Shown: one piece after another, positions 1 through 33,225 of the stretch
Layout: the number at the start of each line of letters is the position of its first letter
Position numbering within the stretch: position 1 is the first letter of the stretch
From: a virus
Strand: one strand, 5' to 3'
Length of the DNA: 33,225 nt
Virus record (IMG/VR): IMGVR_UViG_3300049491_000444
Coordinates: 1 to 33,225 of that record
The notes under the pieces: model-generated
What the model was told of the DNA's origin: nothing
Databases searched by the model: none
Seen by the model: the letters and a program-made list of their open reading frames with translations, nothing else
Translations under genes and position numbers: made by a program

Positions 1-34
<34 letters not shown>

Positions 35-69
35 GTCAAATTAGGTGTCTCACTTCGTGAAAATTGCGC

Positions 70-98
70 TTGACGAGACCGCGGCGTTCGTGTATCAT
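70..98 (+). promoter_or_regulatory. sigma70-like promoter of the late block
   Basis: TTGACG at 70-75 and TATCAT at 93-98 are separated by exactly 17 bases, close to the bacterial housekeeping consensus (TTGACA-17-TATAAT). Transcription would be expected to start about 7 bases after the -10 box, near 105, immediately before the ATG at 106. It is the only strong promoter-like pair I noticed. The role is inferred from motif and position. Confidence 0.6.
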
Positions 99-105
99 AT
101 GCGTC

Positions 106-390
106 ATGCTTGAACCTGCGCCTGGCGAAACAACCGAGAAGGATCTACACGAGCTTAACACCCAAGCGGTGGACACCTTGAGGTCGGTGTTGACGGATGC
201 AGATTCAGACGACGTTAAGCGCAAAGCTGCGGTGGATATTCTAAACTTCTCGCAGGTTGGCAAATCTAAAGGCCGGGCACCTATAGTAACGGAGGAGCAA
301 CTTGAGTTCCTTGGACGAGTCATTGTCGAGGCTGAAGCGGTTCGTGAAGGCCTCGCACTCAGCAAAGGATCGTTGGTCGGACCTGCGTAG
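106..390 (+). CDS. Putative terminase small subunit
   Basis: A 94-residue, mostly helical, charged protein lies directly upstream of the terminase ATPase gene, the usual place of the small terminase, which recognises phage DNA and hands it to the large subunit. I see no unmistakable DNA-binding motif, so the call rests mainly on position and size. An in-frame TTG at 64 would add 14 residues, but that start would lie upstream of the promoter's predicted start site, so ATG 106 is preferred. No Shine-Dalgarno precedes it. The 3' end overlaps the next gene by 89 bases in another frame. Confidence 0.5.
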   Translation: MLEPAPGETTEKDLHELNTQAVDTLRSVLTDADSDDVKRKAAVDILNFSQVGKSKGRAPIVTEEQLEFLGRVIVEAEAVREGLALSKGSLVGPA

Positions 391-1267
391 GTTGGCTCAG
401 ACCAATCTGTACGTTCTGGCCAAAGGTATCCTGGATTTTAAGGACATGGACCCGGCGTTCCATGGTCCTTGCTGCGCCCAACTCGACACGCTCAAGTTGC
501 CGTTCGGCAGACAGCTTGACCTTTGGCCTCGCGGTCATTTGAAGACACACATCATTACAATCGCTAAGAACATCCAGTATTATTTACAAGACAACAACAT
601 CCGCATCATGCTCGGCGGCTCCTCGCGTGAGAACTCGATGAAGAACCTCCGCAAGATCAAACAGATCTTCGAAACCAACACCCTCCTCCACTGGTTGTTT
701 CCTGAGTGCATACCTGACACGAAGGGTGATAAATGGGCCGAGATGGAGATCCTGCTACCGCGAACAAAGAATCATCCCGAGAGCACCTTCAAGTGCATTG
801 GCGTCGGCGGACACATAACCGGCTGGCACTTTGACGTACTGAGCAAGGATGACCTTATCGACGAGAAAACCGAGAGGTCGCCTGAGGTGATGGAAAAGAT
901 CATCGACTGGCACTTGCTCACAAAGAACTTGCTCGAGTCGCCTGTGATGGGTATAGACCAGGTAGTAGGCACGCGGTGGGCCATGTTTGATCTCTACCAA
1001 CACATCATCAATAACGAGCGTGAGTACACTGTAAACAGAATATCGGCAATTCAAAAAGATCCAGCCGATGGCATCTTGAAGCCTGTCTGGGCCAAACGCT
1101 TCCCATTGGACTCCTTGCTTGAGCTTCGCATCAAGGACCCATACATGTACGCCTGTCAGCAAATGAACGATCCACGAGACGAGGCCGTTGTTGACTTCAA
1201 AGCCTCGTGGCTCCAATACTATGGCTTCAGCGACGAGAGCTTGAACATTCTAGCCGAGGTTGGCTAA
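302..1267 (+). CDS. terL-N: Terminase large subunit, ATPase half (split TerL)
   Basis: This 321-residue protein carries the packaging-motor ATPase of the large terminase but not its nuclease. Visible motifs are a Walker A-like PRGHLKT at residues 76-82, a Walker B-like FDVLSKDDLID at 177-187 with the acidic pair D183/D184, and the coupling motif GTRW at 223-226. The C-terminal part (around YMYACQQMNDP, 281-291) is also typical of TerL just before the domain linker. The protein then stops at TAA 1265-1267. The start is TTG 302, supported by GGAGGAG at 291-297. The next gene begins in the same TAATG. The nuclease half is encoded separately at 1543-2250, so the two products probably assemble non-covalently on the portal. 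Confidence 0.88.
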   Translation: MSSLDESLSRLKRFVKASHSAKDRWSDLRRLAQTNLYVLAKGILDFKDMDPAFHGPCCAQLDTLKLPFGRQLDLWPRGHLKTHIITIAKNIQYYLQDNNIRIMLGGSSRENSMKNLRKIKQIFETNTLLHWLFPECIPDTKGDKWAEMEILLPRTKNHPESTFKCIGVGGHITGWHFDVLSKDDLIDEKTERSPEVMEKIIDWHLLTKNLLESPVMGIDQVVGTRWAMFDLYQHIINNEREYTVNRISAIQKDPADGILKPVWAKRFPLDSLLELRIKDPYMYACQQMNDPRDEAVVDFKASWLQYYGFSDESLNILAEVG

Positions 1268-1491
1268 TGGCCCAACGCAACCCACGCTCTAACAGAAGCA
1301 AAAAGCAATTTGATTCCTATATGAAAGATGTCCAGAGCTACAACACAAAAGTAGATGCCGGACGTTCCGTTCATGGAGTAGACCCAAACCAAGAAGCTTT
1401 TAGCGACGATGCAGAAGTCCTACGCCAATCCACAGCTGTTGATAGAGCCAACTCATATGATCGTTTGATGAGGCGTAGCCGTGGCAATTAA
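1267..1491 (+). CDS. Small basic/polar protein between the TerL halves
   Basis: A 74-residue ORF starts at ATG 1267, sharing TAATG with the stop of the ATPase gene. An in-frame GTG at 1207 would overlap that gene and is less likely. The product is rich in Arg, Lys, Ser, Asn and Asp, has no membrane segment and ends in a basic RLMRRSRGN tail. I do not recognise a family. Its position exactly between terminase ATPase and nuclease suggests a packaging role or a passenger inserted at the split, but this is inference. It shares a reading frame with the nuclease gene but is separated from it by stop codons. Confidence 0.6.
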   Translation: MAQRNPRSNRSKKQFDSYMKDVQSYNTKVDAGRSVHGVDPNQEAFSDDAEVLRQSTAVDRANSYDRLMRRSRGN

Positions 1492-1546
1492 CATTCGTGG
1501 ATTGGCTCGTACGTCTGGTGCTTATAGCTGGAGCTTGCGACAATGA
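1481..1546 (+). CDS. Micro-ORF bridging to the TerL nuclease gene
   Basis: A 21-codon ORF starts at GTG 1481, inside the end of the 74-residue gene, and its TGA stop (1544-1546) overlaps the ATG of the nuclease gene at 1543. GAGG lies about 7 bases upstream of the GTG. The peptide begins MAINIRGLARTSG and is unlike anything I know. It may be a coupling device that delivers ribosomes to the nuclease start, or chance. The overlap geometry is the main support. Confidence 0.3.
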   Translation: MAINIRGLARTSGAYSWSLRQ

Positions 1547-2250
1547 TCGACGTTAAAAAGACCATCACCATCTTGCGCAATACGCTGGATATTGTGATCT
1601 GTATAGATCCGGCAATCAGCGAACGCGAGACCGCCGCGCGTTCCGCTATAGTGGTGATGGGCATGTCGCCTTACCAGAAGATGGTCTTGCTGGAGTATTG
1701 GTGCGGCCGGCAGGGTGATCCGGCTAAACTCATCCAAACCTACCTCGACATGGCCCACTTCTGGCAACCCCGGTGTATCGGCATCGAGATGGTGGCTTTC
1801 CAGAAAGCCCTCGAACCCTTTACCCTCAAAAGTATGGCCGATCGTGGTGAATACTGGCCCATCGTCAACTTGAAGCCCGATCGAAACGAAAAGAAAGAAC
1901 AACGCATCTTATCGATGCAACCCTACTTCAGGTCCGGCCAAATCTACATTCAGCGAGGAATGTCTGAGTTCATCGAAGAATACGAAACATTCCCATTAGG
2001 GCGGACACGGGACATCCTTGACGCTATGGCCTATGCCGTTCGGCTGTTGGCTCCGCAACAACAGTCTAAACGCCCCGGGCTTGATGAACAGTTGAAGATT
2101 CTTGCACGCCAAGATCCTATGTCCGCCCGATATTGGAGAGCCGATGCCGTGAAGCAAGGCCTCCTCGAACCACAAGCCGACATCGACGACATTCTAGATA
2201 ACGATTACGAAGAGAGCAAGTATGAAGAAGGCGTAGGAGAGTTCGTATGA
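1543..2250 (+). CDS. terL-C: Terminase large subunit, nuclease half (split TerL)
   Basis: This 235-residue protein is the RNase H-like nuclease that cuts concatemeric DNA during packaging. The three acidic motifs are visible: CIDPA (D22), GIE (E82), and TRDILDAMAYA (D157/D160). The residues before CIDPA look like the strand that normally follows the TerL linker, so the nuclease fold seems complete. GGAG precedes ATG 1543 by about 9 bases. A charged acidic tail (about residues 175-235) extends past the fold. The ATPase half is at 302-1267. The two halves are in different frames about 275 bases apart, so a single sequencing error cannot explain the split. The stop overlaps the next ATG as ATGA. 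Confidence 0.87.
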   Translation: MIDVKKTITILRNTLDIVICIDPAISERETAARSAIVVMGMSPYQKMVLLEYWCGRQGDPAKLIQTYLDMAHFWQPRCIGIEMVAFQKALEPFTLKSMADRGEYWPIVNLKPDRNEKKEQRILSMQPYFRSGQIYIQRGMSEFIEEYETFPLGRTRDILDAMAYAVRLLAPQQQSKRPGLDEQLKILARQDPMSARYWRADAVKQGLLEPQADIDDILDNDYEESKYEEGVGEFV

Positions 2251-2510
2251 AGTGCCCTAAATGCAAAGGCCACTGTATAGCTGAAGTAGCATACGACTTC
2301 TCTTGTAAATGCAACACTATAAGATGTATAAACTGCGGCTGGAGGTCTTATGCCATGGTTCAAAACGCGGTATGTTCAATCTCTCGAACAGGAGATATCC
2401 AGGCTCCGGACCGAGAACTCACGTCTAGTGGAACACAGCGAACGCCTCGTAGAGAGACTATTGAGGAAGGGTGGCGTAGCAAGCGTGGAGCTACCTCCAG
2501 AGCCTACTAA
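2247..2510 (+). CDS. Zinc-ribbon-like small protein
   Basis: ATG 2247 overlaps the nuclease stop (ATGA). The first ~35 residues hold CPKC at 3-6, further cysteines and CINCGW at 27-32, a small zinc-binding fold common in phage proteins of unknown role. After about residue 36 the frame remains open to 2510, but that part coincides with the start of the next gene in another frame and is low in recognisable structure. The functional part may be only the N-terminal ribbon, with the rest tolerated read-through into overlapping DNA. A role in nucleic acid or protein binding near packaging is inference. Confidence 0.55.
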   Translation: MKCPKCKGHCIAEVAYDFSCKCNTIRCINCGWRSYAMVQNAVCSISRTGDIQAPDRELTSSGTQRTPRRETIEEGWRSKRGATSRAY

Positions 2511-2625
2511 AGAGGCCATTGATAAGATGCTCCAATCGCATAACATTTTTGAAGACATGGAAGAGCCTAAAGAGTCTGATCTGACTGATAATCGTAAGGA
2601 GCAGTACGATGAATTTGTCTCCTGA
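2350..2625 (+). CDS. Small coiled-coil protein upstream of portal
   Basis: A 91-residue protein starts at ATG 2350 with an excellent ribosome site, GGAGGT at 2341-2346. Residues about 9-40 form a heptad-rich charged helix (LEQEISRLRTENSRLVEH), followed by an acidic C-terminus. Its last codons overlap the portal start at 2609. I do not recognise a named family; small coiled-coil proteins next to portals can be head-assembly accessories. It overlaps the zinc-ribbon ORF by 161 bases in a different frame. The strong ribosome site and clear protein-like composition make this the more convincing of the two in the overlap. Confidence 0.65.
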   Translation: MPWFKTRYVQSLEQEISRLRTENSRLVEHSERLVERLLRKGGVASVELPPEPTKEAIDKMLQSHNIFEDMEEPKESDLTDNRKEQYDEFVS

Positions 2626-4915
2626 GATTTCAACAGGCCTCGGCAAAATCTTCAACATGTTCGGCAACAAGGGAGACGCCGTTGTTAATCCACCTGTTGG
2701 CACAACCGAGCAGGAGGCCAAGAAGAACCCTTATGAAGATGGAGCAAAAATTGCTGCAGATATCCTTGAACACCTCAGAGAAGTTGACAAACTCCGCTGG
2801 GCCTTTGAACGATTATGGTTTAGATCCATCCTTTACTATCTTGGTAACCAGTGGCTTACATGGGACGCTCGTTCTCGCCGCTGGCGCGAAAAGAAGGTTA
2901 GAAAATGGGTTCCCAAACCTGTTACCAATCGGTACGCCTCAACAGCAGATACGTTGTGTGCGGCCATCCAAAGCACAAAAGTAGAGCCTTCGGCCTGGCC
3001 TGCTACCGAAGATGTCGAAGACATAGCTGCCGCTAACATAGCCGATCGGGTAATAGAAGTAATCAACCCAGAAATCCACGTAGAACGTGTTCGTGAAGCA
3101 GTAGCCAAGTGGATCACCCTCAACGCAGATGCCTTTGTCTTCTGTCATTACGACAAGAAGGATGTCTCACTTGGCAAGACCAAGATCGAACTTCTAGCGT
3201 GTCCAATATGTGCCCAAGTTGCCGAGCCGGTGGCTTGGGAAGGTTCCGGTGGTGCTTGTCCCGCATGCGGCGAGCTTGTGCCTCCGCAGCCAAGTGGTCA
3301 GTTTAATGAATATCCGGTGGGTAGGCTCAAGGCAGATGTCTGCTCGCCCTTGGAAGTTTACCTCAATGTTGATATCACCGATATGGGAAAGCAGTTGAAG
3401 TTCACGATTGCCAAGAGCTACGCTACGGACACTGTGAAGAGCTGGTTTCCTGATATGAAGGATAAGATTCACCCTGACACGAATAGTGCCACCCGTGCGG
3501 CTCAATACTTCATGGACGCTCTCGCATATAGCACCGAGGATTCTGGCTACAATCTAACAGGTGCGGTGCAGCGAGATCGTGTCACTCTCTTGAGACACAT
3601 ACAGATGCCCTCAGAACAATTTCCCGAAGGCCTCGACGCTACTGTTACAATGGACAGCATATGCCTAGAGGCAGGTCCCAGCCCATTCTTCGAGGAAACA
3701 GCCGAAGGTAAGCAATACTACTGTCCATTGGTTAAGTTCGGCTACAATATGGTACCTGGCCGCTTGTATAGCAAAACTCCCATGTTTGATATTATCCCCA
3801 AACAAGACCAACTAAACCGTATCGAATCATTATTGGAGCTAGCCTCCATGAAAGGTGTTAATGTTAACTGGATCATACCGAATGGATCGTCGATTAGTAA
3901 TCTGTCAGGTGAGCCGAGCCAAATTATCAGATGGACCCCGTCTGGTACTGGTGGTGCTAAACCCGAGGTCGTCACCGTTGCGCCGTTCCACGCCGCGATG
4001 CTGGAATTAAAGAAACAATATGAAGCCGATTTTGAGGAAATAGCTGGTACCTTTGACGCCATGAAAGGTAACACCCCCTCAGGTGTCAGCGCAGGCTACG
4101 CCATCCAGCTATTAACAGAACGTAGCTACGGTCGCTTTGTATCGGTGTTCTCGAACTGGGAAGCTGGTTGGACAGACCTCTATACCATCTTGCTGAAGCT
4201 CTTCCGCACGTATGCAACCGAAGCTCGCATGAGAAAAATAAGGGGTGCAACAGGTGGCTGGGAAATCAAAGCCTTCAAAGGTGCCGACCTCAAAGGGGCT
4301 GTGGACATACGGATTGAAGGCGGGTCGGCGCGGCCTCGCTCTAAGCTCGCAGAACAAGCCTTGGTTGAAGCGATGGCGAAAATCGGAGTTGTTAATCCTA
4401 GCAATCCTGAGCAAGGGTTCGAGATCGCCAAGCTCTTTGGAATGACCAATATTCTGGGTGCCAATGATGAGGATGTTCGCTATGCGGCGGGTGAGTGGCA
4501 AGCTTTGCTGGATTGGCAACCTGAGACTGATCCCAATACAGGTATGCCCATGATGGGTCCCCAAACCCCTGGTGGCCCACCCTCGCCATTTCCTCCCGGT
4601 GGACCTGTGGTAGAGCCTATCTTTGACAATCACCTTGTCCATATCATGGAGCATCGTAAACCTTCCAGGACAGAGCAATACAAGACCCTAGAGCCCTGGA
4701 AGCAAATGTTCTGGAAAAACCACGTATTAGATCATTTGATGGCCATGCCGCCTCCTCCAGGCTCTGAGCTACCGCAGAAGCCCGGCTCACCGTCAGGCGG
4801 TCCCAAAAGCGAAGCAACGAGCAAAGCCAACGAGAAGGGTGACAAAACAATGGATACCGCACGAGAAGGCGGCTCTGTCGCTTTTGGCGGTGGAGGTTCT
4901 AATCAGTATCAATAG
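2609..4915 (+). CDS. Portal protein with inserted zinc ribbon
   Basis: A 768-residue portal, the dodecameric ring at the capsid vertex through which DNA is packaged and ejected. It follows terminase and precedes scaffold and capsid genes, and its size is close to P22-type portals. The N-terminal part is helical and tryptophan-rich; the middle and C-terminal stem/crown regions resemble podovirus portals. A four-cysteine knuckle pair, CPIC (C198, C201) and CPAC (C217, C220), is inserted in the wing region. Residues about 640-768 are rich in Pro, Gly and Met and look disordered. AAGGAG about 7 bases upstream supports ATG 2609. Confidence 0.8.
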   Translation: MNLSPEISTGLGKIFNMFGNKGDAVVNPPVGTTEQEAKKNPYEDGAKIAADILEHLREVDKLRWAFERLWFRSILYYLGNQWLTWDARSRRWREKKVRKWVPKPVTNRYASTADTLCAAIQSTKVEPSAWPATEDVEDIAAANIADRVIEVINPEIHVERVREAVAKWITLNADAFVFCHYDKKDVSLGKTKIELLACPICAQVAEPVAWEGSGGACPACGELVPPQPSGQFNEYPVGRLKADVCSPLEVYLNVDITDMGKQLKFTIAKSYATDTVKSWFPDMKDKIHPDTNSATRAAQYFMDALAYSTEDSGYNLTGAVQRDRVTLLRHIQMPSEQFPEGLDATVTMDSICLEAGPSPFFEETAEGKQYYCPLVKFGYNMVPGRLYSKTPMFDIIPKQDQLNRIESLLELASMKGVNVNWIIPNGSSISNLSGEPSQIIRWTPSGTGGAKPEVVTVAPFHAAMLELKKQYEADFEEIAGTFDAMKGNTPSGVSAGYAIQLLTERSYGRFVSVFSNWEAGWTDLYTILLKLFRTYATEARMRKIRGATGGWEIKAFKGADLKGAVDIRIEGGSARPRSKLAEQALVEAMAKIGVVNPSNPEQGFEIAKLFGMTNILGANDEDVRYAAGEWQALLDWQPETDPNTGMPMMGPQTPGGPPSPFPPGGPVVEPIFDNHLVHIMEHRKPSRTEQYKTLEPWKQMFWKNHVLDHLMAMPPPPGSELPQKPGSPSGGPKSEATSKANEKGDKTMDTAREGGSVAFGGGGSNQYQ

Positions 4916-4922
4916 GACTAAT

Positions 4923-5399
4923 ATGAGTGATCTATTAGAAAGTGCCACCTTAGGTTGGGCCGCAGGTATTATTGACGGAGAAGGTTCTATTGGAGTCTAT
5001 TACAATAGCAAAGCTAATGGCTTCTACTTGATGTTAACCGCTTTTAACACAGATCCAAGAATGTGCATTAAGTTACAAGAACTATTCGGAGGCAATGTTA
5101 AGTATCACAAACACGACAAACCTAATGCAAAGGGATGCTTTACCTGGGTACTAGTTGCAGGTAATGCTGCAACTGTTTTAGAAATACTATTGCCTTTTCT
5201 GATAATTAAAAAAGAGCAAGCAGAATTAGCTATAGAGTTTGGTAAGTTATCTCGTATTCATGTAGGTAGGGGTTGTCCAGTACCAGAGTCTGTTCTAGCA
5301 GCGAGAAGTGAAATTGCAAGAAAACTTAAGCAAATTAAAACTGCAGAGTTTAATGAAGACTTTTCACCTCTAACTGTTAAGGATGAGCAATTTCAATGA
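4923..5399 (+). CDS. LAGLIDADG homing endonuclease 1
   Basis: A 158-residue protein with one LAGLIDADG-type motif, GWAAGIIDGEGS, at residues 11-22, where the helix forms the dimer interface and the acidic residue binds the catalytic metal. Single-motif members act as homodimers that cut a long target and spread their own gene. It is about half identical by eye to the second copy at 8744-9238, including shared NTDPRM, ILEILLPF and KKEQA stretches. It is AT-richer than the neighbouring genes, which fits recent acquisition. It is free-standing: it starts 7 bases after the portal stop, its TGA overlaps the next ATG, and no intron interrupts a gene. A GTG start at 4839 would overlap the portal and is unlikely. 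Confidence 0.88.
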   Translation: MSDLLESATLGWAAGIIDGEGSIGVYYNSKANGFYLMLTAFNTDPRMCIKLQELFGGNVKYHKHDKPNAKGCFTWVLVAGNAATVLEILLPFLIIKKEQAELAIEFGKLSRIHVGRGCPVPESVLAARSEIARKLKQIKTAEFNEDFSPLTVKDEQFQ

Positions 5400-5620
5400 A
5401 CACTAAAGGCCTAGCACATGCGATTAAGGGAATAGAGCTTGAGTTAGAGAATCTCAAGCGGCACGCGGGTTTGCCGATGGATACAGGCGAAGAGGAGTCT
5501 TATGAAGAGCCTGAAGAAGAATTGACCAAGGTTGTAGGCCGAGGCCGTAAGCAGCGCACGGTGCCCACGCTTGGAGATGGTTCTTTAGGCAAAAAGCCTA
5601 AGGACGAGGATGAGGACTAA
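5396..5620 (+). CDS. Small acidic protein downstream of homing endonuclease 1
   Basis: A 74-residue protein starts in ATGA overlap with the endonuclease stop. The first ~25 residues form a helix rich in Leu, Glu and Lys; the rest is strongly charged (EEESYEEPEEEL, then KKPKDEDED) and probably disordered. Its original neighbour before the endonuclease arrived was presumably the portal. I do not recognise a family. A head-assembly accessory is possible from position only. Confidence 0.6.
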   Translation: MNTKGLAHAIKGIELELENLKRHAGLPMDTGEEESYEEPEEELTKVVGRGRKQRTVPTLGDGSLGKKPKDEDED

Positions 5621-5920
5621 GTGGAGGTCAAGATTGATTTCTCGGCATCTGGTGACAATACCATCTTGGCTGCGGCTGCTGGCTTTAGATATAAGATTCG
5701 TCAGATGTTCCTTGTGCCAGGTGGTGATACGACAATTCAGATCAAAAGTGGCTCCAATGTGTTGGTTGGTGGTATGTCGCTAAAGGCCAATATGTTCGTA
5801 GTAATTGACGTATCTAATATGCCTTGGGTAACTACTAATATAAATGAAGCATTAGTGTTTAATTCAACGGCAGCAGTACAAGTTGGTGGTAGAATCACGC
5901 TAGATAAGGAACCTCAATAA
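5621..5920 (+). CDS. Small beta-rich virion-like protein
   Basis: A 99-residue protein starts at GTG 5621 directly after the previous TAA, with GAGGA just upstream. Alternating hydrophobic and polar residues suggest a compact beta sandwich, as in phage head decoration or fibre-attachment proteins. Its general style resembles the 114-residue protein at 7570-7914. It lies between portal and capsid genes and shares TAATG with the collagen-like gene. Function is inferred only from context and composition. Confidence 0.65.
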   Translation: MEVKIDFSASGDNTILAAAAGFRYKIRQMFLVPGGDTTIQIKSGSNVLVGGMSLKANMFVVIDVSNMPWVTTNINEALVFNSTAAVQVGGRITLDKEPQ

Positions 5921-6888
5921 TGAGTGATGCAGTTTATCCTCCTGGATCAGGTGCGGCGGGTCCTGCGGGGCCTCAGGGTCCCAGTGGCGCTGCTGGGCCT
6001 CCTGGATTTGGTGCGGATGGCCAAGATGCTGATGAATTTGTCTCGACGATACCAGGGCCTCCTGGTAGTCGTGGATCGGTTGGACCTACTGGGCCACAAG
6101 GTAATGATGGCTTAGATGGCGAAGAAGGTCTACAAGGACTCCCTGGCCAACAAGGTGTCCAGGGCATTCAAGGTATCCAAGGCTTCACTGGTGCTCAGGG
6201 TGTCCCAGGATTTGACGGCATTGAGGGCGAAGAAGGTCCGATGGGTATTCCTGGTAACGTCGGTCCCCGAGGCGCTAGCATCCAAGGCGCACCTGGTATG
6301 GACGGTCTAGATGGTGATCCCGGCGAAATGGGTTTTCCGGGGCCTGCTGGCAATCCTGGGGCTGCTGGTGCTACTGGCCCTGCTGGAAGTCCTGGTTATC
6401 CAGGCCCTCCTGGACTTGATGCCGAGGAACCTGAGATCCCGTATGTGATACCTGGGCTGCAGGGTAAAAAAGGTGACACTGGCGCACCTGGAGGTGGTGG
6501 AGGTTCGGCAACAACGGTTGAGGTTAATACAGGCTCCGCCGCTATTTGGCAAGGGAAGTTTACTATCACAGATGGAACGATCACAAGCTCCAGCAAAGTG
6601 CTGTGTTGGCAAGCTCCTGGGCCTTATACTGGTAAAGGTACTATGGCTGATGAAGCCGAGATGGCCCCTGTTGAAGTGTTAGCAGTAGAACCCGCCACCG
6701 GCACAGCGGTTGTAAAATGGAGGTCGGTACAAGGATTTCATCCTCGGATTGAATTATCTAGACCTTTGAATCGAACCCCTGCGAGTGCGGTAGCTTTTGA
6801 TATTGTGGGCGAGCGGGAAATTCAAGGTATGAAGGTGCTAGGAAAAGTCCGTGGCAACATTAAATTTAGCTATCTAGTATTCTCGTGA
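5920..6888 (+). CDS. Collagen-like Gly-X-Y repeat virion protein
   Basis: A 322-residue protein whose residues about 9-165 are Gly-X-Y triplets rich in Pro, Gln, Asp and Glu, with short breaks near 35-45, 119-123 and 166-180. Such tracts in phages form collagen-type triple helices in fibres. The tract ends in a glycine hinge (GGGGGS, about 191-196) and a ~125-residue beta-rich C-terminal domain that may trimerise or bind a ligand. It sits in the head-gene region rather than with the tail genes, so a head fibre or decoration is an attractive idea, though a tail fibre is not excluded. The start shares TAATG with the gene before it. Confidence 0.85.
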   Translation: MSDAVYPPGSGAAGPAGPQGPSGAAGPPGFGADGQDADEFVSTIPGPPGSRGSVGPTGPQGNDGLDGEEGLQGLPGQQGVQGIQGIQGFTGAQGVPGFDGIEGEEGPMGIPGNVGPRGASIQGAPGMDGLDGDPGEMGFPGPAGNPGAAGATGPAGSPGYPGPPGLDAEEPEIPYVIPGLQGKKGDTGAPGGGGGSATTVEVNTGSAAIWQGKFTITDGTITSSSKVLCWQAPGPYTGKGTMADEAEMAPVEVLAVEPATGTAVVKWRSVQGFHPRIELSRPLNRTPASAVAFDIVGEREIQGMKVLGKVRGNIKFSYLVFS

Positions 6889-6895
6889 GGTATAT

Positions 6896-7558
6896 ATGGC
6901 AGTCCTAGAAGGCGGCGTATCAGCAGCTTTAATGGGAGTGGGTGCAGAGCCTGCTAATGCAGGTCACATGCAGATCAAGCCCATCGCCCACGGCTCCTTA
7001 GGCCACTACCGAACTGGCGTCAAGTTAGTATTCGCCACTACCCAAGCTGCCAACTCTCGCTTGTTTGAGATTCGCAATACTAGTACAAACATCCTTGTGC
7101 TTACAAGATGTTTCGTAATGGTTGCCCCAGCCGGTACCATCACCACCCCTTACATGGGTGAGATCGGGCTATTTAGGCTTACCGGCTTCACCGCTGTTGA
7201 CACGACAAATACGGTAACGCCAGTGGCGAGTGTTAAGAGGACCTCAGGGATGGCGGCATACCCAGGCGGTGCGGCTGTTAGGCATGTTACACTTGCTGGA
7301 GCGGCTGCAGGTATGACTGGCGGAACACTTACCAAAGATACTCAAGCTCTTGGAAGCCTCTTATTCAACGGTACCACATTTGCCGCTGGTACAGTGCCAT
7401 TCTCTAGAGAATTCGTAGACGACACCAACGGTACACATCCTTTAGTAATGGCCCAAAATGAAGGTTTTGAACTCGAAAACGTAGTTGTAGGTAGTGGCAC
7501 GGCAAATGTTGTCCATTGTGTGATTGATATAAGCTGGGCCGAAGTGACAGCTTACTAA
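6896..7558 (+). CDS. Putative head decoration/fibre protein
   Basis: A 220-residue protein, rich in Ala, Gly, Thr and Val, with predicted beta strands and no signal peptide or membrane segment. GAGG lies 6-7 bases before ATG 6896. It is flanked by the collagen-like gene and a small beta-rich gene, so it probably belongs to the same virion surface group. I do not recognise a specific family. Confidence 0.65.
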   Translation: MAVLEGGVSAALMGVGAEPANAGHMQIKPIAHGSLGHYRTGVKLVFATTQAANSRLFEIRNTSTNILVLTRCFVMVAPAGTITTPYMGEIGLFRLTGFTAVDTTNTVTPVASVKRTSGMAAYPGGAAVRHVTLAGAAAGMTGGTLTKDTQALGSLLFNGTTFAAGTVPFSREFVDDTNGTHPLVMAQNEGFELENVVVGSGTANVVHCVIDISWAEVTAY

Positions 7559-7569
7559 AAGGAGACTTT

Positions 7570-7914
7570 ATGGCAAGAATACCCAAAAGACTTTATGGCC
7601 CTGCTCAAATAGCCACTGGTCCTACTACAGTCTATACCGTACCTGCGTTGACAAAGACTGTAATCAGACAGATTCACATTAGCAACCCATCGGCTTCACC
7701 TGTGACAGTGACAGCCTCCATAGGTGCTGATGCAGCGGCGACGAGGTTTTTGGCTACCTACTCAATCCCAGCCGCCGCGGCAGGTGTGACAGATTCCGTG
7801 CGTGATATTTTCCTGTATTTTGTGATGGATGCTGCTGAGATTCTTACCCTATCAGCAGGCACCAACAACATCCTTGTGGTTGTTATAACTGGGGATGAAA
7901 TAGTTCTAGGGTAG
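7570..7914 (+). CDS. Small beta-sandwich virion-like protein
   Basis: A 114-residue protein with AAGGAG about 8 bases before ATG 7570. Strands such as TKTVIRQIHISNPSASPVTV are typical of small phage proteins built on one beta sandwich, often found between portal and capsid genes. Decoration of the capsid or attachment of a fibre is likely but not shown. The gap after it holds two hairpins. Confidence 0.65.
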   Translation: MARIPKRLYGPAQIATGPTTVYTVPALTKTVIRQIHISNPSASPVTVTASIGADAAATRFLATYSIPAAAAGVTDSVRDIFLYFVMDAAEILTLSAGTNNILVVVITGDEIVLG

Positions 7915-7927
7915 TGTATCTGGCCAT

Positions 7928-7974
7928 CGTGGTCGCAACCACGTTAAAATAGCGAGGCCTAGGGGTCGTACCCC
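7928..7974 (+). promoter_or_regulatory. Two hairpins upstream of scaffold gene
   Basis: In the 80-base gap before the scaffold gene there are two perfect inverted repeats: CGTGGT-CGCA-ACCACG at 7928-7943 and GGGGT-CGT-ACCCC at 7962-7974. Neither is followed by a run of T, so they are not clear terminators. They may adjust mRNA stability or expression of the scaffold/capsid part relative to upstream genes. The hairpins are directly visible; the role is inference. Confidence 0.45.
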
Positions 7975-7994
7975 GAACAACAAACGGAGGGTTT

Positions 7995-8744
7995 ATGCAG
8001 GACGGTGAACAGGAAGTAGATGGTCAAATCGAAGGGCAAGAAGGTCAACCACCTATCGAGGGTGCCGAGCGCGACTCCGGCGATACAGGAGGTCAGGGCA
8101 AACCTCAAAAAGGTGAATGGATCCCAAAGCACCGATTTGACGAAGTAAACCAGGGTTACACGAAATACAAAGAGTTCGGCAAGCCTGAAGATATTGCCAA
8201 AAACTTGGCACGTCTGAAGGAACTAGAAGCCTTACCTCAGAACCGTACGACTGACAAAGAGAAGTCTGAAATTCGCAAAGAACTTCTCAATGTCTTTCCT
8301 GAACTTCAAGTCATGTCGAACATGCTAGAGGTTCAGAAACAGGTCTACACTGCGCGTGGTGCCGAACTCAATAATGACTTCTTGAAAGAACTAGGCATCG
8401 AAGTCAACGAACCAAACAATCAGTATTTGCAAGAGCTTCTAAGTGGTATCATTGCAGCCGATCAAAAGCTCCTGCGACGCTTCTACGCGATGGACCCAAA
8501 AGTCTTCGAGTCAGCGTTCGCGGTAGCCAAGAAGACCTTCTGGCCCAACGTCCGCAAGATTGTGCCGGGGGCTGGGGTTCAAGCTAAAAAGGTTCTCCCA
8601 AAGGCTCCTGACAAACAGAAGACTCAGGATGAGCCGAATGGTAAGAAACCAGGGGGTCAACTTGGTCGGCTGGAAGAGCGAGACGAACTCGACAAAGCCT
8701 CTGAAGCAGCCTTTGCAATGCTGGAATCTTCAAGGAGTGAATAA
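7995..8744 (+). CDS. Putative capsid scaffold protein
   Basis: A 249-residue, highly charged, helix-rich protein placed before the capsid gene with only a homing endonuclease between. The N-terminus (1-40) is acidic and Gly/Gln-rich, the middle is helical with many Lys/Glu, and the C-terminus is again basic then acidic, as in podovirus scaffolds that shape the prohead and leave before packaging. There is no membrane segment. The start ATG 7995 has GGAGGG upstream. The stop shares TAATG with the endonuclease gene. The assignment is by composition and position, since scaffolds are poorly conserved. Confidence 0.75.
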   Translation: MQDGEQEVDGQIEGQEGQPPIEGAERDSGDTGGQGKPQKGEWIPKHRFDEVNQGYTKYKEFGKPEDIAKNLARLKELEALPQNRTTDKEKSEIRKELLNVFPELQVMSNMLEVQKQVYTARGAELNNDFLKELGIEVNEPNNQYLQELLSGIIAADQKLLRRFYAMDPKVFESAFAVAKKTFWPNVRKIVPGAGVQAKKVLPKAPDKQKTQDEPNGKKPGGQLGRLEERDELDKASEAAFAMLESSRSE

Positions 8745-9238
8745 TGGGACTCGATCTTCTTGATGCCGCACAACTAGGATGGGCTGCTGGTATCATTGAT
8801 GGAGAAGGTTCCATTGGTGTATATTGTAATAACCACCGTCACTATAAGCTACAAATTACAGTAGCTAATACAGATCCTAGGATGGTTCTAAAACTTCAAG
8901 ATATTTTAGGTGGTGCTGTTTGCACTCACAAGAGACAACTTTCAACAAGAAAGAACTATTTCATCTGGTCTGCGAGTGCTAGACAGGCGCATGAAATTCT
9001 TGAAATTCTTTTGCCATTCTTTGTTGCTAAGAAAGAGCAAGCAATGGTAGCTCTTGAGTTTGCCAGGCTTATTAACCCAATAAGAGGACAAAACAAAGAG
9101 ATACCAGAGGCTACTCTTGCAAGGCGTAGCGCACTATCAGAAGGCTTAAAGAAGATTAAGCAGATAGAGTTCCCTGAGGACTGTATTTATAGTGACGGTT
9201 CTTGGCCATCTTCTGTTGTGAAAAAGGAGACACTATAA
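8744..9238 (+). CDS. LAGLIDADG homing endonuclease 2
   Basis: A 164-residue paralogue of the endonuclease at 4923-5399, with the motif GWAAGIIDGEGS at residues 12-23 and the same downstream blocks (NTDPRM, ILEILLPF, KKEQA). A single motif implies a homodimer. It is AT-richer than the scaffold and capsid genes. It begins TAATG with the scaffold stop and ends TAATG with the capsid start, and both junctions read TAATGGG. Its first four residues, MGLD, equal those of the capsid protein, while the other endonuclease begins MSD, suggesting that it took over the capsid gene's initiation region. AAGGAG precedes its ATG. Confidence 0.9.
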   Translation: MGLDLLDAAQLGWAAGIIDGEGSIGVYCNNHRHYKLQITVANTDPRMVLKLQDILGGAVCTHKRQLSTRKNYFIWSASARQAHEILEILLPFFVAKKEQAMVALEFARLINPIRGQNKEIPEATLARRSALSEGLKKIKQIEFPEDCIYSDGSWPSSVVKKETL

Positions 9239-10518
9239 TGGGCTTAGATATAAGTGCTTACGATGCAGCCCTGAAAGAGGTATACGAAAAGACAATCATC
9301 GTACTCCTCAATTCCAGGACTGTTACAAGAAATCGTTTCAAAAAGGAGACTGGTAGTTGGGAAGGTCGCGTGGTTAGGTATCCACTTAACCTCGGCCGCA
9401 ACCAGGGCACGATGTTTACTTCTGAGAACGGCACCTTACCGGATGCCGGCAATCAGGAGTACGTTGAGCACCAGGTTCCGATTCGGTACGCTCACGGCAG
9501 AATCCAATTGTCCATTCAAGTCATCAAGCATTCTCGGTCCAACAAAGGTGCCTTCAAGCGTGCCATGGACCAGGAAATGCAGGGCTTGATTCGAGACCTG
9601 TCAAACAAGCTCAACCGGGCCATCTATGGCTACGGCTCAGGTGTGCTTGCGCTCCTGAATGGAGATCCAGGTACCTCGACTACGCTTACGGTGGATGCAC
9701 CTGGCGGCGTAGCTGGTGCGGTCAACGGCGCACGGTGGTTGCAGAAGAACATGTATGTCCATATCGTTAACCCGACTGGACCTGCTATTCGTACCGGCAC
9801 CGCGCGTAAGATCACGGCTGTTGCGAGTGATGGTTTGAGTGTTACCATCGACGCGGCTGCCGATGCCTCGTATGCTGATAACGACTACGTAGTACAGGCC
9901 GCAAAGCCCAGCACATCTACGTTGGCCGATACCAGCATGAACAAGGAGAGCATGGGCCTTCTCGGTTTGGTTGATGATGGAGACTATGTAAGTACTCTCC
10001 ACAACGTCAACCGCAGCACGTATCCAATCTTCAACAGCGTCAATGTCACCTCTGTAGGACCGCTCTCAGCGGACATCCTCCAGAGAGGCCTTGATGTTGC
10101 GGATCAGGTTGGTGAGGGTGCTGTGCAGTTCTTCCTCTGTCATCACTCTGTACGCCGAGCGTACTTGACGTTGATGGAGGTTGACCGTCGGTACTCGGGT
10201 GGAGACCTGCGCAAGCCAGATGCAGGCACAGTAGCAGCCAAGATGAAAGATATCACCTTCGGGGACATGCCCTGGTACGTCGATAAGGACGCTCCTTATG
10301 GTACCCTGTTCGGCATCGACCCGATGCACTTCACTCGGTGGGTTGAAGTGGAAGGTGAATGGGCCGATGATGATGGCACGATCCTGTTGCGACTCGTAGA
10401 CGTTGATGCCTACGAAGCGCGATATAGGATTTTTGAAAACTTCTCACTTGACAGGCCAGCAAGCTGCGTCCGGTGGGATGGTATCACTACCAATATCGTT
10501 GTGGCCCATATCAATTAA
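9238..10518 (+). CDS. Major capsid protein (HK97-fold type)
   Basis: A 426-residue protein directly downstream of the scaffold region, the usual place and size of the major head protein. It shows the N-terminal helix, the long loop with EVN-like hydrophilic residues, and the C-terminal strand pattern of capsid proteins in this group. There is no predicted proteolytic delta domain. ATG 9238 follows AAAAGGAG by about 9 bases and overlaps the endonuclease stop (TAATG); an upstream in-frame GTG-type extension to 9202 lies inside the endonuclease and is unlikely. A strong inverted repeat follows the gene. Confidence 0.82.
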   Translation: MGLDISAYDAALKEVYEKTIIVLLNSRTVTRNRFKKETGSWEGRVVRYPLNLGRNQGTMFTSENGTLPDAGNQEYVEHQVPIRYAHGRIQLSIQVIKHSRSNKGAFKRAMDQEMQGLIRDLSNKLNRAIYGYGSGVLALLNGDPGTSTTLTVDAPGGVAGAVNGARWLQKNMYVHIVNPTGPAIRTGTARKITAVASDGLSVTIDAAADASYADNDYVVQAAKPSTSTLADTSMNKESMGLLGLVDDGDYVSTLHNVNRSTYPIFNSVNVTSVGPLSADILQRGLDVADQVGEGAVQFFLCHHSVRRAYLTLMEVDRRYSGGDLRKPDAGTVAAKMKDITFGDMPWYVDKDAPYGTLFGIDPMHFTRWVEVEGEWADDDGTILLRLVDVDAYEARYRIFENFSLDRPASCVRWDGITTNIVVAHIN

Positions 10519-10525
10519 AGATCGT

Positions 10526-10563
10526 GAGGCTAGCTTTTGGTCAAATGATCAGGAGCTAGCCTC
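10526..10563 (+). terminator. Terminator-like inverted repeat after capsid gene
   Basis: GAGGCTAGCT at 10526-10535 and AGCTAGCCTC at 10554-10563 are a perfect 10-base inverted repeat 8 bases after the capsid stop. The 18-base loop can extend the stem through TGGTCA and TGATCA. The sequence after it is TTCAAAGG, not a T-run, so full rho-independent termination is doubtful. It may be a partial terminator or an mRNA-stabilising hairpin favouring capsid expression. Confidence 0.55.
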
Positions 10564-10577
10564 TTCAAAGGAGCATT

Positions 10578-10937
10578 ATGAATCGCAAAGTTGTTACCTT
10601 AGTGAATCGCACCGATAAAGATTTCCATTTCATGTATGATGGGATTCAGTACAAAGTCCCGGCTCAAGAAGAGCTAGACGCTACCGAGGATGTGGCTAAC
10701 CATGCTCGAAAGAAGAGCATCATGTCGTATGATCTCGAAAGCGGCAGAGCTTTGTACCAGATTGGCATCAAAGGTGTCCATGACATAGGCTTCATGGGTG
10801 CCGGCAAGACCAATGAAGATGAACTCATCAATCGGGAAACAGATATCCAAGGCAAGGCAGTAAAAATAAATGTCCGAGGAGGCCGAGTTGCGCCGTCACG
10901 CGACGCGGATGCACTGTCGGCTTCGCTGGAGGAATAA
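10578..10937 (+). CDS. Hypothetical protein downstream of capsid
   Basis: A 119-residue protein with AAAGGAG before ATG 10578. It is a soluble alpha/beta mix with an acidic middle and no signal peptide. It occupies the slot immediately after the capsid gene, where podoviruses often encode small head-completion or decoration proteins. I do not recognise a family, and the role is inferred from position only. Confidence 0.6.
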   Translation: MNRKVVTLVNRTDKDFHFMYDGIQYKVPAQEELDATEDVANHARKKSIMSYDLESGRALYQIGIKGVHDIGFMGAGKTNEDELINRETDIQGKAVKINVRGGRVAPSRDADALSASLEE

Positions 10938-11300
10938 ATGCCCGTAACATACGATAAAGACGCTGATAATACTGCGGTTGTGATTAGAACCGGCCGAACA
11001 GCTTTGAAGGCTGTTACGGTGAGACAAAGGACTTTTGACGCTCCGGTGCTTTACCTCCAATTATTTAACACGGCTTCGATCACGCCTGGCACAACTGCAC
11101 CAGTTGCCGTTATTCCAATCCCGGCGGGCAACGCCAACATCGGTGCAACTGCACACAAGGTTGCTATCGCTGGCACTAAGGGTGGTGGTGAGTTCACAAC
11201 CGCTCTTGGCTACTGTGTAGGCACAACACATGATAATGGTGTTGCTCCTGATGCAGGTGACGAGCCCGAAGTAATCATTAGCTGGGAACCAATTGGATAA
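10938..11300 (+). CDS. Putative head decoration protein
   Basis: A 120-residue protein beginning at the codon after the previous stop, rich in Thr, Ala and Val with beta strands (VVIRTGRTALKAVTVRQRTF, then VLYLQLFN). Composition is similar to the small beta-sandwich proteins upstream of the scaffold. It probably sits on the virion surface. No specific family is recognised. Confidence 0.6.
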   Translation: MPVTYDKDADNTAVVIRTGRTALKAVTVRQRTFDAPVLYLQLFNTASITPGTTAPVAVIPIPAGNANIGATAHKVAIAGTKGGGEFTTALGYCVGTTHDNGVAPDAGDEPEVIISWEPIG

Positions 11301-11309
11301 GGAGATTAT

Positions 11310-12143
11310 ATGAGCCGATCAAGATATTCATATAACTCCATACACAAAGGGGTATCCTTGCTGATGGATGGAGGTAAGCCATATAGCTATGATGGAGTGT
11401 TGTGGAGGCCACCTGGCGTACACGCACTTGGTGTCAACAACCGTCTCACCGAACTCTATAGGTTCGGCATGGGGTTCGGTTCTATTCAGAATCGCACTGG
11501 CGGCGCAATCGTATGCGGGATTGGTGGACGTGTTCATACTTCGCATTGGGTTGCTGGACAATGGGTACAAAGCACCACCACGTTTACAGATGACACGGTG
11601 GATGCGCAGGATGCTGGGACTAATGATTTTGCTCTTGAGACAACCACCAATAATGATGGCTGGATGCTTGCAAGTCGGCAACCTGTTAATGCTGTCTGTC
11701 TTGATATTGGCACAGCTTCTGTGGGTGCTCCTGTGAGGACCATCGAGTATAGCTTGGCCGGTGGTACTTGGCAGGCTTTGACTAACGTGTTGATTCCACC
11801 TGTGACTGGTGCCAACTGGGCCACTGGTGAGGCAGTTATTTTGTGGGAGAATCCAAGCGACTTGGCCGTGCTGGAAGCAGGTCATGGCACTGGCGTCCCA
11901 GTAGGTATGTACGGCTACAGGTTCCGTTCTACTACAGCTCCTGGCGTCGCAGGCGTAGCAAATAGTTTAAGCGTAGCTGAGATTATTCTTGCCACCGAAG
12001 GTGTTAGCGATAATAATGTGTACGAGGTTAATCCTGGTGGAGGTGAGTATTATCTTAGCAATGCTTATGATGCTATGGTTGCTTTACTAAGTAGCAAAGC
12101 AGCGATCCAGAGTAGGGTCAATATAGATGTGAGGGTTGTATGA
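11310..12143 (+). CDS. Putative virion surface/fibre protein
   Basis: A 277-residue beta-rich protein with many Gly, Thr, Val and Trp and no signal peptide or membrane segment. AAGGAG lies 5-6 bases before ATG 11310. It lies between decoration-like proteins and the tailspike, so a fibre or adaptor role is plausible. The stop overlaps the next start as ATGA. I do not recognise a domain by eye. Confidence 0.6.
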   Translation: MSRSRYSYNSIHKGVSLLMDGGKPYSYDGVLWRPPGVHALGVNNRLTELYRFGMGFGSIQNRTGGAIVCGIGGRVHTSHWVAGQWVQSTTTFTDDTVDAQDAGTNDFALETTTNNDGWMLASRQPVNAVCLDIGTASVGAPVRTIEYSLAGGTWQALTNVLIPPVTGANWATGEAVILWENPSDLAVLEAGHGTGVPVGMYGYRFRSTTAPGVAGVANSLSVAEIILATEGVSDNNVYEVNPGGGEYYLSNAYDAMVALLSSKAAIQSRVNIDVRVV

Positions 12144-12634
12144 AACATAAAAAATCCATAGCTTGGCTTGCTAGTGCTGTCTTGTTGGTGTCGCTTTGGT
12201 TTGTGCCTGCTGTTAGGAGTCAGGTAATATCGTCTGCCGGAGGTTTGTTTGATCCTAACGGTAATTTGCTAGTCGCTTTAGGCACCTTAATCGCAGGAGA
12301 ACGACAACAGGGGAGTGCTACGCTGAGTTATCTAGTTGTTAGACAAGAAGCCAACGCCACTGTTATTAGTACCACTGGTGCAGTAACTCTCGGGGGCGGT
12401 GCTGCTAATGATACTCATCTCCTGGGTCTGCAGATCCATACTGCTTTGACTGGGACTTGTGTAGTTGCCGGTTTCCAAGATGAAGCACTTGGAGCAAAGA
12501 GCTATACTTTTCCAGCTGCCTCGGTGGGCTTCAAAGACTTCTTTGGTGCCATCAATGCCGCAGGTGCTCTAACAGTAACCTGTAGTAATGCGGCTGATGA
12601 TGATAGGGTGATAGCATTGTGGAGACCTAGATAA
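12140..12634 (+). CDS. Exported protein with Sec signal peptide, unknown function
   Basis: A 164-residue protein whose N-terminus is a clear signal peptide: MKHKK, then a hydrophobic stretch (residues 9-26) and a likely cut after AVRS at about residue 28. The mature part is Gly/Ala/Thr-rich with two cysteines that could form a disulphide, and looks like a beta-rich virion or surface protein. An exported protein between fibre genes is unusual for a phage. It may act on or outside the host envelope, for example in exclusion, or be a structural protein assembled in an unusual way. ATGA at the start, TAATG at the end. Confidence 0.7.
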   Translation: MKHKKSIAWLASAVLLVSLWFVPAVRSQVISSAGGLFDPNGNLLVALGTLIAGERQQGSATLSYLVVRQEANATVISTTGAVTLGGGAANDTHLLGLQIHTALTGTCVVAGFQDEALGAKSYTFPAASVGFKDFFGAINAAGALTVTCSNAADDDRVIALWRPR

Positions 12635-12810
12635 TGGGGAACCGTCCAGCAACAGGTACTAGGCCCGCGGCAGGTGCCAGAGTGGCAGCAGGCACAAGGC
12701 TCGTGGATACGCCTGATCACTTAGTATTTACACCTGGGCTTCTTCAAGAAGCTGGACCAGAGTTCATTCTTGAAAGTGCAGATGGATTTATTTTATTGGA
12801 GGGCAGCTAA
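12634..12810 (+). CDS. Small protein upstream of tailspike
   Basis: A 58-residue ORF sharing TAATG with genes on both sides. It starts MGNRPATGTRPAAGARVAAG, an Arg/Pro/Gly/Ala-rich stretch, then a hydrophobic acidic tail (FILESADGFILLEGS). The precise fit between two genes with TAATG overlaps supports that it is translated. The function is unknown. Confidence 0.65.
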   Translation: MGNRPATGTRPAAGARVAAGTRLVDTPDHLVFTPGLLQEAGPEFILESADGFILLEGS

Positions 12811-15800
12811 TGCCAAGTCTAAAAATCTCTGAATTGCCCCTGGCTACTTTAGTAAATGATGCCGACCTAATACCGATTGTTCAGGGTGGAGTGAACAAAA
12901 AAGCAACAAGGAATTTAGTTACGGCAAGTGGGATTTATTATTCTGGTAATTATACTGACCTCGACGCCGCGATCACGGCCATTGGCTCGACCGCAGGCAC
13001 GTTGATCATCCATAGCGCGATCCCTTCAGTGGGCAATGTGACCGTACCGACCACCCTGGCAGTAGTGTTCACAGGCGGTGGGATGCTGACGGTGCCCAAC
13101 GCGACAACGACGACCTTTAATGGGCCGTTTGAGGCACCACTCAAGACGGTGTTTACGTTGACTGGGACGGGGCTAGTCGCATTTGGTCGTCGAGTGCTTG
13201 ATTACTTCCGACCTGAGTGGTGGGGGGCAAAAGGGAATGCTGATTCGGATGGACTCAACGGAACTGAATGTAGTACAGCATTACAGAAATGTTTCGATGC
13301 TGCTAAAGCAACTCAAGATCTTACACCAGACTTAGAGATGAGTGTAGTAAAGTTAATTCCTGGTGGCCGTTATATGACTCTACCAGTGACTTGTGGTTCT
13401 GGTGTTTGTCTTGACATGGAGGGAGCTACATTAACACAAGCTGCACAAGCTGGTGGATTTACTCACGCCTCAACACTTTTAACTGTTAGTGCTGCTGTTC
13501 CAAGCTCATTCCATCGAGGACTTTCTGCTGCTGGTCTTTGGTATGGAGGAGCAGGCCATGGATTTAGTTCAACTTATTGGGAAACTAACATTGGAATTTT
13601 CATTTCCGGTCCATCAGATTCAAGAATTACATTTGGTACTGTAGGTGGATTTTGTATAGGCGTAAGGATTGGTGGTGGCACTATTGTAGCTTATAACAGT
13701 TTCTCTGGAGGATTTTTCCATTCCAACAAAATCACGTTTGATCTGAGGACGACCTCATCCAATTTTGTCAACGAAAACAATTTTCACGATTGCAATATCT
13801 CGCTGTCATCCAACATCACGCCATTTGGGACTGTGGCGGGTATACGGTTCTCCTCTGATGATAATGGTGAGCACGGGCAGAACAATAATCGTTTCGATGG
13901 GTTCTGTTTTCAGGTAGGGGATCACTCCGCCACCTATGATTGGGTGTCTGGTACAAGCAAGACATCAGGGAATTGCTATGCTGCTGGGACTGCACCATAC
14001 GAGAAATACTGGCAGTTCAAATCTGCCACGGCTAATTGTGGAACGAATGCCCCACCAGCCTTTGACAATGTTACGTTCACGAATGCCACAGAACTTGTGA
14101 CGTTTGCCTCTTTGGCCCCCGTTAACGATATTCTCGTCTACATCAGTACCAGTGATGGTACAGGAGTCGCTCCAACAGGTCTATCCCTCTACACATGGTA
14201 TTGGGTTGTCAACACGAGCGGTAGTACTTGTCAGTTGTCTTTAACGAAAGGTGGCGCAGCAGTCACGTTTACAACTGATGGGTCTGGTAGTTTGCAGATT
14301 GAAGCCCAGCGATATATGACGTTCACTGACAACGCAAGCAAGTTGTGGCTATGTGACGGCGTGAAGTTTCACGCTCCTATGTTCATCGACGATACCAGCT
14401 TCTCTCAAACTACTGTTACTAGATGTCGGTGGGAAGGCGGCTATGGGCCATTCACACATATCCAAGGCAATAGGCGGTTCACTACATCTGGAGCTGGTTC
14501 ATTGTTTGAACCATACGCGTTAGGCACCACTTACTATGCTACTGCTGGCGATCTTAATCCTTCCGCATCTATAGACGTAACAAAATACCAATTTGGGAAT
14601 ATTTACCGTCAATACAACAATGGTGCGCCTAAACTGTTTGCTCTTGACGACCTTCACCACCGATATTTACGTGGGGTGACAAATTACAGCACGATTGCTG
14701 GAATGGCATTTTTGAGTACGACTGCTTGGGATACTATTGTACAAAGCATAGACACTGTAACTGGATTCTTCCCCCGTCTGTGCAAGAACCATTTGCAACT
14801 AGGCTCTGGGGCAGGGTGGATGCCCGTAGTGTTCGTGGATATGGTTACGCATAAGGCAGTGGCTGTTTCTGCTGACTTAGTTGCTGCTGCCCAATTTGTG
14901 GTTGCCAAGCCTTTTACTGATAGGTTTAAGAATATCGCGGTCAGTAATTATACAAAATCTCTGTGCGGAGGGTCTGCACTCCAAACCGCTGATGGGGGGT
15001 ATTTGTATCTTATATCGCCCAGTACTGGTGCGAGCTTTGGTGTCCCAAATGTTGCTGGATCTACGACTCGCTTTATCATGGTCGGACTAAGCAATCTTGC
15101 GGAAGTAAGAGGCTTAACGTTCTCTGTTCCGCCAGGTATGGGAACTGGTGCCGTCCCTCTTCGTGTAGTAACCCCCTGGGGACTCTCATCAGATATGAGT
15201 CGGCATAGCGTTGGTGTGCCTATCCGTGGTTATTTTCTACGTGCGGGTGAGTTCATTAAAAATATCAGTACTGGTGCGAATGAACCTGAGGGATGGATTG
15301 TTAAGACAGAAGGTGCCTTAGCTCCAGCTTGGGCAACTGCGACAGTCATGGTTTTTGAAGAGTTGCGCGTAGGGGATGCGGGCACCAGGGTATATGCGTG
15401 TCAGACAGCAGGAACGAGTGGTGGTGGATCAGAGCCGACCGGCACCGGAACTGGCATCAGTGATGGAACATTGCTTTGGGATTACATATGTCCAGTTGCT
15501 GCCCTTGAGGTTGTACAGAAGGCTGCCAAAGCTCCCACAACGGGCACGCTGGCTAGTGCCACCTTTGCCCAACATGCTCTAACTGGCGCACAGGAAGTCA
15601 TCAATCTGAATACGGCGGCGACACCAGGAACCCTCACGACACGAACGGCGACAGAGATGGTAGCTGAGCAGGGAGGGGGTGTGTCTGGATCATGGAAAGT
15701 CCGCATCGTGAACATTTCTGGCAATATGTTGACGGTAGGACTTGGTTCTGGAGTGACCAACCCTCTCAGCACCACGCTCACCATCGCAGCGAGTAGCTTT

Positions 15801-15875
15801 GGCGACTTCCTGTTTACGGCAACAAGCGCGACCGCCGTAACTATCGCCAGGGTTGGAACAGGGACTCATGTATGA
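12810..15875 (+). CDS. Tailspike/tail fibre with right-handed beta-helix
   Basis: A 1021-residue receptor-binding protein. The N-terminus (about 1-40, MPSLKISELPLATLVNDADL) is a common phage fibre anchor. Residues about 130-150 hold RPEWWGAKGN followed by a helix, the entry to pectate-lyase-type beta-helices in tailspikes that bind or degrade host polysaccharide. A small beta module near residues 430-500 (ending TFTTDGSGSL) resembles modules in the collar fibre at 21500-23005. The C-terminal third has Gly/Ser/Thr-rich strands and likely trimerises. Bases about 13230-13735 are AT-richer than flanking parts, suggesting a swapped segment. The 3' end overlaps the next gene by 4 bases. Confidence 0.82.
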   Translation: MPSLKISELPLATLVNDADLIPIVQGGVNKKATRNLVTASGIYYSGNYTDLDAAITAIGSTAGTLIIHSAIPSVGNVTVPTTLAVVFTGGGMLTVPNATTTTFNGPFEAPLKTVFTLTGTGLVAFGRRVLDYFRPEWWGAKGNADSDGLNGTECSTALQKCFDAAKATQDLTPDLEMSVVKLIPGGRYMTLPVTCGSGVCLDMEGATLTQAAQAGGFTHASTLLTVSAAVPSSFHRGLSAAGLWYGGAGHGFSSTYWETNIGIFISGPSDSRITFGTVGGFCIGVRIGGGTIVAYNSFSGGFFHSNKITFDLRTTSSNFVNENNFHDCNISLSSNITPFGTVAGIRFSSDDNGEHGQNNNRFDGFCFQVGDHSATYDWVSGTSKTSGNCYAAGTAPYEKYWQFKSATANCGTNAPPAFDNVTFTNATELVTFASLAPVNDILVYISTSDGTGVAPTGLSLYTWYWVVNTSGSTCQLSLTKGGAAVTFTTDGSGSLQIEAQRYMTFTDNASKLWLCDGVKFHAPMFIDDTSFSQTTVTRCRWEGGYGPFTHIQGNRRFTTSGAGSLFEPYALGTTYYATAGDLNPSASIDVTKYQFGNIYRQYNNGAPKLFALDDLHHRYLRGVTNYSTIAGMAFLSTTAWDTIVQSIDTVTGFFPRLCKNHLQLGSGAGWMPVVFVDMVTHKAVAVSADLVAAAQFVVAKPFTDRFKNIAVSNYTKSLCGGSALQTADGGYLYLISPSTGASFGVPNVAGSTTRFIMVGLSNLAEVRGLTFSVPPGMGTGAVPLRVVTPWGLSSDMSRHSVGVPIRGYFLRAGEFIKNISTGANEPEGWIVKTEGALAPAWATATVMVFEELRVGDAGTRVYACQTAGTSGGGSEPTGTGTGISDGTLLWDYICPVAALEVVQKAAKAPTTGTLASATFAQHALTGAQEVINLNTAATPGTLTTRTATEMVAEQGGGVSGSWKVRIVNISGNMLTVGLGSGVTNPLSTTLTIAASSFGDFLFTATSATAVTIARVGTGTHV

Positions 15876-16201
15876 CCACTGCAATAGAAGAAATTAACTC
15901 TGAAGTCTTACAGGTCCACCGAGATTCGCAGGCACGCCTACAAGAAGATATTATTTCGTGGCGCGAGTCGTGGACCAAGGAACATAAATCTCACGCTGAG
16001 ACTCGTAATCAACTCCTGCGCGCCACTGCATCCTTGGTGTTGAGCTACAAGAACCTCTCGCGGGCTGGCAAGAAAGGTCGGCTCGTGAGTGGGGAGATCA
16101 TCTCGTTGTTGAATCAGATGTTGCCGAATCGCCCAAAGGAGTTGGCGTATATCACGCCACAGGATAAGGAGTGGGCCGAAGCTGTACTGGAGAAGCTCTG
16201 A
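15872..16201 (+). CDS. Hypothetical helical protein at start of lysis cassette
   Basis: A 109-residue soluble, helical protein with a Gln/Glu/Arg-rich N-terminal half that could form a coiled coil and no membrane segment. It overlaps the tailspike stop and shares TGATG with the small lipoprotein that follows. It might be a tail-fibre chaperone or belong to the lysis group. Neither is proven. Confidence 0.55.
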   Translation: MTTAIEEINSEVLQVHRDSQARLQEDIISWRESWTKEHKSHAETRNQLLRATASLVLSYKNLSRAGKKGRLVSGEIISLLNQMLPNRPKELAYITPQDKEWAEAVLEKL

Positions 16202-16317
16202 TGATCATGATTATTATCGTCGCACTGCTGTTTCTAGGCTGCCAGAAGGTGCAGAAACAGCCAGAGCGACCCACTGCTCAGGACAGGCCACACGCTCAGG
16301 AGCGGGCACCACGATGA
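16201..16317 (+). CDS. Tiny lipoprotein, candidate outer-membrane spanin
   Basis: A 38-residue ORF: MIMIIIVALLFLGC gives a short hydrophobic leader ending in a cysteine in a lipobox-like context (LFLGC, imperfect because of the Phe), and the mature part is only ~25 residues of Gln, Pro, Arg and Glu. Small Pro-rich lipoproteins next to an endolysin are typical Rz1-like o-spanins, which join outer and inner membranes at lysis. It shares TGATG with the gene before. Its partner could be the membrane/coiled-coil protein at 16732-17070. Confidence 0.5.
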   Translation: MIMIIIVALLFLGCQKVQKQPERPTAQDRPHAQERAPR

Positions 16318-16373
16318 GCTATTCCGACACCCTGGCCCGCCTCACCGCCCGCTATGCGACGGAAGAGAGATGA
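16314..16373 (+). CDS. Micro-ORF bridging lipoprotein and endolysin
   Basis: A 19-codon ORF (MSYSDTLARLTARYATEER) starts in ATGA overlap with the lipoprotein stop and ends in ATGA overlap with the endolysin start. The peptide is soluble and helical, with no known relative. Precise coupling on both sides suggests a ribosome bridge or a true micropeptide. The evidence is geometry only. Confidence 0.35.
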   Translation: MSYSDTLARLTARYATEER

Positions 16374-16708
16374 CCGGCTATACGACAAACTTGCATCCTG
16401 AGTTGATGGTTGTGTTGAAAGCCCTGGAGGAACGTCTAGGGTTCGAGCTAACAGTCAACTCGGGATATCGAGATCCGGAGCATAACCGAGAAGTTGGAGG
16501 GGTTGAGGGTAGTGAACATACTGATGACCCAGCGCAGGGAGCGGACATACTATGCAAGCGATCGGTGACTCGCTTCAAGATGGTCCGAGAGTTGCTGTCG
16601 ATGGGAGTGCGACGAATAGGCATTGGTAATACCTTTGTCCATGTTGGTATTGCAAGCGACAAACCACAGGATGTGATGTGGGATTACTATCCGGAGGAGT
16701 CTAAGTAG
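16370..16708 (+). CDS. Endolysin, M15-type peptidase
   Basis: A 112-residue zinc peptidase of the peptidase M15 (D-alanyl-D-alanine carboxypeptidase-like) type, which cleaves peptidoglycan peptides at the end of infection. Visible features are SGYRDPEHN at 31-39, GG at 43-44, SEH at 48-50 with probable zinc ligand H50, the acidic ligand D59 in GADI, and FVHVGI at 89-94 with H91 as third ligand. There is no signal peptide, so release by a holin is expected. The start is set by ATGA overlap with the micro-ORF. Its neighbours are spanin- and holin-like genes. Confidence 0.85.
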   Translation: MTGYTTNLHPELMVVLKALEERLGFELTVNSGYRDPEHNREVGGVEGSEHTDDPAQGADILCKRSVTRFKMVRELLSMGVRRIGIGNTFVHVGIASDKPQDVMWDYYPEESK

Positions 16709-16731
16709 TCCGGCACGATAGGAGGTAATAT

Positions 16732-17070
16732 GTGGCTGACCCTTCCAAGTTTGATCTGTCGGACTGGTTTTCAGTAATTGTGACCTCGATTGCCAGCGGC
16801 ATCGTTGCAGGGATTACGTCGGCAATGGGCTGGTTTCGTCGGACGAAGCTCGATATGTATGATCGCATAACACTTGTGGAGGGGGAAATGCGCGACTGGA
16901 ATGAGTCCCACGCCAAACATGAGACCCAACTGGCCGTCATGCAGACCTGTCAGCAAAATACGGAAGAGCGGCTCGATGCGATTGACCGCACGACACGGGA
17001 CACAAATCAAAACTTGCAGGAACTCAGTAAGACGATCGTGACCTTGATAAATCAAAAAGGAGGACGATAG
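16732..17070 (+). CDS. Membrane-anchored coiled-coil protein (lysis accessory)
   Basis: A 112-residue protein starting at GTG 16732 after AGGAGGT. One hydrophobic segment (about 13-34) follows a short acidic N-terminus, and residues about 45-108 form a long coiled coil of Glu, Gln, Asp and Leu. This layout fits an inner-membrane spanin (Rz-like) or a haemolysin XhlA-like phage protein. It follows the endolysin directly, so a lysis role is likely. The exact class is uncertain. Confidence 0.6.
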   Translation: MADPSKFDLSDWFSVIVTSIASGIVAGITSAMGWFRRTKLDMYDRITLVEGEMRDWNESHAKHETQLAVMQTCQQNTEERLDAIDRTTRDTNQNLQELSKTIVTLINQKGGR

Positions 17071-17071
17071 G

Positions 17072-17473
17072 ATGTCACTGAAACTGGTACTCGCGGCGAT
17101 GGTCGGGCTGGCCCTGGTTAGCGTGTCACATTCCTACGCGCAAGCCCTGACGCTCACCTGGGATCGCAACCCTGATGTGGACGCCGTGACTCACTACCAG
17201 ATCTATTCCTGTCCTAGCATGACCTGTGCAGATACCGCCCTGGTCCTCATCCCGAATGTCACAGTTGTCCAACCCGCGGCTCCTGCGGCCCCAGCTTGGG
17301 TTATTCCTGATGGGTTTGTTGGACGTCTTGCAGTGACTGCACTTAATGTGGCATGGACAGATACCGCAGTTACTCCTCCAGCTATTGTGTATAACGAGTC
17401 TGATAAAAGTGTGTCCGTGGGTGTCAATGGGAAGCGCGGCGGAAGGCCGACGAACCCAAAAATCAGGTGGTAA
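17072..17473 (+). CDS. Exported fibronectin type III-like protein
   Basis: A 133-residue protein with a signal peptide (MSLKLVLAAMVGLALVSVS, likely cut after SYAQA or nearby) and an Ig/FN3-like domain: LTWDRNPD...THYQIYSCP is the classic strand pattern of an FN3 repeat, with two cysteines that may bond. The C-terminus is Arg/Lys/Pro-rich. FN3 domains in phages usually bind surfaces; here a single secreted copy lies within the lysis cassette. The role is unknown, and it could act in the periplasm or on released material. ATG 17072 lies one base after the previous stop. Confidence 0.65.
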   Translation: MSLKLVLAAMVGLALVSVSHSYAQALTLTWDRNPDVDAVTHYQIYSCPSMTCADTALVLIPNVTVVQPAAPAAPAWVIPDGFVGRLAVTALNVAWTDTAVTPPAIVYNESDKSVSVGVNGKRGGRPTNPKIRW

Positions 17474-17492
17474 ACATTAACCAAGGAGTGTT

Positions 17493-17690
17493 ATGAACAA
17501 GGATACTTTGACAACTATCTTGGGTGTTGTGCAGGCTGCCGGGGTGACGATCGTGTCTTATGTTACAACGGCGCCGCCGGATGAGACTGGAAGTAGGTGG
17601 ACGAATCCTTTGTTTTATCTAGGCTTGGGTGTAGCCGTACTTGTTGCTGTAAAGGCTTACTTTACCAAGGGCATCGAGACAAAGGTATAA
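17493..17690 (+). CDS. Two-helix membrane protein, candidate holin
   Basis: A 65-residue protein with two hydrophobic segments (about 7-25 and 41-57) joined by a charged turn and a short basic end (FTKGIETKV), the pattern of small class II holins that time lysis by opening the inner membrane. AAGGAG lies 7-8 bases before ATG 17493. The neighbourhood of the endolysin and spanin-like genes supports it. No sequence family was recognised. Confidence 0.6.
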   Translation: MNKDTLTTILGVVQAAGVTIVSYVTTAPPDETGSRWTNPLFYLGLGVAVLVAVKAYFTKGIETKV

Positions 17691-17699
17691 AGGAGTAGC

Positions 17700-17906
17700 A
17701 TGGACCTGGCCACCTTAGGACTAATAGCTTCGGTGCTAGGTGGCCTGGCTACGATTGTAACGTACCTTATTAGGCGTAAAGAAAGCGCCAAGGAGAATCA
17801 GAATGCGTTGGGTACGGTCGAAGCCGATGAACTTGGGGCTGGCATGGATCGCGTTGACGTTGCTAACGCTGCCAGCCTGCGGGACGCCAAAAAAGGACCG
17901 GATTGA
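17700..17906 (+). CDS. Single-pass membrane protein, candidate i-spanin
   Basis: A 68-residue protein with one membrane segment (about residues 5-24) followed by RRKESAKENQNAL and a charged tail. ATG 17700 has AAAGGAG upstream. A lipoprotein gene begins inside its 3' part in another frame (17803), the geometry of Rz/Rz1 spanin pairs. It is short for an i-spanin, so a second holin or anti-holin is possible. The overlap architecture is the main support. Confidence 0.5.
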   Translation: MDLATLGLIASVLGGLATIVTYLIRRKESAKENQNALGTVEADELGAGMDRVDVANAASLRDAKKGPD

Positions 17907-18033
17907 GGCGTTCATTTGTAAGCCGGAGCAGGCGTATCACCAGGACGGGACATTGAATCCTGATCGATATACGATTGATCGCGCCTGTATCAGAGGTGTG
18001 CAGCAACGATTGAAGGCCTGTTACAAGGAATAG
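17803..18033 (+). CDS. Cysteine-rich lipoprotein, candidate o-spanin
   Basis: A 76-residue lipoprotein starting inside the previous gene with AAGGAG 8 bases upstream. Residues 1-9 are basic (MRWVRSKPM), then a hydrophobic segment ends in LTLPAC, a good lipobox with C26 as the lipid-modified residue. The mature part has further cysteines and little proline, unlike classic Rz1, so o-spanin is likely from context but a different lipoprotein is possible. Together with 16201-16317 there are two lipoproteins in this cassette. Confidence 0.55.
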   Translation: MRWVRSKPMNLGLAWIALTLLTLPACGTPKKDRIEAFICKPEQAYHQDGTLNPDRYTIDRACIRGVQQRLKACYKE

Positions 18034-18035
18034 TT

Positions 18036-18269
18036 ATGAATTGGCTAGATCAAGTGTTGCATGTCGTAGTGGGGGCAATTATAACCTTGGTATTATGCTT
18101 TTTCATACCTTGGTATTTTGCCATTTTGATTTCTATGTGTGCCGGCGTTGCTAGGGAGATGTTTCAACATCCTTGGCGCTGCGGCGAAGGTTGCATACTG
18201 GATTTACTATTTTGGCTACTTGGCAGCATAACAACAGGAGCGGCGTATGTGGTCGTTAGAACGCTTTAA
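18036..18269 (+). CDS. Multi-pass membrane protein, lysis or envelope role
   Basis: A 77-residue hydrophobic protein with two or three membrane segments (about 8-25, 25-40 and 56-74), separated by a loop with REMFQHPWRCGEGC. ATG 18036 follows the lipoprotein stop by 2 bases. It may be a holin-like or superinfection-exclusion protein. It overlaps the next gene by 23 bases. Confidence 0.6.
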   Translation: MNWLDQVLHVVVGAIITLVLCFFIPWYFAILISMCAGVAREMFQHPWRCGEGCILDLLFWLLGSITTGAAYVVVRTL

Positions 18270-18687
18270 TAAGGAGATGCGCAAGTTTGATCCTTTGCTA
18301 CGCGCAAGGCTTAGTACGCTAAAGCCCAACGAAGTTATCATTGAGCGTAAGGCTTCTAGGGAGACCAAGTGCGTTCCGCTGCCCAAAGAGCGGCGTGGCA
18401 TGGACAGATGGATCAGCGACACCCAAGGGTTTGTGCCTGTTACAAGGGCTTACAGACATCAGCTAAACCACGACACTTTGCTCGAATTAAGAGCACAGGA
18501 TATGTGGGAGCACCGCGGCGCAGGCTACTATGCTGACAAACTTGAGGCGCAGGAGCAAATTCACGAGATGATGGAGAAGCAAAAGGAAAGCCAACTGTTG
18601 CAAAACATGGGCGAAGAAGCCTATGATCGCGGGATGATAAAGCAAGGCTCCGTTGTAAGTGGCTTCCGCCAAAAGGAAACTACATGA
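18247..18687 (+). CDS. Hypothetical soluble helical protein
   Basis: A 146-residue charged protein with a basic N-terminal half and a Glu/Gln/Lys-rich helix around residues 95-120. It has no signal peptide or membrane segment. It lies between the lysis cassette and the tail genes and overlaps the gene before it by 23 bases. The ATG context is AGGAG about 8 bases upstream. I do not recognise a family; a tail-assembly or internal protein is possible. Confidence 0.55.
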   Translation: MWSLERFNKEMRKFDPLLRARLSTLKPNEVIIERKASRETKCVPLPKERRGMDRWISDTQGFVPVTRAYRHQLNHDTLLELRAQDMWEHRGAGYYADKLEAQEQIHEMMEKQKESQLLQNMGEEAYDRGMIKQGSVVSGFRQKETT

Positions 18688-18953
18688 ATGTCCTAGTCCC
18701 TACACGAGCCCTCAGCAAGCTCGGCAAACTAGGCACAAGCCCGGCACAACTCACCCACTTGTGGCCGGGGGCGCCCAAGGTCGAACGGCCAAGGCAAGGT
18801 TCTGGACAGTTAGATCACAAGTTTAGCTGTCTAGACACCTCACACCTCTCCAAACTTGTGCCGGTTCGACCGGGTTGCCGCATTTCCGTGGGTGTCCCTC
18901 TTGCTGTCTTCTCTTTCTTTCTTTCTTTCCCTCTCCCTCTTTCTTGGAGGTGA
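18684..18953 (+). CDS. Doubtful ORF across the structured region before the tail genes
   Basis: An 89-residue ORF in ATGA overlap with the preceding stop and with AAGGA upstream of its start. Composition is low complexity, Pro/Leu/Ser-rich, and the end is dictated by the pyrimidine-rich DNA (FSFFLSFPLPLS). It covers several inverted repeats and ends at the ribosome site of the next gene. It could be a leader whose translation controls the tail genes, or not a gene at all. Confidence 0.25.
   Translation: MNVLVPTRALSKLGKLGTSPAQLTHLWPGAPKVERPRQGSGQLDHKFSCLDTSHLSKLVPVRPGCRISVGVPLAVFSFFLSFPLPLSWR
18732..18950 (+). promoter_or_regulatory. Structured leader with 39-nt pyrimidine run before tail genes
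   Basis: Visible elements are GGCACAAG (18732-18739) which can pair with CTTGTGGCC (18758-18766), a perfect 9-base inverted repeat CACAAGTTT (18816-18824) / AAACTTGTG (18852-18860), the hairpin CCGGT-TCG-ACCGG (18861-18873), and a pure C/T run at 18907-18945 ending against GGAGG at 18946-18950. The CACAAG/CTTGTG elements recur and could pair in alternative ways, as in attenuators. The C/T run could bind ribosomal protein S1 or mask the ribosome site. No clear promoter was found. The function is inference. Confidence 0.45.
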
Positions 18954-18956
18954 ACT

Positions 18957-19934
18957 TTGAATCTAGCACAAATTCGCACTACCGTTCGAGACATATTGAG
19001 TGGAGGCAAGGGTCTCAATACCGTCTTAACCAATGACACGTTCTGGGCCGATGGGGAGGTGGATACTTATATCAATGTGGGCCAGGATGAGTTGTATAAG
19101 ATTGTTCGTAGGGCGAGGTCGGATTATTTCACGCGGATCTTACAAACTACGGATGCGCCGTTGTTGATATTGGGACAGACCTTTGTTCCTAGCACGTTGC
19201 AATGGGTCGTTGGGCAAGGTAACTACACTTTGCCGCCGGATTTCGTGAGAATGAAGTTGATGACAGACCTTTCAAGCGAGCGAGTGCGCTTCATGGCCTC
19301 GGATATTGCCAAGAATGAATTCAAAGTGTTGATGAACCAGGAGGGAGGTTCTACAGCGCGTGAATACTTGTATGATATCTTGGGTATTAGGACTTTGTTA
19401 TTTAGACCCAAGCCTGCTGAAGTGAGAGATATAGAGTTTGTCTACGAGAAGCGGCTACCGCGCTTGAAAGACTGGAACACAGGTACCGTGGACGTTCTAA
19501 ACGGCAACAACACTGTGACTTTTAGTGCTGGGGCAGATATTCAGAATCGCCTGGTTCCTGGGTCTGAGCTAATAGTAGGCACCACCGCTGTTTTGCCTAC
19601 GGCAGATCCAACTGAGACCTATCCTGTGATCAAGACTATTGATAGTGCCACGCAGGCTACGTTGGAATCAGTCTATTTGGGCAGCGACCTTGTAGGAGCT
19701 AAATACATAGTATCTCCCGTGAGTGAAATCCCAGAACATCACCACTTTTTGCTGGCCGCCTATGCTACCATTCTAGGGTTCAAAAAAGGTACCAACCCGC
19801 ATAGGGATTCTGTCCAAGAATGGCAAGACATCTATAACGCCATGTTACCATCACTTGTGTCGGATGTAGAAATCCGCCAAGGTAGCGACATCGAAACCGT
19901 CTCAGCATACTTAGAGGATCTCTACGATGCTTAA
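18957..19934 (+). CDS. Putative tail adaptor/tubular protein A-like
   Basis: A 325-residue protein starting at TTG 18957 with GGAGG 6 bases upstream. The early helices (MNLAQIRTTVRDIL) and helix-then-beta layout, together with its place just before the nozzle gene, match the connector ring (T7 gp11-like) that joins portal and tail nozzle in short-tailed phages. The beta-rich middle and acidic C-terminus fit. It overlaps the nozzle gene by 8 bases. Assignment is from order and general shape rather than a diagnostic motif. Confidence 0.6.
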   Translation: MNLAQIRTTVRDILSGGKGLNTVLTNDTFWADGEVDTYINVGQDELYKIVRRARSDYFTRILQTTDAPLLILGQTFVPSTLQWVVGQGNYTLPPDFVRMKLMTDLSSERVRFMASDIAKNEFKVLMNQEGGSTAREYLYDILGIRTLLFRPKPAEVRDIEFVYEKRLPRLKDWNTGTVDVLNGNNTVTFSAGADIQNRLVPGSELIVGTTAVLPTADPTETYPVIKTIDSATQATLESVYLGSDLVGAKYIVSPVSEIPEHHHFLLAAYATILGFKKGTNPHRDSVQEWQDIYNAMLPSLVSDVEIRQGSDIETVSAYLEDLYDA

Positions 19935-21489
19935 AGACATTACTAGTAAGATCCCAGCTTACTCTGACGTCCTATACGATGTTCTATCATTCGCTGGAGG
20001 TATGAACTCCAGATCGAGTGAAATCTTCTTAGGTCGAGACCAGCGTTATAGCTTAGATAAGGACCAACTTAGATTATGTGTTAATTTTATAAGGACACAG
20101 TCTGGTCTATTGATAACTAGGCCTGGTAGAGTAAAACTAAATGCTGCTGCTATATCACCTGCGGCTGGAGATGCCGTTGTAAGGTCTGTGTTTGAGCTTA
20201 GACCTATTAATGGAAATGATTCCATCTTAGTGAATGCTGGTAACGGAGTATTTAAGCTTATCGCTGGAGCTTTTGTAAGCCAAGGCACTGTTGCTAACAA
20301 TAACCTCCGCATGTTATGGTGCCAATTTAAGGACAAAGCTCTTGGTATCAACGGCTTAGACACAATGGTAACCTATGATGGCACCACCTTGAGCACAGTT
20401 GCCGGGGCCCCAACAGACGGCACTTCTCTAGCATCGCATAGAAACCGTGTCTGGATGACTCGTGGGCGGACTCTAAGCTATAGTGCCCTCGGCGACGAGA
20501 CAGACTGGACCACACCTAATAACGCAGGCTCGGTACCAATACCCACTACCAAGGGTAGAGGTGGCACCGGCCTAATTAGCTTGTGGGATCGCTTAATAGT
20601 CCTAAGCGCAGATCAAGCATTCCAGCTTCTAGGTACATCTCCAGCAGACTTCTCTATGGAGCCTGTTAATCTACAATATGGTCATACAGGTTCTCCTAAC
20701 GCAGTAATTGCCGCAGGTAACGATGTTTACTTCTGTAATAAGCGAGGGGTAAATAGCCTTGGCGTGGTGTTCGCTCAAAGTACTACTGGAGATGTATCTT
20801 ATAACTATGCAACTGGTTCGGTAGAACCAACTTGGCAACAAATCAATTCTGGAAACGTAACTAACATTGTAGCAGTCCATGATAGTCTTCACAACCAGAT
20901 TATCTTCTTATGCAATCGCACCGGGGTAACCAACAATGAGGCTTTTGTTGGAGATTACTATCACCTAGACGAACACAACACCCCCACATGGGGTATGTAT
21001 TCAAACATGCCATTTGCTTCTGCTGCTGAGGCATCTTCTATCAGTGGCTACCCAACAGTACTATTTGGTTCCTATGATGGATTTGTCTATCAACAAACAG
21101 ATGCCGAGGATGATGATGGCGCTCCTATCAGTACGCAGCTTATTTATGTCACAGACCTAGAATTACCAGTATTCAGCAAACTCTGGCGGCATATGGTACT
21201 CTTAGGAGTAGGCCAAGATACTGTCCTAAATGGCACCATCAGTTACGACTTTGGCCAAGAATCTTTCAGCTTTACAGCAGACTTAAACTCAGATGCTGGA
21301 GATACTATAGGTGGTAGCTTTGTGATTGGTGAGTCTACCTTGGGAACGCCAAACCTAAAAGAGGTCCGTATCCCTATAGCGGCCCATGGTAGGTTTGCTA
21401 CCATTAATATGTTCACAAGTTCTATACATAAAGTCACCATAGGAGGTTGGATAATCTACGCAGGTGTTCGTCGTACTATTCATCACTAG
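19927..21489 (+). CDS. Tail nozzle/tubular protein B-like (DNA stabilisation)
   Basis: A 520-residue protein with the pattern of podovirus nozzle proteins (T7 gp12, P22 gp10 type). Near the N-terminus it reads LSFAGGMNSRSSEIFLGRDQ, then NFIRTQSGLLITRPGR, the recognisable start of this beta-propeller family, followed by repeated strands with Trp/Gly turns. It closes the tail after DNA packaging and forms the channel to the host. GAGG lies about 9 bases before ATG 19927. The gene overlaps the adaptor and is followed within 10 bases by the collar-type fibre gene. Confidence 0.78.
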   Translation: MLKDITSKIPAYSDVLYDVLSFAGGMNSRSSEIFLGRDQRYSLDKDQLRLCVNFIRTQSGLLITRPGRVKLNAAAISPAAGDAVVRSVFELRPINGNDSILVNAGNGVFKLIAGAFVSQGTVANNNLRMLWCQFKDKALGINGLDTMVTYDGTTLSTVAGAPTDGTSLASHRNRVWMTRGRTLSYSALGDETDWTTPNNAGSVPIPTTKGRGGTGLISLWDRLIVLSADQAFQLLGTSPADFSMEPVNLQYGHTGSPNAVIAAGNDVYFCNKRGVNSLGVVFAQSTTGDVSYNYATGSVEPTWQQINSGNVTNIVAVHDSLHNQIIFLCNRTGVTNNEAFVGDYYHLDEHNTPTWGMYSNMPFASAAEASSISGYPTVLFGSYDGFVYQQTDAEDDDGAPISTQLIYVTDLELPVFSKLWRHMVLLGVGQDTVLNGTISYDFGQESFSFTADLNSDAGDTIGGSFVIGESTLGTPNLKEVRIPIAAHGRFATINMFTSSIHKVTIGGWIIYAGVRRTIHH

Positions 21490-21499
21490 GAGGAATCAG

Positions 21500-23005
21500 A
21501 TGTTACCTATTGTAATGTGCCTACTACTGTCGCTTTTTGCCACAGTTGCCGACGCCGCTACTATAGCGAGGCCATCTAAGAGCTTTGGTGGAACTACATT
21601 TATCAATGGCGTGGTGCCTCAGGCTAGTGACTTTAATGGAGATGCCGACACTATATACGCCGAGTTCAATGGCAATATACATAATGCTAATATAAGTACC
21701 TCGGCTGCGATTGGGCCTACTAAGATCAACCCTGATGGTTTTAGTGTAAACGTCAGGACCGTAAATGCCGCGCCTTGTACTATATACGATGAAAGTGACC
21801 AAGGTGCTGACCTAAGACGCTGGGCTATATGTTCTTCAGGAGGAGCTTTTCAGATTAGTACCTGGACTGATGCCAGTGCACTGCAAAATAACTGGTTTAA
21901 CATGACCCGTGCTAATGGTGGATTTACCATTGGAGGTGCGTCTGGGACAAACACTATAAATGGTAATACTACCTTTAATCACAATGTGACATTTGTAGGT
22001 AATACCTCGCTAACACCTACTGGGATGGTATCCCTGTATATGGGTACTAGCGCGCCGGTTGGTTGGCTCTTAATGGATGGGGCTTCTAATAGTTGTACGG
22101 GTTCGAGTTCAGTCAATGCCAATTTGTGCGCTCAGTTGGTTAGTCTAGCAGGCACGGTTGATTACAAAGGAGCTGCCTCTACCACGGTAACAGTAGATAC
22201 TTCTAGTGATGAGGTATTACATACAGCCCACGGTAAAAGTGTCGGAGATAGAGTACACTTCTCGACTACGAATACCTTACCAAGCCGAACAGGTGGTGCT
22301 GGGGTATTATTGAATACTTTAGTTTACTGTATCCAATCTATCACAACGGATCGGTATAAGATCGCAGACACCTGCGGAGGTGCCGCGATTGATATAACGA
22401 CTTCTGGCAGTGGTACTCATAGTGACTACTTTAACTTTATTAGCCCCGCCACTGCTGGAAGGGTACCAGTTGGTACTGGCTCCGCTGGGACTCAAGTTGA
22501 GATCTCTACTACCTCCAGCGGTAACGGTTTTGTGGTGGTATCAAATAATAGTAAGTGGGTTACTGGTATGCCTGTAGTGTGGTCTGCTCTATCAGGCTTC
22601 ACTACCTCAGGTAGCGCCGGGCCTACTTATTATGTGGTTCGTATATCATCTACTAATATACGTTTTGCAACTACGCTTGCACTAGCACAGACTGGTGCAC
22701 CTGATATAACAATCAGTGGATCTGGTTCTGTTACGATTACTCATACCTATACAAGCAGGGCTATTGGTGAGACTGGTGGCAAAGAAACACATGCTATGAC
22801 TAGTACTGAACTCCTAGCTCATACTCACGATGTTACTAATGCTAATCTTAGAATGTGGGATAGTGGACCCGCATCATTTGGTATAAACTATGGTGCATCT
22901 GCTACTGAGGCCTGGACTGATCCGGTGTTTAGTACTACAGGCGGCAACGCTGCAATGCCCATTATGAATCCCTTCATAGGTATGACCTACATAATTAAGT
23001 TATAG
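21500..23005 (+). CDS. Collar-domain tail fibre with N-terminal signal-like segment
   Basis: A 501-residue protein. ATG 21500 has AGGAGG 6 bases upstream; a longer frame to 21464 overlaps the nozzle gene and is unlikely. It starts with a signal-like stretch (MLPIVMCLLLSLFATVADA) without basic residues. Around residues 175-190 it has GMVSLYMGTSAPVGWLLMDG, the signature of phage tail-collar domains, which ends far downstream in IMNPFIGMTYIIKL. Between them are two beta modules (about 210-300 and 310-400), inserted inside the collar fold, with GSGTHSDYFNF- and GSGSVTITHTY-type ends. It is probably a receptor-binding fibre or collar part. Confidence 0.75.
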   Translation: MLPIVMCLLLSLFATVADAATIARPSKSFGGTTFINGVVPQASDFNGDADTIYAEFNGNIHNANISTSAAIGPTKINPDGFSVNVRTVNAAPCTIYDESDQGADLRRWAICSSGGAFQISTWTDASALQNNWFNMTRANGGFTIGGASGTNTINGNTTFNHNVTFVGNTSLTPTGMVSLYMGTSAPVGWLLMDGASNSCTGSSSVNANLCAQLVSLAGTVDYKGAASTTVTVDTSSDEVLHTAHGKSVGDRVHFSTTNTLPSRTGGAGVLLNTLVYCIQSITTDRYKIADTCGGAAIDITTSGSGTHSDYFNFISPATAGRVPVGTGSAGTQVEISTTSSGNGFVVVSNNSKWVTGMPVVWSALSGFTTSGSAGPTYYVVRISSTNIRFATTLALAQTGAPDITISGSGSVTITHTYTSRAIGETGGKETHAMTSTELLAHTHDVTNANLRMWDSGPASFGINYGASATEAWTDPVFSTTGGNAAMPIMNPFIGMTYIIKL

Positions 23006-23019
23006 CAAAGGAGGTACTC

Positions 23020-24006
23020 ATGGCATTTATTACAAATCCCTTCGGCGGGAAAACTAAAAAGGGTCCAAAGGCTGAGTCCTTTGACTACTCAGCTGGACAA
23101 GCTGAGAAGCTAACAGCTCCTACAGAGCGAGAACAAGCTTTAATGGATAAGCTTGGTATCTCTGCCGATCAAGCCGACCAAGGCATGTTGGATGAGATTC
23201 GCGCTCTTGGCGAGCGAGGAGATGATCTCTCGCGTGTAGACGAAGACTACATGAACCGGGCTTATCAACCTGCTTTTAGTAGGTTGATGAATGACTATAG
23301 TACGATGGATCGTGGTATCCTGGAAGACATGAACCGGCGTGGTGTATCAAGTGGCCCCGGCGCAGCAAGTGAACCTGAGGCCTACCAACGTATGCTGCTC
23401 CAACGAAGTACGCAGCAGACAATGGCTAACACCATGATGGAAGCCCAGAACCAAGCTGTCCAGCAGAAGTTGGCTCAGTATAATGCTAGACTTGCTGAGC
23501 CTACTGTAGCTGCTAATAGGTATGGCCAGACCATGACACCTTATCAGAATGCTACCATAGTACCTGAGAGCGAAAGAATGGCAACTAAGGCCGGTGTTGG
23601 GACTAGTATCTATGGAGCTAGATTGGGCCAAGGCTCCGCAGGTTATGCAGCTAATACGCAGAAGAATATTGCCCAGGGCCAGAACATGATGAACCTGATT
23701 GGGTCTGGCATAGGTGCCGCTGCAATGCTGAGTGATCCGGCTGCGAAGAAGAATATCACTGCAGGTCCAGACCCTGAAGAAGACCTCCAGGAGATGACTG
23801 AAACTCCTATCAACCGCTGGCAATATCGCAATGAACCTGATGCAGGCCCCATGCACGAAGGTGCTATGGCAAATGAAGCTCCTGAGGATACGCAGGTGCC
23901 GGGAGGGATTGACATTCCTTCCTATCTTGGTAAGTTGACAAACTCGGTGAAAGCGTTGAACAAGAAGATTGGTGCATATGAACTTCTATTACAAGGAGGT
24001 GTGTAA
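23020..24006 (+). CDS. Internal virion protein with S74 chaperone-like C-terminus
   Basis: A 328-residue protein with a Gln/Ala/Met-rich helical body (residues 20-230) like T7 gp14-type internal core proteins, and a C-terminal segment resembling the peptidase S74 (intramolecular chaperone) domain: LSDPAAKKNI at 237-246 with the S238-D239 dyad, RWQYRNEP at 266-273, and HEGAMANEAPE at 279-289. S74 domains help folding then cleave themselves; whether this copy is active is unclear. GGAGG is 7-8 bases before ATG 23020. It opens the ejection-protein block. Confidence 0.72.
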   Translation: MAFITNPFGGKTKKGPKAESFDYSAGQAEKLTAPTEREQALMDKLGISADQADQGMLDEIRALGERGDDLSRVDEDYMNRAYQPAFSRLMNDYSTMDRGILEDMNRRGVSSGPGAASEPEAYQRMLLQRSTQQTMANTMMEAQNQAVQQKLAQYNARLAEPTVAANRYGQTMTPYQNATIVPESERMATKAGVGTSIYGARLGQGSAGYAANTQKNIAQGQNMMNLIGSGIGAAAMLSDPAAKKNITAGPDPEEDLQEMTETPINRWQYRNEPDAGPMHEGAMANEAPEDTQVPGGIDIPSYLGKLTNSVKALNKKIGAYELLLQGGV

Positions 24007-24290
24007 TGCCAGGAATGCCAGGTGCTTATGGTTCTTTGATGGGTGCTACTGCTGCTACTCCTGCAACTGGTGGGACATCAGCTCTGCGTGGTGCTATCGG
24101 CGGGTTTGGTAAAGGTATGATGGACCCTCACTTCAGAAACCGTTTCGAGGAGGGAGCTTTTGGTGGGTACCAAGACCTCATGAGCAAACAGAAAGTTGGA
24201 GATTTTGTTGCAGGTAATCCAGATGAGAATTTAATGGAAAAATTCCAAAACCTGCGTGCTAAGATGCAGGGTCCTAAACACGCCCTGTAG
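24006..24290 (+). CDS. Small Gly/Ala/Met-rich virion protein
   Basis: A 94-residue protein starting in the stop codon of the preceding gene (TAATG), with a Gly/Ala/Met-rich N-terminal half and a helical charged C-terminal half. It sits among ejection proteins and is probably packaged in the head core. Its first residues (MPGMPGAYGSLMGA) resemble those of the next gene (MLGAYEGLMKAAE), a hint of common origin. No family is recognised. Confidence 0.6.
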   Translation: MPGMPGAYGSLMGATAATPATGGTSALRGAIGGFGKGMMDPHFRNRFEEGAFGGYQDLMSKQKVGDFVAGNPDENLMEKFQNLRAKMQGPKHAL

Positions 24291-24306
24291 TAATAAGGAG
24301 GGAACT

Positions 24307-24684
24307 ATGTTAGGTGCATATGAAGGTTTGATGAAAGCGGCGGAACATGGGATGAATCCTGGTGGTATGCAAGCTACTCCTGTGCATCATGTAGGTAAAG
24401 GGACGCTAGATCAGCCGGAGCCTGGGAGTATTAAAGATGAGGCTATGGGGTTCTTGGGAGAAGTTGAGGCGAACATGAAAAAGTTCCGCCCTGGCTCCCA
24501 TGCACACAACCAACTATCAGGGATGCGTGGTCAAATCTTGATGGACATCGCAGATATGGATGTTGAACATCAGAAGATCATGCCGGAGGCTTTACAAGGT
24601 TTGGAGAGTAGAAGACAGAATCTGAAAGCTAAGACCAAGCCTTACCAAGAAGGTCTGACCCCCGAATTCAAACCCACGAGGTAA
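24307..24684 (+). CDS. Small helical internal virion protein
   Basis: A 125-residue protein starting at ATG 24307 with AAGGAGGG upstream; an in-frame start at 24256 lies in the previous gene and has no ribosome site. It is helical, with a hydrophilic C-terminus of Lys, Arg and Glu. Location between the core protein and the 1503-residue ejection protein suggests an internal head role. No domain recognised. Confidence 0.62.
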   Translation: MLGAYEGLMKAAEHGMNPGGMQATPVHHVGKGTLDQPEPGSIKDEAMGFLGEVEANMKKFRPGSHAHNQLSGMRGQILMDIADMDVEHQKIMPEALQGLESRRQNLKAKTKPYQEGLTPEFKPTR

Positions 24685-24686
24685 CT

Positions 24687-27600
24687 ATGCCTTGGCAAGA
24701 CCAAGATGTTCTAGACGCTCTAAAAGAAACTTATGATCTCGAGAGCGAGTATAAGTTACAAAGAGACCAGATCCATACCAAGAAGTTTAAGGACAAATTG
24801 GATATGGAGAGGATCAAGCATATTGACCATTCTTTGCAGGATGTTATAGGTATCAGGCAGAGTGTGGTTGATAATAATCCAGGGGTGTATGAGGCTTATG
24901 TACAGAAGTATAAGACTGTGCAGAAGCCTGAGCCTGAGGAGGAAGGGACTAGCCCGCTGGCAGGCCTCTTAAGAGGCACTAAGGACACACTTGGTTTTGT
25001 AGCAAAGCACCCACAACGTGCCGGGGCACATGCTAACCTAGGTGTGGAGTCCTTTGCATCGCTGCCTTTTAGAGGCCTTGAGACTGCCTTAATGGGTGAG
25101 AAGGGTGAGTATCCTTTTGCATCTGCCAAGAAATGGCTTCGAGGACGAGAGGAGAATGTTCGCAAGGGTGACATAGAAGCCGGTGTAACACCGGGCTCCA
25201 CTGGCCCGGCTGTTGCCGAGGCAGTTGGTGGAATGGCTGTGCCGGTTGGACCTGCCTTGAAGGCTGGACAGCTTTTGAAGAATATCCTTAAGGGCGGTGC
25301 CTTTGCTGGTAGCATCAGCGCAGGTGAGGAGTTTGCCCAAAAGGGTGATGTCACAGCAGAGCAGACAGGTACGGCGACTGGGTTTGGTATGGGTCTAACA
25401 GGTGCCTTGAGTGCATTGCTTGGCCGAGGTAAAGCACCAAGAATGAGTGCCGATGCAGGACCTGTACCTTCAACCCACCCAGAAGCTGGGCCGAAGCCTT
25501 CGCCAGCTGGGCCTGCTGAGGGTGCTCCTTTACAACTAGAACACAAGCCCATCATATACGGCCAAGAGCCTCCTCGTGGTTTACCCGCTCCTACGCCGCC
25601 AGAACCCAAAGGTCCCGCTCCTTACTACGATCGTATGATGGAGGCTGTAAAGAGCAAAGCCGCATCCGAGCTAACACCTGATGAACAAGGCTTTGTGCTC
25701 TCACAACGTGGTACTGTCAATCCTCCACCTAATGCTGCCGGGGCTAGGGATGTGGTGGGAGATATTCCTACGCGTGAGAGGAAGTTATCAGAAGTCATGG
25801 GCTTGAAGCCTACACCTAAGCAGGGTGCTGAAGCGGCTACGCCTACGAGACCTCCTATTACTGAGAGGCCTCCTGATGATATGGTTGCAGCAAAGCCGGA
25901 GGTGACCAGTGCACCAACCCAGCCGACCAGAACACTCACAGATGTTGTTAGGCCGAAGCCTCCAGTCAGACCCATCGAAACCCTTGAACCTCCAGGAGCA
26001 CCATCTCAGAGAGAGCTCTATGGTACACCAGAACCTACTATGGCTAAAGCGGCACCTGAACCAGAAGTCTCCCCAATCACAGCCAAGGCTACCGCACAAA
26101 CAAAAGAGATGTCGGGTAAGTCTAAGCTCCTTACTCCCGAAGAAGCTATTAACATTGCTAAGGAGATGGATGCTCACAAAGTGGCCATGGAGAAGGAGGC
26201 TACTTTAAGAGATGTGGTTAGTGGGAAGTTGGATGTGTCTAAAGTGCCGATGAAGCGATCTGGTAAAGCTAGAGGTGTCAAAGGAGGCACAAGCAAAGAA
26301 GTCCCAAAAAGTGAAGCTCCAGCCCCTACCGTAAAGGGTGAGGTTGGGGCTCCTATAGAAGAGGTTGGAGTAGCAGTAGAGCCAAAAATTGACTTCTTCG
26401 GCGGAACACCTGTTCGTCCGCTAGCTTCTGGTCAAATGAGCAAAAGCAAAGCCGAGCCACTAGCAGAGATAGGTGGGGATCAGAACCTACAGCGTGATCT
26501 TGCTGCTGTAGATCGAATGTTAGATAAAGCAGGTAAAATGTCTAAGGAGGTTCCCCTTGAGAAACCAACAAAGACAACTAAAGTGGAGTTGCAACCCAAG
26601 AGAACTGAAGACTTTATCAAAGAACAGGGATACAAGGTCAGAGAACGAGAACCCTTCCCAGGAGAAAAAGAATACGACATTATCGACCCTCGCACAGGAA
26701 ACATTATTGCGAGAGGAGATCGAGAACAGCTTACCCACGCTCTCGGAAATGTTAAAGAAGCCAAGGGCTTCAAACTTCACTCGTTTCCTTCTGGAATAGA
26801 GGACTTTGTTCCTCTGTTTAAGGACAAGCTCCGGTGTGTTGGGGCTAGGGTACCAGAGGGTGTCGATGTAGATGCACCTAAACAAGCAGGTACTCTTAAT
26901 ACTTTACTTAGGCCTTTTGAAACACCTGAGTTTAATGTTAGAAAGAGTGAAGCTGGACGTACTATCACAGATGCCGGCCGAGAGGCTGATAGGCAGATCA
27001 ATAGACGTGTGCGGGATCTGATCACAGAAGAGGTTGTTCCTGGTAAGGAGTACACTCCAACCAAGCTGAGTGCATACTTCTCGGCCGATGCCGAGATAAG
27101 AGATAAGGTAAACAAAGTATTGGTGCTAGGTGACAAGGCTGAAGAAGTCTATACCCCAGCGCAGCTTACCAAATATGGTCTAACTACCGACGAAGTTACC
27201 ATGTACCAAGGAGTACGCGAGGCATTAGATAAGGTAGTAAACTGGGTAAAAGAACTTGGTCCTGATTATGCCGAGTTTGATTCTAGGAAGATTGACGGTT
27301 ACATCCCTAGGGTTTGGAAAGGTGACTGGGAGATCTTTGTCAATGGTAACAAACATCTAAGAGCTAAGACTGAGACATCTTCGTTTAGCACCTTAAGCGA
27401 AGCTGCGGCGGAGGCGCATGGGATTAAGGCTGGTGATCCAAAGGCCAAGATTGCAATAAAGTTCTTCCCAGATCCTGAATACCTCAGTAGTAGAGGTCTA
27501 CAAGATGCTCGTGTGATAGCACGTCTTAAGAGTAACCTAGAGCGAATGGGTCATATGGATTCTGCCGCTATTGACGAGGCGTTTAAGATGGGCAAGTCTG

Positions 27601-29198
27601 TTAAAGGATTTGCCAAACACTTGTTAGAACGAAAGGACGCCAGTGGATATGAGACCCAGGATCTTGATAAAGTTCTCAATTCCTACTTCTATCAAGCCGC
27701 CAGACGCGTTGAGATGCAGAAGGTTAAGAGTGTGGCAGAGAGTGTTCTTAAAGAAAGCAAAGCTGACCTTTCGCCGGGACAGGTCCGTTATATGCAGGAG
27801 TATGTTGAACGTGTGGCTGGGAAACCTGCATGGGACCAAATAGCAATTCATCAGTTTGTGCAGGATACTCCTATTGGAAAGTGGATAGATCCTGTTAGAG
27901 GTGGGAAGTTGATCTCAAGCGGTAAGGAGTTTATCACACATCTCACGCTGGGCTTCGGCAACGTCGGCTGGGCCGCGATTAACTTGGATGGTTTGACTAG
28001 ACACGTCTGGCCTATGCTTGCAAACGAAGCTAAGATGGTAGGTTCTAAGGATCTCCTGGCTGCCGAGAAGTATGGGCTTAATGCGGTTAAGGAGTTCTTT
28101 AAGAACAAAGGCCTTCGTCAACAGCTAGCGCATCATGGGGTTATTGATATTCAGTTGATGTCTGAGCCGACGCCAAAGATTGGTCATGAGTTTGGTAAAG
28201 GGCACTGGACACCTGAGCGCGTCAGCTTATTGCTTGGTACGGCTACTGAGGAATTTAGCCGAGGCGTGGCAGCTATAGCGCGTTATAACATGGCTTTAGA
28301 TCATGGCGCAACGCCTGCTGTAGCTATGCAGGACGCGGCTCGATTCGTCGAACAAACACTTGGACGTTATACACGCGGCGGACGGCCACCTATTTATACT
28401 GGGGCAATTGGCTCAACAGTTGGATTGTTCAAAACCTACATGACCGTCATGTTGCAGAATGGATGGAAGGCACTTGAGTCTAAAGACGTGGGTACTATTA
28501 CGCGTTATATTGCTGGTGCTGTTGGTGTTAGTGGTGTACTTGGGCTTGTCCCGGGGATTGAAGATATGGATGATGCCATAACGAAGAACTTCGGCTGGAG
28601 CCCAATTGAGATGATTGAGAAGAATCTCCCGCCTGCTGTAGCTACTGGGTTGTTGACGATTAGTGGAGTGGATTTATCGAGGAAAGCTGGAGTGCCTGAG
28701 ATATTCCCTGATAATGCTAGGGGATGGGCTGGGCCAGTGGTTGGGAGATACGCATCTGTGATAGCTGATATTATGAATGGTGAGTATGGAGAGGCCGCTT
28801 TGGATATGTTGCCTAATTCCATTCGTAACATATTGGCGGTGACAAGGGGTATGAAGGAAGGTAAGATTATCGGCAGACTGGATAAGCCCTCTTTTGAGGC
28901 TACGCCTAAAGAAGCTACATTACATGCTATTGGTGTTACGCCTGCAAGAGAAGCAGCTGAGTCCAGGTTGTATGGTAGGAATGTTAATAAAGAGATCTAT
29001 CGTGATGAGAAGCTAAACCATCTCACGCGAAAAATCGTAGCAGGCAAGGCCTCGGATGAGGACTACGCCGAGTTTTCCAGGCTCGGCGGTAAGCACCAAC
29101 GGATTAAGAATGAACGTCGTAGACAGCAGGAGACTCTTATAGAAAGACAGTTTAGACATCTCCCTAAGCGGCTTCGTATGGAGCAGCCTAGGGATTAG
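24687..29198 (+). CDS. Giant internal/ejection protein (T7 gp16-like class)
   Basis: A 1503-residue protein, the largest in the window. Residues 1-60 are charged helices; 80-240 hold Gly/Ala-rich hydrophobic segments; 250-600 are a Pro/Ala/Lys/Glu-rich flexible linker with repeated DVV/EVMGLKPTP-like phrases; about 640-1450 are mostly helical with hydrophobic patches (around 1280-1370). The layout and last place in the late block fit the large internal protein that leaves the capsid with the DNA and forms a conduit across the envelope. I see no clear transglycosylase motif, unlike T7 gp16. The TAG at 29196-29198 overlaps the stop of the converging minus-strand gene. Confidence 0.72.
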   Translation: MPWQDQDVLDALKETYDLESEYKLQRDQIHTKKFKDKLDMERIKHIDHSLQDVIGIRQSVVDNNPGVYEAYVQKYKTVQKPEPEEEGTSPLAGLLRGTKDTLGFVAKHPQRAGAHANLGVESFASLPFRGLETALMGEKGEYPFASAKKWLRGREENVRKGDIEAGVTPGSTGPAVAEAVGGMAVPVGPALKAGQLLKNILKGGAFAGSISAGEEFAQKGDVTAEQTGTATGFGMGLTGALSALLGRGKAPRMSADAGPVPSTHPEAGPKPSPAGPAEGAPLQLEHKPIIYGQEPPRGLPAPTPPEPKGPAPYYDRMMEAVKSKAASELTPDEQGFVLSQRGTVNPPPNAAGARDVVGDIPTRERKLSEVMGLKPTPKQGAEAATPTRPPITERPPDDMVAAKPEVTSAPTQPTRTLTDVVRPKPPVRPIETLEPPGAPSQRELYGTPEPTMAKAAPEPEVSPITAKATAQTKEMSGKSKLLTPEEAINIAKEMDAHKVAMEKEATLRDVVSGKLDVSKVPMKRSGKARGVKGGTSKEVPKSEAPAPTVKGEVGAPIEEVGVAVEPKIDFFGGTPVRPLASGQMSKSKAEPLAEIGGDQNLQRDLAAVDRMLDKAGKMSKEVPLEKPTKTTKVELQPKRTEDFIKEQGYKVREREPFPGEKEYDIIDPRTGNIIARGDREQLTHALGNVKEAKGFKLHSFPSGIEDFVPLFKDKLRCVGARVPEGVDVDAPKQAGTLNTLLRPFETPEFNVRKSEAGRTITDAGREADRQINRRVRDLITEEVVPGKEYTPTKLSAYFSADAEIRDKVNKVLVLGDKAEEVYTPAQLTKYGLTTDEVTMYQGVREALDKVVNWVKELGPDYAEFDSRKIDGYIPRVWKGDWEIFVNGNKHLRAKTETSSFSTLSEAAAEAHGIKAGDPKAKIAIKFFPDPEYLSSRGLQDARVIARLKSNLERMGHMDSAAIDEAFKMGKSVKGFAKHLLERKDASGYETQDLDKVLNSYFYQAARRVEMQKVKSVAESVLKESKADLSPGQVRYMQEYVERVAGKPAWDQIAIHQFVQDTPIGKWIDPVRGGKLISSGKEFITHLTLGFGNVGWAAINLDGLTRHVWPMLANEAKMVGSKDLLAAEKYGLNAVKEFFKNKGLRQQLAHHGVIDIQLMSEPTPKIGHEFGKGHWTPERVSLLLGTATEEFSRGVAAIARYNMALDHGATPAVAMQDAARFVEQTLGRYTRGGRPPIYTGAIGSTVGLFKTYMTVMLQNGWKALESKDVGTITRYIAGAVGVSGVLGLVPGIEDMDDAITKNFGWSPIEMIEKNLPPAVATGLLTISGVDLSRKAGVPEIFPDNARGWAGPVVGRYASVIADIMNGEYGEAALDMLPNSIRNILAVTRGMKEGKIIGRLDKPSFEATPKEATLHAIGVTPAREAAESRLYGRNVNKEIYRDEKLNHLTRKIVAGKASDEDYAEFSRLGGKHQRIKNERRRQQETLIERQFRHLPKRLRMEQPRD

Positions 29199-29686
29199 TC
29201 TTTGCCTGTTATGTACTTGGCCCATGCTTCGCGCGCTGCCTCAGTCGCCAGATCGTCGACCGACTTACTCCGTGTTTCAGGGCGATCTGGCCTAAGGTAG
29301 ACTTCTTCAGCTCTGCGTAGGATAAGTTCAATTTCACTGATGGTCCTTGCCTCGTAGAGACTCCGTAGGATTTTAACATCTTCCGTAGCAGGTATATGGA
29401 GACCTCTAGGATCTCTGAACATTGTTCTAAGCTTTTCTGCTGCCCGGTATAGAGCGTCTCTAAAGCTTGGCGCATAGTCGTATAGCCCAAGTTTTTCGCT
29501 ATCGCGTCTAGTTGGTTCTCTGTCAGCATCTCGTTCCTCCTCTATTTTCTTTATGGCCATTACAAGATCATGAGTAGTAAGTATCACTATATGCCTTTCG
29601 CCTTCACGGCTCATTAATATTCGTATTTCATCTTTGCCTACTGCACGAAGCTCTAGAATTATATTACCCGATTTAAATACTTCCAT
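29195..29686 (-). CDS. Hypothetical protein containing a nested HTH gene
   Basis: A 163-residue ORF starting at 29686 with GGAG 5 bases upstream, 2 bases after the ATPase stop. The first ~52 residues (MEVFKSGNIILELRAVGKDE...) look like a compact alpha/beta domain. From 29529 on, the DNA also encodes a helix-turn-helix protein in the +1 frame, and this frame's Arg/Glu-rich continuation may be tolerated rather than functional. It stays open without a stop through about 107 codons of overlap. The end overlaps the stop of the plus-strand gene by 4 bases. No family recognised. Confidence 0.55.
   Translation of the reverse strand: MEVFKSGNIILELRAVGKDEIRILMSREGERHIVILTTHDLVMAIKKIEEERDADREPTRRDSEKLGLYDYAPSFRDALYRAAEKLRTMFRDPRGLHIPATEDVKILRSLYEARTISEIELILRRAEEVYLRPDRPETRSKSVDDLATEAAREAWAKYITGKD
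29209..29529 (-). CDS. Helix-turn-helix DNA-binding protein (nested)
   Basis: A 106-residue protein nested inside the previous ORF in another frame. GAGGAGG lies 6 bases upstream of ATG 29529, a very good ribosome site. It has two helix-turn-helix-like units: SEILEVSIYLLRKMLKSYGV near 40-59 and TLGQIALKHGVSRSTIWRLR near 78-97, where the second is close to the classic pattern. Likely a small transcription or replication regulator of the minus-strand module, but the target is unknown. The protein-like structure is stronger here than in the overlapping frame. Confidence 0.7.
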   Translation of the reverse strand: MLTENQLDAIAKNLGYTTMRQALETLYTGQQKSLEQCSEILEVSIYLLRKMLKSYGVSTRQGPSVKLNLSYAELKKSTLGQIALKHGVSRSTIWRLRQRAKHGPST

Positions 29687-29688
29687 AA

Positions 29689-31110
29689 CTACTCCAGCTT
29701 GGCTAGTTTGTAGTACTGCTTGCGCTCATTTCTAAATGGTATAATTAGGCCAGCTTCTTCTAACGTAGTCACAGCCATGTCAAGTTCAGAGGAGTTTTTG
29801 ATTTGGCGGTAGATTTTCTTGCACAGCGTACTACGGTCGATCATGCCTCCTGCACCGCTTATTAGGGTAAGAACAAGCTGGGTTATTTTACCACGCTCAG
29901 ATGTATCAATCATCTTCATAGTCTCTCCACAGTTTTTTGCCGCGATCTGGATGATGTTGAAGGCCCGTTGGAAGTGATCTTCTGTTACAGTCATAGTGGC
30001 TTCTGAGGCTGCCAAGATCATAGCGATTTTGTTCATGTGATCTGTCTGACGTTCGATACTCATGACGCTAGTACCGGCACTCACCACTTCGTGGTGTCGG
30101 CGGTAGTAGGCATCATACCATTTGTCAGCCTCGGGTGTGAGCTTAAACTCCCCGACACATTCGTTATGGATGCGCTGCAAATGGATCACGAGGAGTTCCC
30201 TAATAGTGGGATCTACCTTCACTCCCCTCGGTACAATCCTTGAGGTAGAGTCTTTTTGCACTAAGCATAAGCGAGACATAAAGCCGGAGCCACGGGCCGA
30301 TGATGGGATAGCTCTATCGACCTCACTCGGCGTTGTCGCGCCTAGCAATGATACACAGACATTCTTGAGCTTCTCTGTCCCACGTGATATAGTCTCCACT
30401 TCCAGTGTGTTGGAACAATCATACAGCCTGGTGAGGAACATAATCAAACCGGCGTTGTATTGTTCTGAGCCTAGGAACACCGTCAACTCAGGCGCAAGGA
30501 TTAGACCCTCAGCCCTTGATTCTATCTTCATACCTCCAGAATCTTTGTGTATCTCCAAAGGCTTACTCAAGCGTTTAGCCAAGGCCTCCGGCGTACACTT
30601 CTCGCTTATGATCCTACACTCAGGTACGGCTTCACGTAAGATCTCAGAACCTATTGTTATGGCGGTGGTCTTCTTACCTACCCCAGGGGGTGAGATCAGG
30701 ATAGTGTATAGGTTGGGATAATACTTATGATACACGTTATCAATCCAAGCCCTACGCCTAATAGCTGCGCCGATGATAGTCAAGCCTACCCATACATGAA
30801 AGTCCTCGGGAGCTTCATGCCCTGAGGTATAGTCTAGGTAGTCTTTCAACCACCCTGGGCGTATACTTCTGTGTAAGGTCTCCGCACCAAAAGCCAGACC
30901 AGGGTTAGTGAGGAGCATATTGAACTGAGCCTGGCCTATGTGCAGCCGCTCACAGACTTTGTCTTTGATCTCGATAGACTCACCTAGCTCATCCCACCAT
31001 TTGCGGATGAACGCGAAGATCTCCTGCCGAACGGTAGCAGGAGAGTCGTCGTCTAGGGTATCTAGGATCTTAAAAAGTTCAGCTCGTTTTTCTTCGGATG
31101 ATATAGCCAT
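29689..31110 (-). CDS. DUF3987-like ATPase/helicase
   Basis: A protein of 473 residues from ATG 31110 (a TTG at 31131 would add 7). A P-loop-like segment, SPPGVGKKTT at about 140-149, is a degenerate Walker A (Ser for the first Gly, and Lys between GK and the Thr). LILAPELTVFLG resembles the Walker B region of DUF3987-type phage ATPases, and LLGATTPSEV plus GSGFMSRLCL resemble the later sensor and arginine regions. A winged-helix-like C-terminus follows. These proteins are thought to act as replicative helicases. It lies between a small gene and family A polymerase, which supports replication. It overlaps the upstream gene by 32 bases. Confidence 0.75.
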   Translation of the reverse strand: MAISSEEKRAELFKILDTLDDDSPATVRQEIFAFIRKWWDELGESIEIKDKVCERLHIGQAQFNMLLTNPGLAFGAETLHRSIRPGWLKDYLDYTSGHEAPEDFHVWVGLTIIGAAIRRRAWIDNVYHKYYPNLYTILISPPGVGKKTTAITIGSEILREAVPECRIISEKCTPEALAKRLSKPLEIHKDSGGMKIESRAEGLILAPELTVFLGSEQYNAGLIMFLTRLYDCSNTLEVETISRGTEKLKNVCVSLLGATTPSEVDRAIPSSARGSGFMSRLCLVQKDSTSRIVPRGVKVDPTIRELLVIHLQRIHNECVGEFKLTPEADKWYDAYYRRHHEVVSAGTSVMSIERQTDHMNKIAMILAASEATMTVTEDHFQRAFNIIQIAAKNCGETMKMIDTSERGKITQLVLTLISGAGGMIDRSTLCKKIYRQIKNSSELDMAVTTLEEAGLIIPFRNERKQYYKLAKLE

Positions 31111-31435
31111 GTCTATCTGTTGCCTCTTCAACTATTGGGTGACCTTTGGCAGCTTTAATAGAATACATTGGAATGAATATAGAGTTACCTACTAATCTCG
31201 GTACGGTTCCCACAAAACGTCCATCAGACTCTACAATAAAGTCCCCTTCTAGAAGAGCGTTGAGTATGACACGATAGCCTTCTTCTCGTAGTTGTACGTA
31301 AGGGGCGATTTTTTCTAGGATTCTGTATACGACCATAGCTTCACCTGGAGTCTCGATCATGGCCTCAGCTTCAAGTATAGAGAACATAGAACTTTCTATC
31401 TCTCTCAGAGAGTCAATTCTTTCATCGACCCCCAT
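31079..31435 (-). CDS. Hypothetical replication-region protein
   Basis: A 118-residue protein starting at ATG 31435 inside the polymerase gene's end, with AGG upstream. A longer frame to 31582 would run through polymerase codons and is unlikely. The N-terminal half is helical and acidic, the C-terminal half beta-rich (VRLVGNSIFIPMYS-like strands). It is placed between polymerase and the ATPase, with overlaps both sides, so co-translated replication function is likely. No family was recognised. Confidence 0.6.
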   Translation of the reverse strand: MGVDERIDSLREIESSMFSILEAEAMIETPGEAMVVYRILEKIAPYVQLREEGYRVILNALLEGDFIVESDGRFVGTVPRLVGNSIFIPMYSIKAAKGHPIVEEATDRHGYIIRRKTS

Positions 31436-32622
31436 CTTAAACCTGCTTTTGCTTCTACGGGAAAGCTCACTTTCTTCCCAAAGATCTCCACTTGCCTCTC
31501 CATATATGTCTTCATCTTTAATGTCTCTTCCCTCACTAGTTCCTCCCTCACTTCCATCAGAAGGGAATCGTGGACTTGGCATATGATCCTCGTATCGGGG
31601 TGAAATTTATCTCTGTTCTGGTATATGCGAACCATAGCTCGGTTCATTATACCAGACGCGGTGGTTTGGGTTGGGCTGCTGTAGGCTACTTGGCGTCTAC
31701 GACCGGGGGGTTCAAACAGAGTACGAGGTACGCCGAAGCCATCATATAACATACCAGTCCTCTCAGCATCAGCCCAGCACTTGTTATGCCAGGCCATGAT
31801 CTCAGGTACGTCATCGTCCATAGCTTTTAGCATAGGTGCTATTTCTTCTTCCGGGTGCCACTCGTGCGTGTCTTCGAGCATCTTGAGACAGACGGTTTTG
31901 ACACTGGCACCATATCCACGAGAATACCGTAGACGCTTTGCGAAATCGTATTCTTTAGGGAATTCTTTCTTACTACGGATAGGTTTACCGAATATAAGCC
32001 CTGCTCGGTATAGATGGGTATTTTCACCTCGCTCGAACATGTTAATGAGTTTAGTACATCCTGACGCATAAGAAGGGATGCGATCCTCAAGGGCAGAATA
32101 ATCGAGTTCAACGAGATGGAATCCGGCTGGAGCTTTGTAGATGTCTTTGACATTTATACCTTGAACCTCCCCTCTCGGTTGGTTTTGCATGTCGGGTTCT
32201 TTGCTGCTTAGACGCCAGGTTAGGGTGCCATAGGTACGGAAGCTGCTACGCATCCTACTGTCAGGCCACACCGTAGGTTTGAGGTAGGTACCTATAAGCT
32301 TGGTCATCTCGCGGTGTTCTATGATACCCTCAACGATGGGCTTGGTGGGGTGTTTGATGGTTGTCTGTAATAGGGTGATCACGTTGCTATCTTCTACGTC
32401 GATGCCAAGGTCTTGCTTGAACATCTCGATTACTTGCTTTGGAGATGCCGGGTTTATTTGGTAGCCAAAACAGCGTTCGAGAGTTTCTCTGTGTGCAGTG
32501 CGCTGTGCCTCGGCCTTGGCTATAAGCTGAGAACACATGTCGAGGTCGACTAGGATGCCAGCCATCTGGATATCCATCACGGCCCATTGGAGATGTTGGA
32601 CTACTTCATCGTAGTAGGGCAT
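31405..32622 (-). CDS. polA-C: Family A DNA polymerase, polymerase domain only (split PolA)
   Basis: A 405-residue protein starting at ATG 32622, chosen because GGAGG lies 7 bases upstream; longer frames to 32775 lack support. It has the polymerase fold without the 3'-5' exonuclease: TWRLSSKEPDMQNQPRG at about 135-151, motif A DYSALEDRI at 174-182 (D174), motif B K229-Y233-YGAS237-240, and motif C VHD at 350-352. The O-helix position equal to E. coli F762 is Tyr, but the usual arginine (E. coli R754) appears to be Tyr and the Gly after it Ser. Its start (GILVD at 22-26) picks up where the exonuclease fragment at 33060-33225 ends. Two small genes lie between the halves. Confidence 0.87.
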   Translation of the reverse strand: MPYYDEVVQHLQWAVMDIQMAGILVDLDMCSQLIAKAEAQRTAHRETLERCFGYQINPASPKQVIEMFKQDLGIDVEDSNVITLLQTTIKHPTKPIVEGIIEHREMTKLIGTYLKPTVWPDSRMRSSFRTYGTLTWRLSSKEPDMQNQPRGEVQGINVKDIYKAPAGFHLVELDYSALEDRIPSYASGCTKLINMFERGENTHLYRAGLIFGKPIRSKKEFPKEYDFAKRLRYSRGYGASVKTVCLKMLEDTHEWHPEEEIAPMLKAMDDDVPEIMAWHNKCWADAERTGMLYDGFGVPRTLFEPPGRRRQVAYSSPTQTTASGIMNRAMVRIYQNRDKFHPDTRIICQVHDSLLMEVREELVREETLKMKTYMERQVEIFGKKVSFPVEAKAGLRWGSMKELTL

Positions 32623-32681
32623 TCTTTCGCCTCCACGCCCGTTGCCAGCACCAGCACCAGTAGCAGCCACATGGTCATCAT
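32601..32681 (-). CDS. Hydrophobic micro-ORF upstream of polymerase
   Basis: A 26-codon ORF: ATG 32681 is in ATGA overlap with the stop of the upstream 69-residue gene, and it runs over the polymerase start at 32622. The peptide MMTMWLLLVLVLATGVEAK is signal- or membrane-like, ending in ECPTTMK. It could be a small membrane peptide or only a coupling ORF that brings ribosomes to the polymerase start. The evidence is geometry and hydrophobicity. Confidence 0.3.
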   Translation of the reverse strand: MMTMWLLLVLVLATGVEAKECPTTMK

Positions 32682-32887
32682 CCTTCTTCCGGTTCTGCAA
32701 TCGGACCAGCCCAGTGGCCTGGGCATCGCTCGACGGGTTTCCCGGCATAGATAAATAGCCCTGGTTGATCTCCATACGTCCATGCCCTTACGAGAATAAT
32801 GGCCTGAATGACTCGACCGTTTTTCCCATACGACCGTCTCCACCAGTACCAGCCAGGTTGACTAGGTTTTTCGCTCGTCCATGTCAT
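32678..32887 (-). CDS. Small Trp-rich hypothetical protein
   Basis: A 69-residue protein starting at ATG 32887 in ATGA overlap with the gene before, and with AAAGGAG just upstream. It reads like many small phage proteins: KPSQPGWYWWRRS near the start and WAGPIAEPEEG at the end. This type of small protein is common in phage genomes, and its function is unknown. It lies between the polymerase and the exonuclease fragment. Confidence 0.7.
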   Translation of the reverse strand: MTWTSEKPSQPGWYWWRRSYGKNGRVIQAIILVRAWTYGDQPGLFIYAGKPVERCPGHWAGPIAEPEEG

Positions 32888-33063
32888 AGGGCTCCTTTCT
32901 CCCGAATCATCCCTCGTTTACCGCTGTACGCCGCTTCCCACCGATCTGTACACGCCTTCACCCCCACGATCTGCTCAATGGCGAGCATGACCTCACTGGG
33001 GCCGACCAGGTCATAGGCATTGATGCGGCACCAGATGTCTGCTAAGTGTTCATGTTCAGTCAT
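32884..33063 (-). CDS. Small hypothetical protein after exonuclease gene
   Basis: A 59-residue ORF from ATG 33063, in ATGA overlap with the exonuclease fragment's stop and, at its own end, with the next gene's start. GGGAGG lies about 10 bases upstream. It begins MTEHEHLADIWCRINAYDL and is helical, with no recognised family. The two overlaps and good composition support a true gene within the split polymerase interval. Confidence 0.65.
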   Translation of the reverse strand: MTEHEHLADIWCRINAYDLVGPSEVMLAIEQIVGVKACTDRWEAAYSGKRGMIREKGAL

Positions 33064-33225
33064 GCCAATCCAGCCTCCCTCATTTCCTGTGTTATATGCA
33101 GGTCAGCAATATAAGTTGTAATACAATCTCGACAATTATAAGTCCACATCACATCATCAGGTGCCCACATCATACCTCCTGCACCCTTGACCATCAACTT
33201 ATAATGTGGTATGTCTGTGTATATG
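33060..33225 (-). CDS. polA-N: 3'-5' exonuclease domain of family A polymerase, C-terminal part (cut by window edge)
   Basis: An ORF open from the right edge, with its 5' part outside the window. The 54 visible residues include DIPHYK, then MWTYNCRDCITTYIADL, where Y29-x3-D33 matches the third exonuclease motif (YxxxD) of DnaQ/PolA-type proofreading domains, followed by ITQEMREAGLA. In usual polymerases this segment leads straight into the region at which 31405-32622 begins. The stop overlaps the next ATG (ATGA), so this appears to be a separate exonuclease gene. Only the tail end is visible, so the full domain is unconfirmed. Confidence 0.65.
   Translation of the reverse strand, partial: IYTDIPHYKLMVKGAGGMMWAPDDVMWTYNCRDCITTYIADLHITQEMREAGLA

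Follow-up and report, generated by a model that had tools for sequence, protein, structure and literature searches.

The source DNA, an IMG/VR virus record of 33,225 bases (the whole stretch analysed, hereafter the window), encodes its large terminase (TerL) in two plus-strand genes. The ATPase gene (302..1267, 321 aa) begins with a TTG codon preceded by a GGAGGAG ribosome-binding site (291..304 including the start codon), and the nuclease gene (1543..2250) encodes 235 aa. Both were present as the original prediction had described them, the first with the main ATPase motifs and the second with three acidic motifs, and both were matched by phrog_38, in which ATPase residues 19-308 occupied profile positions 266-537 (E 1e-41) and nuclease residues 14-188 positions 546-719 (E 5.9e-27); the two ranges adjoin without overlap.

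Residue conservation was judged in alignments of 64-65 rows. In the ATPase alignment A6 (65 rows), R77 and K81 of the stretch WPRGHLKT (524..547, with K81 at 542-544) and the acidic pair D183-D184 (848..853) were invariant, and G223 and W226 of a GTRW segment (968..979) were nearly so. The P-loop ATPase motif residues of a TerL are thus retained, and we take the three segments to be Walker A, Walker B and a coupling-type motif, respectively. In the nuclease alignment A8, E82 (1786..1788) and D160 (2020..2022) were invariant and D22 (1606..1608) was conserved in at least 90% of the rows. By analogy, these three would be the catalytic acids of an RNase H-fold nuclease, in line with the structural match described below.

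The AlphaFold models of both halves were confident (mean pLDDT 91.4 for the ATPase and 88.1 for the nuclease), and for each half the best Foldseek match among solved chains was the PhiV-1 terminase 8dgc_E (E 1.1e-14 and 5.2e-7, respectively). VIA-align placed the ATPase model on residues 2-297 of this chain (Z 25.6, 268 aligned, rmsd 2.5) and the nuclease model on residues 305-534 (Z 15.2, 164 aligned, rmsd 2.6), while on T4 gp17 (3cpe) the corresponding ranges were 101-379 and 388-558. Since the models tile one TerL at adjoining ranges in both structures, the break lies in the interdomain linker and neither domain is short of anything. The earlier claim that nothing had been lost also agreed with the span from W303 to D22, which, summed over both chains, was 33-55 aa in the split members identified below versus 31-37 aa in 24 continuous sisters.

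Upstream of the ATPase gene lies a plus-strand ORF of 94 aa (106..390), a putative small terminase by position only, which is conserved in the split clade (tblastn matches in L003, L004, L005, L006/L007, L032 and L033/L034, where L numbers denote loci); it matched no PHROG family, and its Pfam match was sub-threshold. The portal protein gene is located downstream on the same strand (2609..4915; phrog_156 E 1.3e-20, P22_portal E 1.3e-10). An 87-aa ORF with CxxC pairs (2247-2510), whose start overlaps the nuclease stop in an ATGA, had a counterpart in L003 (60%) and no match in the other loci. Two related (51%) ORFs of the LAGLIDADG/HNH endonuclease type (4839-5399 and 8744-9238), the first directly after the portal gene, are both remote from the terL split. 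The portal homologue of L003 (G001 7262-9506, minus strand) comprises two overlapping open frames matching query residues 4-226 and 231-768, and represents either a frameshift error or a split portal. The window itself starts inside an AT dinucleotide run (1-34), through which contig L002 continues into upstream sequence.

Relatives and ancestry of the split

Most of the 212 loci considered came from searching IMG/VR with the window proteins and with alignments. Many loci repeated a single contig, and 26 had a nuclease match only. Both halves were present on the plus strand in 131 non-redundant loci, of which our script called 111 continuous and 20 split. Eleven of the latter are broken at the linker, namely the window (L001), L003, L004, L005, L006, L032, L033, L047, L048, L064 and L140. 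Inspection of the coordinates revealed L085 and L091 to be false split calls, because the match began ahead of the true ORF; L162 was put in no class, and L184, L186, L192, L195, L200 and L205 are broken elsewhere. The GenBank record MW202554, which carries the locus on the opposite strand, was included manually, which brought the distinct split genomes to 12, and L002, L007 and L034 were exact repeats, over the compared region, of the window, L006 and L033, respectively.

The original prediction had proposed looking for the same break in related contigs, and the search found it in these 12 distinct genomes, at identities down to about 50%. The two domains were encoded in separate ORFs in all of them, never on one polypeptide, and every relative of the split clade in which both halves were present was broken at the same place. 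Each half was located at one place in the circular record MW202554, which is described as a complete genome and annotated with two CDS, each named terminase large subunit; the main text of the Manatee Springs paper (PMC8388828), which may or may not be the source of this record, mentions neither a terminase nor MW202554. The ATPase start codon was TTG in 10 of the 12 members and ATG in MW202554, the row of L140 being counted from a non-start codon. In phiA008, a Helicobacter prophage, T5S1 and ANMV-1, one full-length CDS lay under the match in each case, and a single scan of cellular genomes with alignment A1 gave 102 pattern matches, none of which was confirmed.

A FastTree phylogeny with midpoint rooting was made of the 12 split TerLs and 98 continuous ones, which remained of the 111 once 13 of less than 480 aa had been removed. 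In this tree, the split members formed one clade (support 1.0) without any continuous member inside, and the next clade outward added 24 continuous TerLs (support 0.946). The lineage with the two-piece packaging motor is one family of uncultured short-tailed phages, and the tree is most simply explained by a single fission. Comparison of the window with L003 gave dN 0.107 and dS 1.83 for the nuclease and dN 0.087 with saturated dS for the ATPase; judged by these substitution rates, both halves are under purifying selection. The proposal of a stable subunit separation rather than decay was hence borne out by the shared clade of 12, by purifying selection on both halves and by the retention of all residues concerned.

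The trees of the two halves had 7 of 11 clades in common; the nuclease topology was rejected by the ATPase data (p-AU 0.001), while the ATPase topology was not rejected by the nuclease data (p-AU 0.066), and thus strict co-inheritance of the halves is not established. L004 grouped with the window in the ATPase tree (100) and with L005/L006 in the nuclease tree (94). Since its ATPase core identities (71% to the window, 72% to L006) fail to separate these groupings clearly, we do not claim recombination into mosaic halves.

Both halves carry clade-specific tails. The ATPase tail (1190..1264; residues 297-321, outside the 8dgc_E alignment) extends past the solved fold and ends in NILAEVG, of which NILAEV was invariant among the five members of alignment A1. 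The nuclease extension (2068..2247) follows the part that aligned with solved TerLs, which among the matches listed reaches up to residue 175, and includes the motif ARYWR (2125-2139), present in 12 of 12 split members versus 0 of 98 continuous TerLs. The C-terminal extension amounts to approximately 35 residues: split nucleases have 73-75 residues after D160, the 24 sisters 38-45, and the other continuous TerLs 25-96. When IMG/VR was scanned with only this tail, 13 loci matched, of which 12 were on contigs already known to carry the split; the other was L040, whose contig ends upstream of the nuclease before an ATPase could be seen. L140 was not among the matches. A tie between the extended tail and the split is plausible, although a correlation within a single clade counts as one evolutionary event.

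The junction and its passenger genes

In the window, the ATPase stop overlaps the start of a 74-aa plus-strand ORF (1267..1491), hereafter the passenger, in a TAATG (1265-1269) preceded by a weak CGAGG ribosome-binding site (1255..1269 in all). A 21-codon GTG ORF (1481..1546, plus strand) joins the passenger to the nuclease gene, which starts in an ATGA overlap (1543-1546) behind a GGAG ribosome-binding site (1530..1546 in all). The coordinates of both gap ORFs and of the TAATG, GTG and ATGA junctions thus stood as first reported. The 21-codon ORF, on the other hand, sits in a stretch of about 60 bases that is missing from L003, the nearest non-identical relative, and so lacks comparative support. 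Two of the 11 further distinct members, L003 (77%) and L004 (50%), had a homologue of the passenger, whose dN of 0.206 and dS of 1.53 between the window and L003 (dN/dS 0.134) indicated that it is probably a real gene in this subclade.

Seven of the 12 members (L005, L006, L032, L033, L047, L048 and L140) are gap-free: the ATPase stop and the nuclease start share 1 or 4 nt, from which it follows that the nuclease is constantly in the -1 frame relative to the ATPase. The last ATPase codons of these members contain a purine-rich ribosome-binding site (GGAGG, GGTGGAAG or GATGGAAG). The remaining five have gaps with varying frames (275 nt in the window, 214 in L003, 243 in L004, 283 in L064 and 192 in MW202554), and passengers of at least three kinds. 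One passenger family is common to the window, L003 and L004, and those of L064 and MW202554 showed no tblastn similarity to this family or to each other. Because seven members have no gap at all, the passengers are not what caused the split, and these sequence comparisons support the view that they are later, replaceable additions. L064 and L048, for instance, share 95% and 92% identity in the ATPase and nuclease cores, yet L064 alone of the pair carries a passenger, flanked by two TAATG overlaps; by this comparison, it is a recent cassette insertion.

PHROG/Pfam-type searches gave no convincing family for the passengers of the window, L003, L004, L064 and MW202554, and that of the window had no match among phage records. 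The L064 passenger was similar to a portion of a protein of Azobacteroides phage ProJPt-Bp1 that is annotated as putatively structural (E 2e-6; 44.6% over 70% of the query), as well as to stretches in L084 and L067. Among the members ending in LAEV, the four gap-free ones use GCG for Ala, creating GGCGGAGG, and the window, L003 and L004 use GCC or GCT; as MW202554 uses GCG despite carrying a passenger, the association of GCG with the gap-free state is only a hint.

Alternative explanations and other interrupted terminases

Since the window and most of its relatives are metagenome contigs, a sequencing or assembly error, or the decay of a dead terL, had to be considered. The independent contig L002 (11,132 bases) was, however, identical over the 3,721 bases compared, which together with the same break in the relatives shows that the stop is not an assembly error, and the occurrence in 12 distinct genomes, the low dN/dS and the retention of all catalytic residues likewise speak against error or decay; this explanation is next to negligible. 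Programmed frameshifting or readthrough into a fused TerL would fit the -1 frame and short overlap of the nuclease in all seven gap-free members. It nonetheless seems very improbable: no in-frame X-XXY-YYZ heptamer occurred within the final 90 nt in any of the seven, and in the five members with passengers the genes are separated by DNA and the frames vary.

Phage terL genes with introns are well documented, and an intron that is spliced out as in those cases would likewise leave separate ORFs. This has been described for the Jug phages (PMC12363816), Bastillevirinae (PMC11878797), ICP1 (PMC10448857) and Lelliottia phage phD2B (PMC4246154), in which splicing occurs or is proposed, often along with homing endonucleases. 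In the split clade, in contrast, the intervening DNA, though 275 nt long in the window, is absent in 7 of 12 members, whose genes overlap. These members leave nothing for splicing to remove, and still their coding sequence stops and starts anew in a different frame. The window and six split relatives gave no Rfam match at gathering score, a search that an undescribed intron type would escape, and a lax Rfam cut-off produced nothing relevant in 1000-1800; the interval ORF is conserved in L003 and L004 and had no homing-endonuclease match. The intron reading is therefore poorly supported, being largely refuted by the gap-free members, and we consider it scarcely tenable. Nor was an in-frame splicing element found at the break, which consists of a stop and a new start. 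Intein-bearing TerLs have been described from Mic1 (PMC7156551), Campylobacter phage IBB_35 (PMC3322345) and Vibrio N4-like phages (PMC3670811); the only likeness in the clade is an intein-like insert in the ATPase of L047 and MW202554, which is in frame at FA^CQQMN, about 35 codons ahead of the split, and absent from the window. In L047:671-2386 and MW202554 32887-34542, the insert measures 239 and 235 aa, respectively, and that of L047 matched LAGLIDADG and intein models.

In our literature search, which covered mainly open-access papers and left subscription papers mostly uncovered, every TerL split encountered was ascribed to introns or inteins. None of the intron and intein passages cited above reports a naturally occurring break at the linker without a gap, and reports outside the open literature are possible. 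Two gene pieces working together are reportedly found in NrdA of phage Aeh1, which is split by mobE; that is a different enzyme, and a homing endonuclease is the cause there, whereas none was seen at the window junction.

The remaining alternative is a division of labour, in which the ATPase alone, with the portal, would translocate DNA in a phi29-like manner and the nuclease would be a dissociable cutter recruited solely at initiation and headful termination. Separate chains make unequal stoichiometry possible, and the ATPase model is complete by itself. Against this, a T4 review (PMC3012670) places the translocation groove in the nuclease domain and states that the domains, once separated, no longer translocate, and the 1-4 nt coupling in 7 of 12 members suggests matched amounts of the two proteins; on balance, we regard this arrangement as unlikely.

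A probable two-subunit packaging motor

An open question about TerL is how its ATPase domain passes the effect of ATP hydrolysis on to the nuclease/translocation domain; in the T4 model, the flexible linker plays a central part. The halves described here are intact and conserved, their split is shared by ancestry, and passenger-free members join them by a stop-start overlap with an internal ribosome-binding site. We consider it likely that they constitute a constitutive two-polypeptide large terminase, whose ATPase and RNase H-fold nuclease subunits, separated at the linker and translationally coupled, reassemble non-covalently into one motor. Ribosomes finishing the ATPase gene would restart on the nuclease gene by termination-reinitiation, yielding similar amounts of both subunits, which would fold separately, dock non-covalently and, as a docked pair, package DNA as one motor. 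ATPase residues 297-321 and nuclease residues 176-235 are candidates for docking the halves or binding the portal. The small ORFs between the two genes would be unrelated genes inserted later at a cassette-tolerant stop-start junction. In the D6E terminase, according to the abstract of PMC5727402, a conserved C-terminal arm stabilises the two domains locked together; by analogy, the extended C-terminal tail of the nuclease is the first candidate for holding the halves together.

The nearest known enzymes put this arrangement into perspective. TerLs of the T7/PhiV-1 type (8dgc chain E, phrog_38) share the motifs and catalytic acids of the window halves but form one chain, whereas the window TerL consists of two chains with clade-specific tails. 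T4 gp17 cut at the linker, i.e., in the same region, retains ATPase and nuclease but loses DNA translocation (PMC3012670); that cut is artificial, whereas the split in the window is natural and under selection. Since cutting the linker abolishes translocation in T4, a natural lossless split is informative, and the halves described here must either reassemble in some special way or work differently. A lineage living with a cut linker is thus a natural experiment on whether the motor parts need physical joining: should the two halves prove to package DNA, the motor can do without covalent coupling, and the clade-specific tails hint at what takes its place. Tentatively, the engine and the cutter/translocation domain might be independently made and exchangeable parts, with the T4 hinge dispensable and a docking tail in its stead, such that the nuclease could be loaded, removed or swapped between lineages. 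The junction of the packaging genes, moreover, takes up small genes of unrelated kinds, and the essential enzyme encoded there shows no visible damage from them.

Evasion of Avs immunity as the reason for the split was set aside as speculation; 8dgc is, by its title, an Avs3-TerL complex, and we found no paper on which TerL domains Avs needs. Finally, a second kind of TerL split occurs in the more distant relatives L184, L186, L192, L195, L200 and L205, where the break follows ATPase residue ~240, so that the lid and the nuclease form one ORF. No Rfam intron was detected in these splits. The 1.0-2.8 kb between their pieces hold ordinary small ORFs, some of which resemble, by eye, glycosyltransferase, methyltransferase, surface protein and HNH genes, and several stop-start overlaps were observed.

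Follow-up and report, generated by a model that had tools for sequence, protein, structure and literature searches.

We identified a family A DNA polymerase that is encoded by two genes in the window, by which we mean the whole 33,225-base stretch of DNA analysed here (a metagenomic viral contig, IMG/VR record IMGVR_UViG_3300049491_000444). The cut falls exactly at the border between the exonuclease and polymerase domains. The downstream gene encodes a stand-alone polymerase, and the upstream gene, inside which the record stops, encodes a uracil-DNA glycosylase (UDG) joined to an exonuclease in the relatives that contain it completely. We consider it likely that this is a genes-in-pieces family A polymerase, broken at the exonuclease/polymerase linker, whose products reassemble non-covalently, and the two halves probably work together. 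The evidence consists of the gene split itself, the domain content of the two products, their catalytic residues, their conservation and the repeated origin of such splits. Our literature search, outside of which lay subscription journals, returned split PolA, PolB and PolIII cases, none of them cut at the exonuclease/polymerase border with a UDG. The literature searched contains no description of the UDG-bearing border cut, of its presence in five diverged phages or of the repeated splitting.

The split locus in the window

The features of the locus, all on the minus strand, are the following.

33060..33224, minus strand: last 54 codons and stop of the UDG-exonuclease gene, including motif III (YNCRD); the ORF is open at the record end
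32884..33063, minus strand: 59-aa ORF overlapping the exonuclease stop by ATGA; accessory gene lying in the gap
32678..32887, minus strand: 69-aa ORF; ATGA overlap with the 59-aa ORF; phrog_18026, E 0.0037
32601..32681, minus strand: 26-aa hydrophobic ORF, MMTMWLLLVLVLATGVEAKECPTTMK, overlapping the polymerase start; read from the sequence
32630..32634, minus strand: GGAGG, likely ribosome-binding site of the polymerase; read from the sequence
31405..32622, minus strand: family A polymerase encoded on its own (405 aa; thumb, fingers, palm); PF00476, 1e-44; phrog_17 positions 843-1236
31079..31582, minus strand: 167-aa ORF overlapping the polymerase 3' end; its counterpart in relative L002 is 40% identical
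29689..31131, minus strand: DUF3987 / phage primase-helicase-like gene; PF13148, 1.6e-21; phrog_14296, 3e-49

An earlier note made from the sequence alone had described an ORF at the edge of the record that carries YNCRD and ends with EMREAGLA, separated from the polymerase by coupled ORFs of 59, 69 and 26 residues. All of these exist: the edge ORF carries YNCRDC and has the described end, and the three small ORFs overlap head to tail between the exonuclease end and the polymerase. The edge ORF shares 89% identity with the final 54 codons of the L002 gene at 4371-5519 and corresponds to columns 323-375 of a UDG-exo-pol protein profile (62.9 bits). By itself it is too short for a significant Pfam family match, and it shows only exonuclease motif III, the UDG and motifs I and II lying beyond the record end. 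The 59-aa ORF matched no known family and had no homologue among the fetched loci, and the 69-aa ORF has weak similarity to the last part of an early-region L002 gene (30% over 69 aa, E 6e-4). The true start of the polymerase is the ATG at 32622 behind the GGAGG and not position 32775. The DUF3987 gene is the next gene in the replication operon after the polymerase region.

Elsewhere in the window, a 1503-aa ORF (24687-29198) closes the other gene block, and its C-terminal part resembles the L002 ORF at 9264-9842; a gene of similar size at the same place in the relative ctLwi270 is annotated as tegument protein, likely a misnomer. A 235-aa ORF at 1543-2250 matches the RNase H-like part of terminase just below the cut-off (PF17289, E 3e-4). 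In the complete relative (L229, MW202554.1) the terminase large subunit is annotated as two genes (32005-32694 and 32887-34542) with a 62-codon ORF between them. The window lineage may contain two divided enzymes, terminase and polymerase.

The polymerase half

The 405-aa protein matches PF00476 with 153 bits (curated cut-off 34.3) and columns 377-790 of the UDG-exo-pol profile with 487 bits. Its AlphaFold model (pLDDT 95.8) has the thumb-fingers-palm fold and matches residues 523-928 of the Klenow fragment (Z 39, rmsd 2.8, 385 residues aligned). Motifs A (DYSALEDR), B (K...Y) and C (QVHDS) were recognised, with the Asp...Glu, Lys/Tyr and His-Asp residues characteristic of each. The earlier note regarded all three motifs as complete, which holds for A, for C and for the Lys and Tyr of B, but motif B as a whole is non-canonical. 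In the window it reads EYDFAKRLRYSRGYG (within the coding region 31408-32622), with extra Arg residues near the Tyr. The position of E. coli Arg754 is Tyr in all five polymerases split at the domain border, compared to Arg in 60 of the 66 fused relatives, while the equivalents of Lys758 and Tyr766 are retained in all five and position 762 is also Tyr. Since the Arg is absent in 6 of the 66 fused proteins as well, its loss does not exclude family A membership. The Tyr in place of Arg754 nevertheless marks a drift of the polymerase half away from the fused proteins, a point against the proposed reassembly.

Both halves are under strong purifying selection. The polymerases of the window and L002 are 86% identical (dN 0.109, dS 1.63), and for the exonuclease end pN is 0.058 with synonymous sites saturated. 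No internal stop codons are present in either half. With purifying selection on both flanks, the match between the two loci is far beyond chance.

The UDG-exonuclease half in relatives

The UDG-exo-pol profile was run over fetched viral and phage loci. Single-sequence searches of viral contigs found L002 as the sole relative and the others needed alignments; a scan of genome contigs returned cellular UDGs only, which carry no information on hosts or prophages. In L002 the upstream gene (4371-5519) is complete and encodes a 382-aa protein that begins with a family-4 (4Fe-4S type) UDG domain and ends with a 3'-5' exonuclease. The same upstream protein, with the polymerase encoded separately, is found in L004 (ctLwi270), L015 and L094. 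The UDG domain of L002 matches PF03167 (1e-30), and the TIGR00758 cut-off of 125.3 bits is passed by L002 (132.8), L015 (145.6) and L004 (143.2). All split relatives that show the domain have the four Fe-S Cys residues, GEALGE and HPS.

In the AlphaFold model of the L002 protein (pLDDT 93), residues 1-180 match family-4 UDGs (1UI0, Z 26.9, rmsd 2.1) and residues 182-382 match residues 324-523 of Klenow (Z 20.8, rmsd 2.8, 185 aligned), a DnaQ-like exonuclease. The extension of the edge ORF as seen in L002 thus has the exonuclease fold that the earlier note expected, together with motifs I (FDLET) and II (QNxxxFD) in addition to III (YNCRD). Motifs I to III (DxE, Nx3FD, YxxxD) are present in L002, L004, L015 and L094; PF01612 scores above its cut-off in L094 and below it in L002. 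The proposal that the upstream gene encodes the exonuclease was correct but fell short of the whole protein, which in these four relatives is a UDG as well. In the split relatives that show them, the catalytic residues of UDG, ExoI-III and polymerase are all retained. The UDG has the fold (Z about 27), the four Fe-S Cys and the GEA and HPS motifs in common with the family-4 enzymes 1UI0 and 4ZBX, from which it differs in being the N-terminal domain of an exonuclease protein.

Position of the cut

The border position of the cut, also proposed in the earlier note, was found in both profile and structure. The edge ORF ends at column 375 of the UDG-exo-pol profile and the polymerase begins at column 377, so the fused protein is represented without loss of a residue. 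The predicted structures, modelled separately, tile the Klenow fragment without gap or overlap, the UDG-exonuclease covering 324-523 and the polymerase 523-928. On phrog_17 the UDG-exonuclease protein covers positions 477-817 and the polymerase 841-1237. The Klenow fragment of E. coli Pol I is one polypeptide without UDG, whereas the same region is here divided over two proteins, one of which carries a UDG. The locus consists of two ORFs with continuous homology to one ancestral gene and with selection on both, as in genes in pieces.

Fused polymerases with UDG, exonuclease and polymerase domains are known, such as PaBG gp205 (PMC7412058). The PaBG gp205 group, the SPO1-type and the phrog_17 polymerases have three domains identical in kind and order to those described here; the PaBG gp205 group and SPO1-type enzymes are encoded by one gene and the present one by two, cut between exonuclease and polymerase. 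A similar neighbourhood, with methylase/ParB upstream and DUF3987 or primase downstream, is seen in Microcystis phage Mel-JY34, a Desulfofustis phage and vir526.

Repeated splits in the UDG-exo-pol family

Three domains are kept as a single gene in 66 distinct relatives, all of which were included in the trees as single-ORF proteins spanning UDG, exonuclease and polymerase. The split at the exonuclease/polymerase border is shared by the window, L002, L004 (ctLwi270), L015 and L094, whose polymerases are 44-86% identical. The five polymerases form one clade with full support in the polymerase tree, as do the UDG-exonuclease parts of L002, L004, L015 and L094 in the UDG-exonuclease tree. The genome of ctLwi270 is complete and circular (44,345 bp). 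It has one PolA match and one PolA-type exonuclease match, each in the split genes, and no second copy of either was detected in it, so this phage has no back-up gene; the earlier note had named a complete exonuclease-polymerase gene elsewhere in the genome as an outcome that would speak against a split.

Two further split sites were found. In the cultivable Caulobacter phage Kuura, in L016 and in the group of L036, L060 and L071 the cut lies between exonuclease motifs II and III; it is present in three lineages (L010, L016, L036, L060 and L071), and the gap of some of them contains small unrelated genes. These lineages, cut through the exonuclease active site, still keep all three exonuclease motifs, and because the cut separates the kept motifs an active exonuclease would need reassembly. 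In Vibrio phage VS-ABTNL-3 (L011) and L106 the break comes immediately ahead of motif A, close to the intron site of SPO1, and a 184-aa ORF or several small genes separate the parts. A separate group of eight loci (L134, L137, L139, L140, L142, L145, L146 and L147) has a protein of about 490 aa (489 in L134) consisting of UDG and a probable exonuclease, followed by several genes and then the polymerase. In two fused relatives, L105 (4944-8312) and L118 (4947-8474), motif B of the polymerase is interrupted by intein-like insertions that are about 300 residues long or longer.

The polymerase tree places L016 as the sister of the window clade (99), but the UDG-exonuclease tree does not, and we draw no conclusion from this placement. 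On the trees the split states are scattered among fused relatives and several separate origins are needed; read in this way, splits arose repeatedly in the family. Fission is favoured over fusion as the direction of change, with the root of the tree weakly placed. That the genes were separate ancestrally and became fused UDG-exo-pol genes later, which would be compatible with docking of the products, draws on this weak root and on an outgroup that is not a single clade. We regard it as improbable, given that the split clade is nested inside fused lineages and that several separate changes lie scattered among the 66 fused proteins.

DNA between the halves

The adjacency of exonuclease and polymerase is kept in all five border-split phages, and the intervening DNA is different in each. 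Neither this variation nor the recurrence of splits in the family is mentioned in the earlier note. In L015 there is no gap, the polymerase ATG lying inside the end of the exonuclease gene. The gap of L004 is 151 bases and contains an NrdR zinc-ribbon frame (PF22811, E 5e-14), L094 has a deoxyribosyltransferase-like ORF, L002 a 160-aa ORF and the window the three small ORFs. Comparing translations by eye, the L094 ORF has an apparent counterpart in L002 about 2 kb further upstream. No endonuclease family was matched among the gap ORFs scanned for a homing endonuclease, and L015 has no gap to hold one. From its contents, the gap is a slot for ordinary, unrelated small early genes.

It is very unlikely that the halves are joined into one protein before or after translation by a group I intron, a split intein or a programmed frameshift. 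The SPO1 polymerase does contain a group I intron, the insertions in motif B of L105 and L118 are intein-like, and the authors who described the split PolA of OM43 phages MEP401 and MEP402 suspected an intron there (PMC10580990). The overlapping cistrons of L015, however, leave nothing to splice out, the gap sequences are mutually unrelated, and the polymerase start follows a purine-rich stretch resembling a ribosome-binding site. The Rfam group I intron model, searched by E-value since the gathering score missed even the SPO1 intron, finds that intron as a positive control (E 4e-4) and not the L002 or window junction. Intein remains were not found at the new ends, which coincide with the domain border (Klenow 523 on both sides). 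The overlap in L015, together with no intron signal and no intein, makes the halves most likely separate proteins. A broken pseudogene or chimeric contig is an explanation with next to no probability. Although the window comes from a metagenome and breaks off within the gene, the identical split occurs in five separate records, one of them complete and circular, and strong purifying selection, intact catalytic residues and uninterrupted frames in both halves argue against decay. Pseudogene and assembly artefact are thereby largely refuted.

How the divided enzyme may work

In the mechanism that we propose, a fused UDG-exo-pol gene was broken at the exonuclease/polymerase linker in an ancestor of the window lineage. 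The two products would be translated together from neighbouring, packed cistrons of one operon, UDG-exonuclease first and polymerase second, and would dock non-covalently in roughly the Klenow arrangement. The exonuclease could then proofread for the polymerase in trans and, once docked, would bring the UDG, presumed active, to the replisome. We infer docking from the conserved neighbourhood, from the cuts through the active site in lineages that keep all motifs and from the precedents of gp43A/gp43B and NrdA.

These precedents concern other proteins. The split family B polymerase of Aeromonas phage 25, gp43A/gp43B, co-purifies and polymerises, a split gp43A/gp43B is also found in Aeromonas phage 44RR, and the split NrdA of Aeh1 is active (PMC2988022). 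They are genes in pieces with demonstrated assembly, compared to the predicted assembly here, and gp43A/gp43B belong to family B, not family A. They are also tied to homing endonucleases or intercistronic sequence (PMC2988022), none of which was seen in the present loci. Among family A enzymes, the PolA of MEP401 and MEP402 is split into two ORFs with a small ORF of unknown function between them. That cut lies inside the polymerase domain (exonuclease plus N-terminal polymerase, then C-terminal polymerase), in contrast to the border cut described here, and the passages of that report dealing with the split mention no UDG, which here resides on the exonuclease half (PMC10580990).

Alternatively, the two products could function independently of each other: the polymerase would lack an exonuclease, and the UDG-exonuclease would repair or edit DNA on its own, undocked. 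Both halves are modelled with high confidence as complete domains, and the UDG is fused to the exonuclease and not to the polymerase. The isolated Klenow polymerase domain works alone; a polymerase domain can act by itself and assembly is not strictly required. Against independence stand the adjacency kept in five of five phages despite changing intervening DNA and the active-site cuts in three lineages with all motifs kept, which are hard to explain without assembly, and we judge independent action rather unlikely. Reassembly of a divided polymerase is the reading that we prefer. A more specific form of it, which we put forward tentatively, is a two-subunit family A replicase in which the UDG-exonuclease proofreads in trans, like Pol III alpha-epsilon, and removes uracil at the fork, within a family that tolerates fission unusually well, at three sites of which one runs through the exonuclease active site.

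Annotation pipelines would see an exonuclease-less polymerase and a UDG in such genomes, and not one divided enzyme. If the enzyme is indeed divided in this way, it would be the natural equivalent of what has been done in the laboratory by separating the two Klenow domains. The natural fission variants at several positions would allow a test of how the polymerase and proofreading halves meet, and of proofreading in trans in family A.
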